From NCBI RefSeq assembly GCF_025460835.1, contig NZ_JAMXAY010000019.1, positions 1 to 64,000 of the forward strand: a stretch of DNA of 64,000 nucleotides, read 5' to 3'. This stretch comes from Parapedobacter soli. GTDB taxonomy: Bacteria > Bacteroidota > Bacteroidia > Sphingobacteriales > Sphingobacteriaceae. Of this stretch, positions 1 through 64,000 are shown one piece after another (position 1 is the stretch's first letter; each line of letters opens with the position of its first letter). Under the pieces are notes generated by a model. The model ran no database searches and was not told the origin of the DNA. It saw only the letters and a list, made by a program, of their open reading frames with translations. Position numbers and translations under genes: made by a program.

Positions 1-168
1 ATTGACTTCAAAAAAGAAATATTGGGCTTTTTAAGGGTTGACTATGTAGATAGCGGATGGCTTTTCGTGGATAAGATTAATGATAAGGTGAAGAAGAATC
101 GGTTCAGTCTGAGTGAAATTACCAAAGTAGGTTTACCTCGTATTTTGGAAATTTTTCGTCCTTGGTGA
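1..168 (+). CDS. Possible C-terminal fragment of an unknown protein (cut by window edge)
   Basis: An open frame runs from the first base to a TGA at 166-168 and would encode the last 55 residues of a protein whose start lies outside the window. The residues are mixed hydrophobic and charged, with runs such as GFLRVDYVDSGW and DKINDKVKK, and I recognise no family. Its last 50 bases lie antisense to the end of the truncated PIN gene at 119-274, which weakens the case that the whole frame is translated. It could equally be chance open sequence. Confidence 0.25.
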   Translation: MDFKKEILGFLRVDYVDSGWLFVDKINDKVKKNRFSLSEITKVGLPRILEIFRPW

Positions 169-274
169 CGATAGACAAATCGTCGGCAATGGCCTGACCG
201 ATAATCATACGGTCGAAAGGGTCATAATGATGAAAAGGTAAAGAGGTTACTTCCGTGTCCAGCAAAAGATTCAT
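119..274 (-). pseudogene. VapC-like PIN-domain toxin with a large internal deletion
   Basis: This 51-codon frame was read by hand because it is very short. It starts with ATG at 274-272, which overlaps the antitoxin stop in an ATGA arrangement, the usual coupling of toxin-antitoxin pairs. It begins MNLLLDT, the first strand of PIN ribonucleases with the first catalytic Asp at residue 6. It then jumps directly to LPFHHYDPFDRM and IVTKDEKF, the C-terminal core with acidic residues at 18, 21 and 39. Family members are about 125-135 residues long, so roughly 75-80 central residues are missing in frame, including the conserved middle acidic residue. The product is probably inactive as an RNase. 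The frame is intact, so a short protein that still binds the antitoxin is possible. Confidence 0.6.
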
Positions 275-480
275 TTCGTATAATCCTCAAAACCAGGTAT
301 GGGGTCATCAAAATCTGATTTCATTGTAATCAATCCCTTAGCCTTCCCTACAGTCCTTGGCTTTGCCTTGCTTTTTTTATGCTTCGATTTATATACAAGG
401 AAATCAATAAAATCAGCGACCTCGCTCTTGAGTGATGAGGGGAGGCTTGACAACTTCGTATATAATTGCACGTCTGACAT
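271..480 (-). CDS. DUF2281-type antitoxin-like protein
   Basis: This 69-residue protein opens with an amphipathic helix (YTKLSSLPSSLKSEVADFIDFL) typical of the small DUF2281 proteins that precede PIN toxins in Bacteroidetes and cyanobacteria. A basic stretch of KSKHKKSKAKPR follows, and the C-terminal tail GLITMKSDFDDPIPGFEDY is the usual toxin-binding tail. Its stop overlaps the start of the truncated PIN gene, so the two were one operon. The family assignment comes from sequence style and gene order. Since the toxin is deleted, this may be an orphan antitoxin kept as an autorepressor or as protection against related toxins. Confidence 0.65.
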   Translation of the reverse strand: MSDVQLYTKLSSLPSSLKSEVADFIDFLVYKSKHKKSKAKPRTVGKAKGLITMKSDFDDPIPGFEDYTK

Positions 481-534
481 GGCACTAGTTATTTGTTATC
501 ACAAAAATGGCTTAAAAATCATTAATTTACAACT

Positions 535-1554
535 CTATTCGCTCGGTATATCCAACGTTTTGAGGTACTCCCGCGGTGATAGTCCATACTGCTTTTTGAA
601 CTGCCTGCTGAAAACGCTGGTTTCGGCATAGCCGATGGCCAGCGCGGCCTCGCTGATCGTAAGGTCTTCTTCAACCATGAGCCGGAGCGCTTCAGCCAAT
701 CGGCTTTCCATGATGTACGTTTGCAGTTTCTGGCCCGAACCCGCCCGATATCGCGCGCTAAGTGACCTTGCACCCAACCCATTCTGGTAAGCGATTGTGG
801 CAACGGAAGGTATATGGCCTGCTTTGATGTGGTTGTCTACCTGGCGGCGGATCGTTTCAACGAATGCCGCCTGCGCGTCTTGCGCCTGAGCGGTGGCCGG
901 ACTACGAGCGAGCCTCACCAGATGGCCCACCGGCGCGGCAATCGCAGCGTCCATCGGCTCACCGTCCAATTTGGGAAGCGACAATAATTCGGCAAGGTGG
1001 GGCATTGCCGAGGCAATGGCGGTATCTTGCGAAGTAACACACCGGTCCGCTTGCTTCCGTAAGGAAGCAACGAGCTTTTCAATAGGGTGGGCCTGATCCG
1101 CTTGATGGCGAATGAGCCACTTGGCTTTGGCTGCGATGGACACGCTGAGCGTATGAGGCTCGCTGATGTACATGGTTGCTTCCATCTTTGGGCTATATAC
1201 CTGCACTTGCCTACCCGCGGCCAGCTCAAGTTTGCAGCCTGTACCATCACGCGCGGGCTCGACTGTCAACCGCCCTTTAATCTGGTATAGCCAGTGCAGG
1301 TCGCGGTGCAGCGTTTCAATAGGAATGGCGAGCGGTAATGCATCGGGCTGCCTAACCTTGGTCTCCAGCACCACGAGGTATACATCAAAGGCGTCGTATT
1401 GTTGCAGGATAGCACCGCCGATTGGAGATTTGAAGTAGCTGGTTTGGTCGTGGGCGTAGGGTACTGTATAAGTAGGGAAAAAGGGAGCTGCCCTGACTTG
1501 TACTGCTGCCGGCAACGCGGCCTTGAGGTGTATGTTGATTGTGGGGTGCATCAC
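535..1554 (-). CDS. AraC family transcriptional regulator
   Basis: This 339-residue protein carries two C-terminal helix-turn-helix motifs of the AraC/XylS type in about its last 95 residues. The second motif, with AALAIGYAETSVFSRQFKKQYGLSP, is a textbook AraC recognition segment. The first 230 residues resemble no sensor domain I can name. It lies 77 bp downstream of the C39 ABC exporter on the same strand, so the two may share a transcript and the regulator may control the exporter or its peptide. Base composition is GC-rich, like the exporter and unlike the polysaccharide genes further right. The effector is unknown. Confidence 0.85.
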   Translation of the reverse strand: MMHPTINIHLKAALPAAVQVRAAPFFPTYTVPYAHDQTSYFKSPIGGAILQQYDAFDVYLVVLETKVRQPDALPLAIPIETLHRDLHWLYQIKGRLTVEPARDGTGCKLELAAGRQVQVYSPKMEATMYISEPHTLSVSIAAKAKWLIRHQADQAHPIEKLVASLRKQADRCVTSQDTAIASAMPHLAELLSLPKLDGEPMDAAIAAPVGHLVRLARSPATAQAQDAQAAFVETIRRQVDNHIKAGHIPSVATIAYQNGLGARSLSARYRAGSGQKLQTYIMESRLAEALRLMVEEDLTISEAALAIGYAETSVFSRQFKKQYGLSPREYLKTLDIPSE

Positions 1555-1631
1555 ATCAGTGTTCTAATTTTTATGTCGGCCAGCGCTACGCCGCCCGGGG
1601 CATCGCGGGAGGCGCGGCACTGGCCGACGGG

Positions 1632-3713
1632 TTAATGGATAGGATATAAGGGCTGTCTTTCGTGAATCGGCGTGAGATGGATACGATGGTCGGCAATGGC
1701 GAGCGACTGCGGCCGGTGGCTGATGAAAATAACGGTCATTCCTCGGCCGCGGCAGTTTACCAAGCAGCGGTGAACAGCAGCCTCTGCGTCGGCATCGAGT
1801 GCCGCCGTGCCCTCGTCGAGTATGAGTACCTCCGGTTGCTTGTAGAGTGCACGGGCAATGGCAATCCGCTGGCGTTCACCCCCGGACAATGCCGTGCCGC
1901 GCTCGCCCATCGGCGTGTCCCAACCCAAGGGCAGGGCGTTGACGAGTGCCGTTAACCCGACCTCTTCAAACACGTCGGCCAGTCTGCCTGTATCGGGCAG
2001 GTCGGGTGCATATACATTTTCGGCGATGGTGCCATCCATAAAATCGGGCTGCTGGGCAACGATACCCATGCGCCGCTGGATGGTTTGCAGGCTGATGAGG
2101 TGCAAAGAGTGGCGGCCCAACCGGATACTGCCGCTTGATGGCGCGTAGCGCTTGGTGAGGAGATGCACCAAGGTGCTTTTTCCCGATCCGCTCTCGCCCG
2201 TAACCACCGTGATGCGGCCGGCGGGAAAATGGCAATCAAACCCTTCGAATACCGGCAGCCCGCGGTCGTATGCAAACCCAACACCTTCGAAACGGATGTC
2301 GCCGATGCGGTCGGGCTGGAGTAGCGTGGCATGGGCGGTTTCAGCGGGTGGTATGGCCTGCAGGTCCTGCAGGTGGGTGCTGGCCGTGCGTGCGTCGTGC
2401 CACGTTTGGCTCAGGTGGGCCAGTTGGTAGGCTGCCCGGTGGAAATAACCGCTGAGGGCATATACGGCCAGCACCTCGCCAAATGTTAGGGCGCCTCCGA
2501 GCACCAATGCAGCGCCTGCCCACAAAAGGGCCAGCGTGGTGCCCTGGGCGATACCGTCTGCAGCGGTTTCTGAAAACACACGGTTCAACCCGGACCGGTA
2601 ATCCGCCCGCAACACCTTATCCAACCGGGCTTCGAGTTTGTTAGCAGCGAGGGGTTCCGTGCCACTGAGGCGGTGTGTATGTATGGTGTGTAGCGTATGG
2701 GCAAGCTCGGCCTCAAAATCTGCTTGTGCAGCGATGAGCCGGTGCTGGCTGTGCCGGTTCCACCGGCCGGCGAGCGCATGGACAATAACGTAGCATACCA
2801 GTGCCCCGGCAAAGAGTAGCGCCAGCCGATAATGGCTGGTCAGCAGCAGTGGCAGCAGAACGGCAACAGTAAATAGGGGCATGGTGCATTGGATGAAAAG
2901 ATCGCAAGCAAAGTTGCGCAGCTGCACGGCATTGCCTACACGTGTGAGTAGCTCGCCGGTGCGGTACCGATCGAAGACCGGTAATGGCAAACGCAGCAGG
3001 TGGCGGCAGAAGCTACCGATAAGCCGCGCGTCGAGCTTGCGGCTGATACGCAGCAGGAGTGTCGTCCGCCACACGTTGCTGGCCTGCTGTAGGCAGAAGG
3101 CAGCCAACATGGCAACGCCAAGCGTCACCAGCAGGCCGGTGGCTGCCCGGGGTAAAATATGGTCGGTGATGGTGAAAATGAAAAATGCACTGGCGTACGA
3201 GAATAATGTATAGCAGGCGGTGGCTGCAATAGCCAGGGCCACGGGCTTGCGATGGGGGTAAAGCAACAGCCAAATGCGCCGCAGCAGCGAGGGCGGTCCA
3301 TCCTGGAGGCCGAAGCCGGCATTGGGTACCAGCAGGATAAGCACATGCTGCCACACTGCAAGGAATGCGCCGCGGCGATGGCGATGGAAATCCCCCATGG
3401 CCGGATCCATGACATGGATCCAACGGGATGTTACCTTTCTTACCACCACGTAGTGGGGCAGCCCATCTTGGCCTGCCAGTAGTGCAATGCAGGGAAGCTG
3501 CACTTCAGCCAGGTGGTCGTCTGTGGCCCGTATAGCGGCGTGCTCGAAACCGAGCGCATCAGCGGCATACTCCATGTCGGCCACGGTAGCCTGTCCCGGG
3601 GGCAACAACAAGCGCACTTCAGCCAATGAAACAGCACAGCCATAGTGTGCCGAAATGGCTGCTAAGCAGGTCGCCCCGCAGTCGTGTTCACCCTGTTGTT
3701 GAATGCGTCGCAT
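1632..3713 (-). CDS. Peptidase-containing ABC transporter (C39 domain; bacteriocin-type export and leader cleavage)
   Basis: This 693-residue protein has the three parts of a peptidase-containing ABC transporter. Residues 1-130 are a C39 cysteine protease with catalytic Cys12 (in DCGATC), His87 (in LPHYVV) and Asp103 (in VMDP). The middle, about 160-430, is a hydrophobic six-helix exporter domain. The C-terminus is an ATPase with Walker A GESGSGKST, signature LSGGERQR and Walker B VLILDEGTAALD. The family cleaves double-glycine leaders and exports the peptide across the inner membrane. A 62-residue peptide with such a leader lies nearby at 4449-4637 on the same strand. No HlyD-type adaptor is seen in the window. 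It could serve peptides encoded elsewhere, but the local candidate is the simplest substrate. Confidence 0.92.
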   Translation of the reverse strand: MRRIQQQGEHDCGATCLAAISAHYGCAVSLAEVRLLLPPGQATVADMEYAADALGFEHAAIRATDDHLAEVQLPCIALLAGQDGLPHYVVVRKVTSRWIHVMDPAMGDFHRHRRGAFLAVWQHVLILLVPNAGFGLQDGPPSLLRRIWLLLYPHRKPVALAIAATACYTLFSYASAFFIFTITDHILPRAATGLLVTLGVAMLAAFCLQQASNVWRTTLLLRISRKLDARLIGSFCRHLLRLPLPVFDRYRTGELLTRVGNAVQLRNFACDLFIQCTMPLFTVAVLLPLLLTSHYRLALLFAGALVCYVIVHALAGRWNRHSQHRLIAAQADFEAELAHTLHTIHTHRLSGTEPLAANKLEARLDKVLRADYRSGLNRVFSETAADGIAQGTTLALLWAGAALVLGGALTFGEVLAVYALSGYFHRAAYQLAHLSQTWHDARTASTHLQDLQAIPPAETAHATLLQPDRIGDIRFEGVGFAYDRGLPVFEGFDCHFPAGRITVVTGESGSGKSTLVHLLTKRYAPSSGSIRLGRHSLHLISLQTIQRRMGIVAQQPDFMDGTIAENVYAPDLPDTGRLADVFEEVGLTALVNALPLGWDTPMGERGTALSGGERQRIAIARALYKQPEVLILDEGTAALDADAEAAVHRCLVNCRGRGMTVIFISHRPQSLAIADHRIHLTPIHERQPLYPIH

Positions 3714-3806
3714 AACTATAGATTTGGTAGTTTAAAAGCGGATTAATATATTTGTGAAAACGAATCGCTGGTCTTCAGCATCAATTAAAACTTAGGTTAC
3801 AAACAC

Positions 3807-4448
3807 ATGATTCCTCACTTCCATGAAGCGATGGTGAGTTATTTGTTTTTGGCATTGGTATTCGTTACCAGCGTCGTGGGTCTCTTTCATCGCTCATTCT
3901 ATTATGCCAATATTTTCCAGCCTAGTCAGGTTTTTTCGGGCAAAAGGGTATGGACCTTGTTTTCTTCGGCACTGGTACACGGTAGTTGGATGCATCTGCT
4001 GGTCAACGTAGGGTTTTGCCTCGTTTTCATGTCGGAGGTGGAATATATGTTGGTAGATGATTTCGGCCCATTGGCAGGGCGAGGGTATGCCGTTGCGTTG
4101 GCGCTTATCATCATAATCACCAGTAACCTGATCGACGGTTTCCGGTTGCGCGCCAACAGCATGTCGGCAACCGTCGGCATCTCTACCCTGGCGTGTGCTA
4201 TGGCTGTGTTTTATTTCATTTACTTTCCGTTGGATGGAGAAGATACGCCAAGTTATATTTTTCCTTCGTTTAAGGCTTTTCATATTGCATTAGGTCTTGT
4301 GGCTACGTTCAGTCTGGCAGCGATTTTTCGTGTAAAAGGAAACCAATTCAGCCACTTAGTCGGGTGCCTGCTCGGCATGATGACCGCGGTCGTTATACGG
4401 CCCGCCTTGATTGCTGAAATGGCTTCCTACATATTCACTGGGTCTTGA
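3807..4448 (+). CDS. Rhomboid-like intramembrane protein
   Basis: This 213-residue, multi-helix membrane protein has rhomboid landmarks. His58, His63 and Asn67 have the family H-x4-H-x3-N spacing, and His183 sits in FSHLVGCLLG, like the catalytic His helix. The GxSG serine motif is altered to SMSA, so Ser120 could still be the nucleophile, but the usual glycines are gone. It is divergent from the C39 exporter (93 bp apart), and its stop codon abuts the stop of the double-glycine peptide gene at 4449. It may be a real protease, a non-catalytic relative, or a membrane immunity protein for the peptide. The last is inference from position only. Confidence 0.75.
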   Translation: MIPHFHEAMVSYLFLALVFVTSVVGLFHRSFYYANIFQPSQVFSGKRVWTLFSSALVHGSWMHLLVNVGFCLVFMSEVEYMLVDDFGPLAGRGYAVALALIIIITSNLIDGFRLRANSMSATVGISTLACAMAVFYFIYFPLDGEDTPSYIFPSFKAFHIALGLVATFSLAAIFRVKGNQFSHLVGCLLGMMTAVVIRPALIAEMASYIFTGS

Positions 4449-4637
4449 TCAGAGCGCAAACAGAATGCCGCCTATTCCAAATAGATTTATACCGATAAGG
4501 AGTTTGCCTGCTTTCCACGCGATGGAATTTGGCCGGCGAGCGCCGCCGTTGAGTAATTCTTTTTCCGCATTGTCAATAAGCATGGCCCCAGTAGGGATGC
4601 GCAATGTTTGGTGGTTTTTTACTGAACACTTTTTCAT
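4449..4637 (-). CDS. Putative double-glycine-leader bacteriocin or secreted peptide
   Basis: This 62-residue ORF has a hydrophilic leader with ELLNGG at residues 27-32. Position -8 from the cleavage point is Glu, -4 is Leu and -12 is Ile, matching the usual double-glycine leader pattern except for Lys at -7. Cleavage after Gly32 would free a 30-residue peptide. That peptide begins ARRPNS (cationic), has one Trp, and ends in a glycine-rich hydrophobic stretch with GKLLIG and FGIGGILF, as in membrane-active class II bacteriocins. The C39 exporter that could process it lies on the same strand about 0.7 kb downstream. The gene is also divergent from the XRE regulator gene. The alternative is an ordinary small membrane protein whose GG is coincidental. 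Confidence 0.55.
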   Translation of the reverse strand: MKKCSVKNHQTLRIPTGAMLIDNAEKELLNGGARRPNSIAWKAGKLLIGINLFGIGGILFAL

Positions 4638-4724
4638 GATAATAAGTTAAATGCCGCCACCATTAGCGACTCTACAAAGGTCTGTTGTTTTTGTTTAAAT
4701 AATTATTATTCAGGTTGTTGCGGT

Positions 4725-4760
4725 AGAACTGGCGGTTCTTAATTCAGAACTGGCAGTTCT
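4725..4760. promoter_or_regulatory. Tandem palindromic operators upstream of the XRE gene
   Basis: Two 15-bp palindromes, AGAACTGGCGGTTCT (4725-4739) and AGAACTGGCAGTTCT (4746-4760), lie 21 bp apart start to start, about two DNA turns. The flanks extend the pair to a larger dyad from GTAGAACTG to CAGTTCTAC. They lie in the 153-bp gap between the XRE gene (start 4791) and the divergent double-glycine peptide gene (start 4637). This is the expected layout for XRE autoregulation and shared control of the peptide promoter. Binding by this XRE protein is inferred. Confidence 0.65.
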
Positions 4761-4790
4761 ACAGTTATATCAAAAAAACTTGTTTTAATC

Positions 4791-5102
4791 ATGGAAAATC
4801 TCGATAAGATACCCACGGTGGGTGGGCGGATTAAGTATATCCGCGAAGCCAAAGGTTATATGCAGATTGGGGTGGCCATGGGTGCTGGGATTTCACAGAA
4901 GGCTCTGTCTAAAATCGAGCTGGATCAAACCAATCCGTCGATTTACCGCATATACCGCATTGCTGAAAGCCTGGGCGTGGATGTGTATACGCTGATTCCG
5001 AAGGAGCGATGGAATTCGGCTTATTCCGTTAGCGGCATATTCGGGCATGTGTTGATACGGGTATTGAAATGGACGAGAAAGAGGAATACGAACCGCCGAT
5101 AG
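4791..5102 (+). CDS. XRE family helix-turn-helix regulator
   Basis: This 103-residue protein has a Cro/C1-type helix-turn-helix over about residues 10-65. GGRIKYIREAKGY is the first helix, ISQKALSKIELDQTNPS covers the recognition helix and turn, and YRIAESLGVDVYTLIP closes the fold. The C-terminal tail is basic (LKWTRKRNTNRR). Two palindromes 30-66 bp upstream of its start are likely its own operators. Divergent placement from the double-glycine peptide gene suggests it sets expression of that peptide. No sensor domain is visible, so the signal is unknown. Confidence 0.85.
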   Translation: MENLDKIPTVGGRIKYIREAKGYMQIGVAMGAGISQKALSKIELDQTNPSIYRIYRIAESLGVDVYTLIPKERWNSAYSVSGIFGHVLIRVLKWTRKRNTNRR

Positions 5103-5293
5103 CGCCGCCTCCGGATTTTGTAATCAGAGGATTGCGGGTTATCTTAGTCTCCAATTGATAACCCGCCACCTCATTTGGTGCGGCTGCATTGTTTCCTAAG
5201 CTGGGGCTGTTTGGCAGGCCTGAAGGTCGGCCGTTTGCTAGGGCAACGTGGCTGCCGGGCATACAGTTGTGTTGGCCTTTAACAACTACTGTT

Positions 5294-5638
5294 ATGTTAA
5301 ACCATTTTGAAGAATTTGATGGACGATTGAAGTCCATCGCGGAAAACTTACGCCCTATCGCCGCGGTTGCTACCTACCTCCTAGAAAGTGGCTTACTGGG
5401 ACAGCTGGCCAATAACCTGCCGGAAATCATTTCTTTTATCCGCCGTAATTTCCCAACGGAGGAACCCAAATTTTTCATGGCTGACGTACTGAAGCACCTG
5501 GGTATCAGCGAGCGTTCGTATTACCGCAAAGTGGCCGAGGGTAAATTGGTGCCCCGCAAGTGGGAGGGCCCGGATTTCTTCTACCGAAGCGACCTGGAAG
5601 AAGAGCTACGGGAGAGCAAGCGCCGTGGCCGCGTCTGA
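5294..5638 (+). CDS. Helix-turn-helix (excisionase/MerR-like) DNA-binding protein
   Basis: I place the start at ATG 5294, giving 114 residues. The frame is open further upstream, but that part has no family character. The N-terminal half is helical and hydrophobic (LNHFEEFDGRLKSIAENL). The C-terminal half, FFMADVLKHLGISERSYYRKVAEGKL, is a helix-turn-helix of the excisionase or MerR-like type that Bacteroidetes use in mobile or phage-like loci. FFYRSDLEEEL forms the wing end, and a basic tail closes the protein. It lies just upstream of the 11-bp phased repeat array and the DUF6266 cassette, so it may bind that array. This is position-based inference. Confidence 0.65.
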   Translation: MLNHFEEFDGRLKSIAENLRPIAAVATYLLESGLLGQLANNLPEIISFIRRNFPTEEPKFFMADVLKHLGISERSYYRKVAEGKLVPRKWEGPDFFYRSDLEEELRESKRRGRV

Positions 5639-5689
5639 TCGCGGTAGCCTATGCCCCTGAGATGGGCCGGACCTGGCTAAGCCCATGTC

Positions 5690-5880
5690 CGGGGGATGTC
5701 CGATCGGTCTCCGGCTTTTCTTCGGCTGCTTGCCGAAGGGCAGCCGAACCGTTCCCGAACGATTCCCGAAGCAGTCCCGAAGGATTGTCGAAGCGTTGTC
5801 GAAGACCACTCGAACAACTGTCGAACAACTGGCAGTAATTGGCAGGAATCACTGCCAATTACTGCCAATTACTGCCAAAA
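5690..5880. repeat. Helically phased 11-bp CGAA repeat array followed by TGCCA repeats
   Basis: CGAA occurs at 5734, 5745, 5756, 5767, 5778, 5789, 5800, 5811 and 5822, nine copies with an exact 11-bp step. Degenerate CG-starting units at 5690, 5701, 5712 and 5723 keep the same phase. Downstream, TGGCAG occurs twice with an 11-bp step (5830 and 5841). Its inverted form CTGCCA follows three times with a 10-bp step (5852, 5862, 5872). An 11-bp period is not a multiple of three, so this is not a coding repeat. It fills most of the 358-bp gap between 5638 and 5997, which otherwise shows only an AT-rich stretch just before the next gene. Function is unknown. Confidence 0.8.
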
Positions 5881-5996
5881 ATTGACGAAAGGCTTTTGTC
5901 AATCTACGTTTGTGACCAGAAAGCAGCGAATACCGGTATACTGTGGCTTTCATGGAACAAAGAACAGATTAATTAATTTTTTAAATTTTTTCAATT

Positions 5997-6665
5997 ATGG
6001 CAGTATTCAAAAAAGGGATCAACGGTGCATTCTCAGGCACCATTGGCAACACCGTAGGCAGCAGCTGGCGCCATATCGATTACATGCGCAGCTTGCCTAA
6101 ACCCAGTAAGAAACCGGCTTCGCCGGCGCAACTTGCCCAGCGGGCCAAGTTTGCATTGGCGGTCAGTTTCCTGCGGTCGATAAAGCCGCTGCTCAACCTG
6201 GGCTTTAGCGACAAGATGAGGGGCAAGCAAACGGGCTACAACCAGGCATTGAAGGTGATGATTGCCAACGCAATAGTGGGTGAATACCCCGATTTCACCA
6301 TAGACTATGCCAACGTGGTGCTGGCACAGGGCGGACTCAATCCGGCCCCGTCAGCGGTGCTGGAACAAACCGCACCCGGGCAGCTGGCGCTGAGCTGGGA
6401 GCCCATAACCAATAAATACACCAGCTTTGCCGACGACGAGGCGGTAGTGGTGGTGTACAATGTTTCCAAGCGCTTCATGAATGTGTACGATGGTATCGAG
6501 CGGAGTGTGGGGAGCATGGACATCGCTGTGCCGTCGTCGTTCGAGGGCGATGAGCTGGTAGCATGGGTCTTTATGGTGCACCGCGACGGGGAGAAAACCT
6601 CCGATAGTGTATTCGCCGGTACTTTGGTGCTGGCCGGGGAGACTGAACCGGATCCCGAACCGTAA
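5997..6665 (+). CDS. DUF6266 family protein
   Basis: This 222-residue protein has the signature opening of DUF6266: FKKGINGAFSGTIGNTVGSSWR, a conserved YMRSLPKPSKKPASPAQLAQR segment, then an alpha-beta region. The family is common in Sphingobacteriaceae, usually as lineage-specific copies next to DUF5675 genes, and has no established function. No signal peptide or membrane segment is visible. The C-terminus ends in an acidic EPDPEP tail. A hairpin with a T-run follows it, so it may be transcribed separately from the genes downstream. Codon usage is GC-rich, like its neighbours. Confidence 0.85.
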   Translation: MAVFKKGINGAFSGTIGNTVGSSWRHIDYMRSLPKPSKKPASPAQLAQRAKFALAVSFLRSIKPLLNLGFSDKMRGKQTGYNQALKVMIANAIVGEYPDFTIDYANVVLAQGGLNPAPSAVLEQTAPGQLALSWEPITNKYTSFADDEAVVVVYNVSKRFMNVYDGIERSVGSMDIAVPSSFEGDELVAWVFMVHRDGEKTSDSVFAGTLVLAGETEPDPEP

Positions 6666-6672
6666 TCTATTC

Positions 6673-6705
6673 AGCAGCGGGGTATCTCTACTCCGCTGCT
6701 TTTTT
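6673..6705 (+). terminator. Rho-independent terminator or attenuator after the DUF6266 gene
   Basis: AGCAGCGG (6673-6680) pairs with CCGCTGCT (6693-6700), and a run of five T follows at once (6701-6705). It lies between the DUF6266 and DUF5675 genes, so it would end or reduce transcription before the latter. Confidence 0.75.
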
Positions 6706-6726
6706 CACCTATTGAGAAATAAAAAG

Positions 6727-7209
6727 ATGGAAACGAAAATAATCCGCGTGGCCCAAGGGAAGGACAGTACCCTGAGCCACCTTTATATCGGCGGCCTGTT
6801 CTGCTGCTACTTGCTGGAGGATACCATCCGCAAGAAGAAGATCCCGGGGCTTACGTGCATCCCCGAGGGGGAGTATGGCCTCTCGCTCAACCACTGGGCG
6901 GGGATGAACGCCAAGTATGCGCTGAGGTACCCCAAGATGCATGAAGGTATGGTGGAAATCACGGAGATACCAAATTTCCAGCTGGTGTTCTTCCATACGG
7001 GCAACTACCACACGCAAACGGCGGGCTGCCCGCTCACGGGGTCGTACTGGCAGCGGCTGGATGGCGACTATCAGGTGATGGGATCGCGGGCTGCGTATCA
7101 GTATGCGTACCCGATGTTGGTAAAGGAGATCAGGAGGGGGAATGATCGGTTGACGGTTGTGAATGAAGTGGTGTTTAAGTGGGGGATGGGGGAGGCGTGG
7201 CAGCCGTAA
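6727..7209 (+). CDS. DUF5675 family protein (possible cell-wall active fold)
   Basis: With the start at ATG 6727 the protein has 160 residues. It matches DUF5675 in style: METKIIRVAQGKDSTLSHLYI at the N-terminus and a central FHTGNYHTQTAGCPLTGS. That central stretch, with a His-Gly followed after about ten residues by a Gly-Cys, recalls the HG...GC active site of YkuD-type L,D-transpeptidases. That resemblance is my own reading and not an established assignment. No signal peptide is seen, which fits phage-type enzymes that rely on a holin-like partner. Two very small proteins follow, the second with a membrane segment. Confidence 0.75.
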   Translation: METKIIRVAQGKDSTLSHLYIGGLFCCYLLEDTIRKKKIPGLTCIPEGEYGLSLNHWAGMNAKYALRYPKMHEGMVEITEIPNFQLVFFHTGNYHTQTAGCPLTGSYWQRLDGDYQVMGSRAAYQYAYPMLVKEIRRGNDRLTVVNEVVFKWGMGEAWQP

Positions 7210-7267
7210 ACAGTGGTGGGGATGGTTTGGGATATGGAGATATTAGTTAAGCAAAAAAACAAAAACA

Positions 7268-7501
7268 ATGGAAGAAACAACAAAGACGGTCGGTCTTCCC
7301 GAAGCGGGGAGGGCGACATTATACGAACGGATCAAGGAAACACTGGCGGTGGCCAGCCAGTTGGTTATCGCCGCACCGGTGAAGCTGCCGCCCAGGGTGG
7401 TGGCTGTAGCCAGGTACGTGGCGTTGGCGCTGGGTGTGCTGGAGGCGGTGGAGGGTGGTGTGCGTAAGGATGGAGGGGGAGCCGATGAAAGCGACGACTA
7501 A
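7268..7501 (+). CDS. Small hypothetical protein of the DUF5675 cassette
   Basis: This 77-residue protein has a polar N-terminus, a helical middle of moderate hydrophobicity (TLAVASQLVIAAPVKL and VVAVARYVALALGVLEAVEGG) and an acidic C-terminal tail (GGGADESDD). The middle could be one or two short membrane helices or an amphipathic pair. I recognise no family. It starts 58 bp after the DUF5675 stop, and its last 17 bases overlap the start of the next gene, so the three are probably one transcript. A holin-like or structural role is a guess from context. Confidence 0.55.
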   Translation: MEETTKTVGLPEAGRATLYERIKETLAVASQLVIAAPVKLPPRVVAVARYVALALGVLEAVEGGVRKDGGGADESDD

Positions 7502-7661
7502 TTTCCAGCTGGGCATCGGCACGGGTGGCGGCACGCTGCTCAGCGTGGTGGTCCAGCTGGGTATGCACGATATGCTCAAAACCGCCGTGCTGGCCGCCAT
7601 CGGCGCCGCCGTAAGCTTTGCGGTAACGTGGGCACTGCAGCGGTGGGCCCGTAAACGGTAG
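7485..7661 (+). CDS. Small holin-like membrane protein
   Basis: This 58-residue protein has its start set at ATG 7485 because a strong GGAGGGGG ribosome-binding site lies 4-11 bases upstream, unusual in this window. It has a glycine-rich N-terminal half (LGIGTGGGTLLSVVVQLG) and a clear transmembrane helix (KTAVLAAIGAAVSFAVTWAL), then ends WARKR. Its start overlaps the end of the preceding gene by 17 bases. Size, topology and neighbours suit a phage-type holin or holin-like protein for the DUF5675 product. This is not shown by homology. Confidence 0.55.
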   Translation: MKATTNFQLGIGTGGGTLLSVVVQLGMHDMLKTAVLAAIGAAVSFAVTWALQRWARKR

Positions 7662-7694
7662 CTATTGATGGCTTGACTTTGACCCAAAGTGGTG

Positions 7695-7757
7695 GCGGTC
7701 TCCTACATTTGTCTCCGACAAGCATAGGGGACCGCTTCATTAAATAGCGGTTTCCTC
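7695..7757. other. Nested stem-loops in the convergent gap (possible terminator)
   Basis: Three arms can pair in alternative ways. GCGGTCTCCTA (7695-7705) pairs with TAGGGGACCGC (7725-7735), and the latter can instead pair with GCGGTTTCCTC (7747-7757). A small stem TTGTC/GACAA (7709-7721) sits inside the first loop. The region lies between the converging small membrane protein gene and a glycosyltransferase gene. No T-run follows, so it is only a possible terminator or structured RNA. Confidence 0.4.
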
Positions 7758-7859
7758 GTAATAGGCGGCTGCTTCGAAGTATCAGGATTAGGCAGCCTCA
7801 TCGTAAAAAAAATAGGTAAAATAATTCAAACAGTTTTTATTACCATTATTTTAGATACT

Positions 7860-9107
7860 CTAGAAATTTGAGATGGCCTGATAGTAGTAGTTTTCCATCT
7901 GCTGTCCCAGAATGCGCGAATCGAAATTATGTTTTACATACTCCCTGCCAGCTTTACCCATCGTTGATCTAAGGTTTGGATTGCTTGCCAATAATTCTAT
8001 TTTGTCACAAAACCCCTCAAGATCTTGTTCTTTCACTATGTATCCTGTGATACCGTTTAGTAAGCCGTATTTCATGCCGCCGGCGTCTGAAACAATTACT
8101 GGAAGTTCCATAGCTTGTGCTTCCTGGATAACTAGCCCTTGATTCTCAGCTCTTCCTGAATTTTCAGTTATTCCAGGGAGGATAAATATATCTGCTTGGT
8201 TCATTAATTCTATTACCTCATCTTGTGTTCTGATACCCAACAGCTGAACATATTCAGCTAAATTATATTTACTGATTAATCTTCTGATGTTATCATATTC
8301 CTCGCCGCTTCCAATGAGTTGAAAAGACAGATTTTTATGGTTTTTGTCGTTTATCAGGAAGTTTGCGATTTCGACAAGAAAGAGACATCCTTTAAGGGCG
8401 ATTAATCTACCACAGAATAATATTGTTATCGGATTCCTCGGTTTTAGGGTTTTGTTTGGCTGATAGTATTGAGTATCTAGTCCGACTGGTAGTAATCGGA
8501 TATTATTGATCATAGGGTGTATTTTTTTTAAAAGTGATTTACCATATTCATTATTTACTGTTATAATAGCATTATGCCGAAATAGCCTTTTGTAACGCTT
8601 CCGATTGTACGATACTTCATTAGGCATCATGTCATACCCATGGAATGTGGTAATTAATTTACCCGTTTTAAAGAAGCCGAAGAACCTGCCTGTAAAAAAT
8701 AAATCACTTGCGAAGCCGAAATGAGCATGTATAATGTCATAATCATCATCCACCGCTTTCAATGCTACATACTTAAAGAGCGGTGAAAGTTTGAACACAT
8801 CATGCTTAAATCGGAATATGTTAAAGGAATATATTGATTTGATATTTAAGTTGTGGAATAATATCTGGGCAAATTTTACTATCTTTTTGATGGGCGATCG
8901 GGGGATGTTTAAAAAGGTGGTTCTTTCCAATAGCTGATATTCGGTTACTTTACTATTTATTGGATTAGTAGCTTGGTTATAAGCAAGCAATTTCACATCG
9001 TGACCGCTATCCAAGAGAAAAATAAGCTGATTAACAATAAAAGTTTCAGAAATGAGTGGAAAATCCGGGAGAATAAAAAGGACCTTTAACTTTTCTTTTG
9101 GTAGCAT
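7860..9107 (-). CDS. Family 4 glycosyltransferase (WcaL-like)
   Basis: This 415-residue protein has a two-lobed GT-B layout. The N-terminus KVLFILPDFPLISETFIVNQ is typical of the colanic-acid WcaL-like group. IIHAHFGFASD lies in the first lobe. The C-terminal lobe has ILFCGRLIALKG and the sugar-nucleotide site with PGITENSGRAENQGLVIQEA, where the glutamates of the family EX7E motif sit. It would transfer a sugar from a nucleotide donor to a lipid-linked repeat unit at the cytoplasmic face. It is divergent from the rest of the polysaccharide operon. It carries its own copy of the locus palindrome and a -7 box upstream, so it belongs to the same regulon. Confidence 0.88.
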   Translation of the reverse strand: MLPKEKLKVLFILPDFPLISETFIVNQLIFLLDSGHDVKLLAYNQATNPINSKVTEYQLLERTTFLNIPRSPIKKIVKFAQILFHNLNIKSIYSFNIFRFKHDVFKLSPLFKYVALKAVDDDYDIIHAHFGFASDLFFTGRFFGFFKTGKLITTFHGYDMMPNEVSYNRKRYKRLFRHNAIITVNNEYGKSLLKKIHPMINNIRLLPVGLDTQYYQPNKTLKPRNPITILFCGRLIALKGCLFLVEIANFLINDKNHKNLSFQLIGSGEEYDNIRRLISKYNLAEYVQLLGIRTQDEVIELMNQADIFILPGITENSGRAENQGLVIQEAQAMELPVIVSDAGGMKYGLLNGITGYIVKEQDLEGFCDKIELLASNPNLRSTMGKAGREYVKHNFDSRILGQQMENYYYQAISNF

Positions 9108-9427
9108 GAGATTGAATAAGTATTTAGCGCAGTATTGCTTATTTTTTCATGGTTAGCAAAGATACTACTACTCCTTTTTCTTTTCTTGCTAAGTCGGCTG
9201 CTATTTCACTTTTGTAGTTTTTCTCCTACAAGTTAAATCCTCTGTTTTTGATGCACCGCAAGTCAGTTAGTGGGGTGAACCAATTACCTCCGTTACGCAA
9301 CGATGCTCATTCGGTGTTTCGGCGCAGTCCCCCCGGACGAAGCCAGAACTTTTTGGTCCAATGATCCATTATAGACACATATTGGGAAAGTCTTAAAAAT
9401 AAGACTTAACAACGACTAAATAGGTTG
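9108..9427. other. 320-bp gap: promoter palindrome, weak hairpin, no gene
   Basis: The right promoter for the 7860-9107 gene lies in this gap at 9157-9230. Near the glycoside hydrolase end, AAGTCTT (9388-9394) and AAGACTT (9401-9407) form a hairpin that may end that transcript. The stretch 9240-9365 is GC-richer, with short open frames such as one ending RSPPGRSQNFLVQ. It could be a gene remnant, but I cannot identify it. Confidence 0.5.
9157..9230 (-). promoter_or_regulatory. Locus palindrome plus -7 box for the 7860-9107 glycosyltransferase
   Basis: The palindrome TGTAG-N8-CTACA lies at 9213-9230 (centre 9221.5). A -7 box, TATCTTTG on the minus strand, lies at 9157-9164 (centre 9160.5). 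The spacing is 61 bp, one less than in five other promoters of this locus. The box is about 50 bp upstream of the start codon. Confidence 0.7.
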
Positions 9428-11032
9428 TCATCTAAGCAATTCCACAAAGATCGGCGTTTCTGTCACCGTTAGTTTAATTTTTCCGTTTTTTACTGAAGTG
9501 ATAACAGATTGTGCTGAAATTGCTTCTGCATCTAACTGATATATCTTAACTTGTTTGGTTTGGTTACCTAAATCCAACTCATAGTCAACACTGCGTCCCT
9601 GCTCGTCAGGCACCACCAACGAATAAATTGTCCGATCGTCTAATACATACTTGTCAACAAAAGGATCATCGCTGATAGTAGATTGATAATAGAACTCTCC
9701 AAGGATCTCTTTTGCCTGTTGTAAATAATTCCAGGATGGTTTAGTCGTCCATTCGGCACTTTCTTTGTCAATGAAACCGGAAGACATATATTGTGTTGTA
9801 CTGTTTGCGTTAACATCATGCAGCATGTAAAAGAATAATTTGCTAACACCATTTCGTGCATAAAGTAGTGAGGTACGAAGAATCCAATCGGCCTGTGTAA
9901 TCAATGCTGACTTATTTTTTATTGGGATCGCTTTCTGGTAACTATTCTGATTGATATCATATCCAGACTCTGTATTCCACACTGGAATACTATTCGTGTG
10001 TCCATTGGATAATATCACGAATTGTTGTGCGATGCTGGCTGCATTTGATAGTTCTGGAGCAACCCCCCGTTGCTTAGTTGGATTGTTTTCAGTTTCTCTG
10101 TTTCGAGCATAATGATGATAGTTTATCACATCAAAACATAGGTCAATCGTCCCATCTGGTTTTCTACCGCGGTATTTTTCACACCAATCGATTATCTCTT
10201 GGACGTAACCTGGATCAGGAGTTGCTATCCCTGCCATTACCACCTGCATATTAGGATCTGCATTCTTGACGCCTACGTCGTGCCCCAATTCTCCTTGGTG
10301 ACCGTCATAAAAAGCAGAAAGGTTGGCCGCATACTCCGAAGGAGTTTGCCGCGCTACCTTAGTTGGCTTCCATATACGATCCGGCTCATTGTTACATTCG
10401 ATGTATTGAATAAGCCCAGATCCAATAATCTTTTTGTTGGGATTGTAATGTGGAACTGGTTCTACGTGAACCAAAGAGGGGTCAACGTCCTGATTGCTGC
10501 CGTACCTCGCCGCATACTGAAATGCCAGTTTCCCGAAATCAATATAGGATGCGGGGTCCGATAAATCGGCTCCGAAAACGGCCGGCACATTCTCTACATC
10601 ACGCTTTTCTTCCGGATAAGTTTCCAAAAGCCAGTCAGGTATTGTTTTAATACAGGCGAGAACTGTAATATCGTTTGCTTTACACCATTCGTAGATTTCA
10701 TCGTATTTCCATCCTCCCCTAGGCGTCGGATTATAACCATATTTTCCCTTTTCTGACTCAATCTGCCGCCAATCCAAGTAATGCCTGACATTAGAGAACG
10801 GTTTAAAGAATCGAGAATCTTCGGTTGGATTATTCTGTGATCCGAAATTCCATTCGAACGCATTTACACCGAGCATATCTTTAAATTTGACTTTCGAATG
10901 AGGTATGCCAGGCAATTCATTATCGGTGATATCGCCACTTGCAATCGATTTTCTTGAACAATTACTTCCCAAAAGCATCAGTAAGCCCGACAGTAGAATC
11001 CAGTATCTTGGGAATGAGAAGGACATTTTCAT
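9428..11032 (-). CDS. Secreted lipoprotein glycoside hydrolase (clan A TIM barrel)
   Basis: This 534-residue protein has an N-terminal hydrophobic signal and a lipobox-like GLLMLLGSNC, predicting an outer-surface or periplasmic lipoprotein. The barrel shows clan A features. ECNNEPDRIW carries an Asn-Glu-Pro acid/base site and VWNTESGYD a likely nucleophile Glu. CFDVINYHHYAR and LFFYMLHD also fit GH5/GH39-like enzymes. I cannot fix the GH family or substrate. It is transcribed away from the TolC-like gene. Its promoter region shares the palindrome at 11222-11239, though the matched -7 box faces the TolC-like gene. A role in trimming or releasing the exopolysaccharide made by this locus is likely. 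Confidence 0.8.
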   Translation of the reverse strand: MKMSFSFPRYWILLSGLLMLLGSNCSRKSIASGDITDNELPGIPHSKVKFKDMLGVNAFEWNFGSQNNPTEDSRFFKPFSNVRHYLDWRQIESEKGKYGYNPTPRGGWKYDEIYEWCKANDITVLACIKTIPDWLLETYPEEKRDVENVPAVFGADLSDPASYIDFGKLAFQYAARYGSNQDVDPSLVHVEPVPHYNPNKKIIGSGLIQYIECNNEPDRIWKPTKVARQTPSEYAANLSAFYDGHQGELGHDVGVKNADPNMQVVMAGIATPDPGYVQEIIDWCEKYRGRKPDGTIDLCFDVINYHHYARNRETENNPTKQRGVAPELSNAASIAQQFVILSNGHTNSIPVWNTESGYDINQNSYQKAIPIKNKSALITQADWILRTSLLYARNGVSKLFFYMLHDVNANSTTQYMSSGFIDKESAEWTTKPSWNYLQQAKEILGEFYYQSTISDDPFVDKYVLDDRTIYSLVVPDEQGRSVDYELDLGNQTKQVKIYQLDAEAISAQSVITSVKNGKIKLTVTETPIFVELLR

Positions 11033-11355
11033 ATAAAGTGTTTATTGAATACGCAAATTGAATAATTAATTCGTAAACGAAATTAATATTTTCATGAATA
11101 TATTTTTGTCATTTAATGAACGGTATATATTTAGTAACGAAAATAAATTTCTTTAATTATCTTCTTTTTAAAATGCTATTACAGGATGGGAATTCCAAAT
11201 CGCGTGCCTGAGTCACTTGTTTGTAGTTTATATGCTACAATCGCTAATTATGTGCAATAAAAACCATTTAAGTCAGTCTGATATCCGATACTTTTGTTTT
11301 GACTAATATGAAAAACATTATTGAATCTGTCTAAAATAAATAAAAGAAAAAAGGC
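11033..11355. other. 323-bp AT-rich divergent promoter region
   Basis: The gap lies between the divergent glycoside hydrolase and TolC-like genes. It is AT-rich and holds the locus palindrome (11222-11239) and the TACTTTTG box for the rightward operon. I see no ORF or further strong repeat in it. Confidence 0.7.
11222..11296 (+). promoter_or_regulatory. Locus palindrome plus -7 box for the polysaccharide operon
   Basis: TGTAG-N8-CTACA lies at 11222-11239 (centre 11230.5) and TACTTTTG at 11289-11296 (centre 11292.5), a 62-bp spacing. The box is about 60 bp before the TolC-like start. No good -33 TTTG lies at the usual distance, which fits an activator-dependent promoter. Confidence 0.8.
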
Positions 11356-12033
11356 ATGAAATACTGGATACCCATTTTTTTTGTATTTGCGAGCACCGTT
11401 ACATTAAGAGCGCAGGAGTCGATCATTAGCGAGATCAACTATCCGTATTTGGAGAAGTTGATCGAATCGGCACGCGAGAATAATTTCAGAAAGAAAATAT
11501 TTGAGGCGTCGGAAGTAAGCTCAAGGGCAAGTGTAACTGCAGCCAAGGCTTCTTACTTGGATATGTTCAACGCCGCGTATTACTACAGACCAAATCAACG
11601 TCCTTCAGTTAATGTGGACAACCCGTATCTTGTCAATGGGTTTCAGCTTGGGGTGCATTTAAGTTTATCGACATTGATAAAAACACCAGGGATTGTAAGG
11701 CAAGCCAAACAACAGCGTGAGATTTCGGAATTGGAGCGTAAGGAATATGAAGTCACTTTAGAAAATGAGGTCAAGTCCAGATATTACAACTATGTGATGT
11801 TAAACAACCAACTCGAAATAAGTACACAGGAGGTTCAGGATAACAAGCTTATTCTTAATCAATTGCAAAGTAAGTTTGAGTTGAACGAAGTGGATTTGGA
11901 AACCTATAATTCGGCAAAATCTGCTTTGGCTGGATCCAAGTCTGCTTTGATGCAAACCGAAGTTCAATTCCTAACTGCGAAGGATGCACTGGAGGAAATT
12001 ATTGGTGTCAAGTTGGAAGACATAACTGATTAA
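11356..12033 (+). CDS. Half-length TolC-like outer membrane protein
   Basis: This 225-residue protein has a signal peptide (IFFVFASTVTLRAQ). One long helical hairpin follows: the region from ISELERKEYEVTLENEVKSRYY through STQEVQDNKLILNQLQSKFEL to ALEEIIGVKL is typical of the OEP domain of TolC proteins. TolC proteins usually have two OEP repeats in about 450 residues; this one has one. It starts the rightward polysaccharide operon, 21 bp before the Wzc-like gene. It may replace the missing Wza-type outer membrane exporter, forming a pore as a larger oligomer. No frameshift remnant is seen, so the short form looks genuine. Confidence 0.75.
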   Translation: MKYWIPIFFVFASTVTLRAQESIISEINYPYLEKLIESARENNFRKKIFEASEVSSRASVTAAKASYLDMFNAAYYYRPNQRPSVNVDNPYLVNGFQLGVHLSLSTLIKTPGIVRQAKQQREISELERKEYEVTLENEVKSRYYNYVMLNNQLEISTQEVQDNKLILNQLQSKFELNEVDLETYNSAKSALAGSKSALMQTEVQFLTAKDALEEIIGVKLEDITD

Positions 12034-12054
12034 ACATTTTAACTATTATCATTC

Positions 12055-14202
12055 ATGATTGACTTTGGTGGTTTATTCAAATACTTATTAAAGCATATCT
12101 GGCTTATATTGGTCTTGACACTGGTGGCCGTCGGCGCGACTTATTATTTTACGAAAGACATGCCCGATTCCTATTATTCCGAGGCGCAGATATCTACAGG
12201 TATTACCGATCTGGCAAAGATTGACGGAAGCTTGGCATCGAATTACATGCAAATCAGACAGACCTATGATAATATCATGGGCATGATGTCTATGAAACGC
12301 GTTCTGGCGATCGTATCGCATATCTTGGTTATCCATGACCTGGAAACACCTGAACATGCGTTTAGACCTTATCCGGAAAATCTTCAAGCACTGGATGAGG
12401 CGACTCGTAAACAAATCGTGGATGAATTGAAAGCACGACTTATTTCGGGGCGTGTGATTTTGACTAATACAGATGAAGTGGGAGGTTTTAAGCTTGTCGA
12501 TGTTGTCGGGTCGCTGGGGTATGATGAGGGTAGCCTACAAGAGGGAATGTCGGTAAAACGTTACGGAGAAAGTGATTTTATCAATGTCGGATTTGTCTCC
12601 GAAAACTCCGAACTTTCAGCCTTTATTGTCAACACGCTTACTTCAGAGTTTATTCAGTACTATCATACATTTCGATCGGCTAATGAGACTAAATCCGTTA
12701 TTCTACTGGATTCATTGTTGCAAGAGAAAGAACGAGTTATGCAAGATAGGAATGAAGCGTTGAAAAACTATCGTGTTAGCAGTGGGATCATGGATGCTTC
12801 TTCGCAATCGGCTGCGTTATACAGTCAAATTACGGCACTGGAAAGTCAACGAGCTGATAAGCTTACAGAAATCCAATCGTTGCAAGGAGCAATTAAGGAT
12901 ATTAAAGCTCAGTTGGCTAATCCGAACAACAGCCTGTTAACGTCGCCAGACTCGCGTGTAAACAATGCATTGCTTGAGATAGATCAGCAACTGCAAGCGG
13001 CGAATAGAAAGTATATTAATAATAATTTTAACCCAACCGATAAACAACTCGTAGATTCTTTACAACGTAAACGAAATGAAATTGCAGAGATGGGTCTTGG
13101 GGTGTTGGGTAACAACGGAGCGATGGAAAGCAGGCGAAGTCTCGAGGCAGAATTAATCCGGCTTGAAACAGCACTCTCGCTCGCCAAGAATGGTATTGCG
13201 TCTATCGAAAATGAGCTTGCTAGAGCTAAAGGCCGTCACAGTGCCATGGTTCCGATGGACGCCGGATTACAGAATCTTCAACGTGAAGCAGATATAGCCA
13301 CACAAGAATACATGGAAATCCTAAACCGGACCAATCAAGCCGGTTTCGTATCGAATGTCGGATTGCGATTGAGTATTGTTGAAGTTGCCTTGCCCGGAGT
13401 AAAAATTACATCAAAACGGTTCATTTACATCGGACTTTCTGGTTTCGCGACATTTATGTTCTGTATGTCGGTTTTCACGTTACTGTTTATATTGGATCGC
13501 CGAGTGGTGACCAAAGATCAGCTTGCTGCCTTGACGGATGGAAAGGTACTTGGCGTATTGAATCTGATTGACGAATCATATGCCGGAATACGTAGCGTGT
13601 GGGACAACAATACCACGGTAGATGCGGTCATGTATAAAGATTTGTTGCGCTCGTTGAGGTTTGATTTGAACACGGAGCTGACTATTAATAAATCGAGGGT
13701 ATTGGGTATCACCAGCCTTACTCCCGGCGCCGGTAAATCTTTTTTAGCAGTGAGTCTGGCCTATGCATTTGCCGTGACAGGAAAGAAAGTATTATTGATC
13801 GGAGAACAAACCTATGATTTCTTTGGTAGTCAGAACGAAACGGCACGGGCCGAGCAGGCATTCGAGCAGTTTTTGGTAAAGCGTGAGATACAGATTGAAG
13901 ATTTAATTACCACCCTAACACGGAATACACACCAAAATTCTCTCATGGAATTGCAGGATATGGAAAATCTTATGGCGGGATTTGGTTTGCTCCGAAATGA
14001 GTTTGATGTTATCATTATCGACACCGATAGTTGTCAGAACCTTAATCAAGTGAAAGAATGGTTGATGTTTTCCGATGTAAGTATCGGTGTCTTTGAATCC
14101 GGTAAAGTGGTCTCCAATCGTGAGCGGGATTTAATTAAATACCTCGGAGAACATAAAGGGTTTTTAGGTTGGGTACTCAATAAGGTTAGGTTGAGTGCTT
14201 AA
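12055..14202 (+). CDS. Wzc-like polysaccharide co-polymerase with degraded tyrosine-kinase domain
   Basis: This 715-residue protein has a first membrane helix at about residues 12-30, a large periplasmic region with long coiled coils, and a second helix near 455-482. A cytoplasmic P-loop ATPase follows, with Walker A TPGAGKS near residue 560 and Walker B DVIIIDTDS. This is the architecture of Wzc/BY-kinase chain-length regulators. The Walker A' segment, normally LIDxDxR, reads LIGEQTYDFF, and there is no C-terminal tyrosine cluster. Kinase activity is therefore doubtful, while nucleotide binding may persist. It would control chain length and export together with the upstream TolC-like protein. 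Confidence 0.85.
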   Translation: MIDFGGLFKYLLKHIWLILVLTLVAVGATYYFTKDMPDSYYSEAQISTGITDLAKIDGSLASNYMQIRQTYDNIMGMMSMKRVLAIVSHILVIHDLETPEHAFRPYPENLQALDEATRKQIVDELKARLISGRVILTNTDEVGGFKLVDVVGSLGYDEGSLQEGMSVKRYGESDFINVGFVSENSELSAFIVNTLTSEFIQYYHTFRSANETKSVILLDSLLQEKERVMQDRNEALKNYRVSSGIMDASSQSAALYSQITALESQRADKLTEIQSLQGAIKDIKAQLANPNNSLLTSPDSRVNNALLEIDQQLQAANRKYINNNFNPTDKQLVDSLQRKRNEIAEMGLGVLGNNGAMESRRSLEAELIRLETALSLAKNGIASIENELARAKGRHSAMVPMDAGLQNLQREADIATQEYMEILNRTNQAGFVSNVGLRLSIVEVALPGVKITSKRFIYIGLSGFATFMFCMSVFTLLFILDRRVVTKDQLAALTDGKVLGVLNLIDESYAGIRSVWDNNTTVDAVMYKDLLRSLRFDLNTELTINKSRVLGITSLTPGAGKSFLAVSLAYAFAVTGKKVLLIGEQTYDFFGSQNETARAEQAFEQFLVKREIQIEDLITTLTRNTHQNSLMELQDMENLMAGFGLLRNEFDVIIIDTDSCQNLNQVKEWLMFSDVSIGVFESGKVVSNRERDLIKYLGEHKGFLGWVLNKVRLSA

Positions 14203-14226
14203 ACACCATAGCAAATAACAAATACC

Positions 14227-15657
14227 GTGAAGCAGTTGTTGTACAATATCCAGCACACCAGAAAGACAAAAATTGTGTTAATCCCGGCACTTTTGGGATT
14301 AGCGTTGTTAACGGCATACTATACCGTCATCCTAGGTTTGGTTTTTCCAATTGCAATGGTATTATCAGCCTTGCTAGTCATCTGTTTAGCTGTCTTAGTT
14401 AGCTATCCAGTCGCTGGTTTGATGGGTACGGTGGTTTATTGTTTTATTCTCCCAATCGTCGGACGAGAATTAATGATAAATTTTCCCTTTGGTATTGGTG
14501 TGGAAGTACTGCTGATTTTGACCTTGTTGGTTGCCGTTTTCAATAAGTACAAAACTAATTGGGCCGATGCCAATAACGACATGGTTAAGCTCGTCATACT
14601 TTGGTTTATTATCAGCGTACTGCAAGTTGCCAATCCATCAGGAGCAAGTGTGGTTGGGTGGTTTAATGAGATTCGAGGAACTGCATTGAACATGTTGTTG
14701 GTGGTTCCCTTGGCGTGTGTAGTAGTGCAACGAGAGAAGCACCTTAATTTATTCCTTTACATTGTGATAGCTTGGTCCGTTTTCGGAGCATTGAACGGCA
14801 TTAAACAATTGTATATAGGTTTGTCACCGGGAGAACAAGTTTTTTTGGCACAAAATGAAACTACCCACCTTATTCGTGGTGTTATCAGGGTATTCTCCTT
14901 CTATACCGATGCAGGGCAATTTGGGGCTTCGATGAGCCATATAGCACTCGTTTCCTGGATATTGGCTATGGGCAGCTTCAAGTTATGGAAGCGGGTATTA
15001 TTTTTCGGGTTAGGATGCTTGTTATTTTATGGTATGATCATTTCCGGTACACGGGGAGCTCTTTTTGTTTTTTCTGGGGGTTTAATTGGTTTATTCCTGA
15101 CTAAGAACTTTAAGATGCTTATTGCTGGATTGCTCATATTGGGTATGCTTTTTTCCTTTCTTAAGTTTACGGATATCGGTCAAGGTAGTTATCAGGTCCG
15201 TCGACTGCGTTCGGCTGTAAACCCAGAACAAGATGCGTCATTTCTTGTTCGACTTAACTCTCAAATGAAACTTGCAGACTATTTGAAATATCGACCATTT
15301 GGAGGTGGCTTGGGAACGATAGGAGGGAATGGGGAGAAATATAACCCAGGTACGTTTTTAGCGTCGGTAGCACCAGATAGCTACTGGGTAAAGGTTTGGG
15401 CAATGTATGGAATTGTGGGGCTCATCATTTGGTTCGGTATGAACATGTATATCATGGGTAAATGTTGTGGGATTATCTGGCGCATAAATGACCCTCACCT
15501 TCGCATTAAGTTGATTGCGCTCATTTCGGGCGCTATAGGGATTTTCGTAGCCAGTTATGGAAACGAGGTTATCAACCGGACACCTTCTTCCATATTGGTT
15601 TTTATATCTTGGGCAATTATCTATAATGCGCCCAAGTGGGATAAACACTCATCATAG
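14227..15657 (+). CDS. O-antigen ligase/polymerase-like membrane protein (Wzy type)
   Basis: This 476-residue protein has about 11-12 hydrophobic helices and starts at GTG 14227, 24 bp after the Wzc-like stop. A large loop near the middle carries SPGEQVFLAQNETTHLIRG and ISGTRGALFVF. The next loop, with RPFGGGLGTIGGNG, has the GxGxG-type pattern common in Wzy polymerases and O-antigen ligases of the Wzy_C family. It would polymerise lipid-linked repeat units in the periplasm. Ligase and polymerase cannot be told apart by eye. Place in an operon with Wzc-like, flippase and glycosyltransferase genes favours polymerase. Confidence 0.82.
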   Translation: MKQLLYNIQHTRKTKIVLIPALLGLALLTAYYTVILGLVFPIAMVLSALLVICLAVLVSYPVAGLMGTVVYCFILPIVGRELMINFPFGIGVEVLLILTLLVAVFNKYKTNWADANNDMVKLVILWFIISVLQVANPSGASVVGWFNEIRGTALNMLLVVPLACVVVQREKHLNLFLYIVIAWSVFGALNGIKQLYIGLSPGEQVFLAQNETTHLIRGVIRVFSFYTDAGQFGASMSHIALVSWILAMGSFKLWKRVLFFGLGCLLFYGMIISGTRGALFVFSGGLIGLFLTKNFKMLIAGLLILGMLFSFLKFTDIGQGSYQVRRLRSAVNPEQDASFLVRLNSQMKLADYLKYRPFGGGLGTIGGNGEKYNPGTFLASVAPDSYWVKVWAMYGIVGLIIWFGMNMYIMGKCCGIIWRINDPHLRIKLIALISGAIGIFVASYGNEVINRTPSSILVFISWAIIYNAPKWDKHSS

Positions 15658-15659
15658 CT

Positions 15660-15743
15660 ATGCCGTTTGAATTTTTCGTTATTCCAGGGCTGATTTTATT
15701 CGTAGTCGGTTTTCTTCGAGGTAAGAAATCTAACGTTAATTGA
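15660..15743 (+). CDS. 27-residue single-helix membrane peptide
   Basis: A small frame, read by hand, begins at ATG 15660, two bases after the polymerase stop, and ends at TGA 15741-15743. The product MPFEFFVIPGLILFVVGFLR plus GKKSNVN has one transmembrane helix and a positively charged end, a plausible small membrane peptide. It sits tightly inside the operon, 27 bp before the next glycosyltransferase gene. I know no family, and at this length chance cannot be excluded. Confidence 0.4.
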   Translation: MPFEFFVIPGLILFVVGFLRGKKSNVN

Positions 15744-15770
15744 GCAAGTGGAAAGAGAAAGGGTACGTAA

Positions 15771-16970
15771 ATGACAGGAAAAAATATTCTGATCGTTGGG
15801 CAACAGCCATGGGATTCTGAATTGGGAAGCAACTGTAAGGACATAGCAGTTGAGTTCAGCAAGCAGAACAAGGTACTCTACGTCAATTCACCATTAGATA
15901 GGGCTACATCAATCCGAAGAAAGACCGATGCGGATGTAATTTTTAGACGACGGGTAATTGCCGGTAAGGAAAACGGACTACATCAGGTAAGAAATAATTT
16001 GTGGGTGCTTTATCCGGATTGCATCGTAGAATCCATTAATTGGTTGGATAATGAATGGGCTTTTGATTTATTCAATAGGTTGAATAATAGGAGATTTGCG
16101 TCTGCTATTAAACGAAAGCTTGACGTTGTAGGGTTCGACGATGGATTTGTGCTGTTTAATGATAACGAAATCATGAAATGCTTTTACTTGAATGAGTATT
16201 TAGCACCCGATTTATCCATTTATTATTCGAGAGACTTCATTGTCGGAGCGCCGTATTGGAATAAACACGGCCCGCGATTAGAACCACGTATGATAAGGAA
16301 AAGTAACGTATGTTTTTCGAATTCGAGTTATTTGACAAATTATTGTAGACAGTATAATTCGAATGTACACTTTGTGGGTCAGGGCTTTGACACCCAGCTC
16401 TTCCGTGTCATCGAGGATACCGAGGTGCCGGCAGAGCTTGCGGCATTGGATCGACCGCTTATCGGATACGTTGGTGTTCTTCACAGCAGTAGGCTTGATA
16501 TAGACGTAATGGTCCACATTGCGCGCAGTCGCCCAGAGTGGACAATGGTTTTGGTTGGCCCCGAGGACAACACGTTTAAGCAGAGTGAACTGCATCGGCT
16601 TGATAATGTTGTGTTCTTGGGTATGAAGCCAATGGACCAATTGCCTCGATATATCCAATTCTTCGACGTATGTATAAATCCGCAATTCCTTACACCGTTG
16701 ACCGTGGGTAATTACCCGAGAAAAGTGGACGAATATTTAGCTATGGGGAAACCCGTTGTGGCTTTATCTACGCATGCTATGCAGCTATTTGCAGATCATA
16801 CATACTTGGCGCGAAACAGCACGGAATACGTTGGCCTTATCGAACGGGCATTAAAGGAAGATAATGAAGTAATCCGGCAGAGACGGATGGCTTTCGCGGC
16901 ACGTCATACTTGGGCTGAGTCTGTGGGGATGATGTACTCGATATTGAAAGCAAAGCATCAAATATCATGA
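15771..16970 (+). CDS. Glycosyltransferase (GT-B fold), first of a paralogous pair
   Basis: This 399-residue protein has motifs VLYVNSPLDR near the N-terminus, LWVLYPDCIVESINW, and a C-terminal lobe with PLIGYVGVLHSSRLDIDVM, WTMVLVGPED and YPRKVDEYLAMGKPVVAL. The last matches the donor-binding region of family 4-type glycosyltransferases of capsule clusters. A close paralogue of identical length lies at 20341-21540, so the repeat unit probably contains two similarly linked sugars. Its stop overlaps the next start in an ATGA arrangement, showing translational coupling. Sugar and linkage are not predictable. Confidence 0.85.
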   Translation: MTGKNILIVGQQPWDSELGSNCKDIAVEFSKQNKVLYVNSPLDRATSIRRKTDADVIFRRRVIAGKENGLHQVRNNLWVLYPDCIVESINWLDNEWAFDLFNRLNNRRFASAIKRKLDVVGFDDGFVLFNDNEIMKCFYLNEYLAPDLSIYYSRDFIVGAPYWNKHGPRLEPRMIRKSNVCFSNSSYLTNYCRQYNSNVHFVGQGFDTQLFRVIEDTEVPAELAALDRPLIGYVGVLHSSRLDIDVMVHIARSRPEWTMVLVGPEDNTFKQSELHRLDNVVFLGMKPMDQLPRYIQFFDVCINPQFLTPLTVGNYPRKVDEYLAMGKPVVALSTHAMQLFADHTYLARNSTEYVGLIERALKEDNEVIRQRRMAFAARHTWAESVGMMYSILKAKHQIS

Positions 16971-18151
16971 TTGAAAGCTTATATATATTATGGGTAGTGA
17001 TCCAAGTTGTTATTGGGATTAATTTGGTGAGCCCGATTATTTTATTGATTCTAAGCCGGTTAATGCCAAAAAGAACAAATAGGGCACGCAAAGACGATGA
17101 TGGAGATTATGCTATTATTGTAACGGCTTACGAACAAACAGGGATGCTGCCCGCGGTGGTATCGTCAATCCTGAAAATTAGATACAACCGATATTTGGTT
17201 TACGTCGTGGCAGATAATTGCGATGTCTCCGAATTGCATTTTGATGATGAACGGGTAATCCTGCTAAGGCCGGAAGAGGTCTTGGCTAGCAATACCAGGT
17301 CACATTTTTATGCCATTAACCGTTTCAAAAGAAAACATAACCGCCTCACAATTATCGATAGTGACAATTTGGTGGATTCTGAGTATCTAAATGAACTGGA
17401 TTTGTATTTCAATCTGGGCTTTGAGGCGGTACAAGGTGTGCGTAAGGCGAAGAACGTGGATGGCCTTTACGCCGGCCTGGATGCGGCACGGGATATTTAT
17501 TATCATTTTTACGACGGTAGGGTGTTGTTTAATGTAGGCTCGTCTGCAACCTTGGCTGGCTCGGGGATGGCGTTTACTGTTGAACTCTATAAATCGTGTC
17601 TGGGCCACCTGGATATTGTGGGCGCTGGCTTTGATAAAGTATTGCAGTACGAAATCGTCAAGCGGGGGAAGCGTATTGCGTATACGGATAAAGCAATAGT
17701 ATATGACGAGAAAACTGCCTATTCTACACAGTTGGTTAATCAGCGGGCCCGTTGGATAAATACTTGGTTCAGGTACTTCGGTTTTGGGTTCAGTTTGTTG
17801 TGGCGTGGTATGACAAGGGTTAGTTGGAATCAGGTTGTCTTCGGGTTTACGTTATTGCGGCCTCCTTTGTTTTTATTCCTCCTGTTGGCTGTTGTCTTTA
17901 TGGTTGTAAACCTATTCATAAATCCACTATATGCTATGGCTTGGTTGGTGGCTTTAGTGGTTTTTGTATTGGGTTTTTTTGTTGCTCTCTCGGTTTCCGA
18001 TACTGACCGTCGGATTTACAGTGCGTTAATAGGCATACCGCTGTTTATATTCTATCAGCTGGCATCACTCATCAAAGCAGGTAAGGCAAATGAAATATCC
18101 GTGGCGACACGGCATTATCAACGAAAGCAAGTAGAAGATGTGGAACGGTAA
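16967..18151 (+). CDS. Membrane glycosyltransferase family 2
   Basis: This 394-residue protein has an N-terminal membrane helix (LYILWVVIQVVIGINLVSPI). A GT-A domain follows with AIIVTAYEQTGMLPAVVSSIL, the metal site IIDSDNLV, and the acceptor region RARWINTWFRYFGFG, close to the QxxRW motif of processive GT2 enzymes. Two or three C-terminal membrane helices complete it. This layout is like hyaluronan or cellulose synthase-type enzymes and membrane-bound GT2 of Bacteroidetes. It is coupled to the preceding glycosyltransferase, and its end overlaps the next gene by 14 bp. Confidence 0.85.
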   Translation: MIESLYILWVVIQVVIGINLVSPIILLILSRLMPKRTNRARKDDDGDYAIIVTAYEQTGMLPAVVSSILKIRYNRYLVYVVADNCDVSELHFDDERVILLRPEEVLASNTRSHFYAINRFKRKHNRLTIIDSDNLVDSEYLNELDLYFNLGFEAVQGVRKAKNVDGLYAGLDAARDIYYHFYDGRVLFNVGSSATLAGSGMAFTVELYKSCLGHLDIVGAGFDKVLQYEIVKRGKRIAYTDKAIVYDEKTAYSTQLVNQRARWINTWFRYFGFGFSLLWRGMTRVSWNQVVFGFTLLRPPLFLFLLLAVVFMVVNLFINPLYAMAWLVALVVFVLGFFVALSVSDTDRRIYSALIGIPLFIFYQLASLIKAGKANEISVATRHYQRKQVEDVER

Positions 18152-18740
18152 AAAGAAGCTGATCAAGCGGAGAGAAGTGCTCATTGCTTTGTTACTGATA
18201 GCGGTTAGTGTATGTGTTGGCATCTTCTTCAAATTTTCCAAACGGAGCAGGTATCCGCAAGCGGATTTATCCAAATTGCCTTCATTTGCGGAGAGTGTGG
18301 ACGAATTGGCAGAAACTATTATCCCGGAGACCGATACCCCGGGGGCAAAATCGTCCGGTGTGGGAGCCACGGTGTTGTTGCTTGTTGAACATTGTTTGGG
18401 CGAAGAAGAACAATATGTTTTTTTACGTGGATTGATGGAACTTGATGAATACTGCATGGGCAAATTCGGTAACGTTTTCGCTCGCTGTGATAGTGTGGCG
18501 AAGTTGCAGACACTCAACCATTTTGAATCCAGCGCAATGTTTGGAGGTTGGTTTATCACCAAAGTTAGACAACGATTATTCGGTAAACCGTTTATTGTAC
18601 TGGTTAAGGATATCTGTGTGACGGCTTACTGCCGATCAATGGAAGGAGCAACTCAGGCGCTTGCATACGATCCTGTTCCGGCCCGGTACGATGCATGTAC
18701 GCAGATGGCAAAAGGACAGTGTTCTTGGGCATTGGTTTAA
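18138..18740 (+). CDS. Gluconate 2-dehydrogenase subunit 3 family protein
   Basis: This 200-residue protein has a Tat-like N-terminus (KRREVLIALLLIAVS). It has the family motif DELAETIIPETDTPGAKSSGV, and LMELDEYCMGKFGNVF further on. The family forms the small partner of membrane-associated GMC-type sugar dehydrogenases. The matching large subunit is encoded at 21546-23228 in the same operon, but a flippase and a glycosyltransferase gene separate the two, an unusual split. Several cysteines in the C-terminal third (CVTAYC, YDACTQ, KGQC) may be structural. It would act in the periplasm, oxidising a sugar or polyol, perhaps on the polysaccharide itself. Confidence 0.82.
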   Translation: MWNGKKKLIKRREVLIALLLIAVSVCVGIFFKFSKRSRYPQADLSKLPSFAESVDELAETIIPETDTPGAKSSGVGATVLLLVEHCLGEEEQYVFLRGLMELDEYCMGKFGNVFARCDSVAKLQTLNHFESSAMFGGWFITKVRQRLFGKPFIVLVKDICVTAYCRSMEGATQALAYDPVPARYDACTQMAKGQCSWALV

Positions 18741-18761
18741 TGTGAAGAGATAAAATGGCTG

Positions 18762-20285
18762 ATGAGAGACATGTTAGCGTTAAGAAAAAAGGCGAAGTAT
18801 ACTAAATGGTTTAATACACGGCACTTGACGGGAGATCTGAAAGCAAAATCAATCAAGGGGGGAATTAACACCATGCTTTCGCAATTTTTATCTTTTGGAA
18901 TGAATATCTTATCGACGATGGTAATGGCGAGGCTGGTAGCGCCGGAGAGTTTTGGATTGGTAGGTATGGTCACGGCATTTACGGGTTTTGTTTTGATTTT
19001 CAAAGATTTAGGTTTTACATCGGCGGTAGTCCAGAAGACCATTATTGGCCAAAAGCAAATCAGTACGCTATTTTGGTTTAATTTAGGCGTTTCGCTAATA
19101 ATATCATTGATTATTGTTGCTCTAGGGCCGTTTTTAGTGTCTTTTTATAATGAACCTCGCCTTCTCAATATTACACTAGCATTGGGAGGGACGGTAGTTT
19201 TGACGGGATCAGTATTGCAACACGGAGCCTTAATGAAACGACAAATGCGTTTTAAAAGGCTTTCGGCTATACATCTGGTAGCTACTGCTATCAGTATCAT
19301 CATTGGTATTGTGATGGCTCTGTTAAAATTTGACTACTGGGCCTTAATTGGTATCTCGGCGGGATACTCCCTATCATACACTATTTTGCTTTGGGTATTA
19401 TGCGATTGGCGGCCAAGCTTCAATTTTCAGTTTGATCGGGTGAAAGATCTTTTACGTTTTGGGGCCGGGGTAACGGGCTTCGATTTAGTGAACTATTTTT
19501 CACGAAATGCCGATAACGCGCTCATTGGCCGATATTTCGGATCTGTCGCACTTGGGTTGTATGGGAAATCTTATCAGTTGTTGATGTTACCAATCACCCA
19601 ACTTCGGGCACCATTAAATGCGGTTGCGCTTCCTGCACTGAGCTCATTGAAAAATCAATTTGAACGGTATCGAGAGTTTTATATACGTTATAACTTCACA
19701 TTGGCATTTATTTCTATGCCTGTGGTTGTATTTCTGATGATTTTTTCCAAAGAAGTAGTGGAACTTATTTTGGGTGAGGAATGGTTGGAAGCTTCACGTA
19801 TTTTTCAATTATTGGCAGTCAGTGCACTGATACAGCCAGTAGCTGGGACTACAGGCGTTGTTATGATTACCATGGGTTATACCAAGAGATATTTTATTTG
19901 GGGAATTGTTAGTGCAGTAGTTACGATTAGTGCATTTTTAATTGGAATGAACTGGGGGGTGGATGGGATGGTCGTCGCCTATGCAATATCGAATTACTTG
20001 ATGTTGGTACCCACATTAATATTTTGTTTCAAAGGGACACCAATTTCGTTGTCTCATTTTTTTCGCGCATGTATTCTGCCGTTTGCCTTTTCTATTTTTG
20101 CTGGAATAGTATGTTGGCTACTCAAACAGGCTTTACCTGATTTTCATCTTATACCTTTGTTGATTCTTGGGTTGGTTGTTGGTTCAGTTTGTTATTTGGT
20201 CCCTTGGAGTGTCTCAAGCTATTCGCGTCATAAATTAAAACAGATATTGGAAATTAAACAATTTTTGGGTAGGGAGAGACGATAA
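18762..20285 (+). CDS. wzx: Polysaccharide flippase (Wzx/WzxC-like)
   Basis: This 507-residue protein has about 12-14 hydrophobic helices with the COG2244 pattern. SIKGGINTMLSQFLSFGMNILSTMVMARLVAPESFGLVGM opens the fold (quoted in two stretches of 20). FGAGVTGFDLVNYFSRNADN follows in the middle, and GLYGKSYQLLMLP is another typical piece. The sequence is closest in style to WzxC and other lipid-linked oligosaccharide flippases. It would move the finished repeat unit across the inner membrane for the Wzy-like enzyme encoded upstream. A second start, ATG 18771, is possible. A further flippase-like gene of a different subgroup lies beside the synthetases at 26830-28173. Confidence 0.88.
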   Translation: MRDMLALRKKAKYTKWFNTRHLTGDLKAKSIKGGINTMLSQFLSFGMNILSTMVMARLVAPESFGLVGMVTAFTGFVLIFKDLGFTSAVVQKTIIGQKQISTLFWFNLGVSLIISLIIVALGPFLVSFYNEPRLLNITLALGGTVVLTGSVLQHGALMKRQMRFKRLSAIHLVATAISIIIGIVMALLKFDYWALIGISAGYSLSYTILLWVLCDWRPSFNFQFDRVKDLLRFGAGVTGFDLVNYFSRNADNALIGRYFGSVALGLYGKSYQLLMLPITQLRAPLNAVALPALSSLKNQFERYREFYIRYNFTLAFISMPVVVFLMIFSKEVVELILGEEWLEASRIFQLLAVSALIQPVAGTTGVVMITMGYTKRYFIWGIVSAVVTISAFLIGMNWGVDGMVVAYAISNYLMLVPTLIFCFKGTPISLSHFFRACILPFAFSIFAGIVCWLLKQALPDFHLIPLLILGLVVGSVCYLVPWSVSSYSRHKLKQILEIKQFLGRERR

Positions 20286-20340
20286 AGTAATATTTGGTAG
20301 TGCGATTGGGCTTATATGAAAGTAAATAAATTTGAGTAGT

Positions 20341-21540
20341 ATGTCTAAAAAACTTAATTTTATATTTGTTGGTTTACAACGCATCTTTACTGATCGTGAA
20401 TCTACCGCTACCAGCATTGCCAAGCAGTTAGCGAAGGAACATAATGTGCTGTATGTGAATTCGCCTATAGATAGGCGGTCATATCTGTTAGGTAGTTCTG
20501 ATCAATTCGTTAATCAACACATAACGCGAATAAAGCATAAGACAGAAACTTTGGAAAAGGTAGGCAACAGCCTATGGGTACTTTATCCGAAATGTATTAT
20601 TGAATCAATCAACTGGATACCGAACACAATGCTTTTCTCGCTGTTAAATAAAATTAACAACCAAAGGTTTGCAAAGGAAATCAAGGAAACCATCAAATAC
20701 TTGAAATTCCGAGACTACATTATTGTCAATGACAAGGATATTTTTAGGAGCTTTTACCTCAAGGAGATACTTAAACCGATGAAATATGTTTACCTTGATC
20801 GTGATTATATTATTGGAATGGATTATTGGAAGCGCCATGGATCCGTACTCGAACCTCTATTGATGCAAAAATCAGACATTATATTGTGTAATTCGCACGG
20901 ATTCCGACAGCGTGCTTTGAAGCAGAATCCCAAGTCATATTATATCGGGAATGGTTGTAATATCGAACACTTTGACTACAGGAATACATATTCGATACCT
21001 CATGATTTAATGGGGCTGACCGACAAACCAATTGTTGGTTACGTGGGGGCCTTATTGGAAATCCGATTGGATATAGATTTGTTACTGTATTTAGCCGAAT
21101 TAAGACCAGAATGGAATTTCGTTTTGGTAGGAAGAGAAGATATTGTTTTTCAAAATAGTAAATTACATGCTTTCGATAATGTTTATTTCTTGGGTCAAAA
21201 GGACACAGCACTCACTCCGGCATATATAAATTACTTTGACGTGTGTATCAATCCGCAGCTAATCAATGAAATCACTAATGATAATTACCCTTTGAAAATT
21301 GACGAATATTTGGCGATGGGAAAACCGGTTGTAGCTATGGAAACAAACGTGATGCGCGAAGTGTTTAGCTCAGTGACTTACTTGGCTACAAATTATCATG
21401 ATTTTTTAGTTCAGATTGAGAAAGCATTGAATATAGGCGACGAGGCAGAGCAACATAGACGTATAATGCTGGCTCACTCTCATAGTTGGTCATCTATAGT
21501 TGAGCGGGTTCTGGATATTATCGAAAAGGACTGTGCCTGA
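20341..21540 (+). CDS. Glycosyltransferase (GT-B fold), second of a paralogous pair
   Basis: The start is set at ATG 20341, giving 399 residues, the same length as the paralogue at 15771-16970. An upstream TTG at 20332 would add three residues and is less likely. It shares VLYVNSPIDRR, LWVLYPKCIIESINW, PIVGYVGALLEIRLDIDLL, WNFVLVGREDIVF, VCINPQLINE and YPLKIDEYLAMGKPVVAM with the paralogue. The pair most likely arose by duplication inside this operon and then took on different sugars. The next gene starts only 6 bp after its stop. Confidence 0.85.
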   Translation: MSKKLNFIFVGLQRIFTDRESTATSIAKQLAKEHNVLYVNSPIDRRSYLLGSSDQFVNQHITRIKHKTETLEKVGNSLWVLYPKCIIESINWIPNTMLFSLLNKINNQRFAKEIKETIKYLKFRDYIIVNDKDIFRSFYLKEILKPMKYVYLDRDYIIGMDYWKRHGSVLEPLLMQKSDIILCNSHGFRQRALKQNPKSYYIGNGCNIEHFDYRNTYSIPHDLMGLTDKPIVGYVGALLEIRLDIDLLLYLAELRPEWNFVLVGREDIVFQNSKLHAFDNVYFLGQKDTALTPAYINYFDVCINPQLINEITNDNYPLKIDEYLAMGKPVVAMETNVMREVFSSVTYLATNYHDFLVQIEKALNIGDEAEQHRRIMLAHSHSWSSIVERVLDIIEKDCA

Positions 21541-21545
21541 CAGGA

Positions 21546-23228
21546 ATGAACGTACGTTCGGATAATAATATGACTTACGATGCCATCGTTATCGGATCGG
21601 GCATCAGCGGTGGCTGGGCGGCGAAAGAGTTATGTGAAAGAGGGTTGAAGACGTTGGTGCTTGAAAGGGGTAGGGATGTTAGGCACCCTGTTGATTATCC
21701 CACAGCTATGTTAAATCCGTGGGACTTCGACTTTCGCCTAAATAATACCATAGTTGACATAAGAAAGAGTCCCATCCAAAGCATGGGATTTGATGAAAGC
21801 ACCAAACATTTTTATGTATCAGACGATGAACATCCCTATACCCAGGTAAAACCATTCAATTGGTTCCGTGGTTATCAGGTGGGAGGACGGTCATTGATTT
21901 GGGGACGGCAATGTTACCGGTTGAGTGACTTAGACTTTGAGGCTAACAGCAAAGACGGTTATGGTGTCGATTGGCCAATCCGTTATGCTGATTTAAAACC
22001 GTGGTATGATTATGTTGAGTCTTTTGTCGGTATCAGCGGGAAGGCTGAGCGACTTCCTCAATTGCCGGATGGGGTTTTTCTTCCTCCGATGGAGCTTAAT
22101 TGTGTTGAACAACATCTTGCTGATGAAATTAGGAAAACAGGACGGGTGCTTACTGCTGCACGGGTAGCTAATCTTACCAAAGGTTGGAAGGGGAGAGGCC
22201 CTTGTCAGTACCGTAATCTTTGTGCCCGCGGTTGTCCGTACGGCGGTTACTTCAGTAGTAACAGTGCTACTATTCCCGCGGCATTCGCCACTGGTAATCT
22301 TTCCCTTCGGCCATTTTCCGTAGCTAAGGAACTCATATTTGATGACGACACCCAGCGGGTGTCGGGTGTCCGTGTAGTGGATGCCGTAACACTTGAAGAA
22401 GTTGAGTTTTTCTCACGGATTTTGTTTGTCAACGCCTCCACGATCAATACGACGGCCTTGCTCCTGGCTTCAAAATCAAATCGATTCCCCAATGGGCTTG
22501 GCAACGATAGCGGTCAACTTGGCAGAAACCTGATGGATCACCATTCGTCTGCCGGAGCAGAGGGTGTTTACCATGGCTTTAAAGATCGGTTTTACAAGGG
22601 GAGAAGACCCTGCGGTTTTCTAATCCCCCGGTATCGGAATCTCGAAAAGTCTCCTCCTGCGTCCTTCTTGCGTGGATATCAGGTGCAAGGCGTAGGTGGC
22701 CGTGAAGGGTGGCAGGAGCGGAAAGGGGAGCCTGGGTTTGGTAGGGGGTTTAAAGAACGATTGGTGACGCCAGGTGACTGGAAAATCTGGATGGGGGGAT
22801 GGGGAGAATGTTTGCCCAATTCAAATAACCGCATTACGTTGGATGAAACTCAACCCGATAAATGGGGGATGCCCCGTATAATAATCGATTTTGCATTTGG
22901 TGAAAATGAGGAGGTAATGCAGGCGGATATCCAAAGTAGCTGCTCAGAAATGCTTGAACAGGCGGGGTTTCGGAATGTAAGAGTTTTCAACTATGTAAAA
23001 CCCGGGGGGAGTACCGTGCATGAAATGGGAACTGCCCGTATGGGACATGACCCTGCAACATCCGTACTCAACGGGTTTAATCAGTTACATGCGGTAAAAA
23101 ATGTGTTTATTACTGATGGAAGCTGTATGACGTCATCGGCCTGTCAAAACCCGTCGTTGACCTATATGGCGCTGACCGCTCGGGCTTGTGCATACGCAGT
23201 TGAGCAGATTAAGAATAAAGAACTATAG
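21546..23228 (+). CDS. GMC family FAD oxidoreductase
   Basis: This 560-residue protein opens with the FAD-binding motif AIVIGSGISGGWAAKELCERG and has a second flavin contact region at GGRSLIWGRQCYRLSD. Its C-terminus GSTVHEMGTARMG, then AVKNVFITDGSCMTSSACQN and PSLTYMALTARA, carries the conserved His and Asn of the GMC active site. A cysteine-rich segment, GPCQYRNLCARGCPYGGYF, is found in the sugar dehydrogenase subgroup. It would pair with the subunit 3 protein at 18138-18740. The next gene converges on it, so this closes the rightward operon. Its substrate is unknown; oxidation of a sugar in the exopolysaccharide repeat is the natural guess. Confidence 0.88.
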   Translation: MNVRSDNNMTYDAIVIGSGISGGWAAKELCERGLKTLVLERGRDVRHPVDYPTAMLNPWDFDFRLNNTIVDIRKSPIQSMGFDESTKHFYVSDDEHPYTQVKPFNWFRGYQVGGRSLIWGRQCYRLSDLDFEANSKDGYGVDWPIRYADLKPWYDYVESFVGISGKAERLPQLPDGVFLPPMELNCVEQHLADEIRKTGRVLTAARVANLTKGWKGRGPCQYRNLCARGCPYGGYFSSNSATIPAAFATGNLSLRPFSVAKELIFDDDTQRVSGVRVVDAVTLEEVEFFSRILFVNASTINTTALLLASKSNRFPNGLGNDSGQLGRNLMDHHSSAGAEGVYHGFKDRFYKGRRPCGFLIPRYRNLEKSPPASFLRGYQVQGVGGREGWQERKGEPGFGRGFKERLVTPGDWKIWMGGWGECLPNSNNRITLDETQPDKWGMPRIIIDFAFGENEEVMQADIQSSCSEMLEQAGFRNVRVFNYVKPGGSTVHEMGTARMGHDPATSVLNGFNQLHAVKNVFITDGSCMTSSACQNPSLTYMALTARACAYAVEQIKNKEL

Positions 23229-23235
23229 ATAGGGA

Positions 23236-24126
23236 TCAGGAGAATAATTTCCGGAAGTATTTTTTACTTATGTTAAGTGCCAACTGCAATTTTCTTCTGT
23301 ATTCGCTGATCGGTTTAAAGCCCCGGAAAGGGGTTTGGTTTAGGTAATCAAAAAATTCATTTTTCCAACGTTCTTTTGAGTAACATGACCTGAATATCGG
23401 TTTGATGTGAAGGAAGTGGAGAAGATAAGGATTTTCATGTTCAGCAGAGGCGGACCAGTTCCATCGTGGATCAACCATATGCCAGGCATTGGCAAAAACT
23501 ACATTTAGTCCATATTGATCGGGTAGTATGACGTATTCCTTATACTTGATAAGTGCGTCAATCACTCGACTTGAAATAGATTGTTCGCGCCATCTCTTGG
23601 TGTCGATAACCAATACGCCTGAATTGAAATACGGTGTATCGCTTGACAAACCTAATTCCTGATAATTCGGTATCCCCCCCCAAGGACTGGTTACCGTCTT
23701 CCCGATGTCTTGTACCGCACCAATAGTGTACTCACCGAGGTCAATGCCCCACAATTCACTTATATCGGTCCGGACAATTGTATCTACATCGATATAAATT
23801 AATCTGTCGATTTCCTGGTTTACTATGTACGGGGCAAATATGCGGTAATAAATGGTTGGCGGGAAGCTAGAGCTGTCTGGTGGAAGAGTTAATCCCGGAG
23901 GAATAATATTGTTACGATCTATCCAGATTAGGGAAATACGTGTAGGATCGACTGTTTGACGTAATTTTTGCTTATTTATTGTTGAGATATTGTCGTCAAT
24001 GATGTAAAAATCAATAAGTTCGGTGGTTTTGTGGTTGATGTCAATTGATTTAAGAAGAGCGGCAATCAAAATCGCATAATGATTGTTGCTTGCAACGATA
24101 AGGGAAATAGTTTGGTCAGAAATCAT
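23236..24126 (-). CDS. Family 8 glycosyltransferase
   Basis: This 296-residue protein has the GT8 pattern: SLIVASNNHYAILIAALLKSI at the N-terminus and the metal-binding DxD site in RLIYIDVDTIVRTD. TPYFNSGVLVIDTKRWRE and ILPDQYGLNVVF are family motifs in the middle, and LLHFLHIKPIF lies near the end. Members add galactose or glucose to lipopolysaccharide or capsule acceptors with retention. It sits at the end of the leftward gene set that includes a GT2 and the beta-helix lipoprotein, convergent with the GMC gene. Confidence 0.88.
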   Translation of the reverse strand: MISDQTISLIVASNNHYAILIAALLKSIDINHKTTELIDFYIIDDNISTINKQKLRQTVDPTRISLIWIDRNNIIPPGLTLPPDSSSFPPTIYYRIFAPYIVNQEIDRLIYIDVDTIVRTDISELWGIDLGEYTIGAVQDIGKTVTSPWGGIPNYQELGLSSDTPYFNSGVLVIDTKRWREQSISSRVIDALIKYKEYVILPDQYGLNVVFANAWHMVDPRWNWSASAEHENPYLLHFLHIKPIFRSCYSKERWKNEFFDYLNQTPFRGFKPISEYRRKLQLALNISKKYFRKLFS

Positions 24127-24261
24127 TGAACGTATTCGTTAACGTAAGTAGCTGCCTCAGTTCTAATTAAGAAGGATAAAGTTGAAGCTCATTAATCAAT
24201 AATGGTTTGTAATAAGTTCCCGCTTTGCGGTTCAGTATTTTTAATTTGCGCCTGAATAAAT

Positions 24262-25116
24262 CTAGTTTTTAGAAGTTTTAGTGTCATGTGGGGGCAAGGG
24301 GCTGAGCATAGAAGAAAGGCGTTTGAGCTCCTTTTTGATGCGCCTGCCTATTGCCTTAGAAAAACTCCCATCACGCTGTAATGTACGGGGCCTTGTCCAT
24401 ACCCGGGCACGGTTGTTTTTCATTTGTTTTACCTTGCCGAACTGCATTAAGTCAAAGCAGAGACGGCCATCGTCGCCCCATATCTTATACATAACGTAGC
24501 CTACTTTAAGCCCCAATTCTTTAACATACCCCATACTGATACCGTATGCATTCAAATACGGACGCTTGAAGTGTCGTACTTCGGCAATTGCATCTTTCAT
24601 CCGTTCAAGAAAGAAGAGCTTCCAGCGGGAGTAACCGGCTTCAGGTATAAACGAATATCGGCCATATACACACACTACATTGTCTTTCACGAGGACTGCC
24701 ATCATCTCATCCAGCCAACACGATGGGTAAATACAGTCTGCGTCGGCCAGTAAAATGTACTTGCCTCGTGCTTTCTCTTGTCCTAACTGACGGGCGGGTC
24801 CGCAACCTTGTATGGGTTGAAAAAAACTGATAATATCTAACCGATCCAACGTTTCTTGTGTCTTGTCTGTTGAATTGTTATTAACGACGATAATTTCAAA
24901 TGGTATTTTGGTTTCAAGAGCAGATAGACTTGAGATACAGTTTAAAATGTTTGTTTCTTCATTCCAGGCAGCGATAAGTATGGAAACTTGCGGCTCGGGA
25001 TGCGCGTGGTGGGCTAATCGCTGGTTTATCTCGTCAAAGATATATGGCGGAATCTCCGCAACAGTCTGAAAGTTGTTATTATGCTGTGTAATCCAATTTG
25101 GTGTGGTAAACATCAT
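24262..25116 (-). CDS. Family 2 glycosyltransferase
   Basis: This 284-residue protein has a GT-A domain beginning near residue 43: VSILIAAWNEETNILNCISSL, EIIVVNNNSTDKT, GCGPARQLGQEKARGKYIL and the metal site LADADCIY. No membrane helix is evident. Its own promoter, with the locus palindrome and a -7 box only about 27 bp before the start, lies just upstream. ATG 25113 is an equally possible start. It probably adds one sugar of the repeat unit, or modifies the polymer, together with the GT8 gene downstream. Confidence 0.85.
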   Translation of the reverse strand: MMFTTPNWITQHNNNFQTVAEIPPYIFDEINQRLAHHAHPEPQVSILIAAWNEETNILNCISSLSALETKIPFEIIVVNNNSTDKTQETLDRLDIISFFQPIQGCGPARQLGQEKARGKYILLADADCIYPSCWLDEMMAVLVKDNVVCVYGRYSFIPEAGYSRWKLFFLERMKDAIAEVRHFKRPYLNAYGISMGYVKELGLKVGYVMYKIWGDDGRLCFDLMQFGKVKQMKNNRARVWTRPRTLQRDGSFSKAIGRRIKKELKRLSSMLSPLPPHDTKTSKN

Positions 25117-25142
25117 TGAATAGCGTTTAATACTGTATTATC

Positions 25143-25217
25143 CAAATGTAGGCGTTATAACAGCTACTCAACATGTAGATGAGACTAAAAATACTGATTT
25201 GTAGTACAAGAACTACA
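25143..25217 (-). promoter_or_regulatory. Locus palindrome plus -7 box for the 24262-25116 glycosyltransferase
   Basis: TGTAG-N8-CTACA lies at 25200-25217 (centre 25208.5) and TACATTTG on the minus strand at 25143-25150 (centre 25146.5), a 62-bp spacing. A TTG lies 18 bp upstream of the box. The predicted leader before the start codon at 25116 is about 20 bases. Confidence 0.8.
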
Positions 25218-25229
25218 GGGGGAATCGCA

Positions 25230-26696
25230 TTATTCGACGGCACCGACGGAGGGAGAGCGGGTATTACGCGACTGGTTATAAAAATCATATGTCACCAGTG
25301 TTGTACCTCGCCCTTGGCCCTTCGCTTTGGATGTGCTATTAAGCTTAAGTTCTTTTTCATCAATAATTCCCGCTTCTTTAGATGTACTGAAATACAGGTT
25401 GTTTGATAAGGTTAGCGCATCCTTTGCAATAGACATATAGCTGACGAAATTACTTTCGGGGTGAGGGGTGGGTAGGTTGAAAGCGAGGTTGTTGAAGACT
25501 TGGCATGTACCGCCAAAAAGCCGATAAGCATCCACGACAACACCGTACCAATCTCGTGATAGATTCAGATTGCCACAGGTATTGTTGAAAATCTTAATAT
25601 TAGTAAATGTGGTCTTTCCGGCGATCATGCTACTCTCAAATGATTGGACTTCAAAAGCCGAATATTTTCTGGAGTTCACCACGATGTTATTATAAATTTG
25701 AGTTTCCATCGGGGTGTTGCCTACGCTGACGCTCCATGCCCGTAACGCGTTTCCCTGGTGATCACTGATGTAATTATTATAGAAGCGGCCATTTCCGTTT
25801 AAAAGGAATACTGCATTGTGGTCATCATTCTCCATATTTATATTCTGAAACACATTATGGTGAACATGATAATCTACCACCATACCGATGTTTACCACAT
25901 TTTTTGCTTTTGGGGCGTTGCGATATGTAACATGAGATATCTCTAGGTTTTTGACTAAACCTTGAATTGTAGAGCCGCTAATCCCACCACTGAAATGGAT
26001 TAATGCTCCTGTATTGTTAGCCTTTAAATAAGAGAAAGAGATATTATTTGAATAGGAGTCGGGGCTTCCATCATAGGGTGTTTTGTTATTATAAGAAATC
26101 ACATAATCCCCGATATTTTTAAATTCAATATGTGTAATGCCTATGTCATCGATTGTGCCGTCCAGAATAATTGCCCGGAATTCATTGTCTCTAAACAAGA
26201 AGCCGTGCTCAATGCCAGAGTTACCGTTTCCGCGGATATCGACATATGCGACATCAGAAATTAGCATGTGATTACGAAGGCCCACCACCTCAACCAATCC
26301 ATCGTTGGTGATTTGAATCGGACAGCCCTTTTGACCTTTTAGATTCTTAATTTGGATATTTGTATAGATTCCTCTTTTAATTGCAATAGGAGTGTGGCAA
26401 TCGTACTTTTCATTGTTTCCATCAATTATGAGCCTCCCATTTGCGTCACCGGAAAGTATAATGCTGGATGTTGGTTCTTGTTCTGGTTCATCAGCTTCGG
26501 TTGTATCTTGTTCAGTGTCTGTCGGTGTTTTGATTGTCCCTTCGGTGTCTTCTGCAGGAATCTCCGTTAGTTTATCGGCCGCAATGGCCTCCTTTTCGCA
26601 CGAAGAAAGCGAAGTCAATACAACGAGGCAACTGATAATAACTATAAGAATTTTACCCAAAGCGCCTAAATCAAGGTGTCCGTATTTCACAAGCAA
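25230..26696 (-). CDS. Right-handed parallel beta-helix lipoprotein
   Basis: This 488-residue protein has a signal with a lipobox (LVVLTSLSSC) and a low-complexity acidic linker rich in Thr, Glu and Asp. About 380 residues of beta-helix repeats follow, with recurring turns such as NNISFSYLKANNTGA, KNLEISHVTYRN and FYNNYISDHQGNALR. The fold is used by polysaccharide lyases, epimerases and adhesins. A catalytic set cannot be placed by eye. The annotated start leaves an atypical 14-residue extension before the hydrophobic stretch, so a downstream TTG could be the true start. Beside polysaccharide genes, a polymer-modifying or polymer-binding surface protein is likely. Confidence 0.75.
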   Translation of the reverse strand: MLVKYGHLDLGALGKILIVIISCLVVLTSLSSCEKEAIAADKLTEIPAEDTEGTIKTPTDTEQDTTEADEPEQEPTSSIILSGDANGRLIIDGNNEKYDCHTPIAIKRGIYTNIQIKNLKGQKGCPIQITNDGLVEVVGLRNHMLISDVAYVDIRGNGNSGIEHGFLFRDNEFRAIILDGTIDDIGITHIEFKNIGDYVISYNNKTPYDGSPDSYSNNISFSYLKANNTGALIHFSGGISGSTIQGLVKNLEISHVTYRNAPKAKNVVNIGMVVDYHVHHNVFQNINMENDDHNAVFLLNGNGRFYNNYISDHQGNALRAWSVSVGNTPMETQIYNNIVVNSRKYSAFEVQSFESSMIAGKTTFTNIKIFNNTCGNLNLSRDWYGVVVDAYRLFGGTCQVFNNLAFNLPTPHPESNFVSYMSIAKDALTLSNNLYFSTSKEAGIIDEKELKLNSTSKAKGQGRGTTLVTYDFYNQSRNTRSPSVGAVE

Positions 26697-26702
26697 AAAA
26701 AA

Positions 26703-26724
26703 TTTGTAGTAATTTTACTACAAA
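26703..26724. promoter_or_regulatory. Orphan copy of the locus palindrome
   Basis: This is a perfect dyad with TTTGTAGTAA and TTACTACAAA arms around a two-base centre. It lies 9 bp upstream of the annotated start of the beta-helix lipoprotein. Unlike the other copies it has no TAnnTTTG box 62 bp away on either side; the best leftward match is a poor TAAAATTC. It may act as a repressor-type site, or the promoter may have been lost. Confidence 0.5.
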
Positions 26725-26829
26725 TAAAGATAATTCATTTAACTATTTAAAGTTTAATTTTATTTTTTTACAATAAGGTGTTCAAATTGTCGTCTAACAA
26801 TAAATGTGGAACCTCCCTCGATCTGAATG

Positions 26830-28173
26830 TTATTGGGTTTTGTAGAATAACTTGCGATAAATCTCCGGATAAAATAGGATTGCGTATTTCCAGGGGGCCC
26901 AAAGGTTTATTTGAAAGAGTTTTTTCAGGTAGTAACGAGCTGTCACGAAGAAAACGATTCTTGCCAGTAGCGCACCATAAACTGCTCCAATCACTCCATA
27001 TTTACTGATGAGAAAGATGTTTAAAATTATATTAAAGGAGCTAGTGAATAGGACTATCAGGAAATTCAACTTTGTATTCCCCGTGGACTCCAAGATGGTT
27101 CCAGTTTGTCTGCTGTATGGTATGAGTAAGCAATAGAGTAAGGTGACTCGAAGAAGGGGGGCGGCATCCAGGTATCTTTCTCCTGCAAATATATGGATGA
27201 TTGGTTCGGCAAAAAGATAGAGGACTACGACGGCTGGTGTGACGATGGCCAAGATAGAGCCTACAGATTTTTCATATAACAGTTTCATGGCATTCTTTCC
27301 TTCAGATTCGAATCGGATGGCGCCCTGAGGAAATACAATCGTTGCCATGGCGTTTGTTGGAATATGCGCCATATTGCTGATTCGATTGGCGATATTAAAG
27401 GAACTTACAGCACCAGAAGAGAGCATGCCTCCTACCATCATTTGATCCATTACATTGGAAAACGTTGCATGCAGAGAGGTGGCCATGGTATATTTACCGT
27501 AATTTAAAAGTTTTTTTGCCCACCCGAAATCAAATTTGCAGTTAAATGTTAAATGTTTCCGCGCGTAGCACCAAGAAACGATAGCTCCAACTATTGTAGA
27601 TACGACATGAAACTCCGTCAATTGAATGAGAGTTAGCTCATATTTTAAGACGTATGCGATAACTAGAACGGTCAGAAAGAAAAATTGCTTAAGAAATGAT
27701 GAGAGAAATAAACTTCTGAAATCAAGATATGCTTGTTCAATGCTGTTATACTGCGTTTGTATTCCGGTGATAAAAAACGATATCAGATATAACAAAAACA
27801 TGTTGATAAGCACGGGAGCATCCCATATGCGGCTCAAAAAAGGAGAAATACCGACCAATACGAGTGCAAGTATACCGGTCATGCCCATGTTGATGATAAA
27901 GGATGTGAAGATGATTTTTTGGCGAGTGTTGTTCTCAGCTATCGAAACATATTTTATTAACGCATTTTGGATCAACTCATTGCGGGCGATTTCCAGAAGT
28001 GAGATCGTAGAGAGGAAAAGAACCCACGTGCCATAATCGTCTTTTGATGTTAACCTCACGAGGAAAAAGAAACTCCCGAATCCGATGATAAAATTGGAGA
28101 TTTGCTGTAGTACACTGACGGTACCGGAACGTATCCAATAACTTTTTACAAACGTCTTATTTATATTCATCAA
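26830..28173 (-). CDS. Flippase-like polysaccharide transporter next to the NRPS genes
   Basis: This 447-residue protein has about 12-14 hydrophobic helices of the MOP/Wzx superfamily. FLVRLTSKDDYGTWVLFLST, SSGAVSSFNIANRISNMAHI and MATIVFPQGAIRFESEG are typical pieces. It begins only 22 bp after the stop of the last NRPS gene, so it is very likely co-transcribed. It could flip a lipid-linked glycan for the neighbouring polysaccharide genes or act as an exporter or flippase for the peptide or a peptide-bearing lipid intermediate. Sequence alone does not decide. Confidence 0.82.
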   Translation of the reverse strand: MMNINKTFVKSYWIRSGTVSVLQQISNFIIGFGSFFFLVRLTSKDDYGTWVLFLSTISLLEIARNELIQNALIKYVSIAENNTRQKIIFTSFIINMGMTGILALVLVGISPFLSRIWDAPVLINMFLLYLISFFITGIQTQYNSIEQAYLDFRSLFLSSFLKQFFFLTVLVIAYVLKYELTLIQLTEFHVVSTIVGAIVSWCYARKHLTFNCKFDFGWAKKLLNYGKYTMATSLHATFSNVMDQMMVGGMLSSGAVSSFNIANRISNMAHIPTNAMATIVFPQGAIRFESEGKNAMKLLYEKSVGSILAIVTPAVVVLYLFAEPIIHIFAGERYLDAAPLLRVTLLYCLLIPYSRQTGTILESTGNTKLNFLIVLFTSSFNIILNIFLISKYGVIGAVYGALLARIVFFVTARYYLKKLFQINLWAPWKYAILFYPEIYRKLFYKTQ

Positions 28174-28195
28174 ACGGTGGCTAAGCTACTATTCG

Positions 28196-31100
28196 TTAAA
28201 ATGCTACAGCTTCGGCGTGATAAGTATTGAAAGCTTCGTCGAGTTTTTCTTGGAGCTGTTTACTCAATACACTAACCACCGGCTCATGAAATAGCTGTGC
28301 ATGGGTGCCTGGTACCTCCACGACATCAATGGACCCTAAGACGTTAGGTTCCCACCCGTTTGTTCGAAAATGCGGAATGTAAAAGATTTTTTCTTTAGAT
28401 CTAAATAATGTGATTGAGCCTTGGTAAGACTGTAAAGTATAATTGTTTAATGCTGTCATATGCTGCTTTCTCAGCAATCTGAATTCCTTGCTTGGTTGGT
28501 CGGAAAATTGCTTGTCGGGAAATACCCGAACAATCATATGCCGCAATACGGCCCTGGTATAAAAATACTGGCTTTTCGCATATAGCATAGGATTTTTGGA
28601 GATTAAGATAGGCGTCAACAGCATCTTCTTTACATAGTATTTGAATGTTTTCCAACTATCTCCGTGAAGTAATTGTTTGGCGGTTTTGTTGGTGTACGAA
28701 TCAAATAACCCTAGAAAAGCTACATCCTTACCCATTTTATTCAATTGTTGGGCCATTTCGACAGCGACGATGCCTCCATAGGAATAGCCAGAAAGCGCAT
28801 AAGGCCCGTCAGGATTGTGTTGCAGGATTTCCTGTATATAGGTTGCTGCAATTTCTTCTATGCTTTGGTATGAGCAATGGCTGCCATCAAGACCTTTTGC
28901 TTGCAGCGCAAATACCGGTTGTTCAGGATCCAGATGTTTCATTATATTTTGTAAAAACAGCACGTTGAGGCCGATACCATGAACGACGTACAAGGGCGGC
29001 TTCGTTCCATTTGCTTTCATCGGTACTAGGCTTTCATAAGTTGATTTCAAATCATGATTTTCTATTACAGCCGCCAGTTTGGAGATTGTGGGTGCCTCGA
29101 TAAGACTGCTTATTGGAAGTCTGGGGCCGATTTCTTGCTCGATCTGAATCATCATTTTCACCGCCATTAAGGAATGTCCACCTAGATGGAAGAAGTTATC
29201 CAATATACTTATCTTTTCTAATTTCAAGTTGCGCTGCCAGATTTTCGCTAACAATACTTCTACTTCAGTGCGAGGGGCAACGAATCGACGCGCGGTTTGG
29301 CCATCATCACTATCGGGCTTAGGCAGCCCTTTTTTGTCTAATTTCCCGTTCGCGTTCAGTGGCAGTGCACTTATTAGCACCCACGTTTTCGGAACCATAT
29401 AGTCGGGCAATCGGCTACTCAGTTGATCGATAGCGTTTGTTTTATCAAATTGCTTGCCGTCGACGACAACATAGGCAACCAGGCGGTTTTCGTTATTTTC
29501 ATCGACATCAGTGACAACCGCACAGTGTTTTATTGTGTCTAACGCGAGTATATTGTTTTGAACTTCTCCCAGCTCAATACGGTTTCCACGTATTTTAACC
29601 TGGTCGTCCCGGCGGCTCACATATTCGATGTTTCCATCTGGCAACCACCTGACTACATCCCCTGTTCGATATAACTTTCTATGTGGATGGCCGATGATTG
29701 GATTCGGAACAAAGACACTATCCGTTAGCGCTGAATTATTGTAGTAACCCGTCGCTAATCCTTCCCCACCTATATACAGTTCACCGGTTACGCCAATGGG
29801 GCACTGAGAGAGGTGTTCGTTAAATACGAAGACTGATGTATTCGAGAATGGCTTGCCGACAGGTATTATTGCTGAGTAATCTCGTGCTGGATCCACGATG
29901 TGTAATAGCTTACCGATAGTGGTTTCGGTGGGGCCGTAGTGGTTCACTATCGTACAATCAGTGCCAGTGCGAACGATGTCTTTTACCAGCTCATGCGGTA
30001 ATGCCTCACCGCCGAAAATCAGTAGTTTTTTCGGCAAAAGCATTCCGGCTGACTCGGATAGGTATTTCCAATGGGATGGCACTATCTTCATGCAGTCGAT
30101 TTGCTGCTCTTCGAAGTATCGACCGATATAATGAACGTCGTTGAATTGTTCTTTCGTGAAAATGTGCAGGGTACCGCCTGTAGTAAGGGACTGGTATAAT
30201 ACCGTATTGCCAAGATCGGTGGAGATGGTATTCCCGTACGAAAAATCAGTACAGGTTTCTAACACCGGTAGATGCTCCCGAAGACCGGCGAAATAGTCGG
30301 CAAGTGATCGATGTGTGATACATACACCCTTGGGTTTGCCCGTAGAGCCCGAGGTATATATAATATATGCCAATGAGGACGGATGGGGCAACGTATTGAG
30401 CTCGATTATAGGTGCCGCCCATATTTCTGAGTCTGCATTGTCCAGATTCACACATTTCGTGTTCGATAATGTCGCCAATTTGGTTGAAACCGCGAGATCA
30501 CTTATGATGAACGGAGACTTACAATCTTCAATGATATGCTGGATACGATTGACCGGCAAATCCGGATCGATAGGGACATACGCCGCTCCTGCTTTCCAGA
30601 TGGCGAGGAGACCGATTATCATTTCTGGGCAGGGCTGTATACACAAGGGCACAGGTGTCTCGGCTGAGAGGCCATTCATCAATAGGTAATGTGCCAACCG
30701 TGTTGATTTTTCGTCCAGATCTTTATAGGTCGTTCCCGTGCCCTGAAATACAACTGCGATATTGTCTGGCGTTTTTTGTGCCTGACTAATAAAATCGTCA
30801 AGAAGTGTGCGGTTTGCAGGAAAATCACAACGGTGGTCAGACAGCGAAGGGAAAGGATGGGGGAGTGGCAAGCTGTCTTTTATTTGTACCATCGGATTGG
30901 CCGAGATGGTGTCAATTAAAATATTCAGCTCATCCATCATCCGTTCAATGGTGTCGGGCCTGTAAAGCTGGGTGTTATATGCCCAATACCAACTAATGGA
31001 TTTTGCCTTTATATTGAGGTCTATGGATAAAGAGATCTCGAACGTATGGGAGGCGCGGGGATTGAATATAAGCTCTGTGTCCAAATGTTCGAAATGAAGT

Positions 31101-34100
31101 TTCTCCCCGTCGTCAATACGTATAGTAACGATAAAGGGTACAAGTGGAATCTGGTTTTTTTCTCTACTTATATTAAGTTGTGCGAGTATTTCACTGAAAG
31201 TGAGTTGCTGATGGTCGTATGCCTCGTAAATGTACTGCTTTCTTGATTCTAAGTAAGCTGATGTAGGTTGACTAGGTAATATTTTTGAACGGAAGGGTAA
31301 AAGGTTTACACAATGGCCAATCATATCATTGTGTCCGTTGATGAATTGCCCGGCTGTCGTGACACCCAACACGACGTCTGGCGAACCTGTGCGGTGATGT
31401 AGTAAAATCTCAATAAGCGATATGAGTGTCGACGCCATACTCATACGTGAGCTTCTTGTAATCTCCGTGAGTTTAATGTAACGGTCTTCGCTGGATAAGA
31501 AGCTCGTAAAATTACCTCTATACGTTCGTCTTTCGGGGCGCAAGAAGTCCGTTGGTAACGCTAATGTAGGTATGTCGTTTTGATATTGACGAATCCAGAA
31601 ATCTTGTAGTGACTTATATCGATCTGTTTTAGAAAGATTTATGCAGTTCTTGGAGTAATCACTCATTTGAGTAGGATGTTTTGACGGGAATCCCCTTCCG
31701 CTAATCAATGAGTTGTATGTGAGACTGATGTCTTTCAGAAGTGTTTCCAGTGACGTAGCATCACAGATGATATGATGGATTAATAGCGTAAAATAATGTA
31801 GCTCTACATCAAGTCGATGGACCATTATTCTGAATAATAGCCCTTGATTCAATTTGAATGGTGTTAAGCCTTCTTTTTCGACATCGGTATTGAATCGGTT
31901 TAATTTTTCGTTTTCACTGGGTAATGGCGATATATCGTGATAAGAGAGCGGTAATTTAAGTTGATCTATTGACCGGACAACCAGATACTCGCCATCGTCG
32001 CTCACGTTGCTACGTAAAGCCTCGTGACGGTTGACAACATTTGTGATGGCTTGCTGAAATACGTCATAGTCAAATCTTCCCGCGAATTTAATTGACCAAG
32101 AATGATTATAGGCAAGGTTGGCTTCATCTCCTCCTATCATACATGATAACCATATTTCTCTTTGAGGCTCAATGATAGGAATTTGATGGGTTACAGCGGT
32201 TGTCTTTACTCCATTGACATTGGCGTTAGTGGTATTGCCATTCACGGTTTGTATCTGTGCATCATCTTTACCAATAACAATATGAGTGGGCTCCTCTTTT
32301 TTGAGAATAAAAAATGAGGTGAAATCGTGAAGTGTCGAATGTTGGAAAATTCCAGTCATAGGAACTTCTAACCCGGTTTCTTTCTTTATTTCATTAACTA
32401 ACCCCGGTATTAGCAGGGAATGTCCTCCGAGTTGGAAAAAGTCATCATGTGGCTGTATGTTCTCTGTACCTAATACTTTTTCCCAAATTTTGGTGACATG
32501 AAGCTCTATGGATTCTCGGTTTGCCGACTTTGTTTGTCTGTTTTTGTTTTTTGACCATGGCAACGCTTTCCTGTCAATCTTTTTGTTCGGTGTTAAAGGA
32601 AACTCAGATAAGAATATCCAATCATTTGGAATCATATAGGGAGGTAGAAACTCCAATAGGTGCTTCTTGATTTCGGAGATAAATCCTTTTTCTGCTAGCA
32701 AACCCTCAGCAGGTATATCTCCCATTTCTGTAAGGTCTGAAGGAATTAAGTAGGCCGCTATGCGCTGATCGCCAGTTTGGTTTTCCTGCACAACTACAAC
32801 AGACTCCTTGATGGGTTCTTGCTTATTTAAGTAATATTCGATTTCACCTAACTCGATTCTAAACCCCCTGACTTTTACCTGATTATCAATCCTTCCCAAG
32901 CATTGGATTTCGCCGTTGGGCAATACTTTTCCTAAATCACCTGTACGGTAAATTTTCGTGTTGGTCGATGTTGGGAAAGGTGCGGTTAAAAAACGCTCTA
33001 GGTTAAGTTCTGGTCTATTTAGATATCCTCTTGCAACGCCGTCTCCGCCAATGTATATTTCACCCTCTTCTCCTGCAGGAACGATGGCAAGCTGCTCATC
33101 CAAAATGTATACCTGGGTATTATGGATCGGCCGGCCGACGGTTATCGGGCTTTCGTCAGGCTTTAGCTGTTTCACCGTCGACCATATTGTCGTTTCGGTT
33201 GGCCCGTATAAATTCCAAACTTCATCACATAAATCCATGAGTTTTTCCGCGAGGTCTGTCGGAAAGGCCTCGCCACCGCATAGTGCTTTGATAGGAAGCT
33301 TTTGGTTCCATCCCGAGCTGAGCATCATACGCCAGGTAGCAGGTGTGGCTTGTACCACTGTGACGCCGGTAGCTTTTACCGTTTCGAGGATCTGGTAACT
33401 ATCAAGCCGGGTATCGTCGTCAGCAAGGACGATTGATGCTCCGGTGATCAACGGAAGGTACAGCTCTAGTCCTGCAATGTCAAAAGATATCGTTGTGAGG
33501 GCTAAAAGGATATCATCTTTTTGCATTCCAGGTTCATCCTGCATGCTAAGCAGGAAGTTCACCAAGCTTTTTTGCGCTATCTGTACGCCTTTGGGCTTTC
33601 CGGTAGATCCAGAGGTATATAGTATATATGCGAGGTCGTTGCCGGAAGTCGAAACTGATGGCAGAGAAAACTGGAATTCGTGTGATCGGCTTACAAAATC
33701 AGTTATCAATAGTTCTTTGGTGCTCGACACGAACCTGCCGGCGTATTGAGCTGATGTAATAAGCACCCGCGCTTCGGAATCTTGCAGCATAAACGAAATT
33801 CGCTCTGCCGGATAATGTGGATCTAGCGGTAAATAAGTCGCGCCCGCTTTCATTATACCCAATAAGCAGCTTACCAGTTCTGGTGTTCGGTCGAGTGCCA
33901 ACCCTACAATATCACCTGGAACTACACCATTCTCAGCGAGGTAATGTGCAAATTGATTTGAGCGCTTGTCCAAGGCAGTATACGTCAGCCTTTCATCTTG
34001 GAATCTTATCGCTGTATTATTGGGGAATTGCCTAGCTTTCTCTATAAAAAGGTCGCAGACGGAAATATCTTTTGGATGACTCTTGTCTGGTCCTTCCACA

Positions 34101-37100
34101 AAAGTGAAATGTTGGTTGTCTGGCGACGTGAAGCTGGTTGCTAGATTTCTCAAAATCACATGGGGATTGGCAACAACATCTTCCATTATGTTCTGGAACT
34201 CTCGCACGAGTAGCCTTATCGTCTCTTCTTTAAATAAACTTGCATTGTATACCCACTCTAAAACGGGGCTTGCTTTCGTTCCGGATATACTTATGAAAAA
34301 CTCAAAACTACTGTTCTCTCCGCCATCGAAAAGGTATGTGTTTTCCATACCGATAAAATTGATCCGGTCATTGACTGTTAAATCAGCAAAAAAATCGAAA
34401 ATAACGGGAACGAATGACGATCTCGTGGAATCTCGACGGATATCAAGTTGCCTCAAGAGGCTGCTGTACGTGATGCCCTGATGCTCATAAGCCTCGATGA
34501 GAGCTGCTTTTCTTTTAGCCAAATGGTCTGTAAATGAGAGAGAATCATCGATGAATGCTCTAATGGGCAAGGTGCTTACAGCATTTGCGACCAACGGTTC
34601 TCCACCCAATCGGAGGTGGTCCGCAACCGGCATGCCGGTAATGACATCGGGTTGTTTCATATAACGGCTTAGTACGATTTCTAAAATTACTCTCGTACTG
34701 ATTGCCTGGCTGGCTCTGATTTTTGCGGTAGCTTGCCTAAATGCCTCAAATGTCTGGCAGTCCAAGCCTGTTTTCAGGGTGTTACATTTAAAAGTCTGTT
34801 CGGCTGGCCGCGGGAAATCAGTTGGTAGTTCCATGAGTGGAACTTTGTCGCTATACTGCGAAATCCAATACGCTTCGATGCGCTTGTATGCATCACTATC
34901 GTAAAATACTTGTTGTTTTTGGGTGTAATCGATAAAGGACGCAGCTGGTGGAAGTTGTGGAGTTACTTTTTGAGCAAACGCAGAATAAAGCTTGCCTAGT
35001 TCTTCGGCCATAATGGTGAGGGACCATCCATCACAAATAATGTGGTGTACGCTAAACCTGAGTATGTGCTGTTCATTTGCTAATTTGAATAATGTTACCC
35101 TAAATAGCGGCCCATTGGTGAGGTCAAATGGTATCTCGTAGCTTGCTCGGTTAGCTTGTTCGATAAAGCCGACTTGCTCTTCAGCTGCTATTGATGATAA
35201 ATCTTCTTCAACGACAGCTATTTCCATTCGGTCTAGAATTCCAATTTGGGTTCCGCTTTCATCGCACTTTGCTCGTAAAGATTGATGCCTATCGGTTAAC
35301 ACCTGGATTGCATTTTCCATGGCTCCTTTGTTAAAAGGGCCGTTTAACTGTAGGGAAACGGATAATGTATATGATTTGTTGGCTTCGTCTCCACCTAATA
35401 CACTAGTGATCCAAATCTCTTTCTGTGACTTGGTCGCTGGTACCCATTGAATGTTAACAATTGAATCTGCAGTTTCTTCCCTGATTTTTTCAGCGACAAT
35501 CGCTACGTTTTCCAGCGGATTGCCGTCCATGTATTGTTCGACAAACTGCTGGAATATCGGGTATTTAAATACGGTAGTTAATGGGAGCTTCTTGTTCGTG
35601 ACCTGCTCCATTTTGGCCATCAATTTCGGCAGTAATAATGAGTGCCCTCCCAACTCGAAAAAATCATCGTTGGCTTGGATATCATCTACTTGGAGGATTT
35701 CTTCCCAAATACCCACAACGATTTCCTCAAGTGCCTCATTGGCCTCTTCTACTTGACTGTGTATGAGTGGTTTTTCAACGGTTAGAGACTGGGTAGCTGA
35801 CGGTTCGACCTCCGGCATCTTAATAGACCCAGGGTTGATTTTGTCTACTACAATCGCGTCCAAGGCGATTTCGGGAGATACGACAACTTGTTTTATGAGG
35901 CCGTTGAATCCGTCCATCAGTTGTTTGATGGTAGCGGATGAGAACAAATATTTGTTGTATGACCACTCTAGTACAAATTTATCGTCTGAACACCTTAGAT
36001 TAAGAAAGATTTCAAAATTTTCGAATACCCGTGGATGTGAGATTAATGTGTGTTTGATCCCTGGGAAATCCACATTGGCATCCATATTTGTATCAATGTT
36101 GAAAACAACAGGCAATAATGGTAAACCTGATTTCCTTCGCTTTATTTTCAATAATTTTAATAGGGTCCCATAAGTAAACAACTGATGTTCGAAATCATCC
36201 AGTAATTGAGGTTTTCTTCGCTTTAGGTGTTCAAGGAATGAAACAGATGATATTACTGAGCCACGAATTGGAAGGAGGTTTACACAATGCCCTATGGATT
36301 TCAAATGACCAGTAGCCGCCTGTCCAGCCGTGGGCAACCCAATGATGACTTCAGTTTGCCCTGTCAGGCGGCTCAGATACACCTCGAACGACATTAGCAG
36401 GGTGTTTACGAAACTGACTCCTTGCGTGCTTCCTACCTGTTTTAATTTTTGCATAAGACCCGAATCCAAATCAAAGTCGTCCCGTTGACTCTGGTAGGTC
36501 TGCATTTCTAGGCGGGGCTTATCTGTAGGTAGTTGAATGGGCTCCGGTATTACCCCAAATTTGTTAAGCCAATAGCGTGTGGTATCTTTATAGGTATCGG
36601 TGCCGGCGTATGCATCCATCTCTTGATTATACTGCGACATCGATACCACCGCCGACGGACTGAACGGTCTCCCTTCTAATTTCGCAGTATAGCACTCAGA
36701 TAATTCTTCTAATAAAACACTAAATGACCAACCGTCGCAAATAATGTGGTGTACGGTGAGTCTCATTATATGGCAATCTTCCGCCAACTTATACAAAAAT
36801 GTCCGGAAAAGAGGTCCATTCTCCAGATCGAAGGGTTCGCTCACATCTCGCTTAGCCATTTCGATGAGATAATCAGCTTGATTACTGGCTGTTTTGGTAG
36901 AAATATCTTCAAAGTCTAAGCTTGTCTGACGGTGTTTGAGTACATGGATTTGTTTGCCATCTGGGCTAAACACACAGCGCAAAGCGTCGTTGCACTCAAT
37001 GATTTCTTGTAATGCCTGCTCAAGAATGGCCTGTTCCAGGTTTCCTTCCAAACGCAGAGACATTGATTCGTTATACGCACAGTTGGCATCAGTACCTCCG

Positions 37101-37219
37101 AGAATGCATGCTATCCAGATTTCTTGTTGTGCTTCTGCTATAGGAATCACTTTTTCAATCTCCCCAAAAGAGAAAGGGTCGTGATTAACCGGAATTAAAT
37201 TGTATGTTAAGTTTTTCAT
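28196..37219 (-). CDS. NRPS: C-T-C-A(Gly)-T-C-A(Asp)-T-TE
   Basis: The start is set at ATG 37219 (3007 residues), 5 bp after the previous stop, because MKNLTYNLIPVNHDPF aligns with the N-terminus of the NRPS at 50600. Approximate domains: C 20-450 (HHIICDG near 160), T near 525, C 595-1030 (HHIICDG near 730), A 1080-1560, T near 1600, C 1690-2110 (HHIICDA near 1817), A 2150-2640, T near 2680, TE 2740-3000 (GYSYGG near 2810). Codes read by eye are DILQLGLIWK, the known glycine code, and DLTKIGHIGK, one change from the aspartate code. The first module has no A domain; only about 40 linker residues join its C and T. The third C domain has Ala in place of the last motif Gly. The TE should release an acid, lactone or macrocycle. 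Confidence 0.93.
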   Translation of the reverse strand: MKNLTYNLIPVNHDPFSFGEIEKVIPIAEAQQEIWIACILGGTDANCAYNESMSLRLEGNLEQAILEQALQEIIECNDALRCVFSPDGKQIHVLKHRQTSLDFEDISTKTASNQADYLIEMAKRDVSEPFDLENGPLFRTFLYKLAEDCHIMRLTVHHIICDGWSFSVLLEELSECYTAKLEGRPFSPSAVVSMSQYNQEMDAYAGTDTYKDTTRYWLNKFGVIPEPIQLPTDKPRLEMQTYQSQRDDFDLDSGLMQKLKQVGSTQGVSFVNTLLMSFEVYLSRLTGQTEVIIGLPTAGQAATGHLKSIGHCVNLLPIRGSVISSVSFLEHLKRRKPQLLDDFEHQLFTYGTLLKLLKIKRRKSGLPLLPVVFNIDTNMDANVDFPGIKHTLISHPRVFENFEIFLNLRCSDDKFVLEWSYNKYLFSSATIKQLMDGFNGLIKQVVVSPEIALDAIVVDKINPGSIKMPEVEPSATQSLTVEKPLIHSQVEEANEALEEIVVGIWEEILQVDDIQANDDFFELGGHSLLLPKLMAKMEQVTNKKLPLTTVFKYPIFQQFVEQYMDGNPLENVAIVAEKIREETADSIVNIQWVPATKSQKEIWITSVLGGDEANKSYTLSVSLQLNGPFNKGAMENAIQVLTDRHQSLRAKCDESGTQIGILDRMEIAVVEEDLSSIAAEEQVGFIEQANRASYEIPFDLTNGPLFRVTLFKLANEQHILRFSVHHIICDGWSLTIMAEELGKLYSAFAQKVTPQLPPAASFIDYTQKQQVFYDSDAYKRIEAYWISQYSDKVPLMELPTDFPRPAEQTFKCNTLKTGLDCQTFEAFRQATAKIRASQAISTRVILEIVLSRYMKQPDVITGMPVADHLRLGGEPLVANAVSTLPIRAFIDDSLSFTDHLAKRKAALIEAYEHQGITYSSLLRQLDIRRDSTRSSFVPVIFDFFADLTVNDRINFIGMENTYLFDGGENSSFEFFISISGTKASPVLEWVYNASLFKEETIRLLVREFQNIMEDVVANPHVILRNLATSFTSPDNQHFTFVEGPDKSHPKDISVCDLFIEKARQFPNNTAIRFQDERLTYTALDKRSNQFAHYLAENGVVPGDIVGLALDRTPELVSCLLGIMKAGATYLPLDPHYPAERISFMLQDSEARVLITSAQYAGRFVSSTKELLITDFVSRSHEFQFSLPSVSTSGNDLAYILYTSGSTGKPKGVQIAQKSLVNFLLSMQDEPGMQKDDILLALTTISFDIAGLELYLPLITGASIVLADDDTRLDSYQILETVKATGVTVVQATPATWRMMLSSGWNQKLPIKALCGGEAFPTDLAEKLMDLCDEVWNLYGPTETTIWSTVKQLKPDESPITVGRPIHNTQVYILDEQLAIVPAGEEGEIYIGGDGVARGYLNRPELNLERFLTAPFPTSTNTKIYRTGDLGKVLPNGEIQCLGRIDNQVKVRGFRIELGEIEYYLNKQEPIKESVVVVQENQTGDQRIAAYLIPSDLTEMGDIPAEGLLAEKGFISEIKKHLLEFLPPYMIPNDWIFLSEFPLTPNKKIDRKALPWSKNKNRQTKSANRESIELHVTKIWEKVLGTENIQPHDDFFQLGGHSLLIPGLVNEIKKETGLEVPMTGIFQHSTLHDFTSFFILKKEEPTHIVIGKDDAQIQTVNGNTTNANVNGVKTTAVTHQIPIIEPQREIWLSCMIGGDEANLAYNHSWSIKFAGRFDYDVFQQAITNVVNRHEALRSNVSDDGEYLVVRSIDQLKLPLSYHDISPLPSENEKLNRFNTDVEKEGLTPFKLNQGLLFRIMVHRLDVELHYFTLLIHHIICDATSLETLLKDISLTYNSLISGRGFPSKHPTQMSDYSKNCINLSKTDRYKSLQDFWIRQYQNDIPTLALPTDFLRPERRTYRGNFTSFLSSEDRYIKLTEITRSSRMSMASTLISLIEILLHHRTGSPDVVLGVTTAGQFINGHNDMIGHCVNLLPFRSKILPSQPTSAYLESRKQYIYEAYDHQQLTFSEILAQLNISREKNQIPLVPFIVTIRIDDGEKLHFEHLDTELIFNPRASHTFEISLSIDLNIKAKSISWYWAYNTQLYRPDTIERMMDELNILIDTISANPMVQIKDSLPLPHPFPSLSDHRCDFPANRTLLDDFISQAQKTPDNIAVVFQGTGTTYKDLDEKSTRLAHYLLMNGLSAETPVPLCIQPCPEMIIGLLAIWKAGAAYVPIDPDLPVNRIQHIIEDCKSPFIISDLAVSTKLATLSNTKCVNLDNADSEIWAAPIIELNTLPHPSSLAYIIYTSGSTGKPKGVCITHRSLADYFAGLREHLPVLETCTDFSYGNTISTDLGNTVLYQSLTTGGTLHIFTKEQFNDVHYIGRYFEEQQIDCMKIVPSHWKYLSESAGMLLPKKLLIFGGEALPHELVKDIVRTGTDCTIVNHYGPTETTIGKLLHIVDPARDYSAIIPVGKPFSNTSVFVFNEHLSQCPIGVTGELYIGGEGLATGYYNNSALTDSVFVPNPIIGHPHRKLYRTGDVVRWLPDGNIEYVSRRDDQVKIRGNRIELGEVQNNILALDTIKHCAVVTDVDENNENRLVAYVVVDGKQFDKTNAIDQLSSRLPDYMVPKTWVLISALPLNANGKLDKKGLPKPDSDDGQTARRFVAPRTEVEVLLAKIWQRNLKLEKISILDNFFHLGGHSLMAVKMMIQIEQEIGPRLPISSLIEAPTISKLAAVIENHDLKSTYESLVPMKANGTKPPLYVVHGIGLNVLFLQNIMKHLDPEQPVFALQAKGLDGSHCSYQSIEEIAATYIQEILQHNPDGPYALSGYSYGGIVAVEMAQQLNKMGKDVAFLGLFDSYTNKTAKQLLHGDSWKTFKYYVKKMLLTPILISKNPMLYAKSQYFYTRAVLRHMIVRVFPDKQFSDQPSKEFRLLRKQHMTALNNYTLQSYQGSITLFRSKEKIFYIPHFRTNGWEPNVLGSIDVVEVPGTHAQLFHEPVVSVLSKQLQEKLDEAFNTYHAEAVAF

Positions 37220-37224
37220 TTTGG

Positions 37225-40200
37225 CTAAGCAGGAATTACTTTTAGATATTTTTCTGGATTTTTCGTGTCTCGTACAAACCAAGCAGCTGTTCCGTCAATA
37301 TCTCTCCCTAATCGAGCATGGGGTATAGGTGGGAGCGATGCTTCCCCAAGAGGGTTCCGTACGGCAATAAAACCTGACTTGGTCAACTCGTGCACACTTT
37401 CTTCAAACGCACGAATAATTTCGTTTAAATCATCACTGGTATGTGCTGTAGTCATAAAACAGGCGAGCCCACTCCAGATATGGACTCCCTTGCTTCTCAT
37501 CAGTAGGAAAAGTAGGTCGCTTATGATGGAGTCTTCTTTAAATTTGATTTGCCACAACGAACTGAAGTGCTCAACGACGATGGGGAGCTGGTATGCCTGG
37601 CAAATGCTATTGAGCTTTTCGGCTAAAATACGTGTGTTTTCATCTAGTATTTCCAATAAACTTGACCCTTGCTCTTTGAGGTAAGACAAAAAAGCATAAG
37701 AAGAAGCGAGTGCAAGCGGGTGACGGAAAAATGAGCTGGAAAAATAGGTTACGCCTACTTCGGGGGTACTTTGATCTCCATATTGCCAAGTACCACCGTC
37801 CATTGAATCCATGAACGACTTGTGTCCGGCTATAACTCCGATTGGCAAGCCGCCACCAAGTGCTTTCCCATATACAGCGATGTCTGCCTTTACCCTAGTT
37901 AAGCCTTGGGCTCCTTGGAGATGGTATCGGAAGCCCGAAACCACTTCGTCGAAAATCAATACTACATTTAACCGGTTCGTTAAGTGCCGCAGATCTTTCA
38001 AAAAAGCCAAGGGGATACCGGCTGGTTTTCTACTTTGTATGGGTTCAACTAATACTGCGGCGAGATTGTCCGCATATTCTTCGATGTAGGCTAATGAGTC
38101 TGCAGAGCCATATTCCAGTACAATTACATTCGAGATAGCTTCGGATGTGATACCTGCAAAGGCTGGAAGGGGTTGGTGTTTTCCGGTTCCTCTAATCTGC
38201 ATTTCGTCCGAATTACCATGGATTGAATCGGCAAAAACAACGACTTTGTCCCGCCCGGTAACGGTACGGGCGATTCGCATGGCCCCAGTTACCGCCTCTG
38301 AGCCGGAATTGCAAAATGTCACACGATCAAAGCCTGTGAAATCGCAGATCATTTTACTCACTTTGCCCGCTTTCTCATGCTGTGAGCCGATCTCATAACC
38401 TGCGTCTATTTGTTTCAGTAAGGCATTTTTCAGTTCTTCATTCTGGTAACCTAGAAGGTTTGATCCATAGCCACTTACGGTATCGATGTATTTGTTTCCA
38501 TCGAGATCCCATAAATAACAGCCATCGGATTTCTCGATCACTAAAGGATAGGTTACCTCCTTGACTAAGGGCCTGAATCCACTAACGGCACGGGGATCGG
38601 CTAAATGGTCGCGATGTTCCTGCGTGTAAGATTTACTCTGTGCGGTTTTTTGTATATATCGATCAATAAAATTATTCAAAGCGACATGTTGTCGGTCATC
38701 CAGTTGAATTGCTCCTTTTGGGATATTACTTGATGCGTCAAACGTCGACTTGCGTTCAATCTTGGTAGTAGGAACCAACAATTCTTTTTTATCCGTCGGT
38801 CCTGTTATAGCTATAGCAGGCGATTGCGGGTGGTGGCCTTGTAGTAGCGCAATCTGTTGTGATATAAGGCTAATTTGTTGTGATATGAGGCTGATCGCAT
38901 CAAGTTGCCCATTTTGAGTTGAATTCGTTTGAGGTATAGCATTGTTCTCTATCGGTTGGGCTTGCGGAGTTGGAACGTTATTTTGCTCTTCTTGGGGTAT
39001 ATTCGTGGCTAGGTACGATGCAAGCAATTCCAAATTCTGGCAATCCTCGTTCAACATACGGAACGTAACGGGAACATTGAAAGCTTTCTTGAGATGCTGT
39101 GCTACCTGCGTCAATAGTAACGAATCAAATCCAAGTGCTATAAAGTTACTTGTTAAGGAAGCCTCAGATAGGTTGATACCCGATGCATCTTCTAAAATAG
39201 ACTTTATGCGCGTGATTAGATGATCTTTTTCCATTACCGTGTTATTTGTTTTGTGAGGAATTGCACTAAGACTTTCCTTGTGGTCCCCCGGAGCCAGCCA
39301 AAAGACTTGTTTGTCGTAAGCGTAAGTGGGGATAGTTTTGAGCACTTTAGGGTAATACCCATAAAGTTGATCCCATCGCGGTTCGAAACCACGGGTCGCC
39401 AATTGTCCAACTGCTTCGCGGATAGATTGACATTCGTTGTTTGCTGCTTGGGTAATAGACGAAAATACGCGACCGGAGAGTCCTGTACCATGTTGCCTAG
39501 TGAGCGTTGACGTGACTTGTCCCGGACCTGCTTCTAAGTATACTGGCGGCGTAAGAAACGTTTTCTCTGCAAATAGAATGGCGTCGGAAAAGCGTACCGT
39601 TGAGACAATATGGTCTGCCCAGTAACCCGGGTCGGTAGCTTGATCGTCTAACAGCCAATTGCCTTTTACCGTAGAGACAATAGGTAGCTTGGGGGGCGAA
39701 AGTTGTATGTCGGAGATTGCGTTTATAAACGGGCGTTGTATAGGACGCATCATTTCCGAATGGAATGCATGGCTCGTATGTAGGAGCTTGTTGGGAATGT
39801 CTTTTTCTTTCAGAAAATTGATAAACTCGGCAATCTGATGCTCCGGACCTGAAACGACACATAGTTGGGGTGCATTGTTTGCCGCGATAGATAAGCCTTG
39901 GGGGAGGATGGTTCGGATTTTTTCTGCCGAAGCTCGCACAGATAACATGCTGCCTGTTGGTACTGATTTTGATAATTTTCCCCGTATAGCAACAAGCTTG
40001 AGCGCATCTTCGAGTGAAAAAACCCCAGCAAGATGCGCGGCAACGAACTCACCTACACTGTGCCCGATGAATGCTGTTGGTTGTATACCCCAACTCATCC
40101 AAAGCTGTGCAAGCGCATAAGACGTAACAAAAAGGGCCGGTTGGGTATAATAGGTGTCACGTAATAATGCGGAAGCATCGTCGGACGAACGTTCGGTAGC

Positions 40201-43200
40201 GGGGAAAAGGATCGGGCGGATGTCTTCACCCATTTCTTTCTTCAGGAGGTCTGCACAGTGGTCAATAGCTTCTTGATATACGGGCTCACGCTGGTACAAA
40301 TCGCTCCCCATTCCGATATATTGGGCTCCTTGTCCTGGGAAAAGGAAAACTAATTGGTCGGATTGTTCTTTCAATTCATGTTGTTGAAACTGCCCTGTGC
40401 GAAGCTGATGGATTAACTGAGTATGATCTACACTTGCAACCGAGAAGCGGTGTGAGAACCTTTCCTGTGTCTGCTGAAGCGTGTATGCAACCTCCTCTGG
40501 TTTAATGAGTGGATTACGCTCAAGATAATCGGCTAGCTTTTTGGCATAGGTTTCACCCGATTGGCTTGTTTGTGCAGACCACGTTACCACGATAGGTTGG
40601 CCTACAACAGCTGGGGGCGGCGTTGTTTGTGGCGATGTAAAGGGTATTGCGCTTAGAATAACGTGCGCATTCGTACCACCGACACCAAATGAGCTAACCC
40701 CCGCGATGAATTTCTTGCTTGTATCGATCTGAGTTAGCGTATCGTTGACCTCGAAAGGGCTGTTTCCTAAATCAATATTCGGGTGTGTACTTTTAAAATT
40801 GATGGTAGGAGGTATGACGCCATGGTATAACGCTAACGCTGTTTTAATCAGCCCCGCCACACCCGATGCGTGGGTGAGGTGGCCCAGATTGCTTTTTATC
40901 GAGCCAATCCGGCAATATTGCTTTTTTGTTGTCTCTCCGAAGGCCATTTTTAGGCCAAGCAGTTCAATCGGGTCACCGATCGGTGTCGCCGTTCCGTGTG
41001 CTTCTATATAGCCGATATCATTTGGGTCTATGTCGGCATCGTCAATTGCCATGCGGATGGCATGCGCCTGCCCCTCTGAGGAGGGAGCCATGAAACTACC
41101 CTTGCCGCCACCGTCGTTGCTGATGCCGACACCCTTGATGACGGCATAGATCGTGTCGCCGTCAGCTTGTGCGGCTTCGAGCTGCTTTAGTAACACAACA
41201 CCTGCACCGTCACTAAAAACGGTACCTGTAGCGTCGGCATCGAAGGTCCGTGTGTGCCCGTCTTTGCTAAACATCGCTCCGTCTTCAAAAAGCTGCCCGC
41301 TATTGATGGGTATCGTGATGGAGACGCCTCCGGCAATGGCCATGTCGCATTGCTTACTACGGATAGATTCCACAGCTTGCGCAACCGCCACCAACGATGT
41401 GCTGCAAGCGGTATTTATGGCAACCGCGGGGCCGTTGAGGTTGAGTTGGTAGGCCACACGGGTTGGGATATAATCCCGTTCGTTTAACAGCATCGTTTGG
41501 AATTCTCCAATCTTGGAGATTTCTTCCGGATGGTGGCGTACGTTATTAGCAAAGTAAGTGGCATTACCTGAACCGGCATACACACCTATGGTATATTGGT
41601 CCTTTTTGACGAGATAGCCCGTTTGTTCCAAAACATCCCGGCAAATCTCCAGGAATATCCGCTGCTGCGGGTCCATGAGTCTGGCCATTACGGGCGTGAT
41701 GCCGAAAACTGCTGCATCGAACCACTCGGCCTCGTCGATTATGCCGCGTGCCTTGACGTATTCCGGCCTATTGCGTAACTCGGCAGGGATGCCCGGGTCC
41801 AGTTCATGATCTTCGAAAAAAGTGATCGTTTCCTCTCCGGCAAGTAACACGTCCCATAACTCTTCAACATTTTTTGCACCCGGGAAACGGCCGGCCATGC
41901 CAATGATGGCGACCGCACGATCTATACCTTCTTTTTGTGATGTCTTTGATCTGTTGATGGGTGAAGTTCGTCCATTTTGGATATAATCAGCCAATTTTTG
42001 GGGTGTCGGGTATTGGTAGAGGTCGACAATCGGCAAGCGATAGCCCCTCGTTCTTTTGAAATTGGAGACAAATTTCATGGCTAGCAGGGAGTTCCCGCCC
42101 AGTTCAAAGAAATTATCCGTGCTGCGAACCGACTCCAGTCCCAAGATTGATTGCCATGAACTTTTGATGTCCTTTTCGGTCTGATCCTGGGAAACTGTAA
42201 GCGGATCTGAAGTGGAGTTTTGTTTTCTATTGGGAATGGGTAACGCTTTACGATCTAATTTCCCGCTAGCCGAAAGAGGAAGTTCTTCTAGATGCATGTA
42301 TTTGTCAGGCATCATGTAGTCGGGTAGCTTTTTCTGTAATTCCGTCAAAATGAGTTGCTCATTTGTAGCCTTGTCATCCCCGGTCCAATAGGCCACAAGT
42401 TGCTTTCCGATAAATTCATCCTCCCACACCGCTACACAACATTGCCTGACGCCCTGAACGGCTACCAACACCTGTTCTATTTCGCCTAGTTCGATGCGGA
42501 AGCCGCGTATTTTCACTTGATTGTCTATGCGTCCTAAATATTCGATTTCGCCGGAAGGAAGCTGCCGTGCAAGGTCCCCAGTCCGGTAAATGCGCCCTTC
42601 GTCAAAGGGATTCGGTATGAAGCGATTTGTGGTTAACTCCGGTAAATTGAGGTATCCGCGGGCTACTTGTACCCCTCCAATGCATAATTCTCCGGTTTCC
42701 CCGGTTGGAAGTAGGTTAAGTTGGTTATCGACTATATATAGGTGCGTATTCGCGATTGGCGTGCCAATAGTCACCGTTTCGAAATGATCAGGCACTTCCC
42801 AGCAAGTGACATCGATGGCCGCCTCGGTAGGGCCGTATAAGTTGAATAGCGGTACATGAGGCAGTTTCTCTCTGAATAGGGAGATTTGATGTGCTGTAAG
42901 TGCTTCTCCACTGCATAGCACGCGTTTTAGCTTATTATTTAAATGCTCGACGGAATCGAGTAAAAATATTTCCAGCATGGAGGGAACGAAATGAATCGTC
43001 GTAATATCGTATTCGACGATAGCACGTGTTAAGTATTCACTGTCTTTATGTCCCCCGGGTGCAGCGAAGGCTATGCGTGCGCCAACCAAGATAGGCCACA
43101 GCAGCTCCCATACGGAAACGTCAAAGCAGTAGGTCGTTTTTTGCAGAACGGTATCGTGGGCAGTTAACTTAAAATAATCCTGTGCCCAAAGCAATCTATT

Positions 43201-43746
43201 ATATAATCCACCATGTTCGTTCATGACTCCCTTGGGATTTCCAGTGGAACCGGACGTGTAGATTACATAAGCCAAGTCCCCCGGTTGAGGAAGCTCAGGT
43301 AGATTGTGTGTTGGGAATGACTGCCAGCCGGTTGTTTGGTCTTCTTCTAATGCAATGTTTTGATAGTGTACGTTGTTATTGCCGCTGTCTACGAGCCCCT
43401 CATATATTCCCGGCGTTGTCAAAACGATAGGCATCGCCGTGTCTTTTAAAATATATTGGATACGGCCTGTTGGATATTCAGGGTCTATAGGTACGTACGC
43501 ACAACGTGCTTTTAATATAGCCAGGATACTGATAAGCATTTCGAACGATCTTTCGAGACAGATGCCTACCATCGTACCTGGCGTTATGCCATAATCAATC
43601 AAGTAGTAAGCTAACTGGTTTGATTTTTCGTTCAGTTCTCGATAGGTGAATTGTTTCTGCCCGACCAACACGGCAGGGGCATCAGGAGACTTGAGTGCCT
43701 GCTCATTGAATAGGTGAATAATCGTATCGTTTTTATCGCTTTTCAT
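37225..43746 (-). CDS. NRPS/PKS hybrid: A(Ser)-T-KS-AT-ACP-aminotransferase
   Basis: This 2173-residue protein has A up to about 510, T with LGGNSL near 549, and KS with TACSTS near 779 plus EAHGTATP and NLGHLTHA. AT follows with GHSVGEF near 1229 and HAFHS, the malonyl-type motif. ACP has LGFDSLLL near 1539, and a PLP aminotransferase has its lysine in YGKALGGG near 1960. The code is DVWHLSLIDK, the exact serine code. The reading is that Ser is loaded, extended by malonate to a beta-keto acyl-ACP, and transaminated to 3,4-diamino-5-hydroxypentanoyl-ACP. There is no C domain, so the protein acts as a starter. Heptads ISLISQQ repeat before the aminotransferase, probably for dimerisation. It has its own promoter, and the next NRPS follows after 5 bp. 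Confidence 0.93.
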   Translation of the reverse strand: MKSDKNDTIIHLFNEQALKSPDAPAVLVGQKQFTYRELNEKSNQLAYYLIDYGITPGTMVGICLERSFEMLISILAILKARCAYVPIDPEYPTGRIQYILKDTAMPIVLTTPGIYEGLVDSGNNNVHYQNIALEEDQTTGWQSFPTHNLPELPQPGDLAYVIYTSGSTGNPKGVMNEHGGLYNRLLWAQDYFKLTAHDTVLQKTTYCFDVSVWELLWPILVGARIAFAAPGGHKDSEYLTRAIVEYDITTIHFVPSMLEIFLLDSVEHLNNKLKRVLCSGEALTAHQISLFREKLPHVPLFNLYGPTEAAIDVTCWEVPDHFETVTIGTPIANTHLYIVDNQLNLLPTGETGELCIGGVQVARGYLNLPELTTNRFIPNPFDEGRIYRTGDLARQLPSGEIEYLGRIDNQVKIRGFRIELGEIEQVLVAVQGVRQCCVAVWEDEFIGKQLVAYWTGDDKATNEQLILTELQKKLPDYMMPDKYMHLEELPLSASGKLDRKALPIPNRKQNSTSDPLTVSQDQTEKDIKSSWQSILGLESVRSTDNFFELGGNSLLAMKFVSNFKRTRGYRLPIVDLYQYPTPQKLADYIQNGRTSPINRSKTSQKEGIDRAVAIIGMAGRFPGAKNVEELWDVLLAGEETITFFEDHELDPGIPAELRNRPEYVKARGIIDEAEWFDAAVFGITPVMARLMDPQQRIFLEICRDVLEQTGYLVKKDQYTIGVYAGSGNATYFANNVRHHPEEISKIGEFQTMLLNERDYIPTRVAYQLNLNGPAVAINTACSTSLVAVAQAVESIRSKQCDMAIAGGVSITIPINSGQLFEDGAMFSKDGHTRTFDADATGTVFSDGAGVVLLKQLEAAQADGDTIYAVIKGVGISNDGGGKGSFMAPSSEGQAHAIRMAIDDADIDPNDIGYIEAHGTATPIGDPIELLGLKMAFGETTKKQYCRIGSIKSNLGHLTHASGVAGLIKTALALYHGVIPPTINFKSTHPNIDLGNSPFEVNDTLTQIDTSKKFIAGVSSFGVGGTNAHVILSAIPFTSPQTTPPPAVVGQPIVVTWSAQTSQSGETYAKKLADYLERNPLIKPEEVAYTLQQTQERFSHRFSVASVDHTQLIHQLRTGQFQQHELKEQSDQLVFLFPGQGAQYIGMGSDLYQREPVYQEAIDHCADLLKKEMGEDIRPILFPATERSSDDASALLRDTYYTQPALFVTSYALAQLWMSWGIQPTAFIGHSVGEFVAAHLAGVFSLEDALKLVAIRGKLSKSVPTGSMLSVRASAEKIRTILPQGLSIAANNAPQLCVVSGPEHQIAEFINFLKEKDIPNKLLHTSHAFHSEMMRPIQRPFINAISDIQLSPPKLPIVSTVKGNWLLDDQATDPGYWADHIVSTVRFSDAILFAEKTFLTPPVYLEAGPGQVTSTLTRQHGTGLSGRVFSSITQAANNECQSIREAVGQLATRGFEPRWDQLYGYYPKVLKTIPTYAYDKQVFWLAPGDHKESLSAIPHKTNNTVMEKDHLITRIKSILEDASGINLSEASLTSNFIALGFDSLLLTQVAQHLKKAFNVPVTFRMLNEDCQNLELLASYLATNIPQEEQNNVPTPQAQPIENNAIPQTNSTQNGQLDAISLISQQISLISQQIALLQGHHPQSPAIAITGPTDKKELLVPTTKIERKSTFDASSNIPKGAIQLDDRQHVALNNFIDRYIQKTAQSKSYTQEHRDHLADPRAVSGFRPLVKEVTYPLVIEKSDGCYLWDLDGNKYIDTVSGYGSNLLGYQNEELKNALLKQIDAGYEIGSQHEKAGKVSKMICDFTGFDRVTFCNSGSEAVTGAMRIARTVTGRDKVVVFADSIHGNSDEMQIRGTGKHQPLPAFAGITSEAISNVIVLEYGSADSLAYIEEYADNLAAVLVEPIQSRKPAGIPLAFLKDLRHLTNRLNVVLIFDEVVSGFRYHLQGAQGLTRVKADIAVYGKALGGGLPIGVIAGHKSFMDSMDGGTWQYGDQSTPEVGVTYFSSSFFRHPLALASSYAFLSYLKEQGSSLLEILDENTRILAEKLNSICQAYQLPIVVEHFSSLWQIKFKEDSIISDLLFLLMRSKGVHIWSGLACFMTTAHTSDDLNEIIRAFEESVHELTKSGFIAVRNPLGEASLPPIPHARLGRDIDGTAAWFVRDTKNPEKYLKVIPA

Positions 43747-43780
43747 ATATCAAATGCAACATCCCAAAATTAGGTATAAT

Positions 43781-43855
43781 CAAAAGTATTGCGAATATTC
43801 GTTTTTTGCAGTACTTATGGCCCTCCATTTTTTCATTTGTAGTGGTTATGCTACA
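43781..43855 (-). promoter_or_regulatory. Locus palindrome plus -7 box for the Ser-type hybrid synthetase
   Basis: TGTAG-N8-CTACA lies at 43838-43855 (centre 43846.5) and TACTTTTG on the minus strand at 43781-43788 (centre 43784.5), a 62-bp spacing. A second box, TAATTTTG, lies at 43765-43772. The start codon is 35 bp downstream of the first box. Confidence 0.8.
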
Positions 43856-43938
43856 CCTGTTTTCGGGCATAGCATATCCTTATCCTTGCCGTAAGGTGGA
43901 AATCAATGGGTGTTGGATGGTGCGTATGTCCTATCTAG

Positions 43939-46900
43939 TTAGTTTGCTTGGATTTGCAAGAACTTTTTAGGATTTTTCTCATCTGCTATAAACCATGCGG
44001 GGTTGCCGTGCTTGTCTTTGCCAAGGCGCGCATTGGGGATTGGAGGAATGGATATGTCATCGGTGGGCGCGATGGAAGTGGTAGGTATAAACCCTGCTTC
44101 AACCAACTCTTTGACGCATAATTCAAAGACATGAGCGATACGTTCGATATCTTCATCAGTATGTACCGTGGTCAGAAAACAGGGGAATCCATCTTGGATA
44201 TGGATGCCACGTAGCCGCATCGCCGCAAACAATAGCTCGCTATAGGGATATTCTTTGTGATATTTTACCTTCCAAAGCGATCCGAAATGAGCGACGTATA
44301 TGGGTACTTGATAATAGTGGCATATCGAATTCAGTTTATCTACCAGTATTTTTGTCCGCCGATTGACAGACTCCTGCAATTGGGGCCCCTGTTCTTTCAG
44401 GTACTCCAGCGAGGCTTCCGTGGTAGCCAGTGCAAGGGGGTGCCGCACGAATGTGCCTGCAAAGTAAGTTACGCCTGCCTCGGGTATCGAATCATCGCCA
44501 TATTGCCAAAAACCTCCATCCAATGCGTCCATAAATGGTTTACGGCCGGCAATAATCCCGATGGATATACCTGCGCCCGCTACTTTTCCATAGGTTGCGA
44601 TATCGGCTTGGATGTTAAATAGCCCTTGGGCACCCCGTGGGTGGAAACGGAATCCGGAAATGACCTCGTCGAAAATGAGTGTTGTGCCAGCCTCCGCAGT
44701 GATGGTACGCAACTCTTTGAGGAATTCCACAGGTACAAATTCGGGCCTGCGGCTTTGGATGGGTTCAACCAGCACGGCGGCTAATTCGTGCGCCCGATCC
44801 CGGATGATTTGTAATGATTCTTCCGTGCCATAATCCAGGATTAGCATATTTTGAACTGCCTCGGGCATAATACCGGGTGCTGCCGGATATGTCTTTAACT
44901 TTTTTGTGCCACGTGCAATGACTTCGTCCATGATGCCGTGGTATGAATTCGTGAATGCTACAATGGTAGACCGGCCGGTAACGGTACGTGCGATACGCAT
45001 AGCACCCAGTACAGCTTCAGATCCGGTATTGCACAGCGCGGCCCTGTCAAAGCCCGTAAATTCACATACTAATTTGCAGACTTTCCCAGATTTTTCGTGT
45101 TGCGGGCCTATCTCGTACCCTTCTTCGATTTGCTGTAAGAGGGCTTGCTTAACTACATCGGGTTGATACCCCAGGAAATTGGAACCAAATCCATTCAAGA
45201 CATCGATGTATTCATTGCCGTCAATATCCCACAATCGGGAGCCTTTCGATTTATTCACCACTATGGAATAGACAATCTCCTTGGTTTCGGGCTTGAAACC
45301 CGATACGACGCGGGGGTCTGCCATGTGCCTCCGGTTCTCTTGTGTATATGTTTTGCTTCGATTGGTCTTCTGGGTATATTGGGTTATGAAGGTGCTTAGG
45401 TAGGCTTGCTGCCCATCTGTTAATCCCAGTGACGTTTTTTCAATACGAGCGGTTGCACCGAATGGTTTTTTTAACTCTACGGATTCTTCGGGAGTAAGTG
45501 CGCTCCACTTTTCTTGTGGGGTGCTGGCATCTCCGGTTGGTACTGCCTGTTTAAGCGGTGCCGGATTGTGGGGCACGCCGGCCTGGTTTTGTTGGAGGAC
45601 AGCTATCTGTTGGGATAACAATGCAATCTGTTGGAAAATGAAACTAGTAGTGTTTGCATCAGTTACCCCCGGGGTTATCGGCTGCTGTACAGGTGCCATG
45701 GTGGGTTGGTTGGTGTCGCCGGCGCCGGGTTCCAATGTCTTATCCAAATACGTTGCAAGCGTATCTACGGTCCCGTAGGTTTCACTCAGTCCCCTGAACG
45801 TGACCGGAACGCCGAATTCCTTTTTTATGGTGAGGGCCAACTGGGTAAGCAATAGGGAATCAAGACCAAGTTCCATGAAGCTTGTATGGTTCGCTTGGGG
45901 ATTGATCTCAATACCAGTGGCCTCTTCAAGTAACGACCGTACTTTATCTTTGAGTGCTTCTTTTTTGTCCATGATGGCTGTAGCGGTGTTTTGATAAGTG
46001 ATGGGTTGATTATTTGCCTCTTCCATTGGTTTTGCTGCTGCCGCTGGAAATAGCCAATATGTTTTTCGATTGAATGCGTAAGTCGGCAATGCAGTAAAGT
46101 TGCCGGGTGAAGGGGCCAAGGCTTTCCAATCCAGGGGTATGCCTGATGCCCATAAACTACCGACAGCTTTATACAGTTCGCGGTGTGTATCTACCGCTTT
46201 TATACCGCCGATTGCCTTGGATATGAAGTGGCTGCCGTGCTGTTTCGCTAACGTAGCGGCAACAGCTCCCGGGCCTACTTCAAGGAAGACCGGGCTGATT
46301 TCCTTCTCGAGGAAAATCAATGCATCTGAAAACTTCACAGTGGCCTGTACATGGCGTACCCAGTATTCGGTGCTCGTTGCTTCATCGTCTTTCAGCCAGG
46401 TGCCAGTTACGGTGGAAACAATCGGCTTATTGGGGGTGTGGAGTGTGATGTTTTTAAAGGATTCCCTGAACTCGTCCAATATGGGAATCATCATATCCGA
46501 ATGAAACGCATGGCTGGTTTCCAACGGCTTGTTGGCAATTCCCAGGTTGTTGAGATGAGCGGAAAACGCCTGGATCTTTGGGGTTTCGCCCGCTACTACA
46601 CATAGTGATGGTGCATTAATAGCTGCCATGGATACGCCGGCCGGCATCGATTGGGCGATATGGCTGGCTTTATCCCTGACCGATAGCATGCTCCCGGCGG
46701 GAAGGCCGGAAATCAATTGCCCGCGGATAGCCACTAATTTCAGTACATCGGCCAACGAAAAAACACCCGCTAAATGCGCAGCAACAAATTCACCGATACT
46801 ATGGCCAATGAACGCCGTGGGTATTATCCCCCAACTTATCCATAGTTTTGCCAATGCATATTCCGTAACAAACAGAGCCGGCTGGGTGTACTTTGTGTTT

Positions 46901-49900
46901 TTGAGATTTTCCTGAGCGTCCCGGTCTACGGCCTCCACGAAGATGATATCCCGTATATCTTCTCCAAGTATATCAAGGAGTACCGTACTGCATTCATCTA
47001 CGGCTTCCCTGTATACGTTTTCACGGTCGTAGAGTTCCTTGCCCATATTCAGGAACTGGGAACCTTGCCCGGGGAACATGAATGTGATTGCCCCGCTGTG
47101 TTTACCAGCCTCATGGATCTCCAAGGGGCGCGTCTGTAGGCTGTTGACCAGATCACCGGTATCGGAAGCCACAATGGAACTCCGGTATTCAAAGTCCTGT
47201 CGCCGATGCTGCAGCGTATAAGCGATGTCCTGTATCGGGACATCGGGGTTATGGTTGATAAATTCCGCCAATCTGTCGGCATAGCGCTGCAACGAAGTTT
47301 CGTTTCTGGCCGATAGATTGATAATATGCAGATCGGAAGGGCTCCCGGTGCCTTCCTGTGGAGTCAGTTGGTCTGCGCCGGTTTCATGTGCTTCGAGAAT
47401 GACATGTACGTTGGTTCCTCCTACACCGAAAGAGCTAACACCCGCAATTCGTTTTCCATTACGTGGCGACCAGTCGTTAAGTTGGTCATTGACAATAAAC
47501 GGGCTTCCACTGAAATCAATTGCTGGATTAGGCTCACTGTAATTGATGGAAGGGACCAGCTTTTTATGATGGAGCGACATGGCGGTCTTTATCAGTCCGG
47601 CAACACCTGCAGCATGCGTGAGGTGGCCCATATTGCTTTTTATGGACCCAATTCTGCAGTATTGGGCTTCTTCCTGGCTGCCGAATGCTAACCGTAATCC
47701 TTGGATTTCTATCGGGTCGCCCAAAGGCGTCGCCGTTCCGTGGGTCTCTACGTACGAAATATCTGCGGGGTTCACCTGGGCGTCACGGATGGCCATGCGG
47801 ATGCAATTGGCTTGCCCTTCAGCATTCGGGGCTGTAAAACTACCCTTTACGCGGCCATCGTTGCTGATACCTACACCCTTGATTACGGCATATATGGTGT
47901 CTCCGTCTTTTTCTGCTTGCTTTTTGTCTTTCAGAACCACTACGCCCGCACCATCGCTGAAAAGCGTGCCCTGCGCATCGCGGTCAAACGGCCGGCAGTG
48001 GCCATCGTTGCTTAGCATGGCGCCTTCTTCATATAAATGGCCGCTGTTAATCGGGCAGGTTATCGAGGCACCGCCCGCCAGCGCGATGTCGCACTGGCCC
48101 CGGCGTATGCTTTCAACGGCTTGGGCAACGGCTAGTAACGATGTTGAACAGGCAGATAACACCGTGACCGCCGGTCCTTTCAGATCGAGTGAATAGGCAA
48201 CCCGGCTGGATATATAGTCTTTGTCGTTAGCGGTCAATACTTGCATTCCACCGGCTCTTTCAATCGATTTGCCGTTGGCTAGTACATTATTGGTGAAATA
48301 GGTGTTGTTGGCACACCCTGCATATATGCCGATGGATCCACCGAATTTCTGGGGTACGTATCCGCATTTTTCCAGTGCCTCCCAAGAAATCTCAAGAAAT
48401 ATGCGGTGTTGCGGATCCATTAGCTCCGCTTGCTTGGCATTGATGCCGAAAAATGACGCATCGAAGTCTGTGGGATTGTTGATGATACCTCTCGCCCTGA
48501 CATAATCGGGCGACAGCCGATCTGCCGAAGGAATCGATGGGTCCAATTCATTTTCGTCGAAGAATCGGATTGTTTCTTTCCCGTTGACAAGGACGTTCCA
48601 CAACTCCTCCGTGGTGTCGGCACCGGGGAAACGACCGGCGATGCCGATAATGGCAACATCGTTATCGGGGCTTGTTGCCTGCTTTGCCGTTTGGATTTCG
48701 TTAGTGGCGTAAGCGTTGTTCCCTCCATCGAGGAAATGGGCTAAGTGTCTTACCGTAGGGTACTGGTAAAGACGGAGTACTGGAATGTCTAAACCGGCTC
48801 TCCTTAATTCGATAGTGGTTTTCTGTGCCAATAGCGAGTTGCCCCCCAGTTCGAAAAAATTGTCGTCCCTTCCGACCCGCTCGACGTTCAGCAGTGATTT
48901 CCAGATGTCTGCAATCGTATGTTCCGTCTTATATTTTACCGCAGTATATGTGGTGCCCGATAATTGGGATGCATAGGGAAGGGGTAAAGCGTTTTTGTCT
49001 ACCTTACCATTGCTGGTTAGCGGGATAGCGTCGACTTCTATAAGAAATTGAGGAACCATATACTCAGGCAACCGCCTGCGTAAGTATTTATTGATTGTCG
49101 ATTTGTGTAGCGGTTGCTTAGCGACATAGTAGCCGATAAGTTGGGCGTCTTCATGTCCCGTTTTTATAGCAGAGACAATACCGCGGCTAATCTCAGGAAT
49201 CTGTTGCATGGTATGCTCGATTTCTCCGAGCTCTATCCTGAATCCTCTGATTTTTACTTGGTTGTCTATTCGTCCGAGATACTCCAATGTGCCATCTTCC
49301 GCTTGTTTGACCAGGTCTCCGGTCCGGTAAAGTCTAGTGCCCTCTTCGCCGAAAGGGTCTTGGATAAATCGATCAGCCGTAAGTTGTTCGAGATTGAGGT
49401 ATCCCTTGGCTAGACCGTCGCCCCCCACAAAAAGTTCTCCCGCGGTATTGGGCGGTAGTGCCCTTAAGTTTTCATCTAATATACGGGTATATAGCGTAGG
49501 TATCGGTTTCCCAATAACACTGGTCGTGTTATCAAGATGTTTTTCTTCGATTTCTTGATAGGTTACGTGTACGGTTGTTTCGGTGATGCCGTACATATTA
49601 ATAAGACTACAACCCGGATACCAGCTGTGCCAGGGCTTCAACTTGGCCGGGTTGAGGGCCTCTCCGCCGAAGATGACATACCTTACATCCAATGGGAGGG
49701 GCGATGATAATGCCGATATTTGATCTTGGAGGACATAGAATGCCGAGGGCGTTTGGTTCAATATGGTAACGTGCTCGTCGGCCAGTAATCTTGCGAACTG
49801 ATTAGCATCACGTGTGGCATTTTTCGGAACGATGATCAATTTTCCTCCGAATAGTAATGCGCCGTACATCTCCCAAACGGAAAAATCAAAGCAAAATGAG

Positions 49901-50514
49901 TGGAACATCGTCCACACGTCATTTTCGTTGAACTCAAAAAGTGGGGTATCGTTTACAAACAGCCTGACTATGTTCCGATGGGTAATCATGACCCCTTTGG
50001 GGCGCCCTGTCGACCCTGATGTATAGATGATATAAGCTAGGTTGTTGGCGGATAGTAACGTTGCCGTTTCGGGAAGTGTTTTTTTCTGATTAAGGTACGA
50101 GTCGGAGATTGACAGATTGACCAGCTTGATTGCCTCGTCTCCAGCATTACTGATGCTCTCAATAAGTCCGATGCTATCACTGGAACTCAATACGATGTTA
50201 GCCTTTATATCGGCTAACATATATGCGATTCTGTCTTCAGGGTATTCGGGATCGATAGGTACGTACGCTCCGCCGGCCTTCAGTATAGCCAATATACCCA
50301 CAATCATTTCCAAAGACCGATCCAGGCATATTGCTACGGGCGTTTCCTGTTTTACGCCGCTTGCAATTAACAAATGGGCTACTTGGTTAGATAGCTCGTC
50401 TAACTCGCCGTATGTAAGTGATTTATCATTGAAAGATACCGCAATGCGAGATTGTGATTGCTGAGCTTGGTGACAAAATAATTCGATTATAGTTTTTGGA
50501 TACCTATTCTCCAT
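43939..50514 (-). CDS. NRPS/PKS hybrid: A(Thr)-T-KS-AT-ACP-aminotransferase
   Basis: This 2191-residue protein has the same six-domain plan as its neighbour. A runs to about 520, T has LGGNSL near 556, KS has SACSTS near 788, and AT has GHSIGEF near 1238 with malonyl-type HAFHS. ACP has LGLDSLLL near 1549, and the PLP aminotransferase has its lysine in YGKVAGAG near 1977. The code is DFWNIGMVHK, the exact threonine code. Predicted product: Thr plus malonate with a beta-amination, 3,4-diamino-5-hydroxyhexanoyl-ACP. A QQIALLSQQIAVLQQ segment precedes the aminotransferase. No C or KR domain is present. The two hybrids are clearly duplicates, including the tail PPIPNARLG...AWF, but their A domains are of different specificity. 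The gene has its own palindrome promoter. Confidence 0.93.
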   Translation of the reverse strand: MENRYPKTIIELFCHQAQQSQSRIAVSFNDKSLTYGELDELSNQVAHLLIASGVKQETPVAICLDRSLEMIVGILAILKAGGAYVPIDPEYPEDRIAYMLADIKANIVLSSSDSIGLIESISNAGDEAIKLVNLSISDSYLNQKKTLPETATLLSANNLAYIIYTSGSTGRPKGVMITHRNIVRLFVNDTPLFEFNENDVWTMFHSFCFDFSVWEMYGALLFGGKLIIVPKNATRDANQFARLLADEHVTILNQTPSAFYVLQDQISALSSPLPLDVRYVIFGGEALNPAKLKPWHSWYPGCSLINMYGITETTVHVTYQEIEEKHLDNTTSVIGKPIPTLYTRILDENLRALPPNTAGELFVGGDGLAKGYLNLEQLTADRFIQDPFGEEGTRLYRTGDLVKQAEDGTLEYLGRIDNQVKIRGFRIELGEIEHTMQQIPEISRGIVSAIKTGHEDAQLIGYYVAKQPLHKSTINKYLRRRLPEYMVPQFLIEVDAIPLTSNGKVDKNALPLPYASQLSGTTYTAVKYKTEHTIADIWKSLLNVERVGRDDNFFELGGNSLLAQKTTIELRRAGLDIPVLRLYQYPTVRHLAHFLDGGNNAYATNEIQTAKQATSPDNDVAIIGIAGRFPGADTTEELWNVLVNGKETIRFFDENELDPSIPSADRLSPDYVRARGIINNPTDFDASFFGINAKQAELMDPQHRIFLEISWEALEKCGYVPQKFGGSIGIYAGCANNTYFTNNVLANGKSIERAGGMQVLTANDKDYISSRVAYSLDLKGPAVTVLSACSTSLLAVAQAVESIRRGQCDIALAGGASITCPINSGHLYEEGAMLSNDGHCRPFDRDAQGTLFSDGAGVVVLKDKKQAEKDGDTIYAVIKGVGISNDGRVKGSFTAPNAEGQANCIRMAIRDAQVNPADISYVETHGTATPLGDPIEIQGLRLAFGSQEEAQYCRIGSIKSNMGHLTHAAGVAGLIKTAMSLHHKKLVPSINYSEPNPAIDFSGSPFIVNDQLNDWSPRNGKRIAGVSSFGVGGTNVHVILEAHETGADQLTPQEGTGSPSDLHIINLSARNETSLQRYADRLAEFINHNPDVPIQDIAYTLQHRRQDFEYRSSIVASDTGDLVNSLQTRPLEIHEAGKHSGAITFMFPGQGSQFLNMGKELYDRENVYREAVDECSTVLLDILGEDIRDIIFVEAVDRDAQENLKNTKYTQPALFVTEYALAKLWISWGIIPTAFIGHSIGEFVAAHLAGVFSLADVLKLVAIRGQLISGLPAGSMLSVRDKASHIAQSMPAGVSMAAINAPSLCVVAGETPKIQAFSAHLNNLGIANKPLETSHAFHSDMMIPILDEFRESFKNITLHTPNKPIVSTVTGTWLKDDEATSTEYWVRHVQATVKFSDALIFLEKEISPVFLEVGPGAVAATLAKQHGSHFISKAIGGIKAVDTHRELYKAVGSLWASGIPLDWKALAPSPGNFTALPTYAFNRKTYWLFPAAAAKPMEEANNQPITYQNTATAIMDKKEALKDKVRSLLEEATGIEINPQANHTSFMELGLDSLLLTQLALTIKKEFGVPVTFRGLSETYGTVDTLATYLDKTLEPGAGDTNQPTMAPVQQPITPGVTDANTTSFIFQQIALLSQQIAVLQQNQAGVPHNPAPLKQAVPTGDASTPQEKWSALTPEESVELKKPFGATARIEKTSLGLTDGQQAYLSTFITQYTQKTNRSKTYTQENRRHMADPRVVSGFKPETKEIVYSIVVNKSKGSRLWDIDGNEYIDVLNGFGSNFLGYQPDVVKQALLQQIEEGYEIGPQHEKSGKVCKLVCEFTGFDRAALCNTGSEAVLGAMRIARTVTGRSTIVAFTNSYHGIMDEVIARGTKKLKTYPAAPGIMPEAVQNMLILDYGTEESLQIIRDRAHELAAVLVEPIQSRRPEFVPVEFLKELRTITAEAGTTLIFDEVISGFRFHPRGAQGLFNIQADIATYGKVAGAGISIGIIAGRKPFMDALDGGFWQYGDDSIPEAGVTYFAGTFVRHPLALATTEASLEYLKEQGPQLQESVNRRTKILVDKLNSICHYYQVPIYVAHFGSLWKVKYHKEYPYSELLFAAMRLRGIHIQDGFPCFLTTVHTDEDIERIAHVFELCVKELVEAGFIPTTSIAPTDDISIPPIPNARLGKDKHGNPAWFIADEKNPKKFLQIQAN

Positions 50515-50551
50515 TATGAATTTATCAGGTCTTCTGCGTTATTGTTTTCAT

Positions 50552-50626
50552 CAAAATTACACTTGATATTCAATATATGCGTACTGATGTTGCCATCATT
50601 TATACAACTGTAGTATATGTGCTACA
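50552..50626 (-). promoter_or_regulatory. Locus palindrome plus -7 box for the Thr-type hybrid synthetase
   Basis: TGTAG-N8-CTACA lies at 50609-50626 (centre 50617.5), inside the last codons of the upstream NRPS gene. TAATTTTG on the minus strand lies at 50552-50559 (centre 50555.5), a 62-bp spacing, 38 bp before the start at 50514. Placement inside coding sequence argues that the site is selected. Confidence 0.8.
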
Positions 50627-53600
50627 AAAGAAAGACCTTTCATAATCCTCCCACACCTTATTCACCTGCGCTTGCAGCTTTGCCGCGATATCCGGCATTA
50701 CATCGATGGAAAATATGTTCAAATGGGATACATCGATCGGCACGATTACCAGATCTTTTTGGATAAATTGGCGCCATCCATTCGTGTCCGGGTGGGGCAC
50801 ATACCTTAAAAAATTGACATAAGGACTTTTGAATAAACAGCAGGTGGCTTTAATGTCCTGGGGTTTAAGTTTATATTTTTCCATAGCAAATAGGTAATCG
50901 ACATGTCCTTTACTCATTTGCATCTTCTTTGGAACAATTGATTTAAATGACCGGTAACTTATTTTGACTAACAAACCATATAGTACGCTCACCGAAAAAA
51001 ATGCAGTGGCGTAGATTAACGTCCTCGTTCGCCCGAATTGTTGATGTTGGGGTTTGAATTCGTTAATGGATACTTTGAGCCAGTGTAGGAATCCCCTTGG
51101 AGTAGATCGGTTTGTAAACGAGGCTTTGTTTATAAAGGTATCGAACAGACCAAGCATCGCAACTGTTTTTCCTTTTGCTTCGAGTTGCTTTGTGACCTCG
51201 AAAGCAAAGATTCCGCCAGTGGAGTAACCTGTTATCATGTAGGGCCCTTCTGGCGTGTGTTTCAATATTTCATTCACATAGTGTGCAGATATTTCTTCAA
51301 CTGTTTTGAATGGCTTGCTTTTGCCACTCAGTCCCATCCCTTGAATACCGTAAAGCGGTTGGTCGGGGTCTAAATACGGGAGTAAGCTTCGTACGAAAAG
51401 GATATCCAGTTGCGCACCGTGTATCACATATAAAGGGGGTTTGGAGCCCTCTGTCCGGATGGGGATCACACAGTCCCATTTTGACGGATCGGCCTTTTCG
51501 TCGATGATTTTTGCCAGCTTTTCGATAGTTGAATGTTCAAACAGTGCAGATATCGGGAGGCGATTTCCTATTTGACGTTCGATGGCCAGCATCACCTTAA
51601 CGGCGATTAAAGAATGCCCGCCCAGTTCGAAAAAATTACTGGTTACGCTGATTGCTTCGATTTCCAGGAGCTCTGCCCATATCTTGTGTAACAGCAGTTC
51701 GGTTGGCGTAGTGGGAGCTTTGTGATGTTCCGTTACGTGATCCGCTAACGCCGCTACAGGATTCGGTAGTCTAGCACGGTCGATTTTCCCATTTGCAGAT
51801 AGGGGAAACCGGTTCAATACAACGTAAAATGTCGGAACCATGTAATCGGGTAGCGTTTCCTGTAATGTACTTTTCCATTGCTTGATCTGGTGCTCCGGAA
51901 ATTTAATTATTTGGACCTCATCCTCGGTTTGCCAAGCAGACGTGTCATTTATTGGTTTTTTTTGAAGTTGGGGCTTTTGTGGTACCATATTCAAACCGGC
52001 AGGGATGAACACGGCTTCAATGAAACCGTCGGAGCCGTCAGAAGACCACCTGACGTGGGCGGTATATCCTTGTTGGTCGCCTAGGGCCCAAAGATCGGAC
52101 GGATTTACGCCGGATACCGGAACCGACTGCATCTGGTCTTTTATTAACTTAACAGGCAGACCGTTGTCCGATTGATTGACTAATTGCTGTAAGGTGAAGT
52201 CACGGCTCAACCGGCTGTTTGGTATCCGCGTAACACGTACGATTTGGCCGGTATGTGTGGTTAGCTGCTGCTTTAGCAATTGTATATCCGATTGCGCATC
52301 CCACTGAAGTTCTACTTCCGGCGCCACAACTTGTGGTGCGGCATCGCCAACGTACAACCAGATGTCATAGTGGCATTTGGTCCCCTCATTGAGGTAGTTG
52401 CCACCACGTATCTGGATGTCTACGGCAGTTATTGCTGGGATTGTTTTAGGCAGGTTATAAAAGTACTCAGGGTCTACACTTAACTCTTCTTCTTTCTTGA
52501 TTCGGAGTTCGGTCACATCCCGGTATGCTTCCACTGTGGTGTCATCGCTCGTTATCGCGAGTTGATCGAGGTAGAAATGCATAGCAACCGTACCGATGGT
52601 TTGCATATCGCCGATATATATGCAGCCGCCCGACTTCAAAGCCGATGCAGCTTTCACGATGACATTTTCCAGGTATTGTAAGCTGGGGAAATACTGGGCA
52701 ACACCATGCAGGAAAACTAGATCATAGGCACTGGGTTCAATTCCGGTGAAGTCATCCGCCATGGCTGTATAGGCCCTGACGTGTTGCCACTTTTCAGGGT
52801 GGATGGACAGCTTTTCGTTCAGCTTGTTGATTGCAACGGCTGAATAGTCAGTGGCAATGTATTCTTCAACATCTGTTCCCAATGCAAAGAGCAGGTGCCC
52901 ACCCCCGGTACCCAATTCAATGATTCGTTTGGCATTTAGGGCTTTTAAACGTTTCAGCCCTTCATTGGTCCACTCAACCCCTTGTTCTTCGATATCTTCG
53001 CCCTGGTAATATTGGGAAACGATGGCGAGATCTAAATTCTGATCCAGCAGTGGCAGACTTTCTTCACTTTTTATACCCAGTGTGTATAAATCTTCCCAGC
53101 GATCTTTCCACAGGGAGGCATCGTTTGCATCGGGTATGATATATCCAACTAGGATTTTGTCGCCCTTTTGGCTGTCCATCGCATGCACCACAACATCTTT
53201 TATTCCATTTAACTGGGCTAGATTGTGCTCGATTTCCTGCAACTCTATGCGGTGGCCGCGGAGCTTGACCTGGTGATCAACCCTGCCGACATATTGGATT
53301 TCACCATTTGGTAAAAGTTTACCCAGGTCGCCACTTTTATACATCACGGTGTGTGATTTACCATCGGTGGGTAACGGTATAAATGCATCGGCGGTAAGTG
53401 CCGGCTCACCATAATATCCGTCACTTACGCAGTCACCTGAGATATAAAGCTCACCTATCTGGCCCTGGGATACATTACGCATGCGGTCGTCAAGTAGGTG
53501 AATTGTAGTGTTATTCAGCGGCTTTCCCAAGGTTATGGGGTCATCTGCACTCAGGATTCGCTTGCTTAAAACCGCGACTGTTGTTTCTGTCGGCCCGTAA

Positions 53601-55885
53601 ACATTCCATAATGAGGAGCAGCGTTCCAATAGTTGAGCCGCTAAGGCCTGCCCGAGGGGCTCGCCGCCGCTTTGCGCCGTCATGTCCAAACGGGTGCTCC
53701 ACCCCGAATCGATGATCATTTTCCAAACCGTGGGTGTAGTAGCCATCCACGTGACTTGATGGGCAGTCATCAATTCATGGATACGGCGGCCATCGCGGAT
53801 TGCCTCGTCATCGGCGATGATAAGCTCCGCTCCGGTGATGAGTGGCAGGAATAAGAGCATGGCGGCATCAAACGATATCGGTGTGATAGATAGGAACCGG
53901 TCGTCGGCTACCATGCCGGGTTCTTCCCGGGTGCTGGTAAGGAAATTGACAAGATTGGCGTGCGTTACCTTTACTCCCTTGGGCTTTCCGGTCGAGCCGG
54001 ACGTGAAAATAATATAAAGCAGATCGGCACCCGTAAGCGTTATATGGCTCGATTCCCCGTGATAATCCCGTGACGACGCCTCGATTTGTTCGGTGGTGAT
54101 GGTCTCGCCTGCGGCGTAACTAAATTGCTGATTGACGATGGCTAGCTTTGCATCTACCGTATTGAGGAGCTGTTCGATTCTGGCCTGTGGTAACTGTGGG
54201 TCGATAGGCACGAATACACCTCCAGCCTTCATGGTTGCGAGCAGCGAAACAATCAGATCAATGCTCCGAGAAAGGACGATGCCAACCCGATCCCCCTTTT
54301 TTATACCACGATCGATGAGAAACTGGGCATATCGATTAGATTGCAACTCCAGCTCTTGGTAGGTCATGCGTTTATCACCGCAGATCACCGCCGTTTTTCC
54401 GGCATGTAGCTCACTAGCTTGTTGGAACATCCCATGTACCGTCTGCGACTTATCGGATGTAAACCCGGTGTTGCTTAGGTAGTCAGTAGCTACTTGTTGA
54501 CGGGCGTCGATCATTGTATAGGAATCGATACGATGATCCGGTTGCTTCAATACGTTTCCCAACAAGTGGAGAAAGCCCTGGGCCATCCGGTCGATGCTGT
54601 CATGTGCAAACAATCCGGTATTGTATGACCATTCCAACACATATTCGCCTAATGATTGGGTTAGGTTAACCGAAAAATCGAACACATCAAATTTTCTGGG
54701 GTTTGATAAGGTCGTGTAATCCAGCCCTTGGAAAACGATTTTTTCACTGATACCGAGGTCTATATTGAAAATGGTGGAGATTAAAGGGAGCGTGGATTTT
54801 TGTCGCTTGATTTTTAACGCTTTCAAAATAGCACCATACCCAACAGACTGGTGATCGTAATCGTCCAGTAATTCTTGCTTCCTGTTGATGAGGTAAGCGG
54901 AAAATGACAGTGTAGGGTCGACCGAACTCCTGATTGGCAATAGATTAACGCAGTGGCCCACTAAGTTGAAGTTTCCTGTTGCCAGCTGTCCCGAGGTTGG
55001 TAGCCCGAAAGCGAACTCCCGTTGCCCCGTTAGTTTGTGGAGATAGACTTCAAAAAGCGCAATTAATACATCCACCATGCTGGTGCGGGTCGATTGCCCT
55101 AATTGCTTTATTTTATTGACGGTATCTTTTTCAATGCGTATATCCTTCCTATAGCTAGCATGGCTGCGTTTGGCCGCTGGCGAGTAGTCGAATGGGAGGC
55201 GAATTTCAGGAATATCGTGGGTATATTTCTCAACCCAATATGATAGCGATGTTTGATAGGCTGAACTACTTCTGTGTCCTTTTATTTCTGATGCATAATG
55301 GCTGAAACCGGTTACAGGTTCCAATGCTGCGGGCTCACCGGTTACATAGGCGGTATATAGTGCACCCAGATCTTCTAAGATGATTCCAAAAGACCAGCCA
55401 TCACAAATGATGTGGTGTGCCGTAAGCCTGATATGGTGCTCTTTTTCGGTTAGTTTAAAAATAGCTACCCGGAATAGCGGGCCATTTTTCAGGTCAAAGG
55501 GGGCTTGCGCATCGTTAGTTCCGTAATTTTCGAGGAATTTCGTTCGATCCGCATCTGTGTACGTAGATAAATCTTCGTAATAAGGGGTAATGGTAGTTTC
55601 GCGATGAATGCAGAGGTATTCTCCGTCTCCGCTAATTGTGGAACGTAGCGCCTCATGCCTGTTGGCAACTCCTTGCAATGCGTGGAACATAGCATCTTGG
55701 TGGAAACTTCCATGTAGAATAAGCGACAGCGACTCGTTGTATGAACAATTGGCTTGTAAGCCTCCAATAAGACAAGCAGTCCAGATTTCTTCCTGAGATT
55801 CTGTTAGATGTACAATTTTTTCAAGCTCGCCCTGTGCAAAAGGGTCGTGGTCGACTGTGAATGTAGTATAGTTATGACGCCTCAC
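50600..55885 (-). CDS. NRPS: C-A-MT-T-TE single terminating module
   Basis: This 1761-residue protein has C 20-450 (HHIICDG near 161) and A from about 470 (FTSGSTGKPKG near 633). An N-methyltransferase is inserted before the last A motif (SAM site ELGTGGGHLL near 990, then VFLHGVAQYFPS). T follows with LGGHSL near 1419, and TE with GYSTGG near 1554. The A-domain code by eye is DALAQGVVA plus Lys; I recall no close match, so the substrate is open. The insertion predicts an N-methylated residue. It is the first gene in transcription order yet carries a terminating TE, so gene order and chain order differ, or it ends a separate short line. Its N-terminus resembles that of the C-starting NRPS at 28196. 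Confidence 0.92.
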   Translation of the reverse strand: MRRHNYTTFTVDHDPFAQGELEKIVHLTESQEEIWTACLIGGLQANCSYNESLSLILHGSFHQDAMFHALQGVANRHEALRSTISGDGEYLCIHRETTITPYYEDLSTYTDADRTKFLENYGTNDAQAPFDLKNGPLFRVAIFKLTEKEHHIRLTAHHIICDGWSFGIILEDLGALYTAYVTGEPAALEPVTGFSHYASEIKGHRSSSAYQTSLSYWVEKYTHDIPEIRLPFDYSPAAKRSHASYRKDIRIEKDTVNKIKQLGQSTRTSMVDVLIALFEVYLHKLTGQREFAFGLPTSGQLATGNFNLVGHCVNLLPIRSSVDPTLSFSAYLINRKQELLDDYDHQSVGYGAILKALKIKRQKSTLPLISTIFNIDLGISEKIVFQGLDYTTLSNPRKFDVFDFSVNLTQSLGEYVLEWSYNTGLFAHDSIDRMAQGFLHLLGNVLKQPDHRIDSYTMIDARQQVATDYLSNTGFTSDKSQTVHGMFQQASELHAGKTAVICGDKRMTYQELELQSNRYAQFLIDRGIKKGDRVGIVLSRSIDLIVSLLATMKAGGVFVPIDPQLPQARIEQLLNTVDAKLAIVNQQFSYAAGETITTEQIEASSRDYHGESSHITLTGADLLYIIFTSGSTGKPKGVKVTHANLVNFLTSTREEPGMVADDRFLSITPISFDAAMLLFLPLITGAELIIADDEAIRDGRRIHELMTAHQVTWMATTPTVWKMIIDSGWSTRLDMTAQSGGEPLGQALAAQLLERCSSLWNVYGPTETTVAVLSKRILSADDPITLGKPLNNTTIHLLDDRMRNVSQGQIGELYISGDCVSDGYYGEPALTADAFIPLPTDGKSHTVMYKSGDLGKLLPNGEIQYVGRVDHQVKLRGHRIELQEIEHNLAQLNGIKDVVVHAMDSQKGDKILVGYIIPDANDASLWKDRWEDLYTLGIKSEESLPLLDQNLDLAIVSQYYQGEDIEEQGVEWTNEGLKRLKALNAKRIIELGTGGGHLLFALGTDVEEYIATDYSAVAINKLNEKLSIHPEKWQHVRAYTAMADDFTGIEPSAYDLVFLHGVAQYFPSLQYLENVIVKAASALKSGGCIYIGDMQTIGTVAMHFYLDQLAITSDDTTVEAYRDVTELRIKKEEELSVDPEYFYNLPKTIPAITAVDIQIRGGNYLNEGTKCHYDIWLYVGDAAPQVVAPEVELQWDAQSDIQLLKQQLTTHTGQIVRVTRIPNSRLSRDFTLQQLVNQSDNGLPVKLIKDQMQSVPVSGVNPSDLWALGDQQGYTAHVRWSSDGSDGFIEAVFIPAGLNMVPQKPQLQKKPINDTSAWQTEDEVQIIKFPEHQIKQWKSTLQETLPDYMVPTFYVVLNRFPLSANGKIDRARLPNPVAALADHVTEHHKAPTTPTELLLHKIWAELLEIEAISVTSNFFELGGHSLIAVKVMLAIERQIGNRLPISALFEHSTIEKLAKIIDEKADPSKWDCVIPIRTEGSKPPLYVIHGAQLDILFVRSLLPYLDPDQPLYGIQGMGLSGKSKPFKTVEEISAHYVNEILKHTPEGPYMITGYSTGGIFAFEVTKQLEAKGKTVAMLGLFDTFINKASFTNRSTPRGFLHWLKVSINEFKPQHQQFGRTRTLIYATAFFSVSVLYGLLVKISYRSFKSIVPKKMQMSKGHVDYLFAMEKYKLKPQDIKATCCLFKSPYVNFLRYVPHPDTNGWRQFIQKDLVIVPIDVSHLNIFSIDVMPDIAAKLQAQVNKVWEDYERSFFCSTYTTVV

Positions 55886-55982
55886 TGAATATGGCCTAAT
55901 GTCCCTTAAAATTAATCATAGGTGTTAAAAAGTAGACGATGATCTCTTGTTTTTAGACAAGAAAACATCGCTTGCCTCGCTC

Positions 55983-56057
55983 CAAAGTTAAATCGGATGG
56001 TTAGATATATACGATTAAATCTGGCGACATTTTTTGGTTTGTAGCATATATGCTACA
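55983..56057 (-). promoter_or_regulatory. Locus palindrome plus -7 box for the C-A-MT-T-TE synthetase
   Basis: TGTAG-N8-CTACA lies at 56040-56057 and is part of a perfect 22-bp dyad at 56038-56059 (centre 56048.5). TAACTTTG on the minus strand lies at 55983-55990 (centre 55986.5), a 62-bp spacing. The leader to the start at 55885 is about 90-98 bases, longer than for the other genes. Confidence 0.8.
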
Positions 56058-56125
56058 AATAGCTGTTATTCCAGCTGTTAGCTAATAACGGTTGATTTTT
56101 TGTTACACGATTAAGGTTAAAAACT

Positions 56126-56210
56126 TGTAGCGTAACCGCTACAACTAGTGTTAATTACGAGTTATGGTGTCTCGCAGTGAGTCGATACTGAAAAAAAACG
56201 TGTAGTTTTG
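56126..56210 (+). promoter_or_regulatory. Locus palindrome plus -7 box for the 56244 glycosyltransferase
   Basis: TTGTAGCG and CGCTACAA flank a four-base centre (palindrome centre 56134.5). TAGTTTTG lies at 56203-56210 (centre 56206.5). The spacing is 72 bp, 10 bp longer than in the other promoters, so the site stays on roughly the same DNA face. The start codon is 34 bp after the box. Confidence 0.65.
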
Positions 56211-56243
56211 CCGCTCTTTTAACATGATTTTTGTTGTAAACAA

Positions 56244-57158
56244 ATGACTTTGTTGTCGGTAATAACTGTCAATTTCCACCAAGAAAGCGTTACGCTCGAT
56301 TTTCTTCGTTCGCTAACGCAGTATGCTAAAGATGAGGATATTGAAGTCATCGTCGTCGATAACGGCACAACAGAAGACCACGGAGAGCTGTTTCAGTCGG
56401 TATGTCCCGCAGTCGTATATGTACGTTCTGCAGAAAACCTCGGCTTTGCCGGGGGCAACAACCTAGGAATCCGACACACCACGGGGGATTACCTGCTTTT
56501 CCTGAATAATGATACCGAGATCACGCCGGGATTTATTGGAACACTCCGGGATGAGCTTGGCCGCCATCCCGATATCGGATTGCTCTCGCCCCTCATTTTA
56601 TACCATGAGAACAAACGTAAAATCCAGTACGCGGGATATTCGCCGATGAATTATTTTACCGGACGCAACCAAGGAATCGGTGTGATGGAGGATGACAATG
56701 GCCAGTATGATAACCTGACCACTGAAACGGGCTATTGCCACGGGGCTGCGATGATATGCCGTCGAAAGGATCTGGACAGGGTGGGGTTGATGCCCGAAAA
56801 TTTCTTCCTGTACTACGAGGAACTGGACTGGTGCGAACTTTTTAAGCGGGCGGGGTTGAAGATAGGCTTTACCGGAAAGGCAAAGATTTACCACAAAGAA
56901 TCCATGAGCGTAGGGAAGGAGAGTCCGTTAAAGACGTATTTCATGGTGCGCAACAGGTGGCTCTTCATCCGGCGGAATGCGAAGTGGCCAATCGCACTTT
57001 TCTTTAGTTGCTACTACGTGGCGGTAGCCATCCCGGTGCTTATCATTAAGTACTTGCTTAAGGGCAGGCTAAACTTGGTCTCGGCAGCGTTGCGGGGCGT
57101 GCGGTGGAATCTCACGCACTCCAAGAACAGCAAAGATTTGGGAATTACGATAGCTTAG
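56244..57158 (+). CDS. Family 2 glycosyltransferase (rhamnosyltransferase-like)
   Basis: This 304-residue protein has GT2 motifs: SVITVNFHQESVTLDFLRSL, VIVVDNGTTEDHG, NLGFAGGNNLGIRHTTGDYL, metal site FLNNDTEI and FFLYYEELDWCELFKRAGLK. The pattern is that of the rhamnosyltransferase-like COG1216 group. A membrane-associating stretch lies near the C-terminus (ALFFSCYYVAVAIPVLII). It carries the locus palindrome upstream, so it belongs with the polysaccharide genes although it lies beyond the synthetases. Its last 14 bases overlap the end of dapA on the other strand. Confidence 0.87.
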   Translation: MTLLSVITVNFHQESVTLDFLRSLTQYAKDEDIEVIVVDNGTTEDHGELFQSVCPAVVYVRSAENLGFAGGNNLGIRHTTGDYLLFLNNDTEITPGFIGTLRDELGRHPDIGLLSPLILYHENKRKIQYAGYSPMNYFTGRNQGIGVMEDDNGQYDNLTTETGYCHGAAMICRRKDLDRVGLMPENFFLYYEELDWCELFKRAGLKIGFTGKAKIYHKESMSVGKESPLKTYFMVRNRWLFIRRNAKWPIALFFSCYYVAVAIPVLIIKYLLKGRLNLVSAALRGVRWNLTHSKNSKDLGITIA

Positions 57159-58023
57159 CTAATTCCTCGCGGATTGTTTCTGCAAGCTGGCTGCTTGCTT
57201 CCGCTAAGGGGAGTCTTACCGTGGCGTCACAGATACCCAACTGGTGCAGCATTTCTTTCACTCCCGCGGGATTGCCCTCTGCAAAGCAGAGTTCCGTAAT
57301 CCGGATCAACTTACTGTGTATCTTACGGGCTTCTACAAAGTTGTTTTCCAAACAGAGCTTCGCCAATCGGGCTACGTCGGCCGGGAGGGCATTGGCCACG
57401 ACCGATATGATGCCTGCGGCGCCCAGTGCCATCATAGGCAACGTGGCCGGGTCGTCGCCCGAGAGGAGTAGGAATGCCTCTGGCTTGTCGCGCATGATCT
57501 TGCTGAACTGATCGAAATTGCCGGAAGCTTCTTTCGTGGCCACGATGTTATCCACCTCACGGGCCAGCCGTGCCGTGGTTTCGGGGCTTACGTTGCTGCC
57601 GGTGCGTCCGGGCACGTTATACAGGATGACAGGTAGGGGAGACGCTGCTGCCACAGCTTTGTAATGCCGGTAAATACCTTCTTGTGTAGGCTTGTTGTAA
57701 TAGGGGCTCACCGATAAGATAGCCATGTAACCGGGCTGGTCGAACGCCTTGAGGTTATGTATCACCTCTGCGGTATGGTTACCACCGATGCCGGCTACCA
57801 GCGGGAGCCGGCCACCCACCACCTCCGCGGTAAACTTCCATACGGCCTTTCGCTCATCTTGGGTAAGGGTTGCCGTCTCGCCGGTTGTGCCCAGCGAAAC
57901 GAGGTAATCCATCCCGCCTTTGATCTGATGCTCGATAACCCGCTCCAGACCTTCAAAGTCGATACTTCCATCCGAATGGAATGGGGTAACCAATGCTACC
58001 CCTGCGCCGTATAGCTCGTTCAT
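57145..58023 (-). CDS. dapA: 4-hydroxy-tetrahydrodipicolinate synthase
   Basis: This 292-residue protein is the normal length for DapA. It condenses pyruvate with aspartate semialdehyde on the route to lysine and meso-diaminopimelate for the cell wall. Family motifs are clear: GVALVTPFHSDGSID at the start, SLGTTGETATL for the pyruvate site, ILYNVPGRTG with the active-site Tyr, and NIVATKEASGNFDQ with the Schiff-base Lys. The start at ATG 58023 fits family length. It converges with the GT2 gene and marks the return to core chromosome. Confidence 0.96.
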   Translation of the reverse strand: MNELYGAGVALVTPFHSDGSIDFEGLERVIEHQIKGGMDYLVSLGTTGETATLTQDERKAVWKFTAEVVGGRLPLVAGIGGNHTAEVIHNLKAFDQPGYMAILSVSPYYNKPTQEGIYRHYKAVAAASPLPVILYNVPGRTGSNVSPETTARLAREVDNIVATKEASGNFDQFSKIMRDKPEAFLLLSGDDPATLPMMALGAAGIISVVANALPADVARLAKLCLENNFVEARKIHSKLIRITELCFAEGNPAGVKEMLHQLGICDATVRLPLAEASSQLAETIREELAKLS

Positions 58024-58116
58024 GCTATGTTTTAAATTAACTACTATTTAGGTGGGCAAAATTAGTGGAAATAAATGATTTTACCGCATCTTGTTTGCGA
58101 ATCAAATAACTGCCCC

Positions 58117-60886
<2,770 letters not shown>

Positions 60887-60984
60887 GGTTTCACTTTTTT
60901 GGTTCAACAACGGATTGAAGAAATAACCTTATTTTACCGAAGATAACAACTATTCCCACCAAAAGTTGGAGTGTAGCCGCTATT

Positions 60985-62022
60985 TTACAAAAAGCGCCGT
61001 GGGTCGAGCTTGCTGAAGACATGTTTTCCGTGTGCATAAAACGCCCAGATGAAGCTCCCGTGGTAGCGGCCGCGGAGGGGAGGAGGGGTGCCGGCATTGC
61101 GGCGCCGTTTCTTAGCCGTCTTGAAAATATCCATGAAAAACCGCTGGTGTGCTCGGCTGACCGCCCAAGCATCGCGGAACTTCCCCAGGGTCATAAAGTG
61201 GATCAGCGCAGCCAAATCAAACCACATGCGGGCAAAAATGACCCACAATGCCCGTGAGAACGACAGGTTCTTTTGCAGCATGAACAGGTTATTTCGGAAA
61301 TTGAGGTACGTTTTCTGCGGGTTGCTCGCGGTTAATGTTCCACCACCGACATGGTAAATCACGGACTGCGGGCAATATCCGATGCGATAACCCGCTTTTT
61401 GGAGGCGCCAGCACAGGTCTACCTCTTCCATGTGCGCGAAGAAATCGGCATCAAATCCGCCCGAAAGCTCCCAATGCTGCTGCTTGACGAAAAATGCTGC
61501 GCCGCTGGCCCAGAATATGTCACACGGGTCGTCGTACTGCCCTTCGTCTTTTTCCAACACGTGCAGCATGCGCCCGCGGCAGAAAGGAAAACCGTAGCTA
61601 TCGATGAATCCGCCGGCAGCACCAGCATACTCGAAATGGTCGCGGAGATAGTACGATAGTACTTTGGGCTGGGCAACGGCCATATCAGGATTGTTCTCCA
61701 ACATTTCTATCACCGGCCTAATCCAATCCGGAGGTACCTCCACATCCGAATTGAGTAATACGAAGTAATCGGCTTCTACCGATTTCAGCACTTCGTTATA
61801 ACCACCGGCGAAGCCAAGGTTGCTTTCATTGCGTATGATGCGGATGGTGGGATATACCGTGCGTACAAATTCAACAGAATCGTCGGTCGAACCGTTGTCG
61901 CCGACGATGAATTCGATGTTCGGATAGTCACTATTATATACCGAAGGGAGAAATTTTTCAAGGAAAAACCTTCCATTCCAATTGAGTATAACGACAGCTA
62001 CTTTTGGGTACTGGTTCATCAT
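60985..62022 (-). CDS. Family 2 glycosyltransferase (rhamnosyltransferase-like)
   Basis: I set the start at ATG 62022 (345 residues), overlapping the stop of the acyltransferase gene as ATGATGA; an ATG three bases later is equally good. Motifs are VAVVILNWNGRFFLEKFLPS, FIVGDNGSTDDSVEFV, NLGFAGGYNEVL, the metal site LLNSDVEVP, and FFAHMEEVDLCWRLQKAGYR. Translational coupling to an LpxL-like gene suggests a role on lipid A core or another envelope glycolipid. No palindrome of the locus type is upstream, so it is outside that regulon. Confidence 0.87.
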   Translation of the reverse strand: MMNQYPKVAVVILNWNGRFFLEKFLPSVYNSDYPNIEFIVGDNGSTDDSVEFVRTVYPTIRIIRNESNLGFAGGYNEVLKSVEADYFVLLNSDVEVPPDWIRPVIEMLENNPDMAVAQPKVLSYYLRDHFEYAGAAGGFIDSYGFPFCRGRMLHVLEKDEGQYDDPCDIFWASGAAFFVKQQHWELSGGFDADFFAHMEEVDLCWRLQKAGYRIGYCPQSVIYHVGGGTLTASNPQKTYLNFRNNLFMLQKNLSFSRALWVIFARMWFDLAALIHFMTLGKFRDAWAVSRAHQRFFMDIFKTAKKRRRNAGTPPPLRGRYHGSFIWAFYAHGKHVFSKLDPRRFL

Positions 62023-62912
62023 GTGACTCTCCTTTTCCAACGTCTGTGCGACCACAACCATAGTTCGGGCTTGCGGCGAATGATGTCTTCCGTGAATTTA
62101 TTGTGGATATCGGTGATGCCGTGCTCCGGTATCTCGGCGGGCTCTTCAACCAGTGTGGTGAATGTGCAGCAGTAATAGCCCCGCTTTATGCGGTCTATAT
62201 GACAAAAGACGACGGGGAACCCGGTGGCTTTGGCAATTTTTTCGGCGCCTGTGTATACCGGCGTGTCTTGGTTGAGGAAGCGGATGAAGTAGTTTGAGCT
62301 GCTGCGCCCCGGCGTTTGGTCGGCTACAAACATGCTGACATGGGGGCGGTCTCTGAAGGCTGCAATTTTGCGTAGCGTCTGCTTCATGGGCACCATGATG
62401 GCTCCGAAGCGGCTCCTTATCGCGTTGTAAACGGTGTCTACGGCTTTGTTGCGCAGCGGCTTGTAAATAATCAGTGTGGGGTGTTCGTTAAATAAACTCA
62501 GCCTGTGGATTCCCAGCTCCCAGTTGCCATAGTGGGCGGTGACACCGATGACCCCCTTGCCGGCACGGAGGTGGCGATTAAGTTCTTCGGTCTGTTGGAG
62601 CGTTATCCGTTTCTCTACGGCAGCTGCCGAGATGCTGCGCATTTTGATGGCCTCTACCAGCAGGTCTGGTAGGAACCGGTAAAATTTTTTGGCGATCTCC
62701 AGCCGTTCGTTCTCACTTTTCTCCGGGAATGCATTCTGTAGGTTTTTGAAAACCACCTCTTTACGGTAGCCGATGATGTGGTAAAGCAGGACATAGCCTA
62801 AATCAGACAGGATATACAGTGCCCAGAATGGCAGCAGCGAGAGCAGATAAATAAAAAAAGACAAGACGGAAACACGTCGCATGTTGGCCATTGATGATGC
62901 ACGAAACCGCAA
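62019..62912 (-). CDS. Lipid A late acyltransferase (LpxL/HtrB-like)
   Basis: This 297-residue protein has an N-terminal hydrophobic anchor (VLSFFIYLLSLLPFWALYIL). Its catalytic HxxxxE motif, AHYGNWELG, lies near residue 126, with VFKNLQNAFPEKSENE before it and ADQTPGRSSSNYFIRFLNQ after it. The family adds a secondary acyl chain to lipid A at the inner membrane. The annotated start may be too long; ATG at 62891 or 62882 would also keep the anchor. It is coupled to the downstream GT2 gene. Divergent from wbqC. Confidence 0.88.
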   Translation of the reverse strand: MRFRASSMANMRRVSVLSFFIYLLSLLPFWALYILSDLGYVLLYHIIGYRKEVVFKNLQNAFPEKSENERLEIAKKFYRFLPDLLVEAIKMRSISAAAVEKRITLQQTEELNRHLRAGKGVIGVTAHYGNWELGIHRLSLFNEHPTLIIYKPLRNKAVDTVYNAIRSRFGAIMVPMKQTLRKIAAFRDRPHVSMFVADQTPGRSSSNYFIRFLNQDTPVYTGAEKIAKATGFPVVFCHIDRIKRGYYCCTFTTLVEEPAEIPEHGITDIHNKFTEDIIRRKPELWLWSHRRWKRRVT

Positions 62913-63020
62913 ACTTAGATAAAGTTACGTTTAAATGCAATTTAATAGCACGACATAAAAAGAATGTTCCACTTGATTTTTTGACTACTTTTACCGCATA
63001 AATTGATATTGTTGCAATAG

Positions 63021-63632
63021 ATGGACAATCCGCTTATTTTACCAGCTTGTTATCTGCCTCCCGTTTCTTATTTCGGGGTGCTGTACGCGATGCCGGCACC
63101 GATATTGCTCGAACGGCATGAGCACTTCCCGAAACAAACTTACAGGAACCGGGCATCCATTTGCTCGGCCAACGGCAAGCTGGATTTGATTATCCCGGTA
63201 CAGCATGGCAGCAGAAACCACACGGCCATGAAAGACGTACGGATCAGTTATGGGGCCGACTGGCAGCGCCTGCATTGGACAAGCCTGCAGACCGCCTACC
63301 GCAGCTCTGCCTATTTTGAATATTACGAAGATGACTTTGCTCCGTTTTATCACCAGCGGTTCGAATGGCTCTTTGATTTTAATGAAGCCCAATTGGCGGT
63401 ATTGCTCCGGTTATTGAAAATCGAAAAGGAAATTGGCCATACCACGGGTTACCGTGATGACTACCCGCCGGCAACGGATTTCCGGCAGGCTATTCATCCT
63501 AAAAGGACGACGCCGGGCCACGATAGCAAGCCCTACTACCAGGTGTTTGAGGCCAGGCACGGCTTTATCGCTGACTTGAGTATTGTGGATTTGCTTTTCA
63601 ACCACGGGCCGCAAAGTAGGGGGTATCTTTAA
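63021..63632 (+). CDS. WbqC family protein
   Basis: This 203-residue protein is recognisable by LPACYLPPVSYFGVL at the start, then ERHEHFPKQTYRNRASICSANGK and LIIPVQHGSRNHTAMKDVRI, and the segment WQRLHWTSLQTAYRSSAYFEYYED. The family (PF08889) is found near sugar and envelope genes and in Bacteroidetes next to signal peptidase genes. Its biochemical role is not established. No membrane segment is evident. It starts 108 bp from the divergent acyltransferase gene. Confidence 0.88.
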   Translation: MDNPLILPACYLPPVSYFGVLYAMPAPILLERHEHFPKQTYRNRASICSANGKLDLIIPVQHGSRNHTAMKDVRISYGADWQRLHWTSLQTAYRSSAYFEYYEDDFAPFYHQRFEWLFDFNEAQLAVLLRLLKIEKEIGHTTGYRDDYPPATDFRQAIHPKRTTPGHDSKPYYQVFEARHGFIADLSIVDLLFNHGPQSRGYL

Positions 63633-63643
63633 TATCAAGGTTA

Positions 63644-64000
63644 TGGAAATAATGCGTAGGTATTACTTGTTTTTTGTGGCGCTGCTATCCGTTGGGAGTG
63701 CAGCGGCCCAGTCCAGTACGGACTCGTTGCACCTCAGTAAGGTTTACGTAACCAGCGGAATGGGGTGGGGGTTTGCATTAGGCGAAACCAGCGATGTGCT
63801 GCAAGCCAAGTTTTCCAATAGCCTGGGGTTGGACATCTCGTTGGCAAACCCTCATTATTTTTTATATCCCTCCTTAGACTTCCTGACATTCCGATACAAC
63901 CAACAGCTGCACGATTCTGATTATGAGTATGATTTGGACCATGGGCGCAGCAACTTCTATAACCTTAATCTGGCGGGTGGTATCCGTAAGCAACTGGATA
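63644..64000 (+). CDS. Exported outer-membrane-like protein, N-terminal part (cut by window edge)
   Basis: The gene begins at ATG 63644 (or ATG 63653) and is still open at the window end, giving 119 residues. The first 23 residues are a signal peptide (RRYYLFFVALLSVGSAAAQ). Alternating beta-type segments follow, such as KVYVTSGMGWGFALG, LGLDISLANPHYFLYPSLDF and FYNLNLAGGIRKQL. This is the pattern of a small outer membrane beta-barrel of Bacteroidetes. It lies 11 bp after wbqC and is probably co-transcribed. Function unknown. Confidence 0.65.

Follow-up and report, generated by a model that had tools for sequence, protein, structure and literature searches.

Double-glycine (GG) leaders follow a pattern of hydrophobic residues at positions -4, -7 and -12 with Glu at -8. 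Gram-positive blp and pln loci are peptide-induced, with a histidine kinase and a response regulator beside the pheromone gene. Among bacterial rhomboids, AarA is a GlpG-like comparator. In bacteroidetocin loci, as far as the accessible part of their description goes, the peptides contain two or more cysteines, and a five-transmembrane protein of unknown kind is encoded alongside, usually together with a thiol oxidoreductase (PMC6671954). CAAX proteases occur in bacteriocin loci according to the available portion of another report (PMC9298176). A figure legend, the part of the paper at hand, lists a rhomboid protease gene in the class IIa caseicin operons Cas1 and Cas2 of Lacticaseibacillus (PMC12634818), and in the accessible sections of a further paper a rhomboid gene figures only as a species marker (PMC10967575). 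No description of a pairing between a GG peptide and a rhomboid was found in the accessible text of the open-access literature, a scope outside which subscription papers mostly, and bioRxiv preprints wholly, fall.

Here we show that a gene for a GG peptide of Parapedobacter soli lies tail to tail with a rhomboid protease gene, close to a C39 exporter and an XRE-type regulator. The window, by which we mean the whole stretch of 64,000 nucleotides analysed, holds the features collected in Table 1. The preliminary description had presented the locus as a local find comprising substrate, processor, possible immunity protein and regulator. The GG peptide, the C39 exporter and the XRE gene with its palindromes are all present and recur together. 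The genes at the locus were confirmed, and the find is not merely local: the cassette recurs, its rhomboid subfamily occurring in 32 of 399 genomes of the family.

Table 1. Features of the peptide-rhomboid locus, by position in the window
Feature	Position	Strand	Basis
AraC-type regulator, 77 bp downstream of exporter	535..1554	-	PF12833; homologue in 6/34 loci, window counted
C39 peptidase-containing ABC exporter, 693 aa	1632..3713	-	PF03412 E 7.9e-24, PF00664, PF00005; Gln6, Cys12, His87, Asp103
C39 peptidase domain	3321..3704	-	sole C39 domain found in genome
Rhomboid protease gene, peptide-paired subfamily	3807..4448	+	PF01694 56.7 bits, cut-off 22.6; His58, Asn67, Ser126, His183
Double-glycine peptide gene, 62 codons (62-aa precursor)	4449..4637	-	same-place homologues in two Parapedobacter, dN/dS 0.16, alignment
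Predicted mature peptide, 30 aa: cationic start, hydrophobic G-rich C-terminal half	4452..4541	-	cleavage inferred
Leader, 32 aa, ending ELLNGG	4542..4637	-	GG retained in both close homologues
Operator-like site AGAACTGGCGGTTCT, 15 bp	4725..4739		fits AACYNNNRGTT common to cassette loci
Operator-like palindrome AGAACTGGCAGTTCT, 15 bp, perfect	4746..4760		fits AACYNNNRGTT
XRE-type regulator	4791..5102	+	PF01381 E 3.8e-11; homologue in 33/34 cassette loci

Every element proposed earlier for the 62-residue ORF was found at its place, namely the ELLNGG end of the leader with Ile at -12, Glu at -8 and Leu at -4, but Lys at -7, and the cationic, Gly-rich 30-mer. The predicted mature peptide has a net charge of +4, a hydrophobic and Gly-rich second half, and no cysteine. 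A single-sequence search of 201 family genomes recovered homologues of the 62-mer in two other Parapedobacter genomes (62% identity, E 3.7e-19; 30% identity, E 0.007), in both of which the gene converges directly on that of a rhomboid homologue (identity 53% and 35%, respectively) and has a C39 exporter near. Most other matches up to E 1 were taken as chance, leaving two convincing relatives; a match in genome G019 (E 0.066) was judged genuine by its position. Loss of the leader or GG in relatives had been named as grounds for refutation; the GG is retained in both homologues and, together with the RR that follows, is invariant in all three peptides. The dN/dS ratio between the window peptide and its closest homologue was 0.16, and eleven additional pairs gave 0.07-0.39 in the nine that were computable, two being saturated. 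Since homologues occupy the same place, dN/dS is 0.16 and 31 of 34 related loci have a convergent GG-type ORF, the 62-codon ORF goes beyond chance and is a real gene. The peptide had no family match in Pfam and a chance match only in NCBIfam; it is probably secreted and is bacteriocin-like.

The stop codon of the rhomboid gene, claimed to abut that of the peptide gene, does so with a gap of 0, the two genes lying on opposite strands. Among 30 aligned rhomboids of the subfamily the TM2 residues His58 and Asn67, Gly124 and the catalytic Ser126 are invariant, and the column of the catalytic His183 holds His in 29; the exception, L086, is apparently a misalignment. Since these catalytic residues are conserved, selection appears to act on an enzyme and not merely on a binding protein. 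Their retention fits an enzyme acting on the peptide, and immunity, signalling and maturation would all be compatible with it. The window rhomboid scored below the cut-offs of the rhombosortase (28.6 against 84 bits) and GlpG (16.3 against 250 bits) equivalog models, and PF01694 was the only domain found when a CPBP/Abi domain was looked for. GlpG alone among solved structures was matched by the rhomboid profile, and weakly (best E 0.0024); a structure predicted from a three-row alignment was poor (pLDDT 46.8). One cassette rhomboid found no match in plasmid records at E 1e-15.

The exporter lies on the same strand as the peptide gene, as had been claimed, and has the domains PF03412, PF00664 and PF00005; by its residues Cys12, His87 and Asp103 the predicted peptidase is catalytically intact. 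A single C39 domain, that of this exporter, was found in the 5.17 Mb genome, and the 62-mer is the sole candidate substrate found for it there. Because the rhomboid gene sits between peptide and exporter on the other strand, the three do not form an operon; the AraC-type gene and the exporter are possibly in the same operon. Ten window genes tested included no histidine kinase or response regulator, the regulators among them being the XRE and AraC proteins and a weak HTH_17-like match. Searches of the window for matches to the cassette HlyD or TolC found none. The one TolC-type gene found in the window (11356-12033) lies 6 kb off on the other side of the cassette, where a TolC-type outer membrane protein (PF02321) is followed by Wzz-like and Wzy_C genes (11356-15657) in what looks like a polysaccharide export cluster. 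Elsewhere in the window, four giant ORFs on the minus strand (28196-55885; 3028, 2173, 2191 and 1761 aa) look like a non-ribosomal peptide synthetase cluster, because the two tested contain condensation, AMP-binding, PP-binding and thioesterase domains. A VapB-family antitoxin gene (119-480; NF050009, 85.5 bits, cut-off 60) is followed by a 51-aa ORF that may be a toxin remnant.

A divergent XRE gene with palindromic operators had also been described, and both the PF01381 domain and two 15-bp palindromic sites between the XRE and peptide genes were found. Across 34 loci the motif AACYNNNRGTT was counted 63 times in 18.0 kb downstream of the rhomboid, 17 times in 13.6 kb just before it and 34 times in the remaining 547 kb, a count that is partly circular, the motif having been read off the peptide-XRE gaps and then counted there, so that only the sites before the rhomboid, and the lack of sites in control loci, are independent evidence for the operator. 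At least one site lies downstream of the rhomboid in 28 of the 34 loci, and spacings of 20 and about 31 bp recur among loci. Sixteen loci, fourteen of them with HlyD, have the motif 67-108 bp before the rhomboid match; in mapped loci where the HlyD gene run is adjacent (e.g. L071, L072, L085) it diverges from the rhomboid. The window has no site within 400 bp before its rhomboid, its two sites both lying between peptide and XRE. None of 20 control rhomboid loci had the motif 30-560 bp downstream of the rhomboid. The cassette XRE proteins are 94-119 aa long, and the three tested match HTH-type domains only. Many of them, as their alignment shows, end in a hydrophobic and then basic tail, and might associate with the membrane.

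We searched 399 family genomes with a rhomboid profile, which gave 34 places of at least 97.9 bits in 32 genomes, the rest scoring 85.1 bits or less; the score line for the subfamily was set after this gap was seen. The 34 loci considered are the 33 loci of the upper class (two of the 34 places are in tandem in one locus) and L086 (85 bits), added for its neighbours; L023, L061, L083 and L086 are truncated by contig ends. These loci span six genera. At the rhomboid stop, 31 of them have a small convergent ORF that carries a GG, AG or GS site. The leaders of the 31 peptides end in GG or AG (NGG in the window), and those of L023, L056 and L059 lack Glu at -8. Of the 31 pairs of peptide and rhomboid stops, 29 have a spacing of -21 to +26 nt, with an overlap of exactly 4 nt in nine, and two loci have a longer antisense overlap. 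A C39 domain was detected by tblastn in 26 of 33 fetched loci, that is, 27 of 34 with the window. Neighbour clustering placed an XRE gene in 33 of 34 loci (the copy of L068 on the other strand, that of L081 about 5 kb away); HlyD was found in 17 loci and a TolC-type gene in 10, the copies of L071 being domain-checked. Because HlyD and TolC are present to this extent, part of the cassette loci carry what are, by homology, full type I export systems. The rhomboid is the only gene common to nearly all loci apart from XRE and exporter. Six loci (the window, L022, L056, L058, L059 and L086) lack HlyD and have, upstream of the rhomboid, a gene homologous to that of the AraC protein; the far end of this gene is about 3.2-3.5 kb from the rhomboid in the five mapped ones, and the available stretch of the contig-end locus L086 has no C39. 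Genes for DUF6266 and DUF5675 proteins are found at 5997-7209 of the window. The genomic site of the cassette seems to be common within the genus, because DUF6266 is near the cassette in L022 and L056 as well.

C39, XRE and HlyD were all absent from 20 ordinary rhomboid loci of the family, including ten from cassette-bearing genomes. Crude filters for convergent GG-like ORFs passed one in 20 class-wide control loci (a 21st had no rhomboid ORF) and, in a looser form, four in 20 of the family set, the outcome varying with filter and set, and none was judged to have a convincing leader. A class-wide rhomboid search (395 genomes, 15 of the same family, with at most seven candidates scored per genome) gave no place near the subfamily scores, the window reaching 237 bits, the next place 134 (same family) and the best outside the family 124.5. 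We hold with high confidence that peptide, rhomboid and exporter make up a co-regulated, functional cassette.

How specific the pairing is was examined from the side of the peptide. Searched with a profile of the 31 peptides, the 399 genomes gave 33 places of at least 39 bits, 32 of them inside cassette loci; 30 of these 32 were members of the profile and the other two were the copies of L081. Exceptions occur in both directions. Genome G028 (L138) has a peptide and a divergent XRE gene, without a subfamily rhomboid and without C39 within about 8 kb, and the L068 and L073 loci have rhomboid and XRE but neither peptide nor C39. The peptide is duplicated in L081 (3386-3523 and 7835-7981), where the rhomboid-side copy is degenerate and the intact one lies 4.4 kb away beside the XRE gene, two large ORFs separating them. 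A second kind of GG peptide, with the leader MNNLELKxxGVQELxxxEMVxxxGG, was found in 113 of the 399 genomes. It is present in 14 of the 34 cassette loci, a fifteenth having a 29-aa fragment only, and L082 has seven such bacteriocin-like ORFs (10317-15026); the model behind this count in the cassette loci was itself built from 12 leaders belonging to ten of the loci that it recovered. Of 18 second-kind peptides, 12 are recognised by the class IIb lactobin A/cerein 7B model with an E-value of 0.01 or below (best 4.7e-8); none of this kind was found in the window genome. Because 92 of the 113 genomes lie outside the 32 with the subfamily rhomboid, the predicted rhomboid pairs, by its distribution, with the convergent peptide specifically and not with GG bacteriocins generally. 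With XRE distances controlled for, rhomboid and peptide distances correlated weakly in a partial Mantel test (r 0.18, permutation share 0.03, 22 loci), a result that carries little weight here.

The 31 mature peptides fall into two forms. Eleven, the window peptide included, are 26-38 aa long with a Gly/Pro-containing transmembrane-like segment; for L022 the scripted choice of site took an earlier AG, which leaves the segment unaffected. The other 20, all from genus g16, are 20-24 aa long, near-neutral and amphipathic, with a conserved charged N-terminal motif. In cross-validation a model of the 20 g16 peptides recovered 6 of the 11 peptides outside g16, three with E-values of just 0.12-4.4, and the reverse model had at least 15 of the 20 among the matches listed. 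Since the g16 model misses the peptides of the window, L022, L023, L056 and L058, the Parapedobacter-type peptides are tied to the other cassette peptides less by sequence than by position, GG and partners. In 22 loci without the pair, the best match to a model built on all 31 peptides had an E of 0.59. Against curated families, the cassette peptides matched Bacteriocin_IIc PF10439 in 6 of 31 cases (best 3.7e-6), the class IIb model in 4 (best 0.005), the MccV model in 1, the competence pheromone ComC model in 4 (best E 4.4e-4) and the VP1 pheromone model in 1 (E 0.0057), and nothing beyond these general double-glycine bacteriocin and pheromone models. Matches to the bacteriocin and ComC models are taken to reflect mostly the leaders. 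A different set of proteins, L071:2898-3230 and its homologues (16 in 15 of the 34 loci, none in the window's cluster), is 104-162 aa long with an HTH-like N-terminal part and a leader-like site (mostly I-S/N-A/G-G) near the end, before a short tail often ending in FFV, FFVH or FFEH. They look like DNA-binding-like proteins with a putative C39-type cleavage site near the end; the one tested had no match in Pfam.

We tentatively favour, with somewhat less than even confidence, the reading that the peptide is of bacteriocin type and that the dedicated rhomboid destroys it in the membrane of the producer as a means of self-protection. Judging by the operators, the XRE protein would bind the palindromes in the gap that separates its gene from the peptide gene, and so repress the system. 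On release the precursor would be made, the C39 domain would cut after Gly32 and the ABC part would export the 30-residue peptide. This is expected because the peptide has a GG leader and the sole C39 exporter lies next door, and because removal of the leader by the C39 domain is established behaviour of peptidase-containing exporters. The mature peptide would be membrane-seeking, and the rhomboid, in what is the least certain step, would cleave copies inserted in the inner membrane and so protect the producer. Rhomboids choose intrinsically unstable transmembrane helices, according to the accessible part of the work on their substrates (PMC3494066). Three things favour self-protection in the window: a membrane-seeking, Gly-rich peptide of the unstable-helix type, the conserved catalytic residues of the rhomboid, and two loci that retain only rhomboid and XRE. 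Orphan immunity genes are kept without their toxin gene, and L068 and L073 are likened to them. The reading also draws on the convergent GG/AG ORFs in 31 of 34 loci, on C39 and XRE genes that ordinary rhomboid loci lack, on the PF10439 and MccV matches, on the Gly/Pro-containing transmembrane-like segments of 11 peptides and on the pairing of the rhomboid with this peptide in particular. Several observations speak against it. Twenty of the 31 mature peptides are short and not transmembrane-like; such amphipathic peptides suit a signal at least equally and are not obvious rhomboid substrates. The rhomboid gene is on the opposite strand and hence not co-transcribed with the peptide gene, and G028 keeps peptide and XRE without the rhomboid. 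The window peptide belongs to no Pfam family found, and the window has no match to the cassette HlyD or TolC. Because fourteen cassette loci hold separate bacteriocin-like GG peptides, the peptide paired with the rhomboid need not be the toxin.

The strongest rival reading is signalling, since most of the peptides resemble short pheromones in size and form and the same 14 loci hold separate bacteriocin-like genes, which in L071 stand on the same strand just beyond HlyD-C39-TolC. The GG peptide would then be an exported pheromone that the rhomboid senses or trims, and accumulation of the peptide would switch on the XRE regulon, made up of peptide, XRE, rhomboid and exporter, together with the separate bacteriocin-like peptides in loci that have them; we consider this rather unlikely, though a serious alternative. 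It would account for the charged N-terminal motif and 20-24 aa amphipathic form of 20 of the 31 peptides, for the ComC and VP1 matches and for the operator before the rhomboid in 16 loci, 14 of them with HlyD. It sits less well with the ten tested window genes, which include neither a histidine kinase nor a response regulator, with XRE proteins of only 94-119 aa in which HTH-type domains alone were matched, and with the window itself, where the peptide is cationic and transmembrane-like and the genome has no separate GG peptide of the second kind. We are aware of no path that would link a rhomboid to an XRE protein. In comparison with blp and pln loci, rhomboid and XRE would replace the kinase and response regulator. 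An intramembrane protease of another kind, the CAAX protease SilX, is apparently needed for a bacteriocin signal peptide of S. anginosus, as stated in the available portion of that report (PMC9298176). The fuller form, in which a secreted GG signal is sensed or processed by the dedicated rhomboid and feeds an XRE regulon that includes the bacteriocin export operon in some loci, we regard as unlikely; if true, it would mean bacterial peptide communication built on intramembrane serine proteolysis in place of a two-component system.

It is improbable, in our estimate, that the rhomboid matures the peptide, C39 removing the leader and the rhomboid then freeing for export a peptide that had stayed in the inner membrane. 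The transmembrane-like peptides of the Parapedobacter loci without HlyD, the weak resemblance to rhombosortase (28.6 bits, cut-off 84) and the conserved catalytic residues agree with such a role, which is at odds with the retention of the rhomboid in loci with HlyD-C39-TolC and short amphipathic peptides and, in two loci, without any peptide. Intramembrane proteases such as the site-2 protease are already known as bacteriocin receptors from the accessible part of one report (PMC10202637), and the rhomboid could be a receptor or target of the peptide and not a scavenger, as RseP is for LsbB-family bacteriocins; this is very improbable, as a producer would then encode its own target beside the toxin, and would do so in almost all of the peptide-bearing loci found. 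That the pair is a neighbourhood without function, kept together by overlapping stops and shared antisense transcription only, is hardly credible in spite of the tight convergence in 29 of 31 loci, for operators, exporter and XRE recur in six genera and are absent from 20 ordinary rhomboid loci.

Under self-protection as under its rivals, a rhomboid subfamily accompanied by an exporter, a regulator and a single, constant small peptide offers a natural candidate partner for a bacterial rhomboid, and a role of the rhomboid in substrate cleavage, self-protection or signalling thereby becomes directly testable. The cassette also highlights a group of Gram-negative small peptides for which no matching curated family was found beyond the general double-glycine bacteriocin and pheromone models.

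With class II microcins and the class IIb and IIc double-glycine bacteriocins the cassette has in common the GG leader, the C39 ABC exporter and, in part of the loci, HlyD and TolC, and some of its relatives match the models PF10439, PF17508 and TIGR03949 at weak to moderate E-values. It differs from them in the convergent rhomboid as constant partner and in XRE control, and no classical immunity protein was recognised among the genes tested. Bacteroidetocins share the phylum Bacteroidetes, the GG leader and a C39 ABC exporter beside the gene; unlike the peptides in the accessible part of their description, with their two or more cysteines, the mature peptide of the window has none. The rhomboid of the Lacticaseibacillus caseicin operons, likened by name in the figure legend at hand only, belongs to a Gram-positive system with a separate immunity gene (PMC12634818). 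GlpG has the rhomboid domain and the catalytic Ser and His in common with the cassette rhomboid, which falls far below the GlpG equivalog cut-off and is encoded with a peptide export cassette. The CAAX/Abi proteases of bacteriocin loci, which act in immunity and in SilX processing, are likewise intramembrane proteases dedicated to a GG-peptide locus; in contrast, the cassette protease is a rhomboid serine protease and not a metalloprotease, and its gene is convergent with that of the peptide.
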